From: Sphingobacteriaceae bacterium
Lineage (GTDB): Bacteria > Bacteroidota > Bacteroidia > Sphingobacteriales > Sphingobacteriaceae
NCBI GenBank assembly: GCA_017745075.1
Contig: JAGIAD010000001.1
Span: forward strand, 1-64,000
Direction of reading: 5' to 3'
Length of the DNA stretch: 64,000 bases
The notes under the pieces are model-generated. The model ran no database searches. It saw only the letters and a program-made list of their open reading frames with translations, and was not told where the DNA came from. The position numbers were made by a program, and so were the translations under genes. Shown piece after piece: positions 1 to 64,000 of this stretch. How positions within the stretch are numbered: position 1 is the stretch's first letter; the number at the start of each line of letters is the position of its first letter.

Positions 1-94
1 TTCATTACCGAATTACTAAACCTTTACAGCAATGACGATAATTCTTATCTATCAATACTTGTATTGAATTTTAAACGGACAGTTAATTTTTAAA

Positions 95-484
95 TTAACT
101 TTTAACGCTATTTTCAGCACTTCGCAGCAATTGGGCGTTAATACGCTTTAAAATATCATCAATATCAAAAGGTTTACTGATATAATCATCAGCTAATGCA
201 TCAATGGCTTTCTGTTCGCTATTGTTTTGTGCAGACATCACAATAATAGGGATGTGTTTAGTAAAAATATCGTTTTTTAGATCTTCACAAATTTCTGCTC
301 CATTACCGTCTGGTAACATTACATCAAGCAAGAAAAGATCAGGCATTGCGTCCTGGATATTTTTCTTTAATTCTTCAAATGATGATGAAAGCTGCAATTC
401 AAAACCTTCATCTTTTAACAGAATTTCAATAACGTTTCTGATCTCCTGATCGTCTTCTAAAATGTGTATTCGTTTTCTTTCCAT
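95..484 (-). CDS. response regulator receiver domain protein (CheY-like, no output domain)
   Basis: ORF with DDQEIRNVIEILL...DLFLLDVMLPDGNG...PIIVMSA...DDYISKPF; ATG at 484 (MERKRIHILEDD) is a better start than the ORF-track start at 550. Confidence 0.9.
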   Translation of the reverse strand: MERKRIHILEDDQEIRNVIEILLKDEGFELQLSSSFEELKKNIQDAMPDLFLLDVMLPDGNGAEICEDLKNDIFTKHIPIIVMSAQNNSEQKAIDALADDYISKPFDIDDILKRINAQLLRSAENSVKS

Positions 485-527
485 GTTCAAATTATATGTT
501 TGGATTATACCGTTAGTGTGGAATGCA

Positions 528-1292
528 CTATACGATAGTAACAGTAACACCTAAACTCTCTAAATGTTTAACAATTTGTTCAGAAATTCCTTTATCGGTA
601 ATAATATGATCAATTTCTTCTAATCCGCATATTTTACCAAAGCCCCGTTTCCCAAATTTAGTTGAATCGGCAAGTACAATTGTTTTTTGTGATGCAGCGA
701 TCATTTTGCGGTTCAAATGAGCCTCCATGGCATTTGTGGTGGTTAATCCGAAATCCAGATCGATGCCATCTACCCCCAAAAACAACTTGTTAAAATAAAA
801 ATCCTGTAAAACCTGTTCTGCATAAGCCCCCATTACCGATGAGGAACTTTTTCTTAGCAAACCGCCTAGCTGGATCACTTCGATGCTCGGCTCGCGCATC
901 AGCTCTAATGCCACATTCAATGCAGAAGTAACCACGGTTAAGTTGGTTGCCGGCTCAATGTTCTTAGCAAAATAAAGCACCGTAGTACCTGAAGCAATAA
1001 CGATAGAATCATTTTCATTTAACAATGCTGCAGCCGCTATACCTATTTTATTTTTTTCGGTAGATTGTATTTTCTCCTTCTCGTTAACCGGACGGTCTAC
1101 CGTGTATGGATTATTTACAGTAGCACCACCATGGGTCCTAAATAACAAACTCTTATCTTCAAGTAGTTTTAAATCCTTTCTTATTGTTACGGAAGAGACT
1201 TTCAACTCCTTACATAAATCGACAACATTTATGTATTGATCGCATTGCAGGCGACTTAATATAAACTGGTGCCTCTCAGCCAAATTCATCAT
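528..1292 (-). CDS. DeoR/GlpR-family transcriptional regulator
   Basis: N-terminal HTH (RHQFILSRLQCDQYINVVDLCKELKVSSVTIRKDLKLLEDKSLLFRTHGGA) and DeoR sensor domain; divergent from glpD; likely ATG at 1292. Confidence 0.9.
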   Translation of the reverse strand: MMNLAERHQFILSRLQCDQYINVVDLCKELKVSSVTIRKDLKLLEDKSLLFRTHGGATVNNPYTVDRPVNEKEKIQSTEKNKIGIAAAALLNENDSIVIASGTTVLYFAKNIEPATNLTVVTSALNVALELMREPSIEVIQLGGLLRKSSSSVMGAYAEQVLQDFYFNKLFLGVDGIDLDFGLTTTNAMEAHLNRKMIAASQKTIVLADSTKFGKRGFGKICGLEEIDHIITDKGISEQIVKHLESLGVTVTIV

Positions 1293-1299
1293 AGTATAT

Positions 1300-1322
1300 T
1301 TAATTTGCAGGCTGCAAATTAA
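1300..1322. promoter_or_regulatory. perfect 23-bp palindrome (11-bp arms, 1-bp centre) just upstream of the DeoR-family gene; candidate operator
   Basis: TTAATTTGCAG-G-CTGCAAATTAA read directly. Confidence 0.6.
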
Positions 1323-1450
1323 CAATAAAAACATTCTTTAAAATATTTTGCTCAAATAATTAATAATTTTTTCACAGAGATATTATATTATTCCGATTAT
1401 GATTTCTTATAATTGCGTATTGTTTCGTTTTATTACTTTTAAACATAAAA

Positions 1451-3040
1451 ATGAAAAGATTACACCAGCCGGCCATTGCAGAGAATATAAATTGGGACTT
1501 GATTATCATTGGTGGTGGGGCAACCGGCTTGGGTACAGCGCTCGATGCGGCCAGCCGTGGCTATAAAACCTTACTGGTAGAACAGGCCGATTATGCAAAA
1601 GGAACCTCAAGCCGGAGTACAAAACTGGTGCACGGAGGCGTACGTTACCTGGCACAGGGAGATATTGGCCTGGTAAGACATGCCCTTAAAGAACGCGGGT
1701 TATTACAACAGAACGCTAAACACCTTGTACATAAAGAAGCATTCCTGATCCCCTGCTACAGTTGGTTTTCTATTATTAAATACTTAACCGGGCTTACCCT
1801 GTACGATTGGCTGGCAGGGAAATACAGCTTCGGCAAATCTAAATATTTCTCTAAAGAGGAAACCCTGGCCATGATGCCGGGTATTAAAGCAAAAGGTTTA
1901 AAAGGCAGTATCAGGTATTACGACGGAAAGTTTGATGATGCCCGTTTAGCCATTAATATTGCCCAAACTGCCATTGAAAAAGGTGCAACATTATTAAATT
2001 ACACTAAAGTAACCGGTTTATTAAAAAACGGCGACACTGTTATCGGAATTGAAACAGAAGATACCATTACAGGACTAAAAGCCCGGTTTATCGGCAAAAT
2101 AGTGATCAATGCCACGGGTGTTTTTGTGGATGATATCCTGCAGATGAACAATCCAAACACGAAAAAACTGGTACGTCCGAGCCAGGGCGTTCATGTTGTG
2201 TTAGAGAAAAGCTTTTTAAACAGCGAGTCAGCGTTAATGATCCCGAAAACTTCGGATGGGCGTGTATTATTTGCCGTTCCCTGGCACGAACATTTACTTG
2301 TAGGCACTACCGATACCCCGTTAAACGAACACAGCCTCGAGCCACACGCGCTAAAAGAAGAAGTAGATTTTATTATGGCTACCGCGGCTAGCTACTTTAA
2401 CCGCAAACCGCTGGAAAAAGATATATTAAGTGTATTCTCTGGCTTAAGGCCACTGGCAGCACCAACCAGCGGCGAAGGGAACAGTACAAAAGAAATCAGC
2501 AGAGATCACAAACTGATTGTTTCGGCAAAGGGACTGATTACCATAACCGGTGGAAAATGGACTACCTATCGTCGCATGGCCGAAGAAACCGTCGATCTGG
2601 CAATTACACAGGCTGGCTTGGAACCAAAAGCATGCGTAACCAAAAATCTCAGCATACACGGAAACCAAATCATTGAAGAAGATCATCATTTATCGATATA
2701 TGGATCAGACCGCGACAAAATTGAAGCTTTGATTAAACAAAATCCAAGCCTTGAAAAGCAGCTGCATCCATCTTTTCCTTTTGTTGAAGCCGAAGTGCTT
2801 TGGTCTGCAAGAAACGAAATGGCCGAAACTGTAGAAGATATTTTAAGCAGAAGGCTCAGGGTATTATTTATAGATGCCCAGGCGGCAAAAGATATGGCGC
2901 CAAGGGTAGCCTCACTCCTAGCCAAAGAATTATCGGCAGATGAAAACTGGGAGACCAGTCAAATTGAAACTTTTAATAAACTCGCTGATGGTTACCTTTA
3001 TCATCAACCTATATATAACCAAGAAGGCATAGCCCTCTAA
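1451..3040 (+). CDS. glpD: glycerol-3-phosphate dehydrogenase, FAD-dependent
   Basis: [49 protein letters not shown]; adjacent to glpK and glpF. Confidence 0.95.
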
Positions 3041-3054
3041 CCAAATCCTTAATT

Positions 3055-4545
3055 ATGAGTAAATACATCTTGTCTATCGATCAGGGAACCACAAGCTCGA
3101 GAGCCATTATTTTTAACCATGATGGTGAAATTGTTGCCATTGCACAGAAAGAATTCACTCAGATTTACCCGAAAGCCGGATGGGTAGAACACGATCCGAT
3201 GGAAATCTGGTCAACACAGCTGGCGGTCGTTACTGAAGTAGTGGTTAAAGCCAGTCTTACAGTAAACGATATTTCAGCCATTGGCATTACCAACCAGCGC
3301 GAAACCACAGTGGTATGGGATAAAGAAACCGGAATGCCCATTTATAACGCCATAGTTTGGCAAGACAGGCGTACTTCTGCCTATTGTGACGAAATTAAAG
3401 CCAAAGGTTTAGCAGGTAAAATCCAGGAGAAAACAGGTTTGATTATTGATTCTTATTTTTCTGCCACCAAAGCCAGGTGGATATTGGAAAATGTAGAGGG
3501 TGCTAGAGAAAAGGCTGAAGCAGGAAAACTGGCCTTCGGCACCATAGATACCTGGCTGATCTGGAAATTGACTGCGGGCGAGAAACACGTTACCGATGTA
3601 ACCAACGCTTCGCGTACCATGCTTTATAATATCCATACCCTTAACTGGGATGAAGAACTGCTCGAATTATTCTCCATTCCAAAAAAAATGCTTCCTGAGG
3701 TAAAATCATCAAGCGAGGTTTATGGCGAAACTGCCGGAAGAATACTGGCAGCTAAAATCCCGATTGCGGGGATAGCCGGCGATCAGCAATCGGCCCTGTT
3801 TGGCCAGATGTGCACTGAAACAGGCATGGTAAAAAATACCTATGGCACAGGCTGTTTCATGCTGATGAACATCGGGGAAAAACCAAGAATTTCTGCCAAC
3901 AACCTTTTAACCACCATTGCCTGGCAGATTAACGGACAAGTAAATTATGCGCTTGAAGGAAGTATTTTTATAGGCGGTGCGGTTGTGCAATGGCTGAGAG
4001 ACGAAATGGGCTTTATTTCGAGATCTGCTGATGTAGAGACCCTGGCAAAAAAGGTAAAAGATACCGATGGCGTATATGTAGTGCCCGCTTTTGCAGGTTT
4101 AGGTGCACCACATTGGGACCAGCATGCACGCGGAACAATAACCGGATTAACCCGGGGAACCAATAAATCGCACATAGCAAGAGCTGCATTAGAAAGTATT
4201 GCTTACCAAACCATGGATGTATTAAAGGCTATGGAAGCTGATGCAGGTGTAAATATTACCGAGCTCCGTGTAGATGGTGGTGTGACAGCCAACGATTTAT
4301 TAATGCAGTTTCAGGCAGATCTTTTAAAATGTGAAGTAATCAGGCCGGAAGTTACCGAGGTAACCGCTATAGGTGCTGCTTATCTGGCGGGTCTGGCTAC
4401 AGGTTTTTGGGAAAGTATTGATCAGATCCGCAAGCAGTGGAAAATAAACAGGAGTTTCACCGCTGAAGAAGGCATAGACAATACCGAAAGAATAAAAGGC
4501 TGGAACAGGGCAGTAAAAGCGGCCAGGGTAAATGCAGAAGACTAA
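3055..4545 (+). CDS. glpK: glycerol kinase
   Basis: [14 protein letters not shown]...[17 protein letters not shown]...[12 protein letters not shown]. Confidence 0.98.
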
Positions 4546-4563
4546 CCAGGACCCCGTCCTCAT

Positions 4564-4580
4564 CCTGAATTTAGTTCAGG
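4564..4580. repeat. short hairpin CCTGAA-TTTAG-TTCAGG, fragment of a dispersed intergenic repeat
   Basis: Inverted 6-bp arms; similar words near 5790 and 27190. Confidence 0.5.
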
Positions 4581-4630
4581 GACTATATCCTGAATGATAA
4601 ATTGATTACAAATCGCTTATTTTTTTTACA

Positions 4631-5368
4631 ATGAATGTATATCTCGCAGAATTTATTGGTACAGCTCTACTCCTGCTCTTAGGAAATGGTGTAGTGGCAA
4701 ATGTGGTGTTGAATGGTACAAAGGGAAATAACAGTGGCTGGATTGTGATTACAACCGCCTGGGCACTTGCCGTTTTCATTGGTGTGGTGGTAGCAGGGCC
4801 ATACAGTGGCGCACATTTAAACCCCATTGTAACCTTAGGCCTGGCCATTGGAAAAGGCTTTAGCTGGGCCTTGGTACCCTACTATATCCTTGCCCAGCTG
4901 GCTGGCGCAATAACAGGTTCTTTTTTAGTCTGGGTTATTTACAAAGATCATTTCGATGCTACTGATGATGCAGGTTTAAAAGCTGCTCCTTTTGCCACTT
5001 CACCGGCTATCAGGAACAAAACATCAAACCTTCTTTCAGAAATCATCGGCACATTCGTACTCATGTTTGTTATTTTTTATTTTACAGATGCCAGTATGGG
5101 CACTAAAGAAAAAGTTACACCAATAGGATTAGGCTCAATGGGTGCCATTCCGGTTGCATTTTTAGTCTGGGTTATCGGCTTAGCTTTGGGCGGAACAACA
5201 GGATACGCCATCAACCCTGCAAGAGATTTAGGTCCCCGCATTGTTCACGCTTTAATCCCAATGAAAGGAAAAGGCAGCAGCGACTGGTCTTATGCATGGA
5301 TACCTGTTATTGGCCCAATTATTGGATCGGTGCTGGCCGCGGTAGCATTTCTGTTAATTGGCAAGTAG
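4631..5368 (+). CDS. glpF: MIP/aquaglyceroporin, glycerol uptake facilitator
   Basis: AEFIGTALLLLLGNGVVANV...SGAHLNPIVTLG...GYAINPARDLGPR (two NPA-type motifs). Confidence 0.95.
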   Translation: MNVYLAEFIGTALLLLLGNGVVANVVLNGTKGNNSGWIVITTAWALAVFIGVVVAGPYSGAHLNPIVTLGLAIGKGFSWALVPYYILAQLAGAITGSFLVWVIYKDHFDATDDAGLKAAPFATSPAIRNKTSNLLSEIIGTFVLMFVIFYFTDASMGTKEKVTPIGLGSMGAIPVAFLVWVIGLALGGTTGYAINPARDLGPRIVHALIPMKGKGSSDWSYAWIPVIGPIIGSVLAAVAFLLIGK

Positions 5369-5379
5369 CGATTTCGAAT

Positions 5380-5477
5380 CGTCATCTCCTTTGAAGCAAC
5401 GCGAAATGGAGAGATCTATCCACACTGATTTCTCGAGACACATCTCTCGACTATGTTGCACTCCGCTCGAGATGACG
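5380..5477. repeat. dispersed intergenic repeat with terminal CGTCATCTC/GAGATGACG inverted ends
   Basis: Shares gcgaaatggagAgatctat and gttgcactccgctcgaGatgacga with the copy at 39504-39627. Confidence 0.75.
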
Positions 5478-5591
5478 ATGAATATGAAAATAATCCTGAC
5501 CCAGAAATTCTTCCTTAATCAAATTCCAAATCACAAATCCCTGAAAGGCCTGGATTGCAAATCCAGACCAACTAAGATAAATAAGCTATTG

Positions 5592-5652
5592 TCCCGCAGA
5601 TTAGGAAGATTTGCGCAGAAAAATCTGCGGGAATCATATGGAATCTGCGGGA
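5592..5652. repeat. TCCCGCAGATT/AATCTGCGGGA inverted repeat plus a third direct copy
   Basis: 5592-5602 pairs with 5622-5632 (11 bp perfect); AATCTGCGGGA again at 5642-5652. Confidence 0.7.
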
Positions 5653-5726
5653 TTTCTTTTTAACCTGATGTTATAAAAAAGGTCTGTGGGAGACACAGAT
5701 ATTGATATTAGACTCAATAAAAGCCT

Positions 5727-5862
5727 CGTCATCTCGACTGGAACATAGCGAAACGGAGCGATCTACCTCGTTTGAAAGCCCCTGAAACGGGTTCAGGATG
5801 ACGATAATCTTAGAATGATCCATCTCCAGACAGATTTAGCTTCGCTGAGCACTACGTGGTTC
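5727..5862. repeat. composite dispersed repeat (CGTCATCTCGA...GGATGACG plus acagatttagcttcgctgagcact core)
   Basis: 5828-5862 is 34/35 identical to 39562-39596. Confidence 0.75.
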
Positions 5863-5984
5863 CCAGCTCCACTATACTCCTGTTTTTGCTAAAAAACTAA
5901 CCTAAAAGGACAATTAACTTAATTCGCTACCTTCAATATTTTCTTTTACAGAGCTTCCGAATAATAATTATCTTTGATTAAAGA

Positions 5985-6692
5985 TTGTGCTACTATTTAC
6001 CTAACCATTTAAAATTGCAGGAATATTTCTTAGTTGTTGATACCGAAACATCTGGTTTGCCAAAAAACTGGTCGGCACCCTATGCGAACGAAAAAAACTG
6101 GCCACACATTGTCCAGATTGCGTGGATTATTTACGACAGGCAGCACAATGAAATTAAACGCGAAAACCACTACATCAGTAGTACGGGGGTCAAAATTGAT
6201 AAAGCGGCACAAAAAATTCACAACATTAGCGACGAATATTTACAGTTACACGGAGAAGATAAGAAAGAAATTTTGCTCAGTTTTTATGCCGATATTAAAA
6301 AGTATAAACCTTTGGTTGTGGGGCATTTTATTGAACTCGATTACCACATGGTAAATGTAGAGCTATTTAGAATGGGTAAGGAAGATGTTTTTAAAGATTT
6401 ATCGTTTTTCTGTACCATGAAAGCCAGCGCACTGTATATTACCGATTCCGTAATCAGCCACCTGAAGCTCGATAAATTTTACACCATATTATTTAATGAA
6501 GTACCGGAGAATATGCATAATGCACTTTCTGATGCTTTAAGTGCTGCTAAAATATTTTTTCACCTTATAGAAAGTAAAAAAATCAGCTTATCATCAGTTT
6601 ATAGTCAGCAACATGGCTTTAACCGGAAAAGGAAGAAAGCGGAGGCATTTTCATTCAAAAAAATTTTAAAGGGTATTTTTAATGGAAGATAA
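5985..6692 (+). CDS. 3'-5' exonuclease, DnaQ/RNase T-like
   Basis: FLVVDTETSGLP (ExoI), GHFIELDYHMV (ExoII), MHNALSDALSAAKIF (ExoIII). TTG start at 5985 or 6015; TATCTTTG promoter element at 5969-5976. Confidence 0.85.
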   Translation: MCYYLPNHLKLQEYFLVVDTETSGLPKNWSAPYANEKNWPHIVQIAWIIYDRQHNEIKRENHYISSTGVKIDKAAQKIHNISDEYLQLHGEDKKEILLSFYADIKKYKPLVVGHFIELDYHMVNVELFRMGKEDVFKDLSFFCTMKASALYITDSVISHLKLDKFYTILFNEVPENMHNALSDALSAAKIFFHLIESKKISLSSVYSQQHGFNRKRKKAEAFSFKKILKGIFNGR

Positions 6693-8133
6693 ATTAACCG
6701 ACCGTATTTATACAGCCCGCATCGGAGACATCACCTTTAAAAAAATAGTGAGCTGCACTCCGGGTACCCCTATTTTTGAAGCGGCGATTAAAATGGCCGA
6801 GCAGAAAACCAGTTGTCTTTTTATTAAAGATGAAGCGCAAGGTTATCTGGGTTTCGTAACCGATATCACTTTAAGAGATGAAGTTATTGCGAAGCAGTTA
6901 AATGCCAGCCTGCCCATTGAAACCGTTATGGATAAAAATATTGTATCCATAACACCCGATGTTTACGTCTATGAAGCCATTTTGATGATGTTCAGTAAAA
7001 AATCACGCTATTTACTGATTAACGATAATGGCAACTATATTGGTTTTGTAAGCCGTAACAGGTTGTTAAGCGAACAAGCAGAATCTCCTTTGGTTTTCAT
7101 ACAGTCAGTTAAATCAGCGGTTAACACCAACGATCTGAAGTTGAAATGGCAGAAAGTACCACATATTGTTGCCCAGTTATTAAACAGAGGAGTTCATGCA
7201 AAGATTGTAAACGAGGTGGTTACCACCATAGCAGATACCATTTCATTCAAAATTATTGAAGAGGTGATTACTAAACTCGGTCCGCCGCCGGCAAAATTCG
7301 TATTTATGGTTTTGGGGAGCGAAGGCCGTAAAGAGCTGAGTCTTAAAACCGATCAGGATAACGCAATTATTTACGAAGATACACCCGAAGATAAAAGGGC
7401 GGCTGTACGTACCTATTTCCTCGATCTGGCTACCCAGGTTTCAGATAAACTCAACTACGTTGGCTTTGTATATTGTGATGGAGATTATATGGCTACCAAT
7501 CCAAACTGGACACATTCTTTATCGCACTGGAAATACAATTACAAAAACTGGATTGAAGAAGCCTTGCCTGAAGCAGCAGTAAAATTTGCAGCTTTTTTTG
7601 ATTGCAGGGCCATTTATGGCGATTTAAGCATTATGGAAAGCTTGCGGTCTTTTGTGGATGAAGAGCTGCAGAAGCCCATTGAAAAATTTTATGTGTATCT
7701 GGCTAAAAATGCACTGCTGTACGAACCTCCACTAACCTATTTCAAGAATATCAGAACCCAGAAAATACATAAAAAAGAGGTTTTCGATATTAAAACAGCC
7801 ATGACACCAATCGTCGATCTGGCGAGGGTTTATGCACTTCAAAACAGGATATTTCAGAAAGAAAATACCGGTGAGCGTTTAAAAACCTTAAAAGAACTGG
7901 GCGTTTTTACCGAAAAACAGTTTAACGAACTCTCTCAATCTTATTACTACCTGATGGGTTTAAGGTTAAAGCACCAGGCCAATCTCATTATCAACCACCA
8001 GGCTGCGCCCAACAACTTTATTGAAATAGATGCACTATCCAAAATCGAAAAGGTAACCCTGGTCGAAATCTTTAAAATTATCCTCAACTTTCAAAGCGGG
8101 ATCAGAATGAAATTCACCAATACTTTGGGTTAG
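6682..8133 (+). CDS. CBS-domain DUF294 nucleotidyltransferase-like protein
   Basis: Tandem CBS domains then VMVLGSEGRKELSLKTDQDNAIIYED (GlnD-like NTase motif); overlaps the upstream exonuclease by 11 bp. Confidence 0.85.
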   Translation: MEDKLTDRIYTARIGDITFKKIVSCTPGTPIFEAAIKMAEQKTSCLFIKDEAQGYLGFVTDITLRDEVIAKQLNASLPIETVMDKNIVSITPDVYVYEAILMMFSKKSRYLLINDNGNYIGFVSRNRLLSEQAESPLVFIQSVKSAVNTNDLKLKWQKVPHIVAQLLNRGVHAKIVNEVVTTIADTISFKIIEEVITKLGPPPAKFVFMVLGSEGRKELSLKTDQDNAIIYEDTPEDKRAAVRTYFLDLATQVSDKLNYVGFVYCDGDYMATNPNWTHSLSHWKYNYKNWIEEALPEAAVKFAAFFDCRAIYGDLSIMESLRSFVDEELQKPIEKFYVYLAKNALLYEPPLTYFKNIRTQKIHKKEVFDIKTAMTPIVDLARVYALQNRIFQKENTGERLKTLKELGVFTEKQFNELSQSYYYLMGLRLKHQANLIINHQAAPNNFIEIDALSKIEKVTLVEIFKIILNFQSGIRMKFTNTLG

Positions 8134-8365
8134 ATTTTATATTTTGTAGCACAGATCATAAGTTAATCCAGTCGTTTTACTTTTTAAGAGTCCCAATTCG
8201 CTGCAATTTAACGCCTTAGCATTTCAATTCTTTCCAACAGAAATACTACATTTTCTATCAGGCTTCTTCTTATACAAAACCGGGGCTCAAAAACCTAACA
8301 AATACTACATTGTTTTAAAATAATCGCAAAACATAAACAAAGCGACTTTGCTCCTGCCATACAAT

Positions 8366-8375
8366 CAAACGTTTG
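8366..8375. promoter_or_regulatory. CAAACGTTTG palindrome (LacI-family-type operator candidate), copy 1
   Basis: Perfect palindrome within CAAACGTTTGCG; second copy 118 bp downstream. Confidence 0.45.
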
Positions 8376-8483
8376 CGTTTTATAATCTCAAAATTTATTA
8401 TTAATGGCAGGAAAAAACTTGAAAAATCTGCTCCATATGTTTCCCTTACTTAGGCAATAAATGCATTTCAGACAATTATCACA

Positions 8484-8493
8484 CAAACGTTTG
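8484..8493. promoter_or_regulatory. CAAACGTTTG palindrome (LacI-family-type operator candidate), copy 2
   Basis: Same 12-mer CAAACGTTTGCG as 8366. Confidence 0.45.
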
Positions 8494-8740
8494 CGCTGAT
8501 TTATTTTAACAAGGTATAGTAACTGTTTGTAACTTAAGGATTACAAAACAAATAGAAACTCACTCATTACACATCATTTTCTAACGCAACATGAAAGATA
8601 TGGTGGCCGGGTTTGGCAAATAATGATGGTTTGATCTCTCCTATTTTTTTGAAGATCAGGAACTGTGGCTGAGTACAGCACATTAAACAAGGCATTATTA
8701 ACCAATTGCATATTATCAATCCAAACCTAAAAATTATCCA

Positions 8741-10354
8741 ATGAAAAAAAACAGTGTACTTTTTGCAGGCCTCGTCTTGGCCTGTCTGTTTGCCTTATCT
8801 TGTAAAAAGGCCGGAACTTTACCAACCGAAGAAAAAACACTTAAAATTGGCCAGAAAATGGCTACGACAAGTATTGTTACCCAAACACGTAATGTAAACG
8901 TGGTGTATTTTGTACCTAACGATCTGGATACCTTAGCCGGTTACAGAAAAAGGCTGAGTGATCTTTTGCTGTGGACCCAGGACTGGTACAAACAGGAAAT
9001 GAACCGGAACGGTTATGGCAATAAAACTTTTGGCCTGGCCGATGATGGCTCCGGTGGTGTAAAAATCTTAACCATCAGGGGAAATTTACCAAAAAGCAGT
9101 TATCCTTATTCAGGCGGTTCGGGTGCTGTAGCCAGCGAGGTAAATGCTTATTTTGCAGCTCACCCTGCTGATAAAACCAGCGACCATACCTTAATTATTA
9201 TCCCAAGATACTCGATCGGTTCAAATGGTACACCCAGCGGTGGTCCGTTTTATGGTACCGGACGTTGGTGCTATGCCCTTGATTATGAAGAAATGGATAT
9301 TGCCAACCTTGGCTTAAATACCACTGTAGGGAATCGTTTCAGTGTTTGGTTTGGCGGTATGGTTCACGAATTGGGTCATGGTTTAAATTTACCGCACAAC
9401 AGACAAAAAGTTTCTGAAAATTCAACACTGGGTATGGCATTAATGTGGGCCGGTAACGGAACGCTGGGCAAAAGTCCTACGTTTTTAACTGCTGCCGATG
9501 CAGCTATTTTAAATGCCAACCAGGTTTTTAACAACAATTCAAATACTTACTACGGCGCTGTTACCACCAGTATCCCGAAAATATACGCCAGTTATGATAG
9601 TACTTTGGCATCAATCGTGGTATCCGGAAAATTCACTTCAACCGGTAACGTAACCAGCATCTTATACTACAATGATCCAAACGTAAATAATGAAGGTACC
9701 GGCGTAAATAAAGACTACAATGCCATTACCTGGGAATCGAAAAAAATTGGTACCGATAGCTTCAGGGTAGTGATGCCAATTGCCGATCTTCAGGAAAAAG
9801 CCGATGGCATTCCTTACGAACTGAAAGTAAAGCTGGTACACGATAATGGTACGGTAACCGAAAAGATTTATACTTATACCTTTTCGGGTGGACTGCCGGT
9901 TTTGGGCTTCTCCACAAAAAACGAGCTAAGTAAAACCGGATGGAGCATTGCCTCATTCAGTTCAGAAGAAACCAGTGGCGAAGGTCCAACAAATGGCCGC
10001 GCAATCAGGTTAATTGACGGAAATGAAAGTACTTACTGGCACTCCCGTTGGTCAACTTCAGCAACAACCTATCCGCATAATGTGGTTATTAATTTAGGTT
10101 CGTCTAAAACAGCTACAGGTTTAAGTTTAACACAAAGGAGCGGTTTAAGCAGGGCCATTAAAAACTTCGAGCTGCTAACCAGTACAGATGGCGTTAATTT
10201 TACATCGGTAAACAATTATGTTGCCCAGAATGTAAACGGGGCACAGTATTTTGATTTTGGTAGCGCCAGGACCTTCCAATACTTTAAAATCATCGCTAAT
10301 TCGGCACAAGATGGCCTTCAGTTTGCCAGCTTAGCAGAATTGGGATTATATTAA
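8741..10354 (+). CDS. secreted lipoprotein, zinc metalloprotease with C-terminal F5/8 type C (discoidin) domain
   Basis: Lipobox LFALSCKK; HELGHGLNLPHNR (HExxHxxxxxH); C-terminal IRLIDGNESTYWHSRW...NLGSSKTATGLSL...FQYFKI. Confidence 0.85.
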   Translation: MKKNSVLFAGLVLACLFALSCKKAGTLPTEEKTLKIGQKMATTSIVTQTRNVNVVYFVPNDLDTLAGYRKRLSDLLLWTQDWYKQEMNRNGYGNKTFGLADDGSGGVKILTIRGNLPKSSYPYSGGSGAVASEVNAYFAAHPADKTSDHTLIIIPRYSIGSNGTPSGGPFYGTGRWCYALDYEEMDIANLGLNTTVGNRFSVWFGGMVHELGHGLNLPHNRQKVSENSTLGMALMWAGNGTLGKSPTFLTAADAAILNANQVFNNNSNTYYGAVTTSIPKIYASYDSTLASIVVSGKFTSTGNVTSILYYNDPNVNNEGTGVNKDYNAITWESKKIGTDSFRVVMPIADLQEKADGIPYELKVKLVHDNGTVTEKIYTYTFSGGLPVLGFSTKNELSKTGWSIASFSSEETSGEGPTNGRAIRLIDGNESTYWHSRWSTSATTYPHNVVINLGSSKTATGLSLTQRSGLSRAIKNFELLTSTDGVNFTSVNNYVAQNVNGAQYFDFGSARTFQYFKIIANSAQDGLQFASLAELGLY

Positions 10355-10365
10355 AAAAAGAGTAT

Positions 10366-10483
10366 CGTCATTGCGAGAAGGCTTTTTTTAGCCGACGAAG
10401 CAATCTTTACAGGAGGAATCTCCGGCGCGAAAGGTTGCTTCCCTGAAAGTCAGGACAGGCTGTCCTTCCTTCTAGCAATGACG
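10366..10483. repeat. intergenic repeat with 16-bp TIRs (15/16)
   Basis: CGTCATTGCGAGAAGG (10366-10381) versus reverse complement of CCTTCTAGCAATGACG (10468-10483). Confidence 0.75.
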
Positions 10484-10606
10484 ACTTTTTTTGTTTTATT
10501 GCCAAAAGGTTAACTTATTTTTAATTCTCGCAGGCATATTGATTTTACTTACAAACTTTTATAACTTTAAGTATAAAGCATTTAACCAAATAATTAAATC
10601 AGTACT

Positions 10607-10936
10607 ATGGGAAAATTTGTGATTACTAAAAGAACTAACGGCGAATACCAGTTTAATCTGAAAGCCGGTAATGGTCAGGTTATTTTAACCAGCGAAGGTT
10701 ATGTCGCAAAATCGAGTTGTGAAAACGGAATTGAATCCGTTAAGAAAAACGCACAGGACGACTCGAAGTTTGAGCGAAAAACCTCGAAGAACGGTAAGTA
10801 TCATTTTAGCTTAAAAGCTTCAAATGGACAGATAATAGGCTCAAGTGAAATGTACGAAAGCGCAGCAGCCAGAGATAACGGCATTGAATCTGTTAAAAAG
10901 AATGCACCAGATGCAGATACTGATGATCAAAGCTAA
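10607..10936 (+). CDS. YegP family protein (DUF1508), internal tandem duplication
   Basis: Two repeats: G.Y.F.LKA.NGQ.I..SE.Y...A...NGIESVKKNA. Confidence 0.9.
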   Translation: MGKFVITKRTNGEYQFNLKAGNGQVILTSEGYVAKSSCENGIESVKKNAQDDSKFERKTSKNGKYHFSLKASNGQIIGSSEMYESAAARDNGIESVKKNAPDADTDDQS

Positions 10937-10939
10937 AAC

Positions 10940-10968
10940 AAAAAAGGGAACCAATGGTTCCCTTTTTT
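10940..10968. terminator. bidirectional rho-independent terminator
   Basis: AAAAAAGGGAACCAATGGTTCCCTTTTTT between convergent yegP-like and rplT. Confidence 0.85.
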
Positions 10969-10997
10969 GAATATGATTATCGCCTAAGCGAAAATTT

Positions 10998-11342
10998 CTA
11001 TTTTACTGCATCAATTACAGCTTTGAAAGCTTCTGGATGATTCATTGCTAAATCAGCCAATACTTTACGGTTTAAGCCGATTTCTTTTGAAGCTAGTTTA
11101 CCGATCAACTGAGAGTAAGAAATACCGTGTTGACGTGCACCAGCGTTGATACGTTGGATCCACAATCCGCGGAATTCTCTTTTCTTAACTTTACGGTCAC
11201 GGTATGCATATTGCAAACCTTTTTCTACTGTGTTTTTAGCAACAGTATAAACCTTACTTCTTGCTCCCCAATAACCTTTGGCTAAATTAAGGATCTTTTT
11301 TCTTCTTCTTCTCGAAGCTACTGCGTTTACCGAACGTGGCAT
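10998..11342 (-). CDS. rplT: 50S ribosomal protein L20
   Basis: [37 protein letters not shown]. Confidence 0.99.
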
Positions 11343-11415
11343 GTTGTTGTTGTTTTTTGGTAAGCGGCGTCCAGTTAAGGAACTTTAATGCCTGATACCT
11401 GGTGAAATTAATGAA

Positions 11416-11616
11416 TTACTTTCCGATGCAAAGCATACGTTTTACGTTACCTGAATCTGCATCTGTTACAATTCCTGCATTTCCAAGCGCACGTTTACGT
11501 TTAGTACTCATCTTGGTTAAGATGTGACTTTTGTATGCTTTGTTTCTTTTGATTTTACCTGTTCCAGTAAGCGAAAAACGCTTTTTGGCACTGGAATTGG
11601 TTTTCATTTTTGGCAT
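11416..11616 (-). CDS. rpmI: 50S ribosomal protein L35
   Basis: [45 protein letters not shown]. Confidence 0.98.
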
Positions 11617-11645
11617 AACCTGTTATTTAATTTATAAAATTGTTT

Positions 11646-12215
11646 TTATTTTTTTGCTACTTTGGGCGCAACTGTAAGGAACATACGTTTACCTTCCAAC
11701 TTCGGTAATAACTCTACTTTTCCTACATCTTCCAAAGCCTGGGCAAATTTCAACAATAAAATTTCTCCCTGTTCTTTGTAAACGATTGCCCTACCTTTAA
11801 AATGCACATAAGCCCTAACTTTCTCACCATTCTCTAAAAAGCTTACTGCATGTTTCAATTTAAACTGGAAATCGTGATCGTTGGTATTAGGACCAAAACG
11901 AATCTCCTTAATTACAGTTTGTTTAGCATTAGCTTTAATTTCTTTTTGCTTTTTCTTTTGCTCGTAAACAAATTTACTGTAATCAATAATTCTACAAACC
12001 GGTGGTACAGCATTTGGAGAAATCTCTACCAAATCCAGTTCCAGTTCATCAGCAAGTGCCAAAGCTTTCGCCAAAGGATAAATCCCCGGTTCAACATTAT
12101 CGCCAGCTAAACGCACTTCAGGCGATTTTATATACTGATTAATGTTATGCTCTGCTTCTTTTTTCTTAAAAGGTGGACGTGGTCCCCTGTTAAATCCTGG
12201 TCTTCCTAATGCCAA
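11646..12215 (-). CDS. infC: translation initiation factor IF-3 (TTG start)
   Basis: [17 protein letters not shown]...[20 protein letters not shown]...[21 protein letters not shown]; in-frame TAA precedes TTG with no ATG between. Confidence 0.97.
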
Positions 12216-12232
12216 ATTTGTATTATTTTAAT

Positions 12233-14158
12233 TTAAACTGTTATTTCTTTTCTTAATAAATTGTTGAACTCTTCCAACGTCATTTCGCCTAAATCTCCCT
12301 CACCATGTTTACGTACAGAAACTTTTCCTTCTGCCATCTCTTTATCGCCGATAATGAGCATGTATGGGATCTTTTTAACCTCCGCGTCGCGTATCTTACG
12401 ACCGATTTTTTCATCACGAAAGTCAATCAGCCCGCGAATATCGGAATTATTTAGTTCATCTAAAACTTTTTTTGCATATTCTTCATATTTTTCTGAAATA
12501 GGAAGAATAATAAATTGCTCCGGGCTCAACCATAAAGGGAAGTTTCCGGCACAATGTTCGATCAGTACGGCGATAAATCTTTCCAATGAACCAAACGGCG
12601 CACGGTGAATCATCACCGGACGGTGTTTCTGGTTATCGCTACCAGTGTACTCCAGCTCGAAACGCTCAGGCAGGTTATAATCAACCTGAATTGTACCCAA
12701 CTGCCATTTTCTGCCTAAAGCATCTTTAACCATAAAATCGAGCTTAGGGCCGTAGAAAGCGGCTTCGCCATATTCTACAACAGTATTTAAACCTTTTTCG
12801 GCCGCTGCTTCGATGATTGCATTTTCAGATAACCTCCAGTTCTCATCAGAACCGATATATTTGGCTTTGTTCTCCGGATCTCTTAACGAAACCTGGGCAG
12901 TATAGTTTTCAAAACCTAACGATTTAAATACATAAAGCACTAAATCGATTACCTTTTTAAACTCATCTTTAACCTGCTCCGGCATACAGAACAAGTGTGC
13001 ATCATCCTGAGTAAAGCCACGTACGCGGGTTAAACCGTGTAATTCGCCACTTTGTTCGTAACGGTAAACGGTACCAAATTCGGCAAAACGCACCGGAAGA
13101 TCTTTATAAGAACGTGGTTTTGTTTTATAAATCTCGCAGTGGTGCGGGCAGTTCATTGGTTTTAAGAAGAACTCCTCTCCTTCCTGCGGAGTTTTAATCG
13201 GCTGGAATGAATCTTTACCATATTTTTCCCAGTGACCTGAAGTTACATACAGGTTTTTATGGCCAATATGCGGTGTAACCACCTGCTCATAGCCAGCTTT
13301 AGCCTGTGCCTTAGTTAAGAAACTAACCAAACGCTCGCGCAAAGCTGTTCCTTTTGGCAACCACAATGGCAAGCCCATGCCCACCTTTTCTGAAAAAGCA
13401 AACAATTCGAGCTCTTTACCCAATTTACGGTGATCGCGTTTTTTAGCCTCTTCAATCATCAGCAGATATTCGCTAAGCTCGCTTGCCTTAGGGAAAGTTA
13501 CGCCATAAATACGGGTTAACTGCTTTTTGGTTTCATCGCCACGCCAGTAAGCACCGGCCACATTCATCAGTTTTACAGCTTTTATAAAACCTGTGTTCGG
13601 AATATGCGGACCACGGCATAAATCGGTAAATGCGCCCTGGGTATAAAAAGTAATTTTACCATCTTCAAGGCCATCAATCAAATCCAGCTTATATTCATCA
13701 CCTTTCTCGGTGAAATATTTAACAGCATCTGTTTTGCTTACACTTTCGCGCACAAAAGTTTCCTTTTGTTTGGCCAGTTCGATCATTTTGGTTTCAATGG
13801 CTTTGAAATCATCAGAAGAAAATTCACGATCGCCAAAGTCTACGTCATAATAAAAACCGGTTTCAATCGCCGGACCGATACCAAATTTGGTTCCCGGATA
13901 AAGAGCTTCTAAAGCTTCGGCCATTAAGTGTGCTGATGAATGCCAAAAAGTTGATTTTCCGGCAGCATCATTCCAGGTTAACAATTTTACTGACGAATCA
14001 GATTCGATCGGTCTTGTTGAATCCCAAACCTCGTCATTAACCTCGGCGGCTAATACGTTACGGGCCAGGCCCTCAGAAATTGACAATGCAATTTGATGGG
14101 CAGAAGTGCCCTTTTCGTACTGACGGACAGAACCGTCAGGTAAAGTAATGTTAATCAT
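12233..14158 (-). CDS. thrS: threonyl-tRNA synthetase
   Basis: [24 protein letters not shown]...[14 protein letters not shown]...[11 protein letters not shown]...[34 protein letters not shown]. Confidence 0.98.
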
Positions 14159-14306
14159 CTACAACTATGATTTAAATTTTAAATAAAAAAGTTTTAAAGA
14201 TCACTTACAATGTGATTTTATTTTGTGCAAAGATACGAATTTTTCAGCTAAAAAGCAAGGTAGAGATCTAGATACACACATTAACATGGTAACTAACGCA
14301 ATCGTC

Positions 14307-14440
14307 ATGAGGCTGTATTATTATATAAGATTTGTTATCCTGAGCCTGTCGAAAGACCTGCCTAAATATCTCTAAGAGCATTTCGACAAGCTCAATGTGA
14401 CAAAATCTTAGGAGAAATTGTCTTTATGACACAGCCTCAT
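14307..14440. repeat. nested inverted-repeat intergenic element
   Basis: Outer ATGAGGCTGT (14307-14316)/ACAGCCTCAT (14431-14440); inner 24-nt arms 14331-14354/14381-14404 (19/24). Confidence 0.7.
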
Positions 14441-14443
14441 CTT

Positions 14444-15526
14444 CTATAAGAATTTAGTTTTCAAATATTTGCGTAAAGGAATATCTATAAATCTCATCAC
14501 CAGGTAAGCGAAAATGATTAAAAGCAGTACCGAAACCGGGATAACCACCCAGAGTGACGATGCTGCCGGCTGAACTTCGGCCACATAAGTTAAAAATATC
14601 CAGACAAATGGATAGTGCACCATGTAAAGCGGGTACGATATTTCGCCCGATAGGTTACAGATCTTTTTAAACGATGGGTTTAACGTGGTTCCAGCGCCCA
14701 AAGCCACTAAAAGCGGAAAGTAAAACAATACGAGTATAGGCTCGGTAATAAAATTGTATTTATCGTTAAAAGGAACCAAAAAGGCTGCAAGCAACAATAC
14801 GACCATCCCTAAAAAGCCAAGCCTATTTTTGATGATCCAATTTAGGCGATAAACCAGCATACCTGCCGTAAAAGAATACAGCACACGCGCCCCGCCATCC
14901 CAAAAATTCTGTCCGCCCCAGCCACCTCCTACATTGGTAGCACGAACCGCAACATAACAAAGACATACGGCACCAATAATAACCAAAGGGATGAGTGCTT
15001 TTTTGCCCAGGCGATAAAGCACAAGAATGTAAAAAATATTGGCAATATATTCCCAAAACAACGACCAGGCCGGTGCATTCAGGCAGAATAAATTGGTATA
15101 CCGCTCGGGCATGGCCGGATAAGGGATTAAAAAAACAGAGGATAAAAATAAAAGGAGAGTTTTCCATATCCCATAAACCTCATAAAGATCGCTGTATGGG
15201 TCGATCAGAAAAGTAATCAGTCCTAAAACAGAGCCGATAACCACCAGCGGATGCAAACGGATGAGCCTTGATTTAAAAAATTGGGTAATCCCGATATAAG
15301 GTGCACGACTATCATAAGCATAGGCAATAACAAAACCGGATAAACAGAAAAAGAAATCGACTGCCAGGAAACCGTGCGAAAGAAAGTTCTTATTGTAATT
15401 GGTAATCGCGATTTCCATAAAATGGTAAATCACCACTACAATAGCTGCTACCCCTCTTAATCCGTCTAAAATTTCAAAATGCTGCTTGCTTGCTAATAAA
15501 TTCTTCTTGTTTTCTGCTGTAATCAC
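14444..15526 (-). CDS. acyltransferase family 3 membrane protein
   Basis: FEILDGLRGVAAIVVVIYHF...LSHGFLAVDFFFCLSGFVIAYAYD; multiple TM segments. Confidence 0.92.
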   Translation of the reverse strand: MITAENKKNLLASKQHFEILDGLRGVAAIVVVIYHFMEIAITNYNKNFLSHGFLAVDFFFCLSGFVIAYAYDSRAPYIGITQFFKSRLIRLHPLVVIGSVLGLITFLIDPYSDLYEVYGIWKTLLLFLSSVFLIPYPAMPERYTNLFCLNAPAWSLFWEYIANIFYILVLYRLGKKALIPLVIIGAVCLCYVAVRATNVGGGWGGQNFWDGGARVLYSFTAGMLVYRLNWIIKNRLGFLGMVVLLLAAFLVPFNDKYNFITEPILVLFYFPLLVALGAGTTLNPSFKKICNLSGEISYPLYMVHYPFVWIFLTYVAEVQPAASSLWVVIPVSVLLLIIFAYLVMRFIDIPLRKYLKTKFL

Positions 15527-15623
15527 TTTAGTTTATAATTTGTTTCAATAATAATCATTCTTGTTTTATATGGCAAAATTACGGTGACCACTGAAGTATA
15601 ATACTCAAAAATGATACAAAAAA

Positions 15624-15649
15624 GCCCTTAAAGCTTAAGCTTTAAGGGC
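15624..15649 (-). terminator. rho-independent terminator (perfect 26-bp palindrome followed by T-run on minus strand)
   Basis: GCCCTTAAAGCTT/AAGCTTTAAGGGC preceded on + by GATACAAAAAA, i.e. T-run on minus, downstream of the gene ending at 15739. Confidence 0.85.
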
Positions 15650-15738
15650 CAAATAGAATTATTATGGTGGTTTTTAAAATTCCTGAATTTGTGTCCCGGC
15701 GATGTGCCTCGCTAACTTCGAAAGCCTTGTGCGCGAAA

Positions 15739-16632
15739 TTAGTTCATCCCAAATGCCCTGATCTGGCCACCGCCACCAGGTCTGTTTTGCCTAAAACGCT
15801 TCATCATGTTCTCCATTTTAGTTTTATACTCTTCAGGAGTAATCAGTTTGGCTTTTTTTGGCGCGGTTACATCTTTCGAACTTACGTTTCTGTATTCTAT
15901 ACTTTTGGCAATAGAACTGTTACCCCGTCCTTCAATGGCCAAAACGGCACCTTCTGTCCACATGTTGGGGTTTGGAGAAAAATCGAAGCCAAGGTCTTTG
16001 GTATACCAGATTTTGGTTTCTTCCACTACGTTTTTATCCATATCCAAAATTTTAATGGCCCTGGTAGACCTTACAATTGCCTGGTGACAGGTAAATCCTA
16101 AAATCTGTTTGGTAGAATCTGTTTTAACCACTTCGATAGTAGGCGCCGCAGGTTTTGCCTTTGTTGTATCGTTCGGGTTTCCACCTCCCATCCTGAATGA
16201 ACCTATTGGACCAGAAGTAGATAAAGTTAACTTGCTCGGCATATAATATGTAGTATCGTTCAGGTCAAAAACTTCTACCAGGCTTTTATCAGCGAAAGTA
16301 TAATAGTATTCGCGGTTACCGCCTCCGCCGCCAAAACGCATCATCATACGGCCCATTCCGCCGCCACCACCTCCAGCTCCATTGCTGTCTTCGGTTTCTT
16401 CAACAGGCATATAACTGGCGTTTGTTGCCGTAAACAATAATTCAAAATTGGTTTTGCTTGATGAGGGCATCCTGGCTTTCATCTGATCGGTTAATTGTAT
16501 ACCGCTGGCCGATGCCATAGCAGCCGGATCGATCGTATTTTCGAACTGTATTGCGCCTGAGGTTTTTTTCTGTGCATTAGCAACAGCCGCAATAGACATT
16601 GCCCCTATTAACGCGATGAATATTTTTTTCAT
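15739..16632 (-). CDS. GLPGLI-family-like secreted protein
   Basis: Signal peptide MKKIFIALIGAMSIAAVANAQ; GAIQFENTI...; ILGFTCHQAIV; TKIWYTKDLGFDFSP; glycine-rich insert GAGGGGGGMGRMMMRFGGGGGN. Confidence 0.7.
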   Translation of the reverse strand: MKKIFIALIGAMSIAAVANAQKKTSGAIQFENTIDPAAMASASGIQLTDQMKARMPSSSKTNFELLFTATNASYMPVEETEDSNGAGGGGGGMGRMMMRFGGGGGNREYYYTFADKSLVEVFDLNDTTYYMPSKLTLSTSGPIGSFRMGGGNPNDTTKAKPAAPTIEVVKTDSTKQILGFTCHQAIVRSTRAIKILDMDKNVVEETKIWYTKDLGFDFSPNPNMWTEGAVLAIEGRGNSSIAKSIEYRNVSSKDVTAPKKAKLITPEEYKTKMENMMKRFRQNRPGGGGQIRAFGMN

Positions 16633-16838
16633 TATGATTTTGTTTTGTATGTTAGATATAAAAGCCTTTAAAAGGTTTAACAAGATATTATGGATGTAAC
16701 GTAAAGCTTGCTAAATTGTGTTAAAATTAAAAGCCGAATGGGCTTAATAGTGTCTTTAAAGACCGATGTAATTTATTTTTTACAATAACATTGTCAAACC
16801 TCTGCAGTTAAAAGTGGTTGTATCGTACATTTAAATTG

Positions 16839-16900
16839 TCATCCTGAGCCTATCGAAGGACCTTTTTAAATGCCTTAAATGCGTTTCGATACTTCGACAA
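16839..16900. repeat. dispersed TGTCATCCTGAGCCTATCGAAGG-type intergenic repeat (degenerate)
   Basis: Resembles inner arm of the 14331-14404 element. Confidence 0.5.
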
Positions 16901-16939
16901 ATTTGAAGTTAAATTATACCTTATGTACAGCCTCTTAAA

Positions 16940-17680
16940 CTAGTATTCTGTACTCTCCAGCCAGCCGTTACAAAGCACATCGGCAATGTGCATGGTTTTT
17001 ATCGGCAGGTTATTTTTATCGATATACCCCTGAAGATGTAAAAGGCATGATAAATCGGTAGAAATAATATAATCGGCTTGTTGAGCCAATGCATGGTTAA
17101 CTTTCTGCTCGGCCATGGCTGATGAAATGGCATCGAATTTTACGGCAAAAGTACCGCCAAAACCACAACACATATCGGTATCTTCCATTTCGATCATTTC
17201 CAAACCATGTACTTTTGATAAAAGCTGGCGCGGTTCATCTTTGATTTTACATTCACGTAAAGCACTGCAAGAATCGTGATAAACGGCTTTACCTTCCAGT
17301 TCGGCACCGAAATAATCCTTTTTGGCCACATTTATCAAAAAATCAGAAAGCTCCCAAATGTTCGATTGCAGACTCCGGCATTTGTTGTGTACAATGGTAT
17401 TGGTAAAAAGATCATTAAATCCACCTTTTACCATTCCTACACATGATGCCGATGGTGCCACCACATAAGTATTTTCGGTAAAATCGTTCAGAAATTTTGT
17501 ACCCACTTCTTTAGCCTCATCCCAGTAACCCGCATTGTATGCAGGCTGTCCGCAACAGGTTTGTTTTGAATTATAGGCAACATCACATCCCGATTTTTCC
17601 AATAACTTTAAGGTATTAAAAGCAGTTTCGGGATATAACTGGTCTACAAAACAGGGAACAAATAATTCTACTTTCATCAT
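16940..17680 (-). CDS. (Fe-S)-binding CCG-domain protein, LutA/YkgE-like
   Basis: VELFVPCFVDQLYPETAFNTLKLLEKSGCDV...QTCCGQPAYNAGY...DTDMCCGFGGTFAVKFDAIS; TAAGTTTG promoter on minus strand at 17702-17695. Confidence 0.88.
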   Translation of the reverse strand: MMKVELFVPCFVDQLYPETAFNTLKLLEKSGCDVAYNSKQTCCGQPAYNAGYWDEAKEVGTKFLNDFTENTYVVAPSASCVGMVKGGFNDLFTNTIVHNKCRSLQSNIWELSDFLINVAKKDYFGAELEGKAVYHDSCSALRECKIKDEPRQLLSKVHGLEMIEMEDTDMCCGFGGTFAVKFDAISSAMAEQKVNHALAQQADYIISTDLSCLLHLQGYIDKNNLPIKTMHIADVLCNGWLESTEY

Positions 17681-17699
17681 ATGCTAAACGACTGCAAAC

Positions 17700-19007
17700 T
17701 TACAATTTTACCGGTTCTTTGCGTTCGGTTTTCCTTAAGATTACCAAAAAGATTAATCCAATTATAAAAAATGATGCCAAAGCAATAATTGATTGCCGCA
17801 TATTATGCGTAATACCCTCTATAAGAGCAAAACTAAATAAACCGATAACGATGGCCAATTTCTCGGTGGCATCATAAAAACTAAAAAACGATGCGGTATC
17901 TGTAGTGTTTTCAGGAATATTTTTGGAATAGGTAGAGCGTGATAAGGACTGTATGCCCCCCATTATTAAACCTACTATTGCCGCCAGGGCATAGAACTGC
18001 GTAGCGTTAGTGATAGTATAACCATAAATGCAACATCCTATCCAGATTAATACCACAATGATCAATACATTGATATTACCCAGTTTCTTTGCCAAAAGCG
18101 ACATTAACCAGGCGCCCAAAATGGCAACCAATTGAATGATCAATATCACTGCGATCAAACTTCCGGATTCTAATTTCAAAACTTTGGCACCAAAACCGGC
18201 CGCTGCAAGCATAATCGTTTGTACGCCCATCGAATAGAAAAAGAAAGCGATAAGATAAGTTTTTAAAAAGCTCATTTGCTTCAACTGCTTCCATACCTTT
18301 ACAAATTCGCCAAAGCTACTTTTTATAATCCCTTTGCCAGCTGCTGAGGTATTGGGCAGATCTTTCGGTAAAACCCTGAACGGAATTTGGGCAAATAAAA
18401 ACCACCAGATACCTACAAGCAAAAATGAGATCTGCGCAGGCAACGATTTATCTGTTATACCGAAAAGTTCGGGTTTTAATACAAAAACAAAGCAGATTAA
18501 CTGTAATAAAACACTTCCAACATAGCCATAAGAAAAACCCTGGGCGCTCACCTTATCCTGATTTTCGGTAGAAGCAATGATTGGCAGGTAAGAATTGTTA
18601 AACATTACACCACCTACATAACCCATGGCAGCCAGAACAAAGCAGATAATTCCTGCTTCCAAAGTTTCAAGTTTAAAGAAAAACAATCCCATACATGCAA
18701 TTGAGCCTATATACGTAAACAATTGCATAAAAAATTTCTTTTTTCCCTTAGTGTCGGCATAAGACGACAATATTGGCAGCAAAACCACCATAATCAGGTA
18801 AGCGAATGATAGTGCATAATTGGATAAAACCGTATTAATAAAAGTTTTTCCGAAAAAGGTAACTTCATCTCCATGTTCCTTTGTAGTGGTAATAGCTACG
18901 TAATAAACGGGAAAAATTGTTGAGGTGATTACCAGGTTATAGGCAGAATTTGCCCAATCGAAGAAAGCCCAAGAACGGATGGTTTTCTTATTGTCTTTTT
19001 CTATCAT
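17700..19007 (-). CDS. MFS transporter, UMF1/Atg22-like
   Basis: SWAFFDWANSAYNLVITSTIFPVYY; ~12 TM; GGIQSLSRSTYSKNIPENTTDTASFFSFYDATEKLAIVIG. Confidence 0.92.
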   Translation of the reverse strand: MIEKDNKKTIRSWAFFDWANSAYNLVITSTIFPVYYVAITTTKEHGDEVTFFGKTFINTVLSNYALSFAYLIMVVLLPILSSYADTKGKKKFFMQLFTYIGSIACMGLFFFKLETLEAGIICFVLAAMGYVGGVMFNNSYLPIIASTENQDKVSAQGFSYGYVGSVLLQLICFVFVLKPELFGITDKSLPAQISFLLVGIWWFLFAQIPFRVLPKDLPNTSAAGKGIIKSSFGEFVKVWKQLKQMSFLKTYLIAFFFYSMGVQTIMLAAAGFGAKVLKLESGSLIAVILIIQLVAILGAWLMSLLAKKLGNINVLIIVVLIWIGCCIYGYTITNATQFYALAAIVGLIMGGIQSLSRSTYSKNIPENTTDTASFFSFYDATEKLAIVIGLFSFALIEGITHNMRQSIIALASFFIIGLIFLVILRKTERKEPVKL

Positions 19008-19106
19008 TGTTTTCGCTTCGCGGAAAGATTATTGATTGTTTGATTATGCAGGTTAATAGTTCATCACAAAACTAATATTTTATTGCTAACTTATCAGGCC
19101 ATTTTT

Positions 19107-19176
19107 CTCACATCTCACATCTCACATCTCACATCTCACATCTCACATCTCACATCTCACATCTCACATCTCACAT
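19107..19176. repeat. tandem array, exactly 10 perfect copies of 7-mer CTCACAT
   Basis: Counted directly; ends at the base adjoining the recQ stop codon (CTA at 19177-19179). Confidence 0.95.
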
Positions 19177-21069
19177 CTAAATATAATACTTCTTCCCATC
19201 AGTTTTAATCTTACCCGCATCTAATAATTCTCTAATGGCATCAATTCTTTCTGTTTCAGTTCCATTTTTAATGTTGGTAACCATGTCATCAAGGCTTAAA
19301 GGTTGCTGCTGAAGTAAAGAGATGATTTCGAACTCAATTTCCTCTCTCATTTTCCCCTGGTTCTCTGCTCTTTTTTCGGCCAGGCAAACATCGCAGACAC
19401 CGCATTTTACCGCATGATGCTCATCAAAATAATTGAGCAGCTGAATGCTTCTGCAAACATTTGATGTAGCATAAGCCACAACCGCATTCACCTGCTTGTG
19501 TAAAATCTCTTTTCTCAGTCCGAGGTATTTTACATCAAGGTCAAAATGATCCATATCTACTCTTGGCCTAACGTATTGCAATTGCGGTTGATCGGTTTGC
19601 GGGATATAGGTAAGCAGTTCAATGCTTTGCAGTTTATTAAGCAGGGCGATAATTTCTTTATAAGAGTGTCCGGTTTTTTTTGCAAGATCAGCTTCATTTA
19701 TTTTCACAAAACCATCAAAAGCACCTCCATGCGAGCGCAGGATGGTTTTAATAACGCCATCATAAACCTTGTTTTCGATCTGGAAACGGTAAATATCTTC
19801 ATGACTGGCAATGAACATCATCCTTGAAGGCAAAAAAACACTTTCAGACAGGGTTAAGTAGCCATCATGCTCTAAAAATTTAAGTGCAGAAATGGTTTTT
19901 AATACACTTATATTAAACCTTTTGCAGAAATCGGCAATATCAAAATCGAAGGTTAAACCCTCTCCTGCGCCAAAGGCCAATTGAAAGTAATTGCCCAGGT
20001 AATGATAGGTTTTTCTGATCTCATCCGGTGAAGGAAAGCTATCTAAATACCGGGATTCCAGGCCAAGGATATCAGATTGATTGGCCAATAATACCGCATA
20101 ACTCTTTTTTTCGTCACGCCCTGCCCTTCCCGCTTCCTGGTAATAAGCTTCCAGGCTTTCGGGCAGATCGAGATGCACCACAAAACGCACATCGGCTTTG
20201 TCGATGCCCATTCCGAAAGCATTGGTAGCTACCATGATCCGGGTTTTGTTGTTTTTCCACTCTTCCTGTTTCAGAAAACGAACATCCCTTTCCAATCCGG
20301 CATGGTAAAAATCGGCCTTGATGTCATTTCGGTTAATGAAATTGGCTACTTCGGCAGTTTCCCTGCGGTTACGCACGTAAACCAATCCCGTTCCCTTCAC
20401 ATTCTGGCAGATATCGATCAGTTTTTTATATTTATCTTCATTACCAAAAACCACATAGCTTAAATTGTCTCTGGCGAAACTTTTAACAAAAACCTCCGGG
20501 TTTTTCATTTCGAGTTTCTCTATAATATCTTTCCTCACAAAATCAGTTGCAGTGGCGGTAAGTGCTAAAACAGGAACGTCTGGTAAGATTTCGCGTAGTT
20601 TGGCTATCTGTAAGTATGGTGGGCGGAAATCATAACCCCATTGCGAAATGCAGTGTGCCTCATCAACCGCAATAAGGTTTACATTCATATACGAAATCCG
20701 AACGCGTACCAAATCGGCCAATAAACGCTCTGGAGATAGGTAAAGGAATTTAATTTTGCCATAGATACAGTTATCGAGTAGAATATCGATTTCGCGTTTC
20801 CCCATTCCTGCGTAAATCGCAATAGCTTCGATCCCTTTCGATTTCAGATTTTCTACCTGATCTTTCATCAGGGCAATTAGGGGCGAAACTACAATGCAAA
20901 TGCCTTCTTTTACCATAGCAGGTACCTGAAAGCAAATCGATTTGCCACCTCCGGTGGGTAAAAGGGCTAAGCTATCTTTCCCTTCTAAAACCGAAGCAAT
21001 AATATCTTCCTGTAACGGCCTGAAAGCTTGGTATCCCCAATATTTTTGTAAAATCTCTATTGCTGTCAT
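19177..21069 (-). CDS. recQ: ATP-dependent DNA helicase RecQ
   Basis: ALLPTGGGKSICFQVPA...VDEAHCISQWGYDFRPPYLQI...ATNAFGMGIDKADVRFVVHLDLPESLEAYYQEAGRAGRDEKKS. Confidence 0.95.
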   Translation of the reverse strand: MTAIEILQKYWGYQAFRPLQEDIIASVLEGKDSLALLPTGGGKSICFQVPAMVKEGICIVVSPLIALMKDQVENLKSKGIEAIAIYAGMGKREIDILLDNCIYGKIKFLYLSPERLLADLVRVRISYMNVNLIAVDEAHCISQWGYDFRPPYLQIAKLREILPDVPVLALTATATDFVRKDIIEKLEMKNPEVFVKSFARDNLSYVVFGNEDKYKKLIDICQNVKGTGLVYVRNRRETAEVANFINRNDIKADFYHAGLERDVRFLKQEEWKNNKTRIMVATNAFGMGIDKADVRFVVHLDLPESLEAYYQEAGRAGRDEKKSYAVLLANQSDILGLESRYLDSFPSPDEIRKTYHYLGNYFQLAFGAGEGLTFDFDIADFCKRFNISVLKTISALKFLEHDGYLTLSESVFLPSRMMFIASHEDIYRFQIENKVYDGVIKTILRSHGGAFDGFVKINEADLAKKTGHSYKEIIALLNKLQSIELLTYIPQTDQPQLQYVRPRVDMDHFDLDVKYLGLRKEILHKQVNAVVAYATSNVCRSIQLLNYFDEHHAVKCGVCDVCLAEKRAENQGKMREEIEFEIISLLQQQPLSLDDMVTNIKNGTETERIDAIRELLDAGKIKTDGKKYYI

Positions 21070-21138
21070 AAATCGGCGGTATCAAAACTATAAAAAAGCT
21101 GTTGATATTGCTAAATTGCGGCACAATTAATCAAAAAT

Positions 21139-24100
21139 TTGATGAAACACCTCTATTTTCTATCTGCTCTCTCATTGCTGTTTTTCAGTTCTAATGCCCA
21201 GGAAAAAAAATGGGACATCGAAAAATATCAGGGTACTACAAAAAACTTCACCCTAAATACAGATGAAGGCACCTGGATGAACCTTGATGTAAGTGCCGAT
21301 GGACAAGAAATTGTTTTTGATTTGCTGGGCGATATCTATGTGATGCCGATTACCGGTGGCGTGGCTAAACTGATCAGTGGAGGTGCTGCCTGGGATGTAC
21401 AGCCGAGGTTTAGTCCAAACGGGAAGTACATCTCTTATACAAGCGATAAAAGCGGAGGTGATAATATCTGGATCATGAACCGTGATGGTTCGGGCAAGAA
21501 ACAGATTACCAAAGAGAATTTCAGGTTATTGAATAATGCCACCTGGATGCCCAATAGCGAATACCTGGTGGCCAGAAAGCATTTTACGGCAACCCGATCA
21601 TTAGGCGCCGGTGAAATGTGGATGTACAGCATAAATGGTGGCGATGGTGTACAATTAACAAAGCGAAAAAATGACCAACAGGATGCTGGTGAGCCAAATA
21701 TTTCGCCAGACGGAAGGTACGTTTATTTTAGTGAGGATGTTAGTCCGGGGCCGAATTTCGAATACAGCAAAGATCCTAACGGAACCATTTATGCGATACG
21801 TCAGCTCGATTTAACCACAGGAAAATTAACCACCTTGATTAATGAACAGGGCGGTGCCTGCAGGCCTCAGGTTTCTCCTGATGGAAACATGATTGCTTTT
21901 GTAAAACGCGTCCGTTTAAAATCTACTTTGTACGTGCAAAACCTTAAAACTGGTGAAGAATGGCCTGTAAATGAAGATTTGTCTCACGATCAGCAGGAAA
22001 CCTGGGCCATTTTTGGTGTTTACCCGAATTTTGCGTGGACCCCAGACAGCAAAAGCATCGTTTTTTATGCAAAAGGCAAAATCAGAAAAACAGAAATCAG
22101 CACGCTGATCAATACCATAATTCCTTTTCAGGCCAATACCATTCAAACGGTACAACAGGCCTTACATTTTGAGCAGCAGGTTTTCAGCAACGAGTTTTCA
22201 TCCAAAATGTTGAGACAACTGACCACCTCGCCCGATGGAAAAACAATCGTTTTTAACGCTGCAGGATATCTGTATAAGCAGGAATTACCAATAGGAATAC
22301 CGGAAAGATTAACAAATGGTTTAGATTTCGAATTCGAACCGGCTTTTAGTCCGGATGGGAAATATGTAGTTTATACCACCTGGAGTGATGAATTGCGCGG
22401 AGCAATAAAAAGGACTGATCTCAAATCAGGTAAAACCATCACCCTGAGCGATGAAAAAGGTTTTTATTATTCCCCACAATATTCGACCAAAGGTGATCGG
22501 ATTGTTTTCAGAAAAGGAAGCGGAAATGATGTTTTGGGCTACAATTATGGCCGTGGAACCGGAATTTTCATTATGCCGGCCAGTGGAGGTGCGAAAACTT
22601 TGGTTTCCGATAACGGCATCCGCCCCCAGTTTAACAATACCGATACCCGCATTTATTTCCAAAGTTATGCAGATGGCAAAAAAGCGCTAAAAAGCATTGA
22701 TTTAAACGGTGCAAATGAAAGAACACATTTTACTTCACAATATGCCAACCAGTTTGTTATCAGTCCTGATAATAAATGGCTGGCATTTAACGAGCTTTTT
22801 AATGTTTACATCACGCCAATGATCAATATTGGAACTGCTCAGGATGCTTCTGCAGGAAATAAAGCCATCCCGGTTACCAAAGTAACTACCGATGGCGGAA
22901 CCTATATCCAATGGAGTGCCGATAGTAAAACCCTGCACTGGACATTAGGGCCAAAATATTTCACCATTAATGTAAACAATGCTTTTAATTTTGATGGAAC
23001 CACCCCGAAAACCGAAGCCTCATCTATTGATATTAATTTGGTTTTAAAAGCCGATGTTCCTACCGGAACCGTGGCTTTAAAGGGTGCCAGGATCATTTCA
23101 ATGAAAGGTGATGAAGTAATTGAAAATGGAACCATTCTTACCGACGGTAATAAAATTACAGCAATCGGAAAATCTGATGCGGTAACCATCCCTGCTAATG
23201 CCAAGATAATTGATGTTAATGGCAAAACCATTATGCCTGGCATTGTTGATGTTCATGCACATTTACGTACCAGCCCGGATGGAATTACGCCGCAGAGTGA
23301 CTGGAGTTATATGGCAAATTTAGCCTTTGGCGTAACTACTTCGCACGATCCATCAAGCAATACGGAAATGGTTTTTAGCCAAAGCGAAATGCTTAAGGCA
23401 GGTAGAATGATTGGACCAAGGGTTTATTCTACCGGTTCTATTTTATACGGTGCTGATGGCGATTTTAAAGTGGTGATTAACAGTTTGGATGATGCACTGG
23501 CCAATTTACGCAGGTTAAAAGCAGTTGGTGCCTTTTCGGTAAAATCATACAATCAGCCACGCAGAGAGCAGCGCCAGCAGATTTTAGAAGCAGCGCGGCA
23601 GTTAAAAATGGAAGTTGTACCCGAAGGAGGCTCTACTTTTTTCACCAACATGAATATGGTTGCTGATGGGCATACCGGAATTGAGCACAGTATCCCGGTT
23701 TTACCCGTTTATAAAGATGTAACTACGCTTTGGAACAATACCGATGTGGCTTATACCCCTACTTTAATTGTGGCTTATGGTGGCCAGTGGGGCGAAAATT
23801 ATTGGTATGACAGAACCAATGTTTGGGAAAACGAAAAGCTGATGACCTTCACTCCCCGCTCAATTATTGATGCTAGGGCAAGACGCAGAACTACTTCTGA
23901 ATATAGCGATTATAACCACATTGATATTGCCAAGGCAGCCAAACAGATTGCCGACGGTGGCACAAAAGTTAACCTTGGCGCACACGGACAGATTCAGGGT
24001 TTAGGAGCACATTGGGAATTGTGGATGTTGGTTCAAGGTGGTTTTAGTCCGCTGCAGGCCATTAGGGCAGCCACATTAAATGGCGCCAGCTATCTGGGTA

Positions 24101-24369
24101 TGAATAAAGAAATCGGTTCATTAGAAGTGGGTAAATTAGCTGATATGGTGATTATGGATGCTAACCCTTTGGATGACATCAGAAATTCGGAAAAAATCAA
24201 ATATGTGATGATCAATGGCCGTCTTTATGATAGTGTCACCTTAAACGAAGTAGGTACAAGAGAGAAACTTCGCGGCAAATTGTGGTTCGAAAATGTTAAG
24301 GGAAATGGTTATATCATTCCAAGCGGAGAATCAGAAACCTGGACTTTTACGGTTCCGCATTGTGATTAA
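21139..24369 (+). CDS. secreted amidohydrolase with N-terminal TolB/WD40-like beta-propeller
   Basis: Signal peptide; repeated FSPDGKYVVY / SPDGRYVYF; GKTIMPGIVDVHAHLRT; ADGHTGIEHSIPV; VGKLADMVIMDANPL. Confidence 0.92.
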   Translation: MMKHLYFLSALSLLFFSSNAQEKKWDIEKYQGTTKNFTLNTDEGTWMNLDVSADGQEIVFDLLGDIYVMPITGGVAKLISGGAAWDVQPRFSPNGKYISYTSDKSGGDNIWIMNRDGSGKKQITKENFRLLNNATWMPNSEYLVARKHFTATRSLGAGEMWMYSINGGDGVQLTKRKNDQQDAGEPNISPDGRYVYFSEDVSPGPNFEYSKDPNGTIYAIRQLDLTTGKLTTLINEQGGACRPQVSPDGNMIAFVKRVRLKSTLYVQNLKTGEEWPVNEDLSHDQQETWAIFGVYPNFAWTPDSKSIVFYAKGKIRKTEISTLINTIIPFQANTIQTVQQALHFEQQVFSNEFSSKMLRQLTTSPDGKTIVFNAAGYLYKQELPIGIPERLTNGLDFEFEPAFSPDGKYVVYTTWSDELRGAIKRTDLKSGKTITLSDEKGFYYSPQYSTKGDRIVFRKGSGNDVLGYNYGRGTGIFIMPASGGAKTLVSDNGIRPQFNNTDTRIYFQSYADGKKALKSIDLNGANERTHFTSQYANQFVISPDNKWLAFNELFNVYITPMINIGTAQDASAGNKAIPVTKVTTDGGTYIQWSADSKTLHWTLGPKYFTINVNNAFNFDGTTPKTEASSIDINLVLKADVPTGTVALKGARIISMKGDEVIENGTILTDGNKITAIGKSDAVTIPANAKIIDVNGKTIMPGIVDVHAHLRTSPDGITPQSDWSYMANLAFGVTTSHDPSSNTEMVFSQSEMLKAGRMIGPRVYSTGSILYGADGDFKVVINSLDDALANLRRLKAVGAFSVKSYNQPRREQRQQILEAARQLKMEVVPEGGSTFFTNMNMVADGHTGIEHSIPVLPVYKDVTTLWNNTDVAYTPTLIVAYGGQWGENYWYDRTNVWENEKLMTFTPRSIIDARARRRTTSEYSDYNHIDIAKAAKQIADGGTKVNLGAHGQIQGLGAHWELWMLVQGGFSPLQAIRAATLNGASYLGMNKEIGSLEVGKLADMVIMDANPLDDIRNSEKIKYVMINGRLYDSVTLNEVGTREKLRGKLWFENVKGNGYIIPSGESETWTFTVPHCD

Positions 24370-24520
24370 TAAATATGAACAATCATTAACCATATAAGAA
24401 ATATAAGATGCATGTCAGCTCGAATGGTTATATTCCGTTATGTCAAGAAATAATAAATGAATTATTAACCGCAATTGCATAGATATGTTAATGGGTTAAT
24501 AAATCTTTTTTAATACAGAT

Positions 24521-24784
24521 ATGAAGCAGAACAAGTTCTACACTACAGCATCAATTATTTTCTTAATTTTAAGCATAGCGGCTTTCTCTTATAGTGGTTA
24601 TTACATTTTGGGTATTGAAACGGTAAATCTTTTCCTGGCCCTCATTGCAATGGCCTACATCACTGCCTTTATAGCGGTAATGAAAGATAGAAAATCGGTT
24701 ATTTCATGGTCACTTCTAATATTAAATTCGATCGTACTCATTTGCATCATTTACTTTCTGACACACTTCAAAATGAAGATGTAA
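24521..24784 (+). CDS. small membrane protein of unknown function
   Basis: 87 aa with three hydrophobic segments; ATG in intergenic space. Confidence 0.55.
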   Translation: MKQNKFYTTASIIFLILSIAAFSYSGYYILGIETVNLFLALIAMAYITAFIAVMKDRKSVISWSLLILNSIVLICIIYFLTHFKMKM

Positions 24785-24835
24785 TGATACCCATGTAGGT
24801 TTTGATACAACTCGTTACCTTTTCAAAGCTCTCAT

Positions 24836-24870
24836 ACCTGTCATTCTGAACGCAGTGAAGAATCTTTAAT
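24836..24870. repeat. fragment of dispersed repeat (TGTCATTCTGAACGCAGTGAAGAATCT)
   Basis: Same family style as other intergenic repeats. Confidence 0.4.
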
Positions 24871-24928
24871 ATGAAAAGGTATCATTAAAAATAAAGTACG
24901 ACAGTCTACCTAATTTTTTGAGAAGTGC

Positions 24929-27145
24929 TCACAAAACCAACAAGCCGTATTCTCTTAATGTATTGATCGGTTTAGAATACCAGAAAAGTTCAAAATTTTC
25001 CAATTCGCTCTCAAAATCGGCCTTAATCTCTTGAAAAGTATATACTTTTTCATTTGAGATCGAAATTTTATTTAAAATGGCGGTTAACCATTCGCCTTCT
25101 TTTTTATTCGTTTGAACCGTAAAAGTTTCCTTTTTATCGTGAAATGTGAGGGAAGCCATTTCCCAGGTATTTCCTTTTTTCGACTTCGTAAAATAATCAG
25201 AAGTGGGCCTTCCCCCTATCCATACTACTTTCGCGGTAGGTTTCGTGTTAAAATGATCACTATCATTTAAAGCCTTTTCGATAAAATCAGCAGGAATTTT
25301 AGTTCTGGGGATTTTAAAATCAAACCAATCCTGCAGTTCGTAATCAAAACAGATACCATGCATAAAATTAAAAAGTGATTTTTTCAATCCGTAGCTGAAT
25401 TTATTGTGGTCGATCCCGGTTTTATCGGTATAATTAATATCGTTATTGGCAAAAGTCCCAATTACTTCGGTTTCTTTAACTACTCCAAATTTTTCAGGAT
25501 ACATCCCAACCGGGCTATGCGCGGTCATGGCAAACTGATGCCAAAAGCCCGATTGCAGTATGCCCATTTCAAACAACTGACGTACCATCTCTAAGCTATC
25601 AACCGTTTCCTGTACCGTTTGAGTAGGATAACCATACATTAAATAAGCATGCACCATAATCCCGGCTTCGGTGAAATTACGGGTTACCTTTGCTACCTGT
25701 TCTACAGTAACACCTTTATCGATCAGTTTTAACAAGCGATCGGATGCTACTTCCAATCCACCTGAAACAGCAATACAACCGGAAGCCTTGAGCAACAAAC
25801 ATAAATCCCGGTTAAAGCTTTTTTCGAAACGGATGTTTGTCCACCAGGTAACCGCCAGTTTCCTTCTGATGATCTCTAAAGCTACTTCGCGCATCAGCGC
25901 CGGCGGCGCCGCTTCATCCACAAAGTGGAATCCATTCTGTCCGGTTTTGGCATATAAATCTTCTACGCGGTCAACAATTAATTTGGCAGCAACAGGTTCG
26001 TAAACTTTGATATAATCCAATGAAATATCGCAAAAGGTACACTTGCCCCAATAACAACCATGTGCCATGGTAAGTTTATTCCAACGCCCGTCGCTCCACA
26101 TGCGGTGCATAGGGTTAACAATTTCAATTACTGAAATATACTTATCCAAAAGCAGGCCTGTATAATCTGGTGTGCCTATGTCTGCTTGTTTGTAATCGTT
26201 TCTGAAAGCATCGTTGCGATAAGCCACTTTACCATTCTCGAGCAGAAAGGTTCTTTTATAAAAATGGGCTTCTGCTGGCGTGGGATGTGTAAGGTTATGG
26301 TACAACAATTCGATCGGCAGCTCACCATCATCCAGTGTGATGTAATCAAAAAACTCAAAAACCCGCGCATCCGACAACGACCTTAATTCGGTATTTGGGA
26401 AACCACCGCCCATAGAAACCGCAATTTCAGGGTGGTTGGCTTTTATCCATTGGGCGCAACGGAAAGCACTGTACAAATTGCCCGGAAAAGGAACAGAAAT
26501 CAAAAATAATTTAGGTTGTACCGTTTCAATTTTTTCTTTTAAAACCGAAATCAGGATAGAATCAATATATGTAGGCTCTTTTAATAGAGCATCATATAAC
26601 TCATCAAAAGAGTTTGCACTTCTGCCTAAACGTTCGGCATAGCGGCTAAAACCAAAATTTTCATCGATGCACTCTACAATATAATCGGATATATCTTCGA
26701 GATAAAGTGTAGCTAAATGTTTTGCTTTATCCTGTGTGCCCATGGCCCCAAAAGCCCAGTCTAGCTCTTCTAATTGCGAAAAGCGCGAAGCCTGGGGCAA
26801 AAAATCATCACTACAGATTTGTAAGGCCAGGGTTGGGTTTTTCCCCTGAAGGAAGGCGATTACTGCATCGATGGTTTTTAAATACTCATCCTGTAAAGCA
26901 AAAATACGTTTGGCATTTTCGCTTTTAGGTTTTTGATTATCTACGACCTGGCTATGCCCAGCGTGAGAGAATAAATTCTGTAATCCTTTTTTAGAAAATA
27001 ACTCCAAAATCACTTCAATCCCTAAATCGGCCTGCGTTGCACTTATATTTTTGGTATTCAGAAAACCTTTTATATACGCCGTTGCCGGATATGGAGTATT
27101 CAGCTGGGTAAACGGTGGTGTAATGGCAAGGATTTCGGTTTTCAA
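24929..27145 (-). CDS. B12-binding-domain radical SAM protein
   Basis: MAHGCYWGKCTFCDIS (Cx4Cx2C), GFHFVDEAAPPALM, VSGGLEVASDRLLKLIDKGVT; start revised from TTG 27166 to TTG 27145 because TACTTTTG (-7) lies at 27171-27164. Confidence 0.85.
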   Translation of the reverse strand: MKTEILAITPPFTQLNTPYPATAYIKGFLNTKNISATQADLGIEVILELFSKKGLQNLFSHAGHSQVVDNQKPKSENAKRIFALQDEYLKTIDAVIAFLQGKNPTLALQICSDDFLPQASRFSQLEELDWAFGAMGTQDKAKHLATLYLEDISDYIVECIDENFGFSRYAERLGRSANSFDELYDALLKEPTYIDSILISVLKEKIETVQPKLFLISVPFPGNLYSAFRCAQWIKANHPEIAVSMGGGFPNTELRSLSDARVFEFFDYITLDDGELPIELLYHNLTHPTPAEAHFYKRTFLLENGKVAYRNDAFRNDYKQADIGTPDYTGLLLDKYISVIEIVNPMHRMWSDGRWNKLTMAHGCYWGKCTFCDISLDYIKVYEPVAAKLIVDRVEDLYAKTGQNGFHFVDEAAPPALMREVALEIIRRKLAVTWWTNIRFEKSFNRDLCLLLKASGCIAVSGGLEVASDRLLKLIDKGVTVEQVAKVTRNFTEAGIMVHAYLMYGYPTQTVQETVDSLEMVRQLFEMGILQSGFWHQFAMTAHSPVGMYPEKFGVVKETEVIGTFANNDINYTDKTGIDHNKFSYGLKKSLFNFMHGICFDYELQDWFDFKIPRTKIPADFIEKALNDSDHFNTKPTAKVVWIGGRPTSDYFTKSKKGNTWEMASLTFHDKKETFTVQTNKKEGEWLTAILNKISISNEKVYTFQEIKADFESELENFELFWYSKPINTLREYGLLVL

Positions 27146-27306
27146 AAGGAATTGTTTTTTCTGCAAAAGTACGGGAATTTTTATAGAGTCGCCACCCTGA
27201 ATTTATTTCAGGTCCATTTTGCCAGAAAGATGCTGATCCCGATTCCATTAAACTAAAAGTTGAAACCATACGTTTTAACCTTATATCAACACCTTTTTCT
27301 ACCTGG

Positions 27307-28023
27307 ATGAAAGTTTTTTGTTTTTACATTCTGATGCTCTGTGCGCAAATCGGCTTTGCGCAAAAAACATTTATATTCCCTAAAATTAAAACACAAGGTA
27401 CTTCTGTTGAGCAGCTTACTCCAGTCAGCTGGAAAGTGATCGATCAGGCTAACGGCGACCTGAACAACGATGGTTCGGCAGATTTAGCGGTGGTTTTTGA
27501 ATATGATAAAACGATTGATGAAGCCCGGGTTTATGGCGACAATAGCAGTGCCATAATAAAGGAAACACAAAAACCGAGAATTTTAGCTATATTCTTCAGG
27601 GATAAATCGACAGGTATTTTTAGTTTGTCTACACAGAACAATGATTTTATCTTACGCTCAGAAGAAGGCGGAAAACTGGGCGACCCCTTGCAGCAAATTG
27701 CGATTAAAGACCAACAACTCTATCTGCGTTTTCAGGGAGGTTCAGAATGGCGATGGGAACTGGGCTATACTTTTAAATTCGAAAACAAAGATTGGTTTTT
27801 AACCAGTGCAATTAATCTTTATTACAATCAAAATAATGGTGATATGACCGAAAGGGTCTATGATTTTAAAACCCGCGAATTATTTACCACCATTGGTAAT
27901 CTGCATAACAGGGATATTGCCAATAAGAGATCCAGTGAGATTTTATACTTTTCACAACTGAGAACTTTTAAAACATTTAAAAAGCCCTGGGCCTGGGAAA
28001 TACTGCCTGATGTTTATTTGTAG
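27307..28023 (+). CDS. secreted protein of unknown function
   Basis: Signal peptide FYILMLCAQIGFAQ; GDLNNDGSADLAVVFEYD. Confidence 0.7.
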   Translation: MKVFCFYILMLCAQIGFAQKTFIFPKIKTQGTSVEQLTPVSWKVIDQANGDLNNDGSADLAVVFEYDKTIDEARVYGDNSSAIIKETQKPRILAIFFRDKSTGIFSLSTQNNDFILRSEEGGKLGDPLQQIAIKDQQLYLRFQGGSEWRWELGYTFKFENKDWFLTSAINLYYNQNNGDMTERVYDFKTRELFTTIGNLHNRDIANKRSSEILYFSQLRTFKTFKKPWAWEILPDVYL

Positions 28024-28027
28024 GTCC

Positions 28028-28060
28028 AAACCTCGCAGGTTTTAAAAACCTGCGAGGTTT
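28028..28060. terminator. perfect hairpin AAACCTCGCAGGTTT-TAA-AAACCTGCGAGGTTT
   Basis: 15-bp perfect arms, 3-nt loop, 5 bp after stop codon of the preceding gene. Confidence 0.75.
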
Positions 28061-28101
28061 ATTTTAGCTTTTCCCTATAGCACCACTGTTTTAGGTTAAC
28101 T

Positions 28102-28268
28102 AAACCTGATAGAACGAAAAGTCCGGAGCGAAGCATGAGTGAGGACTTGAAGGGATAGCAGGGCTGCAGTATCAGAAGCAGTACAGCCGTTCATTCTCAA
28201 AAAAAAATTGACCACTTCAGCCCCCTGAGATGCATCTAAGTAAAGTGACTTACAAACCTATCAGGTTT
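28102..28268. repeat. structured intergenic element with 10-bp perfect terminal inverted repeats
   Basis: AAACCTGATA (28102-28111)/TATCAGGTTT (28259-28268); internal AAGTCC (28119-28124)/GGACTT (28143-28148) stem. Confidence 0.65.
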
Positions 28269-28277
28269 TATTAAGAC

Positions 28278-29471
28278 TTAAATATTCTGCGCTATCACAA
28301 AAGCACTGGCCCAGGCCCATTGAAAGTTATAACCGCCCAGCCAACCGGTAACGTCCAAACATTCGCCGCCAAAAAACAGATTCGGTATTTTTTTACATTC
28401 CAGCGTTTTAGAGGAAATTTCACTTGTATCAATCCCGCCCCTCATAACCTCGGCCTTATCGTAACCTTTATCGCCTGCAGGTTTAACTTTAAAGTGGTGG
28501 ATTGTTTGTTCTATCAAATCGATTTCACCTTTGGTTAATGCCGCAACCGGTTTGTTTAGCGGCAAAAATTTGTCTAAAGCTTCAGTGAACTTCCTGGTAT
28601 AAATCCGGTTCAGCAATGTCGACAATAAAGTTTTACCGTTTGTTTTTCTTTCTTCGTCCAATAATGCTGTTATATTCTGATGGGGTAACAAGTTGAGGTT
28701 GATGGTCCCACCCCTTCTCCAGAATGAAGAAATCTGCAAAATAGCCGGACCGCTTAATCCCCAATGGGTAAAAAGGATATTTTCTTCGAATGAAATCTCA
28801 TCATTGCTTACTTCACAAAAAACAGAATTTCCCGAAAGGCGTGCAAACCACTCTTCATCCTTTCCAGTGATGGTTAAGGGAACCAGCGCAGGAGCGGTTT
28901 CGATTATTTTCAGATCGTGTTTTCTGGCAAAACGCAAGGCAAAATCAGTAGCACCCATTTTTGGAATAGGAAGACCACCTGTAGCAATCACGAGCTTTTC
29001 GGCAGTTAAAACAACTATTTTTCCATTTTTCTCATAAGTTACTTTAAAGCCATCAGGCAGTATTTCAATATCTTTTACATCGGCACTGCACCTAATTTCC
29101 TGACCAAAATCTTTACAAACTGAAGTAAAAACCTGCACCACATCTTTGGCATTTTTACCATCAGGAAATAATTGTCCCAAAGTTTTTTCCTTGCCCTGAA
29201 TGCCGTAGGTTTCAAAAAAGCTAATGGTATCGTTAACCGTCCATTGGGTAAAGGCCGATTTTACAAAATGTGGATTGGCAGATATAAACTGCTCAGCTGA
29301 TGCAAATTGGTTTGTATAGTTGCAGCGACCACCTCCTGAAATCAAAATTTTGGCACCAGGTTTTTCGTTTTTCTCGAGCACAATTACCTTTTTTCCCAGA
29401 TAGCCTGCCTGCACCGCACACATTAATCCGCAAGCACCTGCCCCAATAATTATTGCATCAGCATTCATCAA
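28278..29471 (-). CDS. NAD(P)/FAD-dependent oxidoreductase, HI0933/YhiN family
   Basis: MNADAIIIGAGACGLMCAVQAGYLGKKVIVLEKNEKPGAKILISGGGRCNYTN. Confidence 0.93.
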   Translation of the reverse strand: MMNADAIIIGAGACGLMCAVQAGYLGKKVIVLEKNEKPGAKILISGGGRCNYTNQFASAEQFISANPHFVKSAFTQWTVNDTISFFETYGIQGKEKTLGQLFPDGKNAKDVVQVFTSVCKDFGQEIRCSADVKDIEILPDGFKVTYEKNGKIVVLTAEKLVIATGGLPIPKMGATDFALRFARKHDLKIIETAPALVPLTITGKDEEWFARLSGNSVFCEVSNDEISFEENILFTHWGLSGPAILQISSFWRRGGTINLNLLPHQNITALLDEERKTNGKTLLSTLLNRIYTRKFTEALDKFLPLNKPVAALTKGEIDLIEQTIHHFKVKPAGDKGYDKAEVMRGGIDTSEISSKTLECKKIPNLFFGGECLDVTGWLGGYNFQWAWASAFVIAQNI

Positions 29472-29486
29472 TAAATTTATTATGGT

Positions 29487-29504
29487 TACTTTTGCACAAA
29501 AGTA
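29487..29504. promoter_or_regulatory. back-to-back -7 elements TACTTTTG-CA-CAAAAGTA for divergent yhiN-like and purK genes
   Basis: Two perfect TAnnTTTG matches in opposite orientation within 18 bp. Confidence 0.75.
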
Positions 29505-29521
29505 GCATTATTTTCAAGCGC

Positions 29522-30661
29522 ATGGCAAAACAGATTAGCGAATTAAAATTAGGTATTTTAGGTGGTGGGCAATTGGGCAGGATGCTCATTCAACAAGCAA
29601 TCAATTACAATGTAACCACATTGGTTTTAGACCCAGATCCTGATGCTCCCTGCAAACATATCTCTAATTACTTCGAAAATGGTTCCATTACCGATTTTGA
29701 CACCGTTTATAACTTCGGAAAGAAAGCTGATATTATCACCATTGAAATTGAAAAAGTAAATATCGATGCGCTTGAGCAGCTCGAAAAGGAAGGTAAAAAA
29801 GTTTTCCCTCAATCGAGAGTTATCCGTTTAATTCAGGATAAAGGTGTACAGAAGCAGTTTTTTAAAGAAAATGATATTCCTACCTCCCCTTTTCAGATTG
29901 TAAATACCAAAGAAGATATGGAGAACAGCCATTTCCATTTTCCATACATTTTGAAACTGAGGAAAGATGGCTACGACGGTAAAGGCGTAATGAAAATCAA
30001 CAGTGCTGCCGATCTGGACAAAGCTTTTGATGCCCCTTGTATTATTGAAAAATTGGTCGATTTTGATAAAGAAGTTGCTGTAATTGTGGCGCGCAATTCC
30101 AATGGCGATATGAAAACCTTCCCAATGGTAGAGATGGAATTTAATCCGGAAGCCAACTTGGTCGAATTTCTGATTTCTCCTTCAACTTTTGCTGAAAGTC
30201 TGCAACAAAAGGCAGAAAATATTGCCAAAAATATCGCCTCGGCAATGAACATTACCGGAATTTTAGCGGTTGAGATGTTTGTTTGCAAAGATGGAGAATT
30301 ATTGGTTAATGAGGTTGCTCCGCGCCCGCACAATAGCGGCCACCAAACCATAGAAGGTAATTATGTTTCTCAATTTGAGCAGCATTTACGCGCTATCTAT
30401 AATTTACCGTTGGGCGATACCAGCAGTATTACCAATGCCATTATGATTAACCTACTTGGCGAAAAAGGTTATGAAGGCGTAGCTAAATATGAAAATTTAG
30501 AGAAAATACTGTCTATCGATGGTGTTTATGTTCACTTATACGGAAAGAAATACACAAAACCCTTCCGCAAAATGGGCCATGTAACCATCGTAGATATCGA
30601 CAGGGAAAAAGCAATCGAAAAAGCACGATTTGTACAAAAAACATTAAAAGTAATCGCCTAA
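29522..30661 (+). CDS. purK: 5-(carboxyamino)imidazole ribonucleotide synthase
   Basis: LKLGILGGGQLGRMLIQQAINYN...EVAPRPHNSGHQTIEG; ATG at 29522. Confidence 0.97.
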   Translation: MAKQISELKLGILGGGQLGRMLIQQAINYNVTTLVLDPDPDAPCKHISNYFENGSITDFDTVYNFGKKADIITIEIEKVNIDALEQLEKEGKKVFPQSRVIRLIQDKGVQKQFFKENDIPTSPFQIVNTKEDMENSHFHFPYILKLRKDGYDGKGVMKINSAADLDKAFDAPCIIEKLVDFDKEVAVIVARNSNGDMKTFPMVEMEFNPEANLVEFLISPSTFAESLQQKAENIAKNIASAMNITGILAVEMFVCKDGELLVNEVAPRPHNSGHQTIEGNYVSQFEQHLRAIYNLPLGDTSSITNAIMINLLGEKGYEGVAKYENLEKILSIDGVYVHLYGKKYTKPFRKMGHVTIVDIDREKAIEKARFVQKTLKVIA

Positions 30662-30734
30662 GTCCCGGAATAGAAACTAAAGCCAGGATAGGGATTCGGC
30701 ATTTAAAAGAAATTTAAAAAGAAATAAAACAAAT

Positions 30735-31235
30735 ATGAGTCAAGGAAATTCAAATTCGGCATTGGTTGGAATTATAATGGGCAGTAAATCAGATCTGCCT
30801 GTGATGCAGGATGCTGCTGATGTATTAAAAGAATTTGGAATAAACTACGAAATTACGGTTGTTTCTGCCCACAGAACGCCCGAACGCATGTTTAATTATG
30901 CTAAAGAAGCACAAGGCCGTGGCCTAAAAGTAATTATTGCCGGTGCCGGTGGTGCTGCTCACTTGCCGGGTATGGTGGCTTCTATAACCACGTTGCCAGT
31001 AATCGGGGTTCCGGTTAAATCTTCAAACTCTATCGATGGCTGGGACAGTATTTTATCGATTTTACAGATGCCAAACGGTATTCCGGTTGCGACGGTAGCT
31101 TTAAATGCCGCTAAAAATGCAGGTTTATTGGCCACGCAGATCCTGGCTACAGCTGATGAAGCTTTAACGGTTAAAATGCAGGCTTATAAAGATGAACTGA
31201 GAAAAAAAGTTGAAGAAAGTGCTGATAGTCTTTAA
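30735..31235 (+). CDS. purE: 5-(carboxyamino)imidazole ribonucleotide mutase
   Basis: [17 protein letters not shown]...[15 protein letters not shown]...[16 protein letters not shown]. Confidence 0.98.
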
Positions 31236-31255
31236 AATTAAAAATCAATATTAAC

Positions 31256-31915
31256 ATGGCGCTCTTAGTTTTCCTCTTTGTTGGATTCATTATCCTCTAC
31301 AATTTAATTATTAATTTAACCAATTTGTCTAAAATCGTCGAATATTGTTTCGAAACCGGATCATTAGATGATTATTGGAGTCTTTTTTACAAGGCTTGTA
31401 TTAGCACAAGAGCAATTTATAGCAGCATTATTGCCGTAGTTATCGGCTTTTTAACTTTTATTGCTATTGCACCCTTTGTGATTATAAAAGGAATCCTTGT
31501 AGGCAAAAAAGTAGCATATGATATTAGTTCTGGAGCCATTTTTCAATATGAAAATTATAACCTGCCCAATACCAAATTTGCCTATACTAATATAAAGCAA
31601 TTGGGAATTGAACGTTTTGAAAGTACCGCAACCGGGCATCTGGCGGTAGACCTGCCACTTATTATGGCCTATATTGACCAAGCTTGCGATGCCAATAGCA
31701 TCAAAATTAAACAGCAACTGATGCAGTACTATGACCTGGTTAACGAGATGCAGGTGCAGGTACCACTTATAATTGAAACAGGCGAAAAAGTTTTTCCCGT
31801 ATATATAATTTACACTGAACAACACAAAGAATCATTTCAAAAAATTGGCCCCTTATTGAAAGAAAATCATTTTCAAAATGCATTATATTTTTCCATTTTA
31901 AATATGGATGATTAA
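31256..31915 (+). CDS. membrane protein of unknown function
   Basis: 219 aa ORF, ATG, two N-terminal hydrophobic segments. Confidence 0.6.
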   Translation: MALLVFLFVGFIILYNLIINLTNLSKIVEYCFETGSLDDYWSLFYKACISTRAIYSSIIAVVIGFLTFIAIAPFVIIKGILVGKKVAYDISSGAIFQYENYNLPNTKFAYTNIKQLGIERFESTATGHLAVDLPLIMAYIDQACDANSIKIKQQLMQYYDLVNEMQVQVPLIIETGEKVFPVYIIYTEQHKESFQKIGPLLKENHFQNALYFSILNMDD

Positions 31916-31997
31916 GATTTATGCTGGAATCTAAATAACCGACATAAAGAGCGTAATCATATTGGTATTGATTATTCTCTGTAAAAAACACTCCGAA

Positions 31998-32561
31998 CTA
32001 ATTCAAACTCGGGTCTGCCGGAAAATTACTGATATGTGCATATTTAGGCCCCAGGTTTACGATAACGTCTCTCCATAATTTTTCGTCGTCGTTACTGAAA
32101 ATAAGATCAGGATTAAATTTATCGCTCACCATCCAGGCATTTTGTTCTATTTCTCGGTCTAACTGGCCCTTATCCCATCCCGAATAACCCATAAAAAATT
32201 TAATTTCATCAGCATTGATCGCGTTGGTATTAATGAGGATTTTAAGTGTTTCGAAGTTTCCGCCCCAGTACAAACCATTCCCTATATCTTCGCCACTTTG
32301 AAGTTTATCATAACTTCTATGAATAAAATGTAGGGTATCTGCAGCAACAGGCCCACCGAAATAGATATAATTTTGCGCGTTCCATAAATCATGGATTACA
32401 TCATTTAAGATCAGATTTCCTACCTGGTTGAGGATATAGCCCACAGTACCTTCATCGCCATGTTCGGTGAGGAGTACAACAGACCTCTTAAAATTGGGAT
32501 CGGCCATAAACGGTTCTGAGATAAGCAAGCGGCCGGTTTTTGGTTTTATATTGTTCAGCAT
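31998..32561 (-). CDS. YqgE/AlgH family protein
   Basis: KPKTGRLLISEPFMADPNFKRSVVLLTEHGDEGTVGYILNQ...YFGGPVAADTLHFIH...GYSGWDKGQLDREI. Confidence 0.93.
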   Translation of the reverse strand: MLNNIKPKTGRLLISEPFMADPNFKRSVVLLTEHGDEGTVGYILNQVGNLILNDVIHDLWNAQNYIYFGGPVAADTLHFIHRSYDKLQSGEDIGNGLYWGGNFETLKILINTNAINADEIKFFMGYSGWDKGQLDREIEQNAWMVSDKFNPDLIFSNDDEKLWRDVIVNLGPKYAHISNFPADPSLN

Positions 32562-32572
32562 GATGATAATCG

Positions 32573-32603
32573 TTTGTTACACCGTAAAAGATACCTATTT
32601 TTG
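32573..32603 (+). promoter_or_regulatory. Bacteroidota-type promoter: TTTG (-33), 19-bp spacer, TATTTTTG (-7), 4 nt before pdxH ATG
   Basis: TTTG 32573-32576; TATTTTTG 32596-32603. Confidence 0.75.
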
Positions 32604-32607
32604 TTAA

Positions 32608-33258
32608 ATGCAAGTTACAAATGAATTTCTACAAAACCTGCGCCAAGATTACAAAAGCGCCTCACTGAACGAATCAGACGTTGATCAGGACCCGATTGTC
32701 CAGTTTCAAAAATGGTTTCAGGATGCCGTTGATGCCCAGGTATACGAACCCAATGTAATGACTCTGGCTACTGCAGATAAAGCCGGCCGGCCAGATGCCC
32801 GTATCGTTTTACTTAAGGGAGTTGATGCAAATGGATTCAGGTTTTTTACGAATTACCTGAGTGCAAAAGGAAAAGAGCTGAAACGAAACCCTTTTGCAGC
32901 ATTGGTATTTTTCTGGCCAGATCTGGAAAGACAGGTAAGGATTGAAGGAACTGTAGAAAAACTCGATAAAGAAACTTCTGAAGAATATTTCAATACAAGG
33001 CCTCTCGATAGTCAGATTGGAGCAGTAGCCTCCCCACAGAGTCAGGTTATCCCAAACAGGGTATTTCTGGAAGAAAAATTCGAAGAATTAAAAGCTAAAA
33101 GTGCAGGTAAAGGTATAGCCAAACCTGCACATTGGGGTGGTTATATTGTAAAACCCACCAGGATAGAATTTTGGCAAGGAAGAAGCAGCCGACTGCACGA
33201 CAGAATAAATTTCGAAAAGGTTAAAGGAACCTGGACCAAAACCAGGCTGGCACCATAA
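32608..33258 (+). CDS. pdxH: pyridoxamine 5'-phosphate oxidase
   Basis: MTLATADKAGRPDARIVLLKGVDANGFRFFTNYLSAKGKEL...EFWQGRSSRLHDRI. Confidence 0.97.
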   Translation: MQVTNEFLQNLRQDYKSASLNESDVDQDPIVQFQKWFQDAVDAQVYEPNVMTLATADKAGRPDARIVLLKGVDANGFRFFTNYLSAKGKELKRNPFAALVFFWPDLERQVRIEGTVEKLDKETSEEYFNTRPLDSQIGAVASPQSQVIPNRVFLEEKFEELKAKSAGKGIAKPAHWGGYIVKPTRIEFWQGRSSRLHDRINFEKVKGTWTKTRLAP

Positions 33259-33358
33259 ATAAGGCTGTTCGTAAAAACTAAAAGAGATCGCCTTTACAGC
33301 ATGATCTTTATTTTAATTAATTGTTTACCATTAATTCTCTTTTTAATCTTATTAAAAG

Positions 33359-34252
33359 ATGAAACAAATCTCAGTTATAGGATCTGGCACCATGGGAAAT
33401 GGCATCGCCCATACCTTTGCTCAATTCAATTATAAAGTAAACCTGGTTGATATCAATCAGCCAGCATTGGATAGGGCAATACAGACCATCACTAAAAATC
33501 TAGACAGGCAGGTTGCAAAAGGAACCTTAACAGAAGATCGGAAAGCAATCGCCCTGAATAACATTACCACGTATATCTCGATAAAGGATGGCGTTCAGGA
33601 TTCCGATTTAATTGTAGAAGCCGCTACTGAAAACGTAGACTTAAAATTGAAGATTTTTAAGGATTTAGATGAGTATGCACCAGCACATGCTATTCTCGCT
33701 TCCAATACCTCCTCTATTTCCATTACGCAGATTGCTGCGGTAACCGGTAGAGGTGATAAGGTGATCGGAATGCACTTTATGAACCCGGTTCCGGTAATGA
33801 AATTGGTTGAGGTAATAAGGGGTTATGCCACCAGTGATGAAACAACCAGTACCATTATGTCGCTTTCACAAAGTTTAGAAAAAGTACCGGTAGAAGTAAA
33901 TGATTATCCTGGCTTTGTAGCTAACCGCATTTTAATGCCGATGATTAATGAGGCTATTTATACGCTGTACGAAGGTGTTGCAGGCGTGCTTGAAATCGAT
34001 ACTGTAATGAAACTTGGAATGGCACACCCGATGGGGCCTTTGCAATTAGCAGATTTTATAGGCCTCGATGTTTGTCTGGCAATTTTAAAAGTATTGCATG
34101 ATGGTTTTGGTAATCCTAAATATGCACCTTGTCCTTTATTGGTGAATATGGTTACTGCAGGTAAAAAAGGTGCCAAAAGTGGCGAAGGTTTTTATAAATA
34201 TACTCCGGGATCAAAAGACCTCGTGGTTTCTGATAAATTTAAAAAATCCTAA
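33359..34252 (+). CDS. 3-hydroxybutyryl-CoA dehydrogenase
   Basis: ISVIGSGTMGNGIAHTFAQFNYKVNLVDI...GMHFMNPVPVMKLVEVI...NDYPGFVANRILMPMINEAI. Confidence 0.95.
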   Translation: MKQISVIGSGTMGNGIAHTFAQFNYKVNLVDINQPALDRAIQTITKNLDRQVAKGTLTEDRKAIALNNITTYISIKDGVQDSDLIVEAATENVDLKLKIFKDLDEYAPAHAILASNTSSISITQIAAVTGRGDKVIGMHFMNPVPVMKLVEVIRGYATSDETTSTIMSLSQSLEKVPVEVNDYPGFVANRILMPMINEAIYTLYEGVAGVLEIDTVMKLGMAHPMGPLQLADFIGLDVCLAILKVLHDGFGNPKYAPCPLLVNMVTAGKKGAKSGEGFYKYTPGSKDLVVSDKFKKS

Positions 34253-34271
34253 ATTTTTTAGCATTTAATTT

Positions 34272-34279
34272 TATATTTG
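34272..34279 (+). promoter_or_regulatory. TATATTTG -7 element 4 nt upstream of ruvB ATG
   Basis: Perfect TAnnTTTG match. Confidence 0.65.
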
Positions 34280-34283
34280 CTGT

Positions 34284-35306
34284 ATGAATGAGTATCTGGA
34301 TCCTGAAGCAAACAAGCTAACCCCTACCGACCGTGATATTGAAAGGGTTTTAAGGCCACAGGCTTTTGAAGACTTTACCGGACAGGAAAAGGTGATGGAG
34401 AACCTGAAGGTTTTTGTTCAGGCGGCAAAACTCCGTGGAGAAGCTTTAGATCATGTGCTTTTACACGGTCCTCCGGGACTGGGTAAAACTACCCTTTCGC
34501 ATATCATTGCCAATGAAATGGCCACTGGTATTAAGGTAACCTCTGGTCCTGTTTTGGATAAACCTGGAGATTTAGCCGGCTTATTAACAGGCCTTGATGA
34601 AGGCGATATTCTTTTTATTGATGAAATTCACCGTTTATCACCTTTGGTAGAAGAATACCTGTACTCTGCCATGGAGGATTTTAAGATCGATATTATGTTG
34701 GAAACCGGTCCCAATGCCCGCTCTGTGCAGATCTCGCTTAATCCTTTTACACTGGTTGGCGCTACTACCCGTTCAGGCTTGTTAACTGCTCCTTTAAGGG
34801 CACGTTTCGGGATTAATGCACGCTTAGCATATTATGATGCCAAATTATTAACAACGATTGTTTTAAGGTCATCTGAAATATTAAAAACGCCCATCAGTGA
34901 TGAAGGTGCCTACGAAATAGCACGCCGCAGCCGTGGCACACCGCGTATTGCCAATGCACTTCTGCGGAGAACAAGAGATTTCGCACAGATTAAGGGAAAC
35001 GGAAGCATTGATACCGAAATTGCACGTTATGCATTGGATGCATTGAATGTAGATGAACATGGCTTGGATGAGATGGATAACAGGATCCTGCTTACCATTA
35101 TCGACAAATTTAAGGGCGGTCCGGTTGGTTTAAAAACCATTGCAACTGCTGTTGGAGAAGATGAAGGTACCATAGAAGAAGTTTACGAACCTTTTTTGAT
35201 CCAGGAAGGTTATGTTATGCGCACTTCCCGTGGACGTGAAGTTACAGAAGCAGCGTATAAACACTTAAAGAAAAATTATCCGGGACAAGCAGGAAAGCTG
35301 TTTTAA
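34284..35306 (+). CDS. ruvB: Holliday junction branch migration DNA helicase RuvB
   Basis: [22 protein letters not shown]...[24 protein letters not shown]...[18 protein letters not shown]. Confidence 0.98.
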
Positions 35307-35317
35307 TTAAATATTTT

Positions 35318-35427
35318 CCCACAGATTAACTCAGATAAAAAACACAGATCATCACAGATATGATATGTTGGCTACATATCCAGAAAAATCATTTTAATCT
35401 GCGAGCCTGATCTGCTACATCTGTGGG
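35318..35427. repeat. inverted repeat CCCACAGAT...ATCTGTGGG with internal CACAGAT iterations
   Basis: 35318-35326 / 35419-35427; CACAGAT also in ACACAGATC and TCACAGATA. Confidence 0.7.
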
Positions 35428-35444
35428 GAAAAATGAAAAGATAT

Positions 35445-35828
35445 TTAAAGGTCTAACCGATAAGCTTTTCTGAAAATATTATCTGCAATATTATCGGTAT
35501 TAAAATTGACTAATAACCCCAATTTATACCCTGACAACTTCAAATAGGTAAGTAATTGTTTATGATGGACGTTCATAACAAATTCAACTGATTTTAATTC
35601 AACAACAACCTTTTTTTCTACTAAAAGATCCAATCTATATCCTACATCAACAGTGATTTCTTCGTATTGCATTGGTAAAGAAACCTGTCTTTCTACAAAC
35701 AAACCTGCTTTTTCTATTTCATATTTTAAGGCAGCTTCATAAGCAGATTCAAGCAATCCTGGGCCAAGTGTATTATAAACATTAAAAATACTTCCTCTTA
35801 TAATATAAGACACTTCGTTTTCTGTCAT
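35445..35828 (-). CDS. GxxExxY family protein, PD-(D/E)xK nuclease-like
   Basis: GPGLLESAYEAALKYE (GxxExxY) and VDVGYRLDLLVEKKVVVELKSVE (D...ExK). Confidence 0.9.
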   Translation of the reverse strand: MTENEVSYIIRGSIFNVYNTLGPGLLESAYEAALKYEIEKAGLFVERQVSLPMQYEEITVDVGYRLDLLVEKKVVVELKSVEFVMNVHHKQLLTYLKLSGYKLGLLVNFNTDNIADNIFRKAYRLDL

Positions 35829-35952
35829 TGCTTAAATCTAAATAATTTATTCCAAAAAGAGATATATCAAGCTCTATCTGGGAAAACTTGTTTAACAGAT
35901 TTAAGAAAACATTAAAGGAACTTCTGTGTTCATTAAATACAAATCAAACCGT

Positions 35953-37461
35953 ATGAATATTGAATTACGTAAACTAACGCTCGAAGATTATGCCGATCTT
36001 AAAGAATCAATGCTACAGGCCTACGACAGTATGGGCGGTTCCATCTGGCCAAAATCTAGTATCGCAAAACTTTTAAATATTTTTCCCGAGGGGCAGCTTT
36101 GCATCGCCGTTGATGATAAAGTTGTGGCCTGCTCGCTTTCAATTATTGTAAATTATGATGAGTACGGAGACCGGCACACCTATAAGTTAATTACCGGCGA
36201 TTACTCTTTTACCACACACGATCCCAATGGAGATACGCTTTATGGTATAGAAATTTTCGTGCACCCCGATTTCCGTGGTTTACGTTTAGGCAGGAGATTA
36301 TACGAAGCACGTAAAGAACTTTGCGAAAGCCTGAACCTAAAAAGTATTATAGCAGGTGGCAGAATTCCGGGATACCATCAATATGCAGAGCAGCTTAGTC
36401 CAAGGCAGTACATTGATAAAGTAAAAGCAAAGGAAATTTACGACCCAACCCTCACTTTTCAAATCTCTAATGATTTTCACGTCAGGAAAGTATTAAAGAA
36501 TTATTTACCAGGCGATAAAGAATCGAAAGAATACGCCACCTTAATTGAGTGGAATAACATTTATTACCAGGGTATTGATGCTTCGGCCCGTTCTGCAATG
36601 ACCATCCGTTTAGGTTTAGTGCAATGGGAAATGAGGTTGTTCCCTAATATGGAAGCATTTTACGAACAGGTTGAGTTTTTTGTAGATGCTTTGAGCGGTT
36701 ACAAATCAGATTTCGTGATGTTTCCTGAACTGTTTAATACGCCACTGTTGCAGCCATACAACCACTTACCGGAAATTGAGGCCATGCGCAAGCTTGCTGA
36801 AAAAACAGAAGCAATTGTACAAAAAATGCATGAATATTCTTTGAGCTACAATACCAATATCATTACCGGCAGTATGCCGATTATTGAGGATGGTAAACTA
36901 TATAATGCGACTTACCTTTGCCACCGTACCGGCAAAATTGATGAGTACAGGAAAATCCACATTACCCCCAATGAACAAAAATATTACGGTATGATTGGCG
37001 GCGATAAAGTGCAGGTTTTTGATACCGATTGTGGTAAAGTAGGCATTTTAATCTGTTATGATGTAGAATTCCCGGAACTGAGCCGCATTTATGCCGAGCA
37101 GGGTATGCAGATTTTGTTCGTGCCATTTTTAACTGACACTCAAAATGGTTATACACGTGTTCGTCATTGTGCACAGGCGAGGGCGATAGAAAACGAATGT
37201 TACGTGGCCATTGCAGGCTGTGTGGGCAATTTACCCAAGGTAAATAATATGGATATCCAGTTTGCGCAATCAGCAGTTTTTACCCCATCCGATTTTGCTT
37301 TCCCAACCAATGCCATCAAAGCAGAGGCAACACCAAATACCGAAATGGTACTGGTGGTAGATGTTGATCTACATTTATTAGAAGAACTGCATCATTATGG
37401 AACGGTAAAAGTGCTAAAAGACAGGCGGAAAGATCTTTATCAGGTTAAACTTTTAAAATAA
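35953..37461 (+). CDS. GNAT N-acetyltransferase fused to carbon-nitrogen hydrolase (nitrilase superfamily)
   Basis: N-terminal GNAT (FVHPDFRGLRLGRRLYEARKELCE) and C-terminal nitrilase (MFPELFNTPLLQ, YRKIHITPNE, GKVGILICYDVEFPEL); ATG at 35953. Confidence 0.93.
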   Translation: MNIELRKLTLEDYADLKESMLQAYDSMGGSIWPKSSIAKLLNIFPEGQLCIAVDDKVVACSLSIIVNYDEYGDRHTYKLITGDYSFTTHDPNGDTLYGIEIFVHPDFRGLRLGRRLYEARKELCESLNLKSIIAGGRIPGYHQYAEQLSPRQYIDKVKAKEIYDPTLTFQISNDFHVRKVLKNYLPGDKESKEYATLIEWNNIYYQGIDASARSAMTIRLGLVQWEMRLFPNMEAFYEQVEFFVDALSGYKSDFVMFPELFNTPLLQPYNHLPEIEAMRKLAEKTEAIVQKMHEYSLSYNTNIITGSMPIIEDGKLYNATYLCHRTGKIDEYRKIHITPNEQKYYGMIGGDKVQVFDTDCGKVGILICYDVEFPELSRIYAEQGMQILFVPFLTDTQNGYTRVRHCAQARAIENECYVAIAGCVGNLPKVNNMDIQFAQSAVFTPSDFAFPTNAIKAEATPNTEMVLVVDVDLHLLEELHHYGTVKVLKDRRKDLYQVKLLK

Positions 37462-37466
37462 TTGCC

Positions 37467-37509
37467 AAAAAGAAATGCCGGTCAGATTAATGTACCGGCA
37501 TTTCTTTTT
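37467..37509. terminator. bidirectional rho-independent terminator
   Basis: AAAAAGAAATGCCGGT (37467-37482)/ACCGGCATTTCTTTTT (37494-37509) between convergent genes. Confidence 0.85.
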
Positions 37510-37522
37510 TATCTAAAGCTAA

Positions 37523-37729
37523 TTATTTTCTCATCAGAAACCATATCACCAGGCCAATAATTACCGCTAGGGGCAATACCCATTTTAAGGCCTGACCTGC
37601 ACCGTTTTCATCTTTTTCGGTAACAGCTGGTTTGGCTGGTCCCGGATCTTCTTTATGACTTTCGTAATCTTTTTCAATCGGCTTAGGAGCTCCTCCTGAT
37701 TCCGTATGTTGTGGATCGATGTTTTCCAT
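37523..37729 (-). CDS. small single-TM hypothetical protein
   Basis: 68 aa, proline/glutamate-rich N-terminus, C-terminal TM VLPLAVIIGLVIWFLMRK. Confidence 0.6.
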   Translation of the reverse strand: MENIDPQHTESGGAPKPIEKDYESHKEDPGPAKPAVTEKDENGAGQALKWVLPLAVIIGLVIWFLMRK

Positions 37730-37850
37730 GTCTTATCTTTAAAAAGCCCTTCCAGCAAGGTAAATCCTGATCAGGAAGAGCGATAATCAATTAATTTAGT
37801 TCCTACATGGAGAACAAGCGATTCATGAAAATGTTTTAAATCATAAGCCT

Positions 37851-37858
37851 TATCTTTG
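37851..37858 (+). promoter_or_regulatory. TATCTTTG -7 element 7 nt upstream of queG GTG
   Basis: Perfect TAnnTTTG match. Confidence 0.65.
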
Positions 37859-37865
37859 CAGTCTG

Positions 37866-38801
37866 GTGTATAACAATTCTGCAAAATATAGCCAACTGAT
37901 CAAAGATGAAGCCCTCCGTTTGGGTTTTATGGCCTGTGGTATTTCAAAAGCTGAGTTTCTTGAAGAAGAAGCACCAAGGTTGGAAAAATGGCTGATGCAA
38001 AATCACCATGGAGAAATGAAATACATGGAAAATTATTTTGATAAACGCCTGGATCCCAGATTACTGGTTGATGGCGCTAAATCAGTAATCTCCTTATCGC
38101 TAAACTATTACACTGAAGAAAAGCAGTCAGACCCCAATGCGCCAAAGATTTCTAAGTATGCTTACGGACAGGATTACCATACTGTAATTAAGGAAAAATT
38201 AAAGGAACTTACTCATTTTATAGAAGAAAATATCGGAGAAGTTTCCGGAAGGGCATTTGTAGATTCTGCTCCGGTTTTAGACCGCGCCTGGGCAAAAAAA
38301 TCTGGTATTGGCTGGGTTGGCAAAAATTCTAACCTGATCAGTAAAACTGCTGGTTCTTTTTTCTTTCTTGCCGAGTTAATTGTTGATCTGGAACTGGAAT
38401 ACGATCACCCATACCATGCCGATTACTGTGGAACCTGTACCCGCTGCCTGGATGCCTGTCCTACCGATGCGATTATTGCACCACAGGTTGTGGATGGAAC
38501 GAAATGTATCTCCTACCTCACCATTGAGCTCAAAAATGAAATACCCAACGAATTTAAAAATAAAATGAGCAACTGGATGTTCGGTTGCGACATCTGCCAG
38601 GATGTTTGCCCCTGGAACCGCTTCTCTAAAGCACACAACGAGGAAGCCTTTAAGCCAGGGAACGGACTGCTTGATTTGAATGCAAAAGACCTGACCGAAA
38701 TTACAGATGATGTTTTTAAAAAGGTTTTTAAGGGCTCGGCGGTAAAGCGCACTAAATTTACCGGTTTAAAAAGGAATATCGATTTTTTGAAGCCTGAATA
38801 G
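37866..38801 (+). CDS. queG: epoxyqueuosine reductase (GTG start)
   Basis: [55 protein letters not shown]. Confidence 0.95.
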
Positions 38802-38828
38802 TCACAAATCTTTTTTATATTTGATATT

Positions 38829-39032
38829 ATGACTGACATTCAACTATATACAAAATTGGCAGACTTACCTACTGGACTAAAAAAAAGAGTATCAGATTAT
38901 ATTGATTCTTTAATGGCGAAAGAGAAATTATTTGATAAATCTAAAAAGAGGGTATCTGGTTTAGGTAAAGGTTTAATTAGCATAAAGGATAATTTTAATG
39001 ATCCTATCGAAGGGTTTGAAGATTACCTATAA
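38829..39032 (+). CDS. DUF2281-like antitoxin
   Basis: Small ORF MTDIQLYTKLADLPTGLKKRVSDYIDSLMAK overlapping the PIN gene (TAATG). Confidence 0.8.
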   Translation: MTDIQLYTKLADLPTGLKKRVSDYIDSLMAKEKLFDKSKKRVSGLGKGLISIKDNFNDPIEGFEDYL

Positions 39033-39418
39033 TGAATCTTTTACTTGACACGCATATTATAATCTGGTTTATCACTAATGATGATAAACTTTCAAAAAAA
39101 ACCAAGAATCTTATTGAAGATTCAAAAAACAAGTGTTTTGTTAGTATAGCTACTTATTGGGAATTATCTATTAAATATGCGCTGGGGAGATTGAATTTAA
39201 ATTCAACAATTGAGGAAATATTTAGTATTATAGAAAAAAGTGGATTTGATATATTACCTATTACACTGAATCATATCATCCAACTTTCAAAGTTAGAGCA
39301 TTTCCATAATGATCCTTTTGACAGGTTGATGATATCCCAGTCAATTATTGAAAAGCTTTACATGGTAAGCAATGATAATTATTTCCCAGCTTACAAAATA
39401 CAACTCATTAATAAATAA
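39032..39418 (+). CDS. type II toxin, PIN domain (VapC-like)
   Basis: NLLLDTHIIIWFITND...VSIATYWELSIKYALGRL...HNDPFDRLMISQSI. Confidence 0.92.
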   Translation: MNLLLDTHIIIWFITNDDKLSKKTKNLIEDSKNKCFVSIATYWELSIKYALGRLNLNSTIEEIFSIIEKSGFDILPITLNHIIQLSKLEHFHNDPFDRLMISQSIIEKLYMVSNDNYFPAYKIQLINK

Positions 39419-39503
39419 TACGTTACACCAAATTATTCGTCATTAATAATCAGGTTAAACAGATCCTGAAACAAGTTACCATTGACAGTCCCTATAAAAG
39501 AAT

Positions 39504-39627
39504 CGTCATTTCGACTGGAGCGTGCCGATTTTTCATCGTAGCGAAATGGAGAAATCTATAGAGACAGATTTAGCTTCGCTGAGCACTGCGTGGTTCTCGA
39601 CTGCGTTGCACTCCGCTCGAAATGACG
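39504..39627. repeat. dispersed intergenic repeat with CGTCATTTCGA/TCGAAATGACG ends
   Basis: 11-bp perfect terminal inverted repeats; long shared blocks with 5380-5477 and 5828-5862. Confidence 0.8.
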
Positions 39628-39772
39628 ACTCGTGAGAGGGCTCTCAGTCATATTGATTTTTATACAATAAATTATCCTTCAGGATGACGATCGGTATAAA
39701 ACCATCTTATTAAGCAAGTCAGGCTGAACTAAGCACAAGGCCCAGAATAACCTGACTTCCTTTTACCGCCCT

Positions 39773-41632
39773 CTATTTCACCGAATAACTATTGTCGCTT
39801 TTTACTTTATCAGGCGTGTGTGGATTTCCCATCACTACTTTTGATAACTTCTTGCCTGTTTTTATGTTTATCTTAACTTGTTTATCTCCCTTTTCCCAAA
39901 CGGCGATTGTACTGTGGCTCTTTTCAACAGAACCATCATCATAAGTGAGGGTCAAATCGATAGGTAAAGGCTTAATGCTCTTATTTTCTACAGTAACTAT
40001 ATAACCATCTGAAGTTTGGTCAACAGCTTTTATTGCCATATCGGTTACGCCATCTTCAAAAAACCAGGCTTTCCAAAACCAGTTTAAATTTTTACCACTA
40101 CCGGTATTTATGCTGTTAAAGAAATCGTAAGGCATCGGGTGTTTACCATTCCAGTTTTGAATGTAGGTATGTAAAGCCTTGGTAAACAATTCATCGCCCA
40201 GGTAATCTTTAACATATAGATAAGCTAAACCAGGTTTAGGATATGAGTTGGTAAACGACCCAGATCCTTTTAAATCAGGGGTTAAGGTCATAATCGGTGT
40301 ATCATCTTTTCCACCTGAAGATGATGCAGTAGGCTGAACACCATACTCGTCTACAATAGTAGAATCAATCATCGGTGAAATGAGCCACTCGCCAATTGTT
40401 GCCCAGCCCTCGTCCATCCAGCCATATTTGGTTTCGTTTATGCCCATGTAAAACGGAAACATGGTATGGAAAATTTCATGATCGGTTAAGGTAATGGCAT
40501 CAGTACGGTTATCAACAGGGTTGTCGTTCACCATCATTGGGTATTCCATCTGGTCTAAACCATCAAATATTGTTTCGTGGTTATACGGAAAAGGCCATTT
40601 CGGAAAAGTATAACTCATGGCTTCCACTGTTTTACGGGCAAAATCGATTACCTCGTAATAATCTTTATGTTTTGGATTAAAAACCGCATCCACGCGGGTT
40701 CTTCTTTTCGTTTTGGGATCAACAACCAAACTGCTCGATTTCCACAGGTAATGATCGCTCAGGGCAAATACAAAATCGGTAACATTTTTGGCTTCAAATT
40801 TAAAGGTATTGAAAGCATTGGGTTGTGTTACTTTTTTATCAGCCAGATCTTTATCCGTAATCACGTCAATAACATTATTGTTTTTTTCAGCAGCCAACAT
40901 TCTCGACACCACATCTTTCTGAAAAACCTCAGAGGGATTTTTCAAATCGCCCGTTGCCCAAACGCCATAACCACCCGGCACAGTAATAGCCACATTAAAC
41001 TGATCGAAATCGTTATAAAACTCTTCGGCACCGGTGTAAGGATATTTATTCCATCCATCAATATCGTCATAAACTGCAATGCGCGGAAAGAAATAAGCCA
41101 CAAAATGAGAACCTTCATCTACCTGACCAGTACGCATATGCGACCCTTTATTTAAAGTATAACTGTAATTGATAGAGAAACTGATTGTTTTTCCAGGTAA
41201 AACAGCCGGAACATTAACGGTCATATTGGTACCATCAATCTTAAAGTCAGTTACCACTTTCCCGTTGGCAATCAATTTTTCAATTGACACACCATCGCCC
41301 AGGTCTGATTCTGCAAACTTTGCTTTCCTTGGCGTCCCTTTTTTGTAAAGATTAGGATAAAGCTTAAACCAGATTTCTTTCAAAGTATCCGGACTGTTGT
41401 TGCTATAAGTAACCTGTACTTTTCCTTTCAGCAACCTGCTTACAGGATTAAAATCTACATTTAAATCGTACTTTGAACTATTCTGCCAGTAATTCTTACC
41501 AGGCTTACCATTTGTGTTTCTGGTTTCTTTCTGGTAGGCTTTCTGAAATTCAGGAGCAACCGGTAAAATTGTTTGTGCACTTGCATAAAATGCTCCACAC
41601 AATAAAAGACCAAATATTTTTATAGATTTCAT
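39773..41632 (-). CDS. M1 family metallopeptidase (secreted)
   Basis: Signal peptide; DHEIFHTMFPFYMGINETKYGWMDEGWATIGEWL (HE/H..E region with HEIFH variant). Confidence 0.88.
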   Translation of the reverse strand: MKSIKIFGLLLCGAFYASAQTILPVAPEFQKAYQKETRNTNGKPGKNYWQNSSKYDLNVDFNPVSRLLKGKVQVTYSNNSPDTLKEIWFKLYPNLYKKGTPRKAKFAESDLGDGVSIEKLIANGKVVTDFKIDGTNMTVNVPAVLPGKTISFSINYSYTLNKGSHMRTGQVDEGSHFVAYFFPRIAVYDDIDGWNKYPYTGAEEFYNDFDQFNVAITVPGGYGVWATGDLKNPSEVFQKDVVSRMLAAEKNNNVIDVITDKDLADKKVTQPNAFNTFKFEAKNVTDFVFALSDHYLWKSSSLVVDPKTKRRTRVDAVFNPKHKDYYEVIDFARKTVEAMSYTFPKWPFPYNHETIFDGLDQMEYPMMVNDNPVDNRTDAITLTDHEIFHTMFPFYMGINETKYGWMDEGWATIGEWLISPMIDSTIVDEYGVQPTASSSGGKDDTPIMTLTPDLKGSGSFTNSYPKPGLAYLYVKDYLGDELFTKALHTYIQNWNGKHPMPYDFFNSINTGSGKNLNWFWKAWFFEDGVTDMAIKAVDQTSDGYIVTVENKSIKPLPIDLTLTYDDGSVEKSHSTIAVWEKGDKQVKINIKTGKKLSKVVMGNPHTPDKVKSDNSYSVK

Positions 41633-41691
41633 TTTTTGAGCTTAGGGCTTAGCGCAATGCGCATAGCGTTTAACGTCAGTTAACCAGTTAT

Positions 41692-42645
41692 TTACTTACC
41701 AAACTTCATTTTCAATTGTTCCAACATATCTGAATTGATCGGCTTTGCTGGTTCTTCCTGCTTAGGCTGGGGTTTCCGTTGATATTGAGGTTTGTTTGCC
41801 GGCGCATTGTGCTGAGGTTTTGCCACCTTGTTCTCATTTTTCTTAGCATTGAACTTTGCCCACTCCTCATCCAGTTTCTTCTTCGTATACAATGGAAAAT
41901 CGCCATTTTTCATCCAGGCATAATAGCTGGGCTCTACTGAAAATACCTGGGCTGTGGTTTTGCCTTTGTGTTTACCAAAGTTAAAGCATACCTCATCATT
42001 ATCGTTGTAAACCAGTCGGCCGGCAAAATCTACCGGTTTATTAATATTGGTAAATATATGTAAGGCATCTACATCATTTACAACCGGAATACTTTTTACG
42101 CCCTGTTTGTTTTCGAATTCGGTTTCCTTGTACATTTCTAACTGTCCGAGTAAAACCTTATAGGTGGCAATTACATCCGCTTCTGCAGCATGCGCATTAA
42201 CCAGGTCTTCCTGGCAATAGAATTTATAAGCTGCTTTTAAGGTACGCTGTTCCATTTGGTGGAAAATATTCTGTACATCAACAAACTTGCGGTTGTTCAT
42301 ATCAAAATCCACTTCTGCCCTTAAAAATTCCTCTAAAAGCATCGGAATATCAAATTTATTTGAATTGTAGCCTGCCAGATCACTTTCTCCTATAAAATCT
42401 GCAATTTCTGCTGCCAAAGCTTTAAAAGTAGGCTCATTGGCAACATCTTCATCATAAATACCGTGTATTAACGAAGTTTGTAAAGGAATTGGCATTTCTG
42501 GATTTATACGCCAGGTTTTAACAAGCTCAGAACCATCTGGCATGGCTTTTAAAATCGCTATTTCAACGATCCTATCGGCTCCAACATTAATTCCAGTAGC
42601 TTCTAAATCAAAAAATGCTAAAGGGCGTTTTAAATTTAATTTCAT
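41692..42645 (-). CDS. 3'-5' exonuclease, DNA Pol III epsilon-like
   Basis: LAFFDLEATGINVGADRIVEIAILK; LAGYNSNKFDIPMLLEEF; NAHAAEADVIATYKVL. Confidence 0.93.
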   Translation of the reverse strand: MKLNLKRPLAFFDLEATGINVGADRIVEIAILKAMPDGSELVKTWRINPEMPIPLQTSLIHGIYDEDVANEPTFKALAAEIADFIGESDLAGYNSNKFDIPMLLEEFLRAEVDFDMNNRKFVDVQNIFHQMEQRTLKAAYKFYCQEDLVNAHAAEADVIATYKVLLGQLEMYKETEFENKQGVKSIPVVNDVDALHIFTNINKPVDFAGRLVYNDNDEVCFNFGKHKGKTTAQVFSVEPSYYAWMKNGDFPLYTKKKLDEEWAKFNAKKNENKVAKPQHNAPANKPQYQRKPQPKQEEPAKPINSDMLEQLKMKFGK

Positions 42646-42829
42646 TTTTTATAATGTGAGATTGGCGACATTAGATTTGAATCGGAATGTCAAATTCTTT
42701 TTTTTCAAAAGTGCTAAAAAGGTTTCATTAGTTCTCTAAAACCGCTTTATTAATTTATAAATTTAATTGTCAAATTATTTTAGAATACAGCTTTCTAAGA
42801 TTAAATTGCGACAATTTACACACGCTCAA

Positions 42830-44803
42830 ATGAATAAAACATTAGCCATACTATTCCTCCTATTTTTATCATTAAACATTCACGCTCAAGACTTTACGTT
42901 CGGATCGATTACCTATGACGATTACGGATTCGACAAAAAAAAATTAGACAGCAATGCCAATGCTATCGTTTTAAAGGAATTTGGCACGGCATCGATTCAA
43001 CGGGACGATAGTAAAGGCAATTTAGAACTGGTTTTTGAATACCATGTAAAAATCAAAATCTACAATAAAGAAGGCTTTAAGGAAGCCAATATTGTTATCC
43101 CTACCTATAAAGACGAATCCAACGAAGAAACGATCAGCGATTTAAAAGCTTCCACTTTTAATTATGTAAACAATAATTTTGTGGAAACCGTGATGGACAA
43201 AAAGGCTGTTTTTACCGAAAACCGGTCAAAATACACCAGACTGACCAAGTTTACGCTTCCAAACCTTAACGAAGGGTCGATAATAGAGTATAGTTACCGG
43301 CTGGTATCCCCCAATTTATTTAATTTCAAAACATGGGAATTCCAAAGCAATATCCCCAAAGTAATCAGTGAATATCTGGTTTACATTCCGGGTATTTACA
43401 ATTACAATGTTTCGTTGCGTGGATTTCAAAAACTGACCGATCAAAAAGTAGAGTTGAGCAAAGAATGCCTGAGGCTTTCAGGTGTAGCCATCGATTGCTC
43501 AAAAATCAACTACATGATGAAAAATATCCCTGCGTTTATTGAGGAAGACAATATGACTGCACCGAGTAACTTCAAATCGGCCATTTATTTTGAGCTTTCG
43601 GATGTCCAGAATTTAAATGGCAGCAAAACGTATTATACCAAAACATGGAAAGATATTGATTATGAACTGTCATCTTACAAAACACTGGGCAACCAGATGA
43701 AAAGGAAAGATGTTTTTAAAGAACTTATTCCAGAAATCACAAAAGGAAGTTCGACAGATTTAGATAAAGCAAGATCCGTTTATAATTACATCAAGAAACA
43801 GATCAAATGGAATAATTATTACGGAAAATACTCAGAAGATAACATTAAAAAGGCGTTGGAAAACAGATCAGGTAATGTGGCAGATATTAATCTGAGCTTA
43901 ATTGCAGCACTTTCTGCAGCTGGTTTGGATGCCGAAGCTGTTATACTTTCTACCCGTGATAATGGAACTGTAAATAAGCTTTATCCCGTGATGAGCGATT
44001 TTAATTACCTGATTGCCAAAGTAAATATTGCCGATAAAAGCTATTTGTTAGATGCTACAGAACCGTTGTTACCCTTCGGTTTGCTCCCCCTGCGCTGTAT
44101 TAACGATCAGGGAAGGGTAATCAATTTAAAAAAACCATCTTACTGGATCGATTTAAAGGCCAGTCAGAAAACAAGTACCAGTTATATTTTGAGCGGAAAA
44201 ATGACTACTGATGGAAAAATTATTGGCACTTTAACTACCCATACAATGGGTTACGCAGCATACAGCAAACGTAAAGAAATTCTTCGCTACAATTCTCCTG
44301 ATGAGTATGTAGAGAAACTCGATGAGCGCTTAACCAAAATTAAAATATTGGATCATCAGATTTCGAACCTGGATAGTGTAGAAAATTCCTTAACTGAAAA
44401 GTATGAAGTAGAGTTCACCATAAACGATGGCACCCATCAGGATCAGTTTTATTTTAGCCCGTTTTTTATCAATACCATTTCTAAAAATCCGTTTAATTTA
44501 AACGAGCGCACCTACCCTGTTGATTTAGGTGCAGCATCTGAGGAGCGAATCGTTATCAATGTAATTTTACCTGAAAAATACCAGTTGCTGGAAAAACCTA
44601 AAGATCTTGCCATTGCTTTGCCCAATGCTGGTGGAAAGTATTTGTTGCAAACCGGCCTGGATGAAAATACCATTTCGATGAACCAGGTTTTACAGTTTAA
44701 CAATGCTATTTATCAGCCAGAAGAATATCCTTACCTAAAGGAATTCTATAGCAAGATTATACAAAACCAAAAAACAGAATTTTTACTAAAAAAGGCGAAT
44801 TAA
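42830..44803 (+). CDS. DUF3857 / transglutaminase-like secreted protein 1
   Basis: Signal peptide MNKTLAILFLLFLSLNIHAQ; ARSVYNYIKKQIKWNNYYGKYSEDNIKKALENRSGNVADINLSLIAALSAAGLDAEAVILSTRD. Confidence 0.88.
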   Translation: MNKTLAILFLLFLSLNIHAQDFTFGSITYDDYGFDKKKLDSNANAIVLKEFGTASIQRDDSKGNLELVFEYHVKIKIYNKEGFKEANIVIPTYKDESNEETISDLKASTFNYVNNNFVETVMDKKAVFTENRSKYTRLTKFTLPNLNEGSIIEYSYRLVSPNLFNFKTWEFQSNIPKVISEYLVYIPGIYNYNVSLRGFQKLTDQKVELSKECLRLSGVAIDCSKINYMMKNIPAFIEEDNMTAPSNFKSAIYFELSDVQNLNGSKTYYTKTWKDIDYELSSYKTLGNQMKRKDVFKELIPEITKGSSTDLDKARSVYNYIKKQIKWNNYYGKYSEDNIKKALENRSGNVADINLSLIAALSAAGLDAEAVILSTRDNGTVNKLYPVMSDFNYLIAKVNIADKSYLLDATEPLLPFGLLPLRCINDQGRVINLKKPSYWIDLKASQKTSTSYILSGKMTTDGKIIGTLTTHTMGYAAYSKRKEILRYNSPDEYVEKLDERLTKIKILDHQISNLDSVENSLTEKYEVEFTINDGTHQDQFYFSPFFINTISKNPFNLNERTYPVDLGAASEERIVINVILPEKYQLLEKPKDLAIALPNAGGKYLLQTGLDENTISMNQVLQFNNAIYQPEEYPYLKEFYSKIIQNQKTEFLLKKAN

Positions 44804-46711
44804 ATGAGATACTTATCCACCGTATTTTTCCTGCTTTTAATCTCTGTTACTGGTTTTGCGCAAGACAATTATGATGTAGACTTAATTCCATCCAATCTCC
44901 GTAACAGGGCCAACGCATGTATCAGAAACGAAGAAACAACGATTGATATGCGCTCGCCGGATAATGTAATCCTCAATGTAAAAAAGGCCATTACAGTATT
45001 TAACCAAAATGGAGAAGATGAAGCCCGTTTGGTCATCTTTTACGATAAAAACATTTCGATTAAAGGTATAAAAGGAGAAGTTTATAATAGTGTAGGTAAA
45101 CTCACTAATAAATTCTCTCAAAATGATTTTTCAGATATGAGTGCTGCCGATGGTTTTTCACTTTTTGTTGATAGCCGCGTAAAACATTATCTGCCATCGG
45201 TAAACCAATACCCTTATACCCTGGTTTACAATTATGAAATTAGAAATAAGCAAAACCTGATTATACCCGATTGGAGTCCAAAACCAGCCGATGATATTTC
45301 AGTGGAGAAAAGCACTTATACCTTTATTTGTAAACCGACAGACCAGGTAAGAATAAAAACCCAAAATTATAGCGGAACACCAGAAGTATTAACGGATGAG
45401 AAGCAGAAAAAAACAGTCTGGAAGGTAAGCAGTATTCCGGCTGTCAGAACAGAGCCTTATAGCCCGGCACACGAAACTTATGCAACCAACATTCAAATTG
45501 CACCGCAGCAGTTCTATTATTACAACCATAAAGGCAGTTATACCAACTGGAAAGAACTGGGTAAATGGGTATATGACGATTTATTGGCAACACGTAAAAC
45601 CTTACCGGCTGCTACCATTGAAATGGTAAAAAACCTGGTCAAAAACGAAAAAACAGAGAAAGACAAAGCACGTAAAATCTATCAGTATTTGCAGGATAAA
45701 ACAAGATATGTAAGTGTACAAATTGGTATTGGCGGTTTTCAGCCCATTGCAGCCAGCGAAGTAGACCGGTTGGGCTATGGCGATTGTAAAGCGCTGGTAA
45801 ATTATATGCAAAGCCTGCTCAGTGCAGCAGACATAGATTCTTATTACTGTGTGGTTTCAGCCGGTTCTGAAAAGAAAAGCATGGATCCTGGATACGCCAG
45901 CATGGTGCAGGGCAATCATGTGATCCTTTGTATGCCATTAAAGGGCGATACCACCTGGCTGGAGTGTACCAGTCAGAAAATCCCATTTGGCTTTTTAAGC
46001 GATTTTACCGACGACAGGTTGGTACTGGCCTGTACAGCAGATGGAGGAAAATTATTGCACACGCCTAAGCTAACAACGACCGAGAACCTGCAGGTACGTA
46101 AGGCCGATTTAACTCTTCATTCAGACGGAAGTATCTCCGGAAAAATGAATACTGTTTACGCCGGCTCACAGTACGAGAATCAGGAATCGTTAATAGGTAA
46201 ATCCATAACCGAGCAGCATAAATTATTAAAACAAACATATAACATTGATAATATCGATTTTGAGACAGTTTCCTTTGCCCAGAAAAAAGATATATCTCCA
46301 ACATTAACAGAAGATATCATCGTTAACATCCGGAATTATGCGCCGGTTAACGGAAATAAGATGTTTTTACAGCTCAATGCTTTTAATGTAAAACGGTCTA
46401 TCCCTGAAATAAGAAACAGAACCCTCCCTGTTTACATTAACCGTGGCTATACTGATGAAGATACCATTGTTTATACCCTGCCGGATAATGTAGATACAGC
46501 ATTAATTACAGGGCAGGATAAAACGCTTAAAAGTGATTTCGGGCAATATGTTTGTAAAACATCTTTAGAGGGCAAAAAACTAACCTATTACAGGAAGTTT
46601 ATTTTAAACGACGGCACGTTTCCTGCGGAAAAATATGCAGACTTTTCGAAATTTATAAATGAGGTAAACTCGGCTGATTATCTAAAATTGGCATTTAGCT
46701 TAAAAAAATAG
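44804..46711 (+). CDS. DUF3857 / transglutaminase-like secreted protein 2
   Basis: Signal peptide; KARKIYQYLQDKTRYVSVQIGIGGFQPIAASEVDRLGYGDCKALVNYMQSLLSAADIDSYYCVV; abuts upstream paralogue (TAA|ATG). Confidence 0.92.
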   Translation: MRYLSTVFFLLLISVTGFAQDNYDVDLIPSNLRNRANACIRNEETTIDMRSPDNVILNVKKAITVFNQNGEDEARLVIFYDKNISIKGIKGEVYNSVGKLTNKFSQNDFSDMSAADGFSLFVDSRVKHYLPSVNQYPYTLVYNYEIRNKQNLIIPDWSPKPADDISVEKSTYTFICKPTDQVRIKTQNYSGTPEVLTDEKQKKTVWKVSSIPAVRTEPYSPAHETYATNIQIAPQQFYYYNHKGSYTNWKELGKWVYDDLLATRKTLPAATIEMVKNLVKNEKTEKDKARKIYQYLQDKTRYVSVQIGIGGFQPIAASEVDRLGYGDCKALVNYMQSLLSAADIDSYYCVVSAGSEKKSMDPGYASMVQGNHVILCMPLKGDTTWLECTSQKIPFGFLSDFTDDRLVLACTADGGKLLHTPKLTTTENLQVRKADLTLHSDGSISGKMNTVYAGSQYENQESLIGKSITEQHKLLKQTYNIDNIDFETVSFAQKKDISPTLTEDIIVNIRNYAPVNGNKMFLQLNAFNVKRSIPEIRNRTLPVYINRGYTDEDTIVYTLPDNVDTALITGQDKTLKSDFGQYVCKTSLEGKKLTYYRKFILNDGTFPAEKYADFSKFINEVNSADYLKLAFSLKK

Positions 46712-46775
46712 ACTAAATCAAGCTTGGCGTCTTCTCTGCGAAATTTGTGAAATCTGCGGGAAACAAAAACAGCCC

Positions 46776-46898
46776 TTAGCTTAAAAAAATAATTCCGAGG
46801 GCAATGCCGATAATCATGATCAGGTACATTAAAATTTCTGTTGAAGCAAATCTTTTGTATTTGGTCCAGAAAGAGTAATCATTTTCCTCGTTGGGCAT
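46776..46898 (-). CDS. 40-aa single-TM small protein (below ORF-track cutoff)
   Basis: Manual translation: MPNEENDYSFWTKYKRFASTEILMYLIMIIGIALGIIFLS*. Confidence 0.5.
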   Translation of the reverse strand: MPNEENDYSFWTKYKRFASTEILMYLIMIIGIALGIIFLS

Positions 46899-46935
46899 TT
46901 TATCTACTTTTTGCGACAAAAATAAGTAAATAGAT

Positions 46936-48384
46936 TTAATTATTGGATTGGTAAGTAGTAATCTCTTTAGCCATACCCTTAAAAAGAACTACATGAAAAG
47001 GCCACATGGCATACCAATATAACCTGCCCCATAAACCCTTAGGCCTGAATGTGGCTATCTGAGACAGAAAGGCTTTTCCATGAAACTCAATTAATTTTAA
47101 TTCGAGCCAAGCCTCTCCAGGCACCTTCATTTCTGCATAAAGCAGCAGTCTTTTAGCTTTTTTATCCGCCAATAACACTCTCCAAAAGTCCAGCACATCA
47201 CCTGCTTGCAGATCTATATTGCTGGTTCTCCCCCTGCGTGTTCCAACCCCGCCGAACATCTTGTCTAAAAATCCACGTAAATGCCAGAGCCAATCCATAA
47301 AATACCAGCCTCTGCTGCCCCCAATACTCCAGATATTATCGAAAACTTCTTCAGCTTTGCGTTCGAAAGGCATTTTTACTTTATATTGTAATGTACCATT
47401 TTGCGGAACCTTTATCTGATCCATAAAATTCGAATTGAGATAACCACGATTTAAAGCATCTTTCCAGCTCGAAACAATAGAATTCTGGTCAATCTTTTCA
47501 AAAGCCAGGTGCAGGCATTCTGCATAACTTAAACAATTTCGTGGTACTACTTCCTGTATGCGGTTATCTTTGCATATCACTTCGTTTTTCATACTATCTA
47601 CCAAACTTCTTGCGAGCGAATAAGGCACAGACGTGATCATATTCAGCCATAAAGATGATAAGCGTGGTGTTAGTACAGGCACAGTGATAATCCATCTTTT
47701 CAATCCCCGTTCTTTGGCATACCCCAAAAGCATTTCACGATATGTTAAAATATCAGGTCCACCAATATCAAAAGTTTGATTATAAGCTTTATCGTTGTGC
47801 AGAACACCTATCAAATAAGCCAAAACATCGCGAATACCAATTGGCTGACAAAGTGTTTTCACCCATTTCGGCGTAATCATGAATGGTATTTTCTCAGTTA
47901 AATCGCGTATAATTTCGAATGAGGCACTTCCAGAACCAATAATAATTGCAGCCCTTAAAATGGTGTAGGCTTTTCCTGACGATTTAAGCTCTTCTTCAAC
48001 TGCTAACCTCGATCCCAAATGTTCGGATAAATGTTCATCATTAGCTATGCCTGTTAAATAAATAATCTGCTTACAATTTGTTTTTTTGATGGCTTCCGAA
48101 AAATTTTCGGAGGAAGTTTTCTCCATATCTGAAAATCCGGTTTGGCTAGATGACATGGAATGTACCAAGTAGTAAGCGGCATCTATATCCTCAGGGATTT
48201 CCTTTAAACTTTCGGCCTCAAGCAAATCGCCGGTAATGATCCTTACCCGATCACTTAATTCAGATTCGGAAATAAACCTGCGCTTATCCCTAACCATACA
48301 AATAATTTCATGATTTTCTTCCAATAGAAGTGGAATTAATCTTGTACCGATATAGCCATTTGCACCAGTTAATAAAATTTTCAT
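46936..48384 (-). CDS. SDR family NAD(P)-binding protein with C-terminal DUF2867
   Basis: MKILLTGANGYIGTRLIPLLLEENHEIICMVRD; C-terminal GDVLDFWRVLLADKKAKRLLLYAEMKVPGEAWLEL; ATG at 48384. Confidence 0.9.
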   Translation of the reverse strand: MKILLTGANGYIGTRLIPLLLEENHEIICMVRDKRRFISESELSDRVRIITGDLLEAESLKEIPEDIDAAYYLVHSMSSSQTGFSDMEKTSSENFSEAIKKTNCKQIIYLTGIANDEHLSEHLGSRLAVEEELKSSGKAYTILRAAIIIGSGSASFEIIRDLTEKIPFMITPKWVKTLCQPIGIRDVLAYLIGVLHNDKAYNQTFDIGGPDILTYREMLLGYAKERGLKRWIITVPVLTPRLSSLWLNMITSVPYSLARSLVDSMKNEVICKDNRIQEVVPRNCLSYAECLHLAFEKIDQNSIVSSWKDALNRGYLNSNFMDQIKVPQNGTLQYKVKMPFERKAEEVFDNIWSIGGSRGWYFMDWLWHLRGFLDKMFGGVGTRRGRTSNIDLQAGDVLDFWRVLLADKKAKRLLLYAEMKVPGEAWLELKLIEFHGKAFLSQIATFRPKGLWGRLYWYAMWPFHVVLFKGMAKEITTYQSNN

Positions 48385-48597
48385 AGGTCGGGATTTAAGA
48401 GATAACAATAAATAAAAGGCTTTGTTAGCATAATCCTCTGAATAGTGAGTAATTCGTATTCTTTACAGCTCTACAAACAACTTTTAAGTCATAAACATGT
48501 AAAACAACCCTCATTTTTAACATCTTAAAATAGAAATGGGCAACATTTAAGTTAAACCACCGTATAAATAGCTCAATATCACACCAAACCATACTGA

Positions 48598-49383
48598 ATG
48601 AAGAAATACATCCTGGACATTGCTACGATTTTTTTAGTGGGTATGAGCATTGTCGGAACAAGTTGGAAAGCTATGGAGCTTCCACGCACACAACAAGAAG
48701 CAGTTAAAGCTATTGCTGCAGATAGCCTGTATAATCGATATATTTTAAACGTTTATCGTCAGGTACGTTTAGATTCTGCCGGACTAAGTGAGCAGGTTTT
48801 CGAAAAGGCATTAACCGGATTTTACAATATGAAATATTCGGGTTTACTACATGCCAAATCCATCTTAACCATTGCCGATTTTGATCAGGAAAGCTGTAAA
48901 AAGCGTCTTTATATCATCGACCTGGCCAGTAAGAAACTATTGATGAATACCTGGGTGGCCCATGGCCAGAACAGTGGCGGAGATAAGCCCTCCTCTTTTT
49001 CCAATAATATAAATTCCAACCAGAGTAGTTTAGGCTTCTATTTAACCGGCGAAATTTACAATGGTAAACATGGTCGCTCGCTCAAATTAGATGGTATGGA
49101 CCAGGGTTTTAACAACAATGCCAGAGAAAGATCAATTGTGGTGCATGGGGCAAGTTACGTAAGCCAGGAAACCATCAATCAATTGGGCAGGTTGGGCAGA
49201 AGCCAAGGCTGTCCGGCAGTCTCTGCAAAATTGGCCGACCAGGTAATCAATAACATTTCTGACCGGACAGTGCTTTTCATCAATAATTCAGACCAGCAAT
49301 ATAACTCCGTCTTTTTAAATGAAACCCTGGCGGCCAGTATAGTTTTAAACCAGGAACAGCTCTTTACCGCACAGGTAGATTAA
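48598..49383 (+). CDS. murein L,D-transpeptidase catalytic domain family protein
   Basis: SIVVHGASYVSQETINQLGRLGRSQGCPAVSAKLADQVIN. Confidence 0.9.
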   Translation: MKKYILDIATIFLVGMSIVGTSWKAMELPRTQQEAVKAIAADSLYNRYILNVYRQVRLDSAGLSEQVFEKALTGFYNMKYSGLLHAKSILTIADFDQESCKKRLYIIDLASKKLLMNTWVAHGQNSGGDKPSSFSNNINSNQSSLGFYLTGEIYNGKHGRSLKLDGMDQGFNNNARERSIVVHGASYVSQETINQLGRLGRSQGCPAVSAKLADQVINNISDRTVLFINNSDQQYNSVFLNETLAASIVLNQEQLFTAQVD

Positions 49384-49832
49384 TGCTGCTTGATATTTTT
49401 TTTATTGAGCTTTTCAGGAAGAATTCTGATAAAAAAGGATTTGCTGCCTGCCAGTAAATCCCATACCCAGCGGTTGCTGTCTACTGCTTTTTCGCCGCAA
49501 TCTACCACCTCGGCTCTTTCAAGCAGCTTTTTAACCAATGCCTGAATCCATTTTATCTGTACGATACGGTTAAAGGATAGCCCCAGGTAATCGCAGTATA
49601 CATGCACAAGGATTTCTACAATAAGCGAAGCGTTAGAAATAACAAGTGCTTTGCCAAAGTGCTGTTTATAATCGGCTTTAATTGTATTTACCAAAAGCTC
49701 AAACCGCCTGAGCCTTGTGTCTGCTTTTCCCTCTAAATAAGTCCAAAGTTGAGCATTGCTATATACACGGATTAATTGAGGCTTTAGCCCAACTTTAATT
49801 TTATTTCCTGCCAAATCGTAAATTTTATCCAT
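49380..49832 (-). CDS. hypothetical protein
   Basis: 150 aa ORF, ATG; 4 bp overlap with convergent transpeptidase gene. Confidence 0.6.
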   Translation of the reverse strand: MDKIYDLAGNKIKVGLKPQLIRVYSNAQLWTYLEGKADTRLRRFELLVNTIKADYKQHFGKALVISNASLIVEILVHVYCDYLGLSFNRIVQIKWIQALVKKLLERAEVVDCGEKAVDSNRWVWDLLAGSKSFFIRILPEKLNKKNIKQH

Positions 49833-50035
49833 TCATTAAAATAAATTGTAGGAGTTAGATGGATATATTACTGAATTGTTAATCAATTCGATATAAAAAA
49901 TTACTGATCCAAATGATGGACAAAGTTATCTGATAATTGTTTACCAAAATTGGGTTTAAATTGCATTGTGAGTAATTTTTTTAAGCTGTTGCCGATATTT
50001 TAATCATCTTTGGGGTTGAAAAGATAAGTCTATTC

Positions 50036-51889
50036 ATGAAGATTGTAATTGCAGAAAAGCCCTCTGTTGGTCGTGAGCTTGCCAAAGTTTTCGGGGCAAC
50101 CACCAGAAAAGATGGATACATTGAAGGTAAGGGATATTCTTTTACCTGGGCGTTTGGGCATTTATTACAATTGGCACCACCGCAGGATTATGGCTTTATC
50201 GGCTGGCGCAAGCAGCATTTACCCATGTTGCCCCAAAAATTTAAACTCGCTGTAAGAAAGATAAAAACAAAGGATGGTTTTGTAGAAGACCCGGCAGTAA
50301 GGAAACAGCTGGACACCATTAAAAAACTTTTCGATGAAGCTACTGAGATTATTGTAGCAACGGATGCGGGGCGTGAGGGTGAATTGATCTTCAGGTATAT
50401 TTACTATTATCTAAAGTGTAAAAAGCCTTTTAAACGCCTTTGGATATCTTCACAAACAGATGAAGCGATAAAGGAAGGCTTCAGGAACCTGAAACCTGGT
50501 ACAGATTACGATACTTTGTTTAATTCGGCACATTGTCGCTCAGAATCAGATTGGCTTGTAGGAATGAACGCTACACAGGCACTAAGTATTTCGGCTGGCA
50601 ATAGAACAGTTCTTTCACTGGGACGGGTACAAACACCTACCCTGGCCATGATCTGTGCCCGTTTCCTGGAGATTAAAAACTTCGTTCCTCAAACCTATTA
50701 TCAGATCAGTATTTTACTTTCAAAAGATGAACAGGTTTTTAAGGCCATATCCATCGCTAATTATAAAGAAAAGGAAGAGGCAGAAAAATTATTCGCGCTC
50801 GTAGAGGATGTGGCTTCCGGTTTCCCTACAGGCGGTAATATTACCGCTGTTGAAGCTAAACCAAGAAAAGAACCTCCACCACTGTTGCATGATTTAAGTA
50901 GTTTACAACAGGAAGCCAATAAGAAAAAAGGATATACTGCCGATCAAACCCTTAATATCCTGCAAAACCTGTATGAGAGTAAACTGGTTTCTTATCCCCG
51001 TACCGGTTCGCGCTATATTGGCGATGATATTTTTGCCGGCGTTCCAGACTTGATTGCAAAATTTACCGATCATACTGATTTCGGGAAACAGGCGCAGTTT
51101 CTGCAAACCGTTGCCTTAAATAAGCGGAGTGTTAATGCTAAAAAAGTGACCGACCACCACGCCATTTTACCTACTGGCGAGCAGGCTTATGGCTTAAGTG
51201 CCGATAAACAGGCGGTTTACGATATGGTTGTAGGCCGCATGATTGAAGCGTTTCACCAGGAATGTTTAAAAGAACTTACTAAAATCACTATACAATCGGG
51301 TGTTACATTTGTGGCCAATGGAACAGTAATCCGCTCTGCAGGCTGGAGAGCTGTCTTTAATGATCCCGAAGATGATAAAAAAGACGAAGATAACGCTGCA
51401 TTACCCAAAATTGCAGTTGGCGAGCAGCTGCCTGTTACAGAAAAATCGCTTCTGGAAAAGCAGACCAAGCCAAAACCTATGTATAACGAGGCATCGTTGT
51501 TAAAAGCACTCGAAACCTGTGGTAAAGAGATTGAAGATGAAGAGCTACGTTATGCCATGAAAGACAGCGGATTAGGCACACCAGCCACACGGGCATCTAT
51601 CATAGAAACCTTAATTACCAGAGAATATATTACAAGGGAAAAGAGAAATCTTGTACCTACCAATAAAGGTCTGGCTGTTTACGAAGTAGTGAAGGATAAA
51701 CGAATAGCACAAGCCGAACTTACCGGACAGTGGGAAAAAAGGCTGGAAGAAATCCGATCGGGATCATCGGTAAAGGATTTTAAATCTGAAATTACCGAAT
51801 ATACCAAAACCATTACCCACGAACTGTTAATTGCAGGCGCAAGTATATCGGGTAAACTTGAAGAAGAAAAGAAACCTGAAAAGGTTTAG
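50036..51889 (+). CDS. topB: DNA topoisomerase III
   Basis: MKIVIAEKPSVGRELAKVFGA...ATDAGREGELIFRYIYYY...LVSYPRTGSRYI. Confidence 0.95.
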   Translation: MKIVIAEKPSVGRELAKVFGATTRKDGYIEGKGYSFTWAFGHLLQLAPPQDYGFIGWRKQHLPMLPQKFKLAVRKIKTKDGFVEDPAVRKQLDTIKKLFDEATEIIVATDAGREGELIFRYIYYYLKCKKPFKRLWISSQTDEAIKEGFRNLKPGTDYDTLFNSAHCRSESDWLVGMNATQALSISAGNRTVLSLGRVQTPTLAMICARFLEIKNFVPQTYYQISILLSKDEQVFKAISIANYKEKEEAEKLFALVEDVASGFPTGGNITAVEAKPRKEPPPLLHDLSSLQQEANKKKGYTADQTLNILQNLYESKLVSYPRTGSRYIGDDIFAGVPDLIAKFTDHTDFGKQAQFLQTVALNKRSVNAKKVTDHHAILPTGEQAYGLSADKQAVYDMVVGRMIEAFHQECLKELTKITIQSGVTFVANGTVIRSAGWRAVFNDPEDDKKDEDNAALPKIAVGEQLPVTEKSLLEKQTKPKPMYNEASLLKALETCGKEIEDEELRYAMKDSGLGTPATRASIIETLITREYITREKRNLVPTNKGLAVYEVVKDKRIAQAELTGQWEKRLEEIRSGSSVKDFKSEITEYTKTITHELLIAGASISGKLEEEKKPEKV

Positions 51890-51982
51890 CAGTAAACACT
51901 TTTAATTTTGCTGCGAAAAATCCAAATTTTCATCGTTTCGCATTAAAATCCGGGATGATTATCTTCTTGCAATACCATTAGT

Positions 51983-53896
51983 TTATAAATCTGTAAACTC
52001 CCAGGCACTGTGGTAGGCATTCAATTGTTCTGTGTAACGGATAAACTCAGCATAAAAATTAGATTTCGACAATGTAGCGCTATCGCCAATAACAACCAAC
52101 TTTTTCCTGGCCCTCGTCATGGCAACGTTCATTCTTCTCGTATCAGATAAAAAGCCTATACTTCCATCGTTATTACTGCGGGTCAGGCTGATATAAACCA
52201 CATCGCGTTCCTGCCCCTGAAAGCTGTCAATAGTATTAACCGCAATTTTATTTCGATAAGGAATTAAAATTTCATTTTCCTGAACCAGGGTATTTAAAAC
52301 CTGAACCTGCTGTTTATATGGAGACACAATGGCAATAGAGGGAAAACTTTCAATTGAGGTTTGATCCGCCAAACCTGAAACCAAATGAGTTAAATGTTTA
52401 ACCAAAAATGCCGCTTCGTCAGGATTGGTTGTACTGGTCCCATCTAATTTTTCATCGTAACTGCAACCCGCTGTATCAATAAACTGAATGGATTGATCGT
52501 CAGCAAACAATAAATGATCTGCAACAGAATGATGGGCTTTTAACTCATTTTTATAAAACACCTGTGATGAATAACCCATAATAGCTGCATTCATCCTGTA
52601 TTGTTCGTTTAACAACACAACTGACTCAGGATGAAGGTTTACTGTTTTTTCTAATAAAGTATTACTTAAACCATTCCTGGCAGCCTCATTTGATTTTATA
52701 GTTGGGGAAAGCTGAAAATGATCTCCCGCCAGGATCACCTTCTGCGCCTTTAAAATCGGTATCCAGCAGGCCGGTTCAAGGGCTTGCCCGGCCTCATCAA
52801 TAACAATGGTATTGTATTTTAAATTTCGAACCGTATAATGGTTTGCCCCTACCAAAGTAGCCGTAATGATCTGCGCCTTACTAAATAGGTTATCCATGAT
52901 ATACTGCTCCGTTTTTTCTACTTCTTTTCCGATTTTATGTGCTTCATCAAACAATGCCTTGCGTTGGTCGCGTTCTGCTTTGCCAAAACTCCGCTTGTAT
53001 TTATGGGCCATACTCTTATATTCACTGGCCTGTTTTTTTAACGCTTTAATGGTTTTCATGTCCGGATGATCGGCCATTTGATGATCGAGCGTAGCCGCAA
53101 GTAATTTTTCAGAAACCCTGGCCGGGTTGCCCACTCGAATTACTTTTAGCCCTTCGGCAGCTAACCTCTCCGTAAGTAAATCAACGGCGGTATTACTTGG
53201 CGCCACAACCAGTATTTTTTGATCATAATGTTTTATAAGCGATTTTATGGCGTGCACCAGCGTTGTGGTTTTTCCTGTTCCGGGAGGGCCATGCACTATA
53301 GCCAAATGATCGGCAGCAATAATTTTATTCACCGCTAGCTGCTGCGAATCATTTAGCGTATTGGGAATAATAAATTTTTCCTCTCCCCTAAATGATGGCT
53401 TTTCTCCTTTTGTTAAAATGCGGATCAGTTTATTTTCTGATTCGTTTTCGGCCAAATGTGTTGCCTGTTGAAGGGCACTTTGCATTTCGTCGTAACTGTT
53501 ATTATCAAAAAGTAAATCTACGCCGAGCTTGCCGTTTCTTGTCCAATCTGGCAATTCATCAATACAGAAGCTGATTTTCATCCTGCTACCACTTTGGTGC
53601 GTTATAATTCCTTCTACACGGTCTTCTTTGGCATCGTGATTAGAAAATAATACCACAGCAGAGCCAAAACGGAACTGATGGGAAAAATCTTGATGGGTAG
53701 TCCTTTCAAGCTCTACAGTTAAATAGTCGCCACGGCCAATTTCCGTATTCCGGATCGCAATAGGATACCATGTTAAACCCAAAGCCCTCCTATCTGCCGC
53801 TGAAGTATTTTCCGTAAGTTTTAAATAGGATTGTAAATCTTCTTCACGCTCGGTGTTGAGCAGGTCCTGAAGTTTTTTAAAATATTCTTTCGACAA
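51983..53896 (-). CDS. SF1 superfamily DNA/RNA helicase (Upf1/IGHMBP2-like, AAA_11/AAA_12)
   Basis: AIVHGPPGTGKTTTLVHAIKSLI; VIDEAGQALEPACWIPI; ILAGDHFQLSPTI; NTIDSFQGQERDVVYISLTRSN; MNVAMTRARKKLVVIGDS. Confidence 0.93.
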   Translation of the reverse strand: MSKEYFKKLQDLLNTEREEDLQSYLKLTENTSAADRRALGLTWYPIAIRNTEIGRGDYLTVELERTTHQDFSHQFRFGSAVVLFSNHDAKEDRVEGIITHQSGSRMKISFCIDELPDWTRNGKLGVDLLFDNNSYDEMQSALQQATHLAENESENKLIRILTKGEKPSFRGEEKFIIPNTLNDSQQLAVNKIIAADHLAIVHGPPGTGKTTTLVHAIKSLIKHYDQKILVVAPSNTAVDLLTERLAAEGLKVIRVGNPARVSEKLLAATLDHQMADHPDMKTIKALKKQASEYKSMAHKYKRSFGKAERDQRKALFDEAHKIGKEVEKTEQYIMDNLFSKAQIITATLVGANHYTVRNLKYNTIVIDEAGQALEPACWIPILKAQKVILAGDHFQLSPTIKSNEAARNGLSNTLLEKTVNLHPESVVLLNEQYRMNAAIMGYSSQVFYKNELKAHHSVADHLLFADDQSIQFIDTAGCSYDEKLDGTSTTNPDEAAFLVKHLTHLVSGLADQTSIESFPSIAIVSPYKQQVQVLNTLVQENEILIPYRNKIAVNTIDSFQGQERDVVYISLTRSNNDGSIGFLSDTRRMNVAMTRARKKLVVIGDSATLSKSNFYAEFIRYTEQLNAYHSAWEFTDL

Positions 53897-53977
53897 GGAT
53901 GAATGAGATTAATTGGTAACTGCTTAAATTGGTTAAAGGAAATCAAGCGTTATGCGCCAGGCACCATACAAATAGCG

Positions 53978-54361
53978 CTATAAAACCAGCTCCTGGTGCA
54001 ATCTTAACAAAGTTTCTTCAGGATCATCGCAAAAACCAGGATGCACTTTTGAACATTGTACCACTGTACTCCTGGTTGCGGTAAGCCACCTGAAACGCGA
54101 AGCCTGGTCGTATTGCCCGATTGGCCCTGAGCCTTTTGCAGCAACACTGATCCGTTCGAATGCAGTAAGATTTTCTTTCAGCTCCGAAATATCAATTTCA
54201 GTAGAAAAAGCTTTAATCCTATTTTCATCCAAAACAAAAATACTTTTTAAAAACTTCTGCTTAGCACAAAATAAAATGATCCCCACATTGATAAATTCTT
54301 CGCGTTCTACCCTGGGCATTACGCGGATTACAGCATACTCAAATAAGAACTTCCCTTGCAT
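53978..54361 (-). CDS. DUF3037 domain protein
   Basis: FEYAVIRVMPRVEREEFINVGIILFCAKQKFL...RFRWLTATRSTVVQCSKVHPGFCDDP; 23 bp overlap with HipA-like gene. Confidence 0.88.
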   Translation of the reverse strand: MQGKFLFEYAVIRVMPRVEREEFINVGIILFCAKQKFLKSIFVLDENRIKAFSTEIDISELKENLTAFERISVAAKGSGPIGQYDQASRFRWLTATRSTVVQCSKVHPGFCDDPEETLLRLHQELVL

Positions 54362-55130
54362 GCTGTGCTTCTTTTAAAAATATGTCTGAATGTGATAACC
54401 TTTCGGAAAGGAAATAAATATAAGCCTTACGGTGATCTTCTTTGGTTTCGAAGATTGTTTCACTTTCCAACCAATCATCTGGAATTAAATTGATTACCGC
54501 CGCAATTTTTTCGGGTGTGAGCATTTTAGAAAATTCATCATGAACGCTTTCAAGCTCAGTGGCCCAAGGCAATAGTACATGGTCTTTTACCAGAAAGAAA
54601 GGTTTAACGGCCTGTTCCTGCCAGTTTTGCCAGGAATGATGAAAGTACAGAGAAGCTCCGTGATCAATTAACCAGAGTTCTTTGTGCCAGATCAACATGT
54701 TGGTATTGCGGCAGGTACGGTCCATATTGGTTAAAAAGCAATCTAACCACACAATCTGTGAGGCCAGCTTGGCATCAATCCTGGTTACTGTCGGATCGAA
54801 GGTTATCGCACCGGAAAGGTAATGTAATGCTAAATTTAAGCCAACGCTTGATTTTAACAAATCCTGGATTTCTTCATCAGGTTCAGTTCTTCCGAAAGCC
54901 TCATCGAGATTGGCAAAAACCAGTTCTGGTACACGCAAGCCTAGTATCCGCGCAATTTCACCGCCAATCAGTTCAGCAATCAGCGCCCTGGGGCCCTGGC
55001 CGGCTCCCCTAAATTTAAGAACATAAAGAAAATTATCATCAGCCTCTGCAATAGCGGGCATTGATCCCCCTTCGCGCAAAGGCGTAACGTATCGGGTAAC
55101 ATTTACTGTTCTGAGTTGTAAATCGTTCAT
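54339..55130 (-). CDS. HipA-like kinase family protein
   Basis: FLYVLKFRGAGQGPRALIAELIGGEIARILGLRVPEL; WLDCFLTNMDRTCRNTNMLIWHKELWLIDHGASLYFHH. Confidence 0.88.
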   Translation of the reverse strand: MNDLQLRTVNVTRYVTPLREGGSMPAIAEADDNFLYVLKFRGAGQGPRALIAELIGGEIARILGLRVPELVFANLDEAFGRTEPDEEIQDLLKSSVGLNLALHYLSGAITFDPTVTRIDAKLASQIVWLDCFLTNMDRTCRNTNMLIWHKELWLIDHGASLYFHHSWQNWQEQAVKPFFLVKDHVLLPWATELESVHDEFSKMLTPEKIAAVINLIPDDWLESETIFETKEDHRKAYIYFLSERLSHSDIFLKEAQHAREVLI

Positions 55131-55264
55131 ATCTGCAGAATAGAATGAGCCATTTATTATCAGGGCATAATTCTAAATTGACCGCAAATTTACTAGAATT
55201 CCGGCAATAAATCAGTCAGACTTTAGTCCTAATGCTTAAAACAATAATGATCAATACCTCGCAA

Positions 55265-55453
55265 TTAGTCGTGCCCTAAATAAGCATTTCCGGCAGGAGT
55301 CATGGCGGCCGACCATTGTACCGATTCGCGGTTGATCTTAATCAGGCCCATGCTTTCCAGTTCTTCATACTCGTCTTCCATACCGCCCAAAACTGATGAA
55401 CTAACCTGTTGGTTGATGACTTCCAATAGTGATATAATTTCTGATCTTTCCAT
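55265..55453 (-). CDS. small hypothetical protein
   Basis: ATG at 55453 (MERSEIISLLEVINQQVSSSVLGGMEDEYEELESMGLIKINRESVQW). Confidence 0.55.
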   Translation of the reverse strand: MERSEIISLLEVINQQVSSSVLGGMEDEYEELESMGLIKINRESVQWSAAMTPAGNAYLGHD

Positions 55454-55562
55454 AACAATATCAATTAGATAATGAACTAACATAAATATACTCAAAATGT
55501 TTCTTGCTTAATTAAACATTTTCAGTGCTTTAAGGTTGTATTTATACCCTGTTCTGATTGTT

Positions 55563-55943
55563 ATGGAAGCTCACATTTATTATTTATTTATAATGGCCCT
55601 GCCTGTTGCCTGTATTGCCTGGACGGTTACCAAGGAAGAAGTTTTTAAAGAAGTACGTGAATTTTGTATAGCGCGTTCGAAACACGGCAACAAACTCATT
55701 AAACGGAAATTTTTCTATGTTTTTACCTGCGAATATTGTTTTAGCCATTACGTTACCGCTATTTTATTGCTGATTACCAGGTTTACCTTAATTTATCCGG
55801 ATTGGCGTGGTTATTTTATTGCCTTTTTTTCCATTGTTTGGATTGCAAATGTTTACATGAGCTTATACAATATCATCAGAATTGACCTAAAAAAAGAAAA
55901 AATAAAGGCAGCAAAAGAAGAATCGGAGCTTAAAAACGATTAA
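55563..55943 (+). CDS. hypothetical membrane protein
   Basis: MEAHIYYLFIMALPVACIAWTVTKEEVFKEVREFC...FTCEYCFSHYVTAILLLITRF. Confidence 0.65.
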   Translation: MEAHIYYLFIMALPVACIAWTVTKEEVFKEVREFCIARSKHGNKLIKRKFFYVFTCEYCFSHYVTAILLLITRFTLIYPDWRGYFIAFFSIVWIANVYMSLYNIIRIDLKKEKIKAAKEESELKND

Positions 55944-55986
55944 ACCTTTTTGTAATGCCACTGCTTTAATTGATAAATTACAGGTT

Positions 55987-56190
55987 ATGCCATCGTCAGT
56001 AATTAAGTATTTTAGTTATGATAAAGATACCAGTACATTGAAAATCATATTCACTACCGGTATGATTTACCTCTATAAAAGTGTCCCAGAAAAAGTGTAT
56101 AAACTGTTAAAGGCTTCAGGATCAAAAGGTCGGTATTTTAACGCTTATATAAGAGACAAATTTAAATTTCAGAAACTGGATGAAGAATGA
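55987..56190 (+). CDS. KTSC domain protein
   Basis: SSVIKYFSYDKDTSTLKIIFTTGMIYLYKSVPEKVYKLLKASGSKGRYFNAYIRDKFKF. Confidence 0.88.
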   Translation: MPSSVIKYFSYDKDTSTLKIIFTTGMIYLYKSVPEKVYKLLKASGSKGRYFNAYIRDKFKFQKLDEE

Positions 56191-56443
56191 TATGATAATG
56201 GTGCTGACAGGATCGAAAAAAGAAATTGAGATAAAATATAACTTAAGAAAAAAAAATTATTTTTCGCTTATCTCAACCCACATCCATAAACCCTTATATA
56301 TTAACATCTTAATCACGGACCAACATGAACCCTATGCAATAAACTATAATATTAAAGTAAAAGAAATGCCAAACGATTAGGAATTTCACAAACTAGTCTT
56401 ATATTTGTCCCCGAGAGCGTTAATTTAGATACGGGTATATGGC

Positions 56444-56986
56444 TTAGGCTGTATGCCCGTTTTTTATTCCTGCAATTGATGGATGTGCTACAACTTTATC
56501 AAAACAGATCCTTAACCATGGCGTATAAATATTAGGATTAACAGCCATATCATGTGCCAGTTCCTCCAAATCCACATATTTAAATGCTTCTACTTCATCA
56601 TGGTTTATAACTGGTAATTCATCACTCATACCAAAAAAAACATGGTCTACCTCATGTTCCGTTAAGCCATCTTCAAACACGGCCTTATAGGTAAATTTAA
56701 ACAGGAAATCCAATTCGCACTTCATACCCATTTCTTCCTGCAGTCTCCTTTTTGCAGCGAAGATATTACTTTCCCCGGCACGGGGATGACTGCAGCAGCT
56801 ATTGGTCCACAAGCCCGCTGAATGATATTTGCTCAACGCCCTTTGTTGCAGTAACAGTTCGCATTTAGAGTTAAAAATAAAAACAGAAAACGCACGGTGC
56901 AATACACCTTTCTGATGTGCTTCCATTTTGCCCATCTGCCCTTTAGGCACATCCTCCTCATCAACCAAAATAACCTGTTCTTCCAT
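56444..56986 (-). CDS. idi: isopentenyl-diphosphate delta-isomerase type 1
   Basis: VILVDEEDVPKGQMGKMEAHQKGVLHRAFSVFIFN...LWTNSCCSHPRAGE...EHEVDHVFFG. Confidence 0.96.
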   Translation of the reverse strand: MEEQVILVDEEDVPKGQMGKMEAHQKGVLHRAFSVFIFNSKCELLLQQRALSKYHSAGLWTNSCCSHPRAGESNIFAAKRRLQEEMGMKCELDFLFKFTYKAVFEDGLTEHEVDHVFFGMSDELPVINHDEVEAFKYVDLEELAHDMAVNPNIYTPWLRICFDKVVAHPSIAGIKNGHTA

Positions 56987-57823
56987 TTAAATTACATTTA
57001 ACCTGTTGCGGATAATGGAATCGAACATCAAACCAACTTTACGCGTGTTCGAAATCCTTATCCGTTCGGTCATGATTTTTTCAGCACTTAAGCGCTTTAT
57101 CTTCGTGAATAATTTTTTATAATAGATATAAGACAAATATACACCATTCCTGGAAGCTGCGGGCAACAGTTTAATACCCTTTAGTGCGATGGCAAATTCT
57201 GTTTCAATTTCTTTTTCGATTTCTTTTTTTTGATGATCGCAAAATAAGGCCAGATTAACGCTGGGAAAGTAATTTCGCCCCAGTGTTTGATGATCGGCCT
57301 TTACATCTCTCAAAAAATTAACCTTCTGAAATGCAGAACCCAATTTCATGGCATAAGGTTTCAGCTGCTCATAATCTGCAGTGCTGCCATGGGTAAAAAC
57401 TTTTAAGCACATCAGCCCCACTACCTCTGCAGAACCTAAAATGTATTCGTTATAAAGTTCGGAGGTATATTTTTGTTCTGAAAGGTCCATTTCCATGCTC
57501 TTAAGAAAAAGGACAATCAGCTCCCTGTCTATCTGGTATTGACTTACAACCTTTTGAAACGAATTGATCACGGGATTTAAACTAATCCCCAGGTCAATGG
57601 CTTCAAAGGTATCCTGCTTAAATTTATCCAATAAAAATTTCTTGTTATAACCATGGAAGCTGTCTACAATTTCATCAGCTAAACGAACAAACCCATAAAT
57701 AGCATGTATAGGCTGGCGTAGTTCCTTACCCAGAAAATAAATACCATAAGAAAAACTGGTACTGTATAACTTAGTTGTAAGCCGGCTACAATCGGCAGAT
57801 AGTTGATCAAAAATTTCTTTCAT
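56987..57823 (-). CDS. phytoene/squalene synthase family protein
   Basis: STSFSYGIYFLGKELRQPIHAIYGFVRLADEIVDSF; GSAFQKVNFLRDVKADHQTLGRNYFP; likely start MKEIFDQLSADC at 57823. Confidence 0.93.
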   Translation of the reverse strand: MKEIFDQLSADCSRLTTKLYSTSFSYGIYFLGKELRQPIHAIYGFVRLADEIVDSFHGYNKKFLLDKFKQDTFEAIDLGISLNPVINSFQKVVSQYQIDRELIVLFLKSMEMDLSEQKYTSELYNEYILGSAEVVGLMCLKVFTHGSTADYEQLKPYAMKLGSAFQKVNFLRDVKADHQTLGRNYFPSVNLALFCDHQKKEIEKEIETEFAIALKGIKLLPAASRNGVYLSYIYYKKLFTKIKRLSAEKIMTERIRISNTRKVGLMFDSIIRNRLNVI

Positions 57824-58712
57824 GTAAAACAGGGTATTGTATTGTTTTTTCAAATTCGCCAAGTGTTTTAAACCAGTTGATGTGATCGATACGGTTGAGC
57901 TTACCTATAACTTCACTGTTTCCGGCAAGGTGGATTTTAGTAGATGAGCATATTTCAGACAATTGATCTATGATTTTTTGCGCTGTAGACGCTAGCCTTG
58001 ATTTAATCATAAAAAATAAAACATGGCTTACTTTTACAGTGGATAATACCCGCTTAATTGAATCCAGCGGAACTTTACTGCCTAAAAAAATAACCTGGTG
58101 ATGGTGCATCCTCAACATGTAACTGGCAAAAAGCAGCCCAATATCGTGATCCTCATCTTCTGGTAGAAAAAGAAGCCATTTTTCTCCGGAATGTCCTGTC
58201 AGCTGTAGATTATTAATATGCGTAAATATTTTTTGCCGGATAATATTACATAAGAAATGCTCATGTGCCGGGCAAATATCGTCTTTTCGCCACATTAAAC
58301 CCAAACGGACCAATAATGGGTATATAATTTTCCGGTAGCAGTCAGAAAGCCCCAACTTATAAATGCCCTGATCAATTAAATCATTAAATGAACACTCATC
58401 GAACGCTAAACCATAACTGATAAGTTGTGAAATATAATAATCGGCTTGCTCATCATCAGATGAATAAGAAAACTGCTGATCGAAAAGTTTATCAATCCCT
58501 TCATCAGAAAGGCTGCAGATTTTAGAAATTTTAAAGCCGCTTTTAGTTAAACTTACAATATTTAACAGTTTTCTGAGCTGCCTATCATCGTACAAACGTG
58601 TATTGCCCTGAGATCGCATCGGACTCAAAGCCTTATACCGCTGTTCCCAAATCCTGATGGTATGAGAATGAATGCCCGAAAGCTGTTCAAGATCTGAAAT
58701 AGAGTAAGTCAT
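57807..58712 (-). CDS. MerR-type regulator with B12-binding domain (CarH/LitR-like)
   Basis: YSISDLEQLSGIHSHTIRIWEQRYKALSPMRSQGNTRLYDD; MWRKDDICPAHEHFLC (Wx9EH); LPEDEDHDIGLLFASYMLRMHHHQVIFLGSKVP (ExHxxG). Confidence 0.9.
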   Translation of the reverse strand: MTYSISDLEQLSGIHSHTIRIWEQRYKALSPMRSQGNTRLYDDRQLRKLLNIVSLTKSGFKISKICSLSDEGIDKLFDQQFSYSSDDEQADYYISQLISYGLAFDECSFNDLIDQGIYKLGLSDCYRKIIYPLLVRLGLMWRKDDICPAHEHFLCNIIRQKIFTHINNLQLTGHSGEKWLLFLPEDEDHDIGLLFASYMLRMHHHQVIFLGSKVPLDSIKRVLSTVKVSHVLFFMIKSRLASTAQKIIDQLSEICSSTKIHLAGNSEVIGKLNRIDHINWFKTLGEFEKTIQYPVLHERNF

Positions 58713-58714
58713 TT

Positions 58715-58750
58715 TTTTGTTTAAATATATTTAATAAAATTTAAACAAAA
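58715..58750. promoter_or_regulatory. inverted repeat with 10-bp-phased TTTAA iterations upstream of the CarH-like gene; candidate operator
   Basis: TTTTGTTTAAAT (58715-58726)/ATTTAAACAAAA (58739-58750); TTTAA at 58720, 58730, 58740. Confidence 0.55.
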
Positions 58751-58886
58751 TGAAGAAGAAAAAGTTTTTTATTAAATCAGAAATTTGACTTCCGATAATT
58801 GCTGTAGCAGTAACCATTTGAGTTCATAGTTGATAAAAACCTCATATAGCAGAAATGCAGCTACTGATAATGAATGATAAACAGAT

Positions 58887-59162
58887 CTAAAATATTTTTT
58901 CGGTAAGCAGTACCCCTCTTTCCCCATTGCCGGTTTCTATGGTATGTACATGTTTATACGAATGACTAAAAAAATCGTAACCATGTTCCCTTTCTTTAAT
59001 AGAAACCGAACTTAAGGGGTAATTTAAATTGGTTTGCATACACTGCAAACTGCCGTTTGCCAGTAAAAGAAAGTCACAGTCGTAACCTTGCTCCTGCAGT
59101 TCAATAACCTTTTTGGTAATAGATACGTTCAATCTGTTGGTAGTGCGGATTCTATTTTTCAT
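58887..59162 (-). CDS. hypothetical protein
   Basis: 91 aa ORF with ATG; YDFFSHSYKHVHTIETGNGERGVLLTEKIF. Confidence 0.6.
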   Translation of the reverse strand: MKNRIRTTNRLNVSITKKVIELQEQGYDCDFLLLANGSLQCMQTNLNYPLSSVSIKEREHGYDFFSHSYKHVHTIETGNGERGVLLTEKIF

Positions 59163-59444
59163 GGGATATTGTTTTAGATCATTAAGGATGATTATTTGAT
59201 TATTAAATGTATTGATAAATAATCACTATTCAAAGCACAATAAACTGTAATACAATTAATTATGTTGTTTTATTATTACAACTAATAATTTTGACATTTA
59301 TTTTGGCAGACCCCATCTCTTCCATAAAAAAACATATGCGTATCATATTTACTACAAAAAACGCCCAAACATCATTACAGACCTAAAATAATTTCTTTAT
59401 TTAAAAAGCATGCTATAATTTCGCTTAACCTAAAACACATCCTA

Positions 59445-60185
59445 ATGAAATTAACATGTATCGTAATTGATGACGATATTTATGCCGTCAATGGTATAAT
59501 GTCCTACATCAATAAACTCGCAAACTTTCATTTGATAAAATCGTATACAGATCCGCTAGAGGCATTAAATGAAGTTACTGCAGGAGATCATGTTGATATC
59601 ATTTTTATAGATGTTGATATGCCTATGATTTCGGGCCTGGAATTATCAAAATCCATCAGGCATAAAGCAGATAAATTAATATTTACCACTTCGCATTCTA
59701 AATATGCTTATGAAGCTTTTGAATTGAATGCAAGTGCATACCTGTTAAAACCATATACCTTTGCCCGCTTTGCAGAAACCATAAACAGGTTATTCCCACT
59801 AAGCCCCGCATTACCTCATGTGGATATTAAGCAAGAGGATGATTATTTTTTTGTAAGGAATAAAAATCAAAAGAACAGTCTGATTAAGGTGAGATATGCA
59901 GATATTGTTGTGATAGAAAGCTTACAAAACTACGTCAGGATTTTTACGTTAAGCGAAACGATCGTATCATACATTGCTTTATCAGAAATAAAAATTATTC
60001 TAAAAGACCATCAGAATTTTGCCCAGGCACACCGTTCATTTATTATTGCCAAAAACTACATCGAAAAAGTAGAAGGTAATACCTTAAGAATGATCAATGA
60101 TCTAACTATAAACATCGGAAATCGTTACCGTGAAAGCATACAAGAGTACATCAAAGAAAAAACGATCAAAACCAACCGGTCTTAA
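59445..60185 (+). CDS. LytTR-family response regulator 1
   Basis: IDDDIYAVNGIMSYI...IIFIDVDMPMISGLEL...AYLLKPYTF; C-terminal LytTR VIESLQNYVRIFT...AHRSFIIAKNYIEKVEGNTL. Confidence 0.93.
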   Translation: MKLTCIVIDDDIYAVNGIMSYINKLANFHLIKSYTDPLEALNEVTAGDHVDIIFIDVDMPMISGLELSKSIRHKADKLIFTTSHSKYAYEAFELNASAYLLKPYTFARFAETINRLFPLSPALPHVDIKQEDDYFFVRNKNQKNSLIKVRYADIVVIESLQNYVRIFTLSETIVSYIALSEIKIILKDHQNFAQAHRSFIIAKNYIEKVEGNTLRMINDLTINIGNRYRESIQEYIKEKTIKTNRS

Positions 60186-60277
60186 ACTAAATTTTTAGTA
60201 TTTTCGTTATCTAAACAATTAACCACTGGTGGTTGTATAGTTTAGCATATATAGCCGTTCCCCAATTCTCAAGCGAA

Positions 60278-61363
60278 ATGACTCTAATCAATAAAAAGAA
60301 TAGTTTCAACAAAATTTTAAGCTGGCTTTTTGACAAAAGACTTCATATTTTAATTTGGACCATATTCATATTTTACGAGGCCATAATCGTCGGCATCTTT
60401 GTCGGCAGATTCTCTGCACCAGTCACCTACATTATTTTTTATAGTTTAAACATTGCTACATTTTATTTCCATGCACACGTAGTTATGTTTTTTGCGCTAA
60501 AAAATCCAAGTGAAAGGTGGTGGAAATTACCTTTGTTTATTTTACTCGAACTGATTGCATATATAATATTAACTGTTTGTTTAGATTATATTCTAATTCA
60601 TTATACCAATTATAGCGGCCCTGTTAAACTGATATTTAATGCCGCTTTCTTTGCTGCACCGGTTTATCGTGCCATATACTTTATGTGTTTTGCAACCAGT
60701 TACTATTTTCTCCTTAATTTTTTTGAAGAGCGGAAAAAGGTTGAAGACCTTGAAAAACAACGGTTAAATAATATTATTCAAATAGCCAAATCGGAAAATG
60801 CTTTTTTGAAAGCGCAAATACAGCCGCACCTGTTATTTAATACGTTAGATTTTATTTATCAAAATGCTAAAGATTCTTCTCCTGTTGCTGCTGAAGCCAT
60901 CCATTCACTGGCGGAGATGATGCGCTATTCTGTTGACAGCAATCAGGATAAAGAATTTATTTTGCTTGATGAGGAGATTAACCAGGTAGAAAATCTCATC
61001 AACCTGCACCAGCTCCGTAAAGATCACCATATACAGCTCCGTTTCTGGTACGATGATGAAATACGCCAGGTTAAAATCATTCCATTAGTATTAATTACTT
61101 TGGTAGAGAATATGTTTAAACATGGTGAGCTGCTTACAGCATCGCATCCTGCCGAAGTGAGCTTAAAGATTGAAAACAATCAACTTATCATAGAAACCTC
61201 AAACCTGATCAAGGCTGTTAAAGATAACTCAGGTTTAAGTTCCGGAATAGAAAATATAAAAAAGCGTTTAGCCTATACTTACGGTAAAAATGCCGAATTC
61301 AACAGCTTCATTGATTCCAACCAGTATTTCAGGGTAATCCTGGCAATTAAACTTAATTACTAA
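60278..61363 (+). CDS. LytS/YehU-like sensor histidine kinase
   Basis: TM N-terminus; ENAFLKAQIQPHLLFNTLDFIYQNA (His_kinase) and IIPLVLITLVENMFKHG; ATG at 60278. Confidence 0.93.
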   Translation: MTLINKKNSFNKILSWLFDKRLHILIWTIFIFYEAIIVGIFVGRFSAPVTYIIFYSLNIATFYFHAHVVMFFALKNPSERWWKLPLFILLELIAYIILTVCLDYILIHYTNYSGPVKLIFNAAFFAAPVYRAIYFMCFATSYYFLLNFFEERKKVEDLEKQRLNNIIQIAKSENAFLKAQIQPHLLFNTLDFIYQNAKDSSPVAAEAIHSLAEMMRYSVDSNQDKEFILLDEEINQVENLINLHQLRKDHHIQLRFWYDDEIRQVKIIPLVLITLVENMFKHGELLTASHPAEVSLKIENNQLIIETSNLIKAVKDNSGLSSGIENIKKRLAYTYGKNAEFNSFIDSNQYFRVILAIKLNY

Positions 61364-61509
61364 TTTTATCTTAAAACTTCAAATTAGGCAATAATCACAA
61401 AATAAAAGCTGGTTTTTCTTGCTGAATATTTAAAAAATCCATTTCGGATACGTTTTTTTTTTATTTTATTGGTCGAAATTGTAATTTGCATTAACTAAAC
61501 CTATAAAAA

Positions 61510-62259
61510 ATGTCAATAACTTGTATCGCTATTGATGATGAGCCCCATTCTCTGGAAAGCTTAATAGCATGTATGGAGAAGCTGCCCAATTTAAAGCTTG
61601 TTCAAACCTTCACCGAACCGCTCCAGGCCCTTGCAGAAATATCGGTATCTAATCCTGTCGACATTATTTTTATGGATGTCGAAATGCCTTCTCTTTCCGG
61701 GATCGAACTCGCAAGCCTGTTAAGGCAAAAAACCAAACACCTGGTATTTACCACAGCGCACACAAAGTACGCGATCGATGCCTTTAAGGTAGACGCAGAT
61801 GCTTATTTGCTTAAACCCTACTCCATTTTACATTTTACTAAAACAATAAACAACCTCTACCCTGCTGGAAAAAAAGAACAGCATCCTTTTTCCATTTTCG
61901 ACGATCATTTCTTCTACATCCCGCTGCAAGGGGAAAATGACGATTTGGTAAGAATAGATCTGAATGAATTGATTGCAATAGAAGAAGTGGGTGAAAATGT
62001 CAGGTTTAAAACTTTAAAAAATGCCTTTCTAAGTGCAAAGTCTAATTTTATCAAGACTTTGTTCATGTTAAAAAAACACTCTGCATTTATCCAGATCAAT
62101 CCTACGGTTGTTATAGCAAAACAACATATCAAGAGTGTATTGGGCAACAAAGTATTGCTTTCTAGCGAAACATCCTTCACTGTTTCGGGTATTTATACAG
62201 AACTTTTCGAAAACTTTCTCAAAAATAACCTGCTGCAGGAAAAATCCCGCCTGGCATGA
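61510..62259 (+). CDS. LytTR-family response regulator 2
   Basis: IAIDDEPHSLESLIACMEKLPNLKLVQTF...IIFMDVEMPSLSGIELA...AYLLKPYSI; C-terminal LytTR-like region. Confidence 0.92.
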   Translation: MSITCIAIDDEPHSLESLIACMEKLPNLKLVQTFTEPLQALAEISVSNPVDIIFMDVEMPSLSGIELASLLRQKTKHLVFTTAHTKYAIDAFKVDADAYLLKPYSILHFTKTINNLYPAGKKEQHPFSIFDDHFFYIPLQGENDDLVRIDLNELIAIEEVGENVRFKTLKNAFLSAKSNFIKTLFMLKKHSAFIQINPTVVIAKQHIKSVLGNKVLLSSETSFTVSGIYTELFENFLKNNLLQEKSRLA

Positions 62260-62376
62260 TAATGTAGTCTTTAACGGCTTAAAATCGGTATCCCGAATCA
62301 ATTTTTATCGCATTTTCAAAACAATACATTCCAAAAATTTGTATTAAGGTAATCTATTTGTTTTTATTTAATTGAT

Positions 62377-62748
62377 TTGCCTGTTTTGAAAAGAGTGCTG
62401 GTTGTGGATGATGATCCAGATATATTAGAAGTTTTCCAGAATGTATTAGAAACTGAATATTACCAGGTTTATCCGCTATTGTCGCCACGGTATATTTTTA
62501 AAGCAATTGAAGATTTTGATCCCGATCTGATTATTCTAGACATTATGCTGAACGGAATGGACGGACGTGCGGTGTTCAATAAGTTAAGGCTAAATCCCGA
62601 AACAGAGCGCATTCCCGTTATTATGGCATCGGCCAGGTATGACGAAAACTATATTTCATCGCAGAGCTACCATCCGGACGATTATTTAGAAAAGCCATTT
62701 AACATTGCTCATTTACTTCAAAAAGTAAATGCTTTAACACAAAATTAA
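62377..62748 (+). CDS. response regulator receiver domain protein (TTG start)
   Basis: VLVVDDDPDILEVFQNVLE...DLIILDIMLNGMDG...PVIMASA...DDYLEKPF. Confidence 0.9.
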   Translation: MPVLKRVLVVDDDPDILEVFQNVLETEYYQVYPLLSPRYIFKAIEDFDPDLIILDIMLNGMDGRAVFNKLRLNPETERIPVIMASARYDENYISSQSYHPDDYLEKPFNIAHLLQKVNALTQN

Positions 62749-62757
62749 AAATCAGAT

Positions 62758-63384
62758 ATGAAACTAAAATTACTAAGCTCTTTGGTGCTGTTATGTACAA
62801 CAGTATCTCTAAAAGTATGGGCACAGAACAGACCCGATAAGCTCTATTCGATGAGTGGAATTGGCTTTGCATTCCCAATAGCCAAAACTTCCGATTATTT
62901 TAAACCTAAGTTTTCTACTTCATTGGGCTTAAATCTGGGTTTGGGCGATGGGGGCCTATTTTTATATCCGAAAGCAAGCTTACATGCCTTTACCTTTAAC
63001 CAGATCAATCCAAATGAAGGTTACAGCTACACTTTACAGAAAGGAAGGGCAACCACTTACTTACTAAATGTAGCATTAGGATACCGTAAATTTGTAAATA
63101 AATGGGCTTTTTATGGTTTTGCTGGTGCCGGAGGCGGCTTTATTCTTACTCCCGAGGTTACTGTAAACAGCAACACCATGCAGGTTACGCAAGATAACAA
63201 ATCGAATGGTTTGGGCATTACCGAAGCCGGTGCAGGTATTGAATACAATCTTGGAGGTGCAAGTTTATTTGTAGAGACAAGTTATATGTATGGTTTTGGC
63301 AAAATACAAAACCGCACTTTCAATACCATTCCCATTGCAATTGGCATAAAACCTAACCTGAGCAAACTACTTCATAAGCGGTAG
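62758..63384 (+). CDS. outer-membrane beta-barrel-like hypothetical protein
   Basis: Signal peptide; alternating Gly/aromatic strands; YKKFVNKWAFYGFAGAGGGF-like pattern; 9 bp after the response regulator. Confidence 0.65.
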   Translation: MKLKLLSSLVLLCTTVSLKVWAQNRPDKLYSMSGIGFAFPIAKTSDYFKPKFSTSLGLNLGLGDGGLFLYPKASLHAFTFNQINPNEGYSYTLQKGRATTYLLNVALGYRKFVNKWAFYGFAGAGGGFILTPEVTVNSNTMQVTQDNKSNGLGITEAGAGIEYNLGGASLFVETSYMYGFGKIQNRTFNTIPIAIGIKPNLSKLLHKR

Positions 63385-63506
63385 CTGCATACAAAATACA
63401 GTGGCGGCTACGTTAAATAGGTAACTGCTTTTTTATGCTAAAGAAATCATCAAAATAATTTTTATACTAATTATTTTAGCATAGATTTGCATTTCAGTTT
63501 AATTTA

Positions 63507-64000
63507 ATGTTATACGCAGTAGTAGATATCGAAACCACTGGTGGTCATGCCTCGGCAAATGGCATTACCGAAGTTGCCATTAATATCCACGATGGCAATC
63601 AGATTGTTGAATCTTATACTACTCTCATTAATCCGAAGCAGCCTGTACCCATTCACATTACAGCGCTTACTGGTATTGATAATAACATGCTACAGGATGC
63701 GCCAACCTTTGATGACGTTGCTTTACAGATTTATGAATTATTAAACGATAAAATTTTTGTAGCCCATAATGTAAACTTCGATTATTCTTTTTTGAAGCAT
63801 CATTTGGCAGTTGCAGGATACGATTTACAATGCAGAAAACTGTGTACTGTACGATTAAGCAGAAAATTAATTCCCGGCAGACCTTCCTATAGTTTAGGAA
63901 AACTTTGTACCGCTTTGCAGATCCCGATTCAAAATCGGCATCGGGCAGCAGGAGATGCAGATGCTACAAGTATCCTTTTCAATTTATTACAGGAACATGA
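63507..64000 (+). CDS. exonuclease domain protein (DnaQ-like), truncated by window end
   Basis: MLYAVVDIETTGGHASANGITEVAINIHDGNQIVESYTTLINP...VAHNVNFDYSFLKHHL...HRAAGDADATSIL; no stop before 64000. Confidence 0.92.
   Translation, partial: MLYAVVDIETTGGHASANGITEVAINIHDGNQIVESYTTLINPKQPVPIHITALTGIDNNMLQDAPTFDDVALQIYELLNDKIFVAHNVNFDYSFLKHHLAVAGYDLQCRKLCTVRLSRKLIPGRPSYSLGKLCTALQIPIQNRHRAAGDADATSILFNLLQEH

Follow-up and report, generated by a model that had tools for sequence, protein, structure and literature searches.

A CarH-like MerR regulator at the head of a crtB-idi operon in Pedobacter and a candidate palindromic operator before its gene

Does the MerR-family gene that precedes the carotenoid genes crtB and idi in this Pedobacter genome encode an adenosylcobalamin (AdoCbl)-dependent photoreceptor of the CarH type, as the preliminary description had proposed, and through which DNA element would it act? 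We addressed this question in the window, a 64,000-nucleotide stretch of contig C11 in a host genome of 5.83 Mb and 31 contigs. The closest named relative found is P. zeae, whose regulator is 90% identical. The window contains the following features.

56444-56986, minus strand: idi, type 1 isopentenyl-diphosphate isomerase (NCBIfam, above cut-offs)
56987-57823, minus strand: crtB, phytoene synthase of the SQS_PSY family (Pfam; start codon from comparison with relatives)
57807-58712, minus strand: MerR-type regulator with a CarH-like cobalamin-binding domain, 301 aa (Pfam, PDB matches, AlphaFold/Foldseek)
58137-58154, minus strand: E187-x-H189-x2-G192, predicted lower axial cobalt ligand motif (alignment)
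58257-58292, minus strand: W141-x9-E151-H152, adenosyl-capping motif (alignment to CarH)
58287-58289, minus strand: codon of Arg142, next after the Trp, where TtCarH has His132 (alignment)
58716-58749, no strand assigned: candidate palindromic operator (arms kept across upstream regions)

Gene order and the split carotenoid pathway

The regulator matches the Pfam families MerR_1 (6.5e-15) and B12-binding_2 (6.3e-5), crtB matches SQS_PSY (6.6e-37), and idi matches NUDIX (1e-19) in addition to the NCBIfam models PRK03759 (168.7 bits, cut-off 127) and TIGR02150 (143 bits, cut-off 105.8). The open reading frame listed for crtB spans 56987-57862 and starts with a TTG at 57862; as the relatives begin at a corresponding ATG, the true start is placed at the ATG at 57823. 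The previously described overlap of the MerR gene with a phytoene/squalene synthase gene that abuts idi was borne out, with an overlap of 17 bp at this start and with the ATG of idi directly following the crtB stop codon at zero gap. The crtB gene is the sole SQS_PSY gene of the whole genome.

Comparison with relatives revealed longer versions of this operon. In P. cryoconitis and Mucilaginibacter relatives, one operon has the order merR-crtI-crtB-x-idi-crtZ-crtYcd, and in Daejeonella merR-crtI-crtB-x-idi is followed by SRPBCC-, SDR- and photolyase-like genes, where x, crtZ and the three genes just listed were named from inter-locus similarity and by-eye reading. A reduced merR-crtB-idi arrangement is found at 35 loci of the compared set, and in the wider Bacteroidota 31 of 51 loci have crtI at most 1.5 kb from the regulator. 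The preliminary description had left the operon as either minimal or split. A genome search for crtI, crtY and crtZ settled this in favor of a split, since crtI (TIGR02734, 429 bits) and crtYcd (TIGR03462), both above cut-off, reside on contig C21 together with a crtZ-like gene; an ECF-sigma-like gene is also located near crtI and crtYcd on this contig.

Several neighboring features were noted in addition. At locus L071, the ECF-sigma-like gene (13097-13627, minus strand) sits beside crtI (11160-12641, plus strand), between crtI and the crtZ-like gene, and might place crtI under the influence of a different stress signal. The Daejeonella operon is closed by a photolyase-like gene, named by eye (L060:11607-12872), an arrangement also seen in light-response clusters of other bacteria. 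Upstream of merR in the window, a 91-aa protein of no known family (58887-59162, minus strand) is kept in most Pedobacter loci of the clade with the split operon, and a histidine kinase between two LytTR-type response regulators (59445-62259, names by eye) adjoins merR throughout this clade, which looks like synteny only.

Fold, motifs and departures from textbook CarH

The AlphaFold2 model of the regulator, built with 32 homologs, has a mean pLDDT of 83.9. The comparison with CarH that had been suggested as a check bore out the relationship: a Foldseek search against the PDB placed TtCarH first (5c8d, E-value of 2.8e-15), and the top matches were all CarH/LitR, followed by CtMerR. The isolated cobalamin-binding domain superimposes on TtCarH at ~2.9 Å over ~206 columns, with a TM-score of ~0.83 normalised to the target; the full-length RMSD is large, which is expected if the domain placement differs. 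The PDB sequence search also yielded LitR/CarH of Thermus as the best matches. The regulator and Thermus thermophilus CarH/LitR (PDB 5c8d, 5c8e, 5c8f, 3whp) both possess a MerR DNA-binding domain, a four-helix bundle and a Rossmann B12 domain, and share the W-x9-EH, ExHxxG and GxxxP motifs, the linkage to carotenoid genes and the half-site TnnACA; however, their identity in the fold alignment is only 18-20%. By alignment, H189 is predicted to be the lower ligand, the counterpart of TtCarH H177.

The motifs W-x9-E-H and ExHxxG (EDHDIG), as previously quoted, are present in the regulator and near-invariant among 109 Bacteroidota homologs, with the Trp and Glu each retained in 108, H152 and H189 in 107, GxxxP in 106 and the Gly of G192 in 96; the first 58 loci are slightly biased towards motif-bearing sequences, as these motifs were part of the peptide patterns, and the later profile searches are unbiased. 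The conservation of the W, E, H and H motif residues is far above chance while other positions vary, the identity to the window regulator dropping to roughly 25-30% among these homologs. The family is present in 83 of 396 sampled Bacteroidota genomes. Pfam model PF02310 (B12-binding) misses the regulator and gives three other genes in a search of the host genome. The lower His is lost in two homologs, L088 and L153, the latter lacking the Trp, the upper His and the lower His all at once, and the genome of L088 has a second copy of the regulator. From their sequences, L088 and L153 are possibly B12-independent, CarA-like offshoots.

An N-terminal MerR domain fused with a cobalamin domain of the CarH type, W-x9-E-H, ExHx2G and carotenoid-gene linkage are all found here, and the loss of the Trp that marks CarA is not. 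Nevertheless, the regulator falls outside the strict published definition of CarH, whose B12 motif extends to x41-SxV/T-x22-27-GG (PMC8156234). Unlike in Thermus CarH, F234 replaces the expected Ser and AG replaces GG, where the PDB profile alignment ends at SxV/T and the GG comparison uses the homolog alignment and motif spacing. Many other Bacteroidota outside Sphingobacteriaceae keep a nearby Thr/Ser and an SG. Three elements of the SignatureFinder light signature GxxW, EH, GxxH and GxxxP (PMC11796333) are present in the regulator, and the fourth, GxxH, reads DEDH (D186); its Gly occurs in only 25 of the 109 homologs. The best of nine NCBIfam models is the equivalog TransRegCarH (NF052513), yet its score of 81.5 bits is far below the cut-off of 400.

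The preliminary description had overlooked the residue that follows the Trp, which is Arg142 at the position of TtCarH His132; a His is found there in just one of the 109 homologs. Therefore, the light state cannot use the Thermus bis-His cobalt ligation through this residue. In the light, the H132A variant of TtCarH largely remains a tetramer (PMC10442372). CtMerR of Chloracidobacterium thermophilum (PDB 8jbs, 8jbt), likewise combines a MerR domain and a CarH-type B12 domain with an Arg at this position, and other authors have demonstrated its AdoCbl binding and its conversion from tetramer to monomer in the light (PMC11796333). As CtMerR is light-responsive despite its Arg, Arg142 counts against a Thermus-type end state and not against light sensing, and by analogy the light state of the regulator probably works like that of CtMerR, with its monomers in the light. 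The two proteins differ in that CtMerR has GxxH and the regulator DxxH, and no operator for CtMerR is reported in the consulted passages. The assignment as a CarH-type photoreceptor is supported as regards architecture, signature motifs, closest fold, crt linkage across the phylum, an AdoCbl-producing enzyme in the genome and a conserved operator before the gene, and is not supported as regards SxV/T...GG, GxxH, H132, the NCBIfam cut-off and a direct-repeat operator. Judged by its sequence, the regulator belongs to a branch that spans the Bacteroidota and is a CarH-like variant, not a strict CarH.

Concerning the cofactor, a gene for a PduO-type adenosyltransferase is located on the same contig (74819-75310), about 16 kb from the regulator, and the genome encodes three B12-binding proteins elsewhere, with B12-domain enzymes among its content. 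AdoCbl is thus plausibly available in the host. Searches of open-licence papers yielded nothing on CarH in Pedobacter or Bacteroidota and no experiment on any member of the regulator's branch. A MerR gene also heads the myxol cluster, a carotenoid gene cluster, of the flavobacterium Nonlabens spongiae (PMC11855829), and the passages found there do not call its product a photoreceptor.

The palindromic element before merR

The element TTTGTTTAAATTTTATTAAATATATTTAAACAAA (58716-58749, written on the minus strand) ends 3 nt before the merR ATG, and its arms TGTTTA and TAAACA have 18 bp between them. The pattern TGTnnA-N18/19-TnnACA was found in 57 of 58 upstream regions, that is, at every Sphingobacteriaceae-type locus (57/57), 1-10 nt before the start codon of the regulator; the single region devoid of it is a non-Bacteroidota locus. 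By comparison, the pattern occurs in 1.1% of shuffled sequences and in 2 of 58 regions comprising the next 75 bp upstream. There are two main arm types, TAAACA and TAGACA. The two nn bases are identical in both arms at 46 of 56 sites, whereas shuffling gave 27 such sites on average and 39 at most, a comparison that overstates the number of independent events as the sequences are related; the AA, AG and GG types each occur on both arms of one site. In a gene-blind scan of 60 Pedobacter genomes for the palindrome, 20 of the 29 loci inspected were merR-crt loci. A distant Pedobacter clade (L171, L182, L188), the regulators of which are 33-38% identical, has a second palindrome between merR and crtI, just before crtI.

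Each arm holds TnnACA, the published core of CarH operators (PMC9304148), in inverted orientation. Known CarH operators consist of tandem 11-bp direct repeats of nnnnTnnACAn (PMC9304148, PMC8156234), three of them in Thermus, compared to one inverted pair here, 24-25 bp apart. A tandem-direct-repeat operator was rejected, as an extra half-site 11 or 22 bp inward of either arm occurs in 0 of 57 sites. In Myxococcales, where CarH and CarA similarly control carotenoid genes from an operator adjoining the crt operon, the operators are interpreted as direct repeats, including cases for which inverted repeats had earlier been suggested (PMC9304148). Cystobacter CarH is dimeric, and a tetramer is thus not obligatory for CarH.

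Sites elsewhere were also inspected. The idea that the detached crtI shares the palindrome was rejected on 30 Pedobacter crtI loci, which gave one chance match (L125) and otherwise another conserved block. This block, AAAACAAAACGCAATAAAATTCCTTTATTTACACC, is strongly conserved in the last 40 bp before the start codon of detached crtI (L110-L128) and is unrelated to the palindrome. A perfect 34-bp palindrome with CarH-like arms, TTTGTCTATTAAATCTATAGATTTAATAGACAAA, is present at G000:C25:573499-573532 (L075, about 1501-1534), where a SusC/TonB-like gene lies downstream and an AraC-type regulator is close by. With roughly 0.5 matches per genome in a backward-pattern control, this site is possibly a second target or a chance match.

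Proposed mechanism, alternatives and implications

The analysis establishes which genes are present, how well the motifs are conserved, the fold, the linkage within operons and the operator element; beyond this, we infer that the regulator binds the palindrome and AdoCbl, responds to light and acts as a repressor. It is likely to be a CarH-like, AdoCbl-dependent dark repressor that controls merR-crtB-idi, including its own gene, and is released by light. In the dark, an AdoCbl-bound oligomer would hold the inverted TnnACA half-sites before its own start codon and block the promoter, whereas in the light the Co-C bond would be broken, the oligomer would loosen and the operon would be expressed. 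The level of phytoene synthase, the first committed step towards carotenoids, would thereby increase with light.

The same fold and operator might instead belong to a CarA-type regulator, which binds DNA independently of B12 and light and is derepressed by another signal or an anti-repressor. This would agree with the degraded B12 tail-binding motif in the regulator's clade, with the divergent homologs L088 and L153 that lack ligand residues, and with Myxococcus CarA, which has a B12 motif and acts without B12 (PMC8156234). However, the hallmark of CarA is the loss of the Wx9EH Trp (PMC9304148), a residue absent from the Myxococcales CarA and present in the window regulator, and if there were no upper adenosyl ligand, the near-universal Trp, Glu, both His and GxxxP loop would be difficult to account for; we consider such a regulator improbable. 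It is also quite unlikely that the protein is a cobamide sensor, which reports the supply of AdoCbl or another cobamide to tune the carotenoid flux, with photolysis being incidental. The targets are crt genes phylum-wide, which fits photoprotection, and no B12 gene was recognised beside the regulator in the examined loci; on the other side, the lost tail motif suggests a changed recognition of the lower base, and the adenosyltransferase gene resides on the same contig.

The palindrome itself might be the site of another regulator or a promoter feature, with the MerR protein acting elsewhere, and the TTTG at its arm could double as a Bacteroidota -33 element. Against this, both arms change together and fit the CarH core TnnACA, and the site tracks merR across clades of differing operon content, in one clade also preceding crtI, which makes this explanation very improbable. 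Returning to the light-released repressor, it is somewhat more likely than not that Bacteroidota possess a large branch of B12 photoreceptors, so far uncharacterised, in which carotenoid genes would be controlled with no bis-His light switch. In Sphingobacteriaceae, its members would in addition lack the canonical B12-tail pocket and bind a palindromic operator in which two CarH half-sites stand inverted, 24-25 bp apart.

Much of this extends the known CarH family, and the surprise is limited accordingly. The precise 34-bp operator opens the way to direct tests of binding, light and B12. If the proposal is true, inverted half-sites at this spacing would imply another quaternary arrangement on DNA than that of the tandem-repeat CarH complexes. 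About 100 homologs that lack the His and retain the other light-sensing residues would provide a natural test of the need for bis-His ligation in B12 photoreceptors generally. In Chryseobacterium lacus, light-induced carotenoids were reported without a CarA/LitR-type regulator (PMC7064467). Altogether, the regulator is a specific candidate for the sensor through which light would govern carotenoid pigment in many Bacteroidota.
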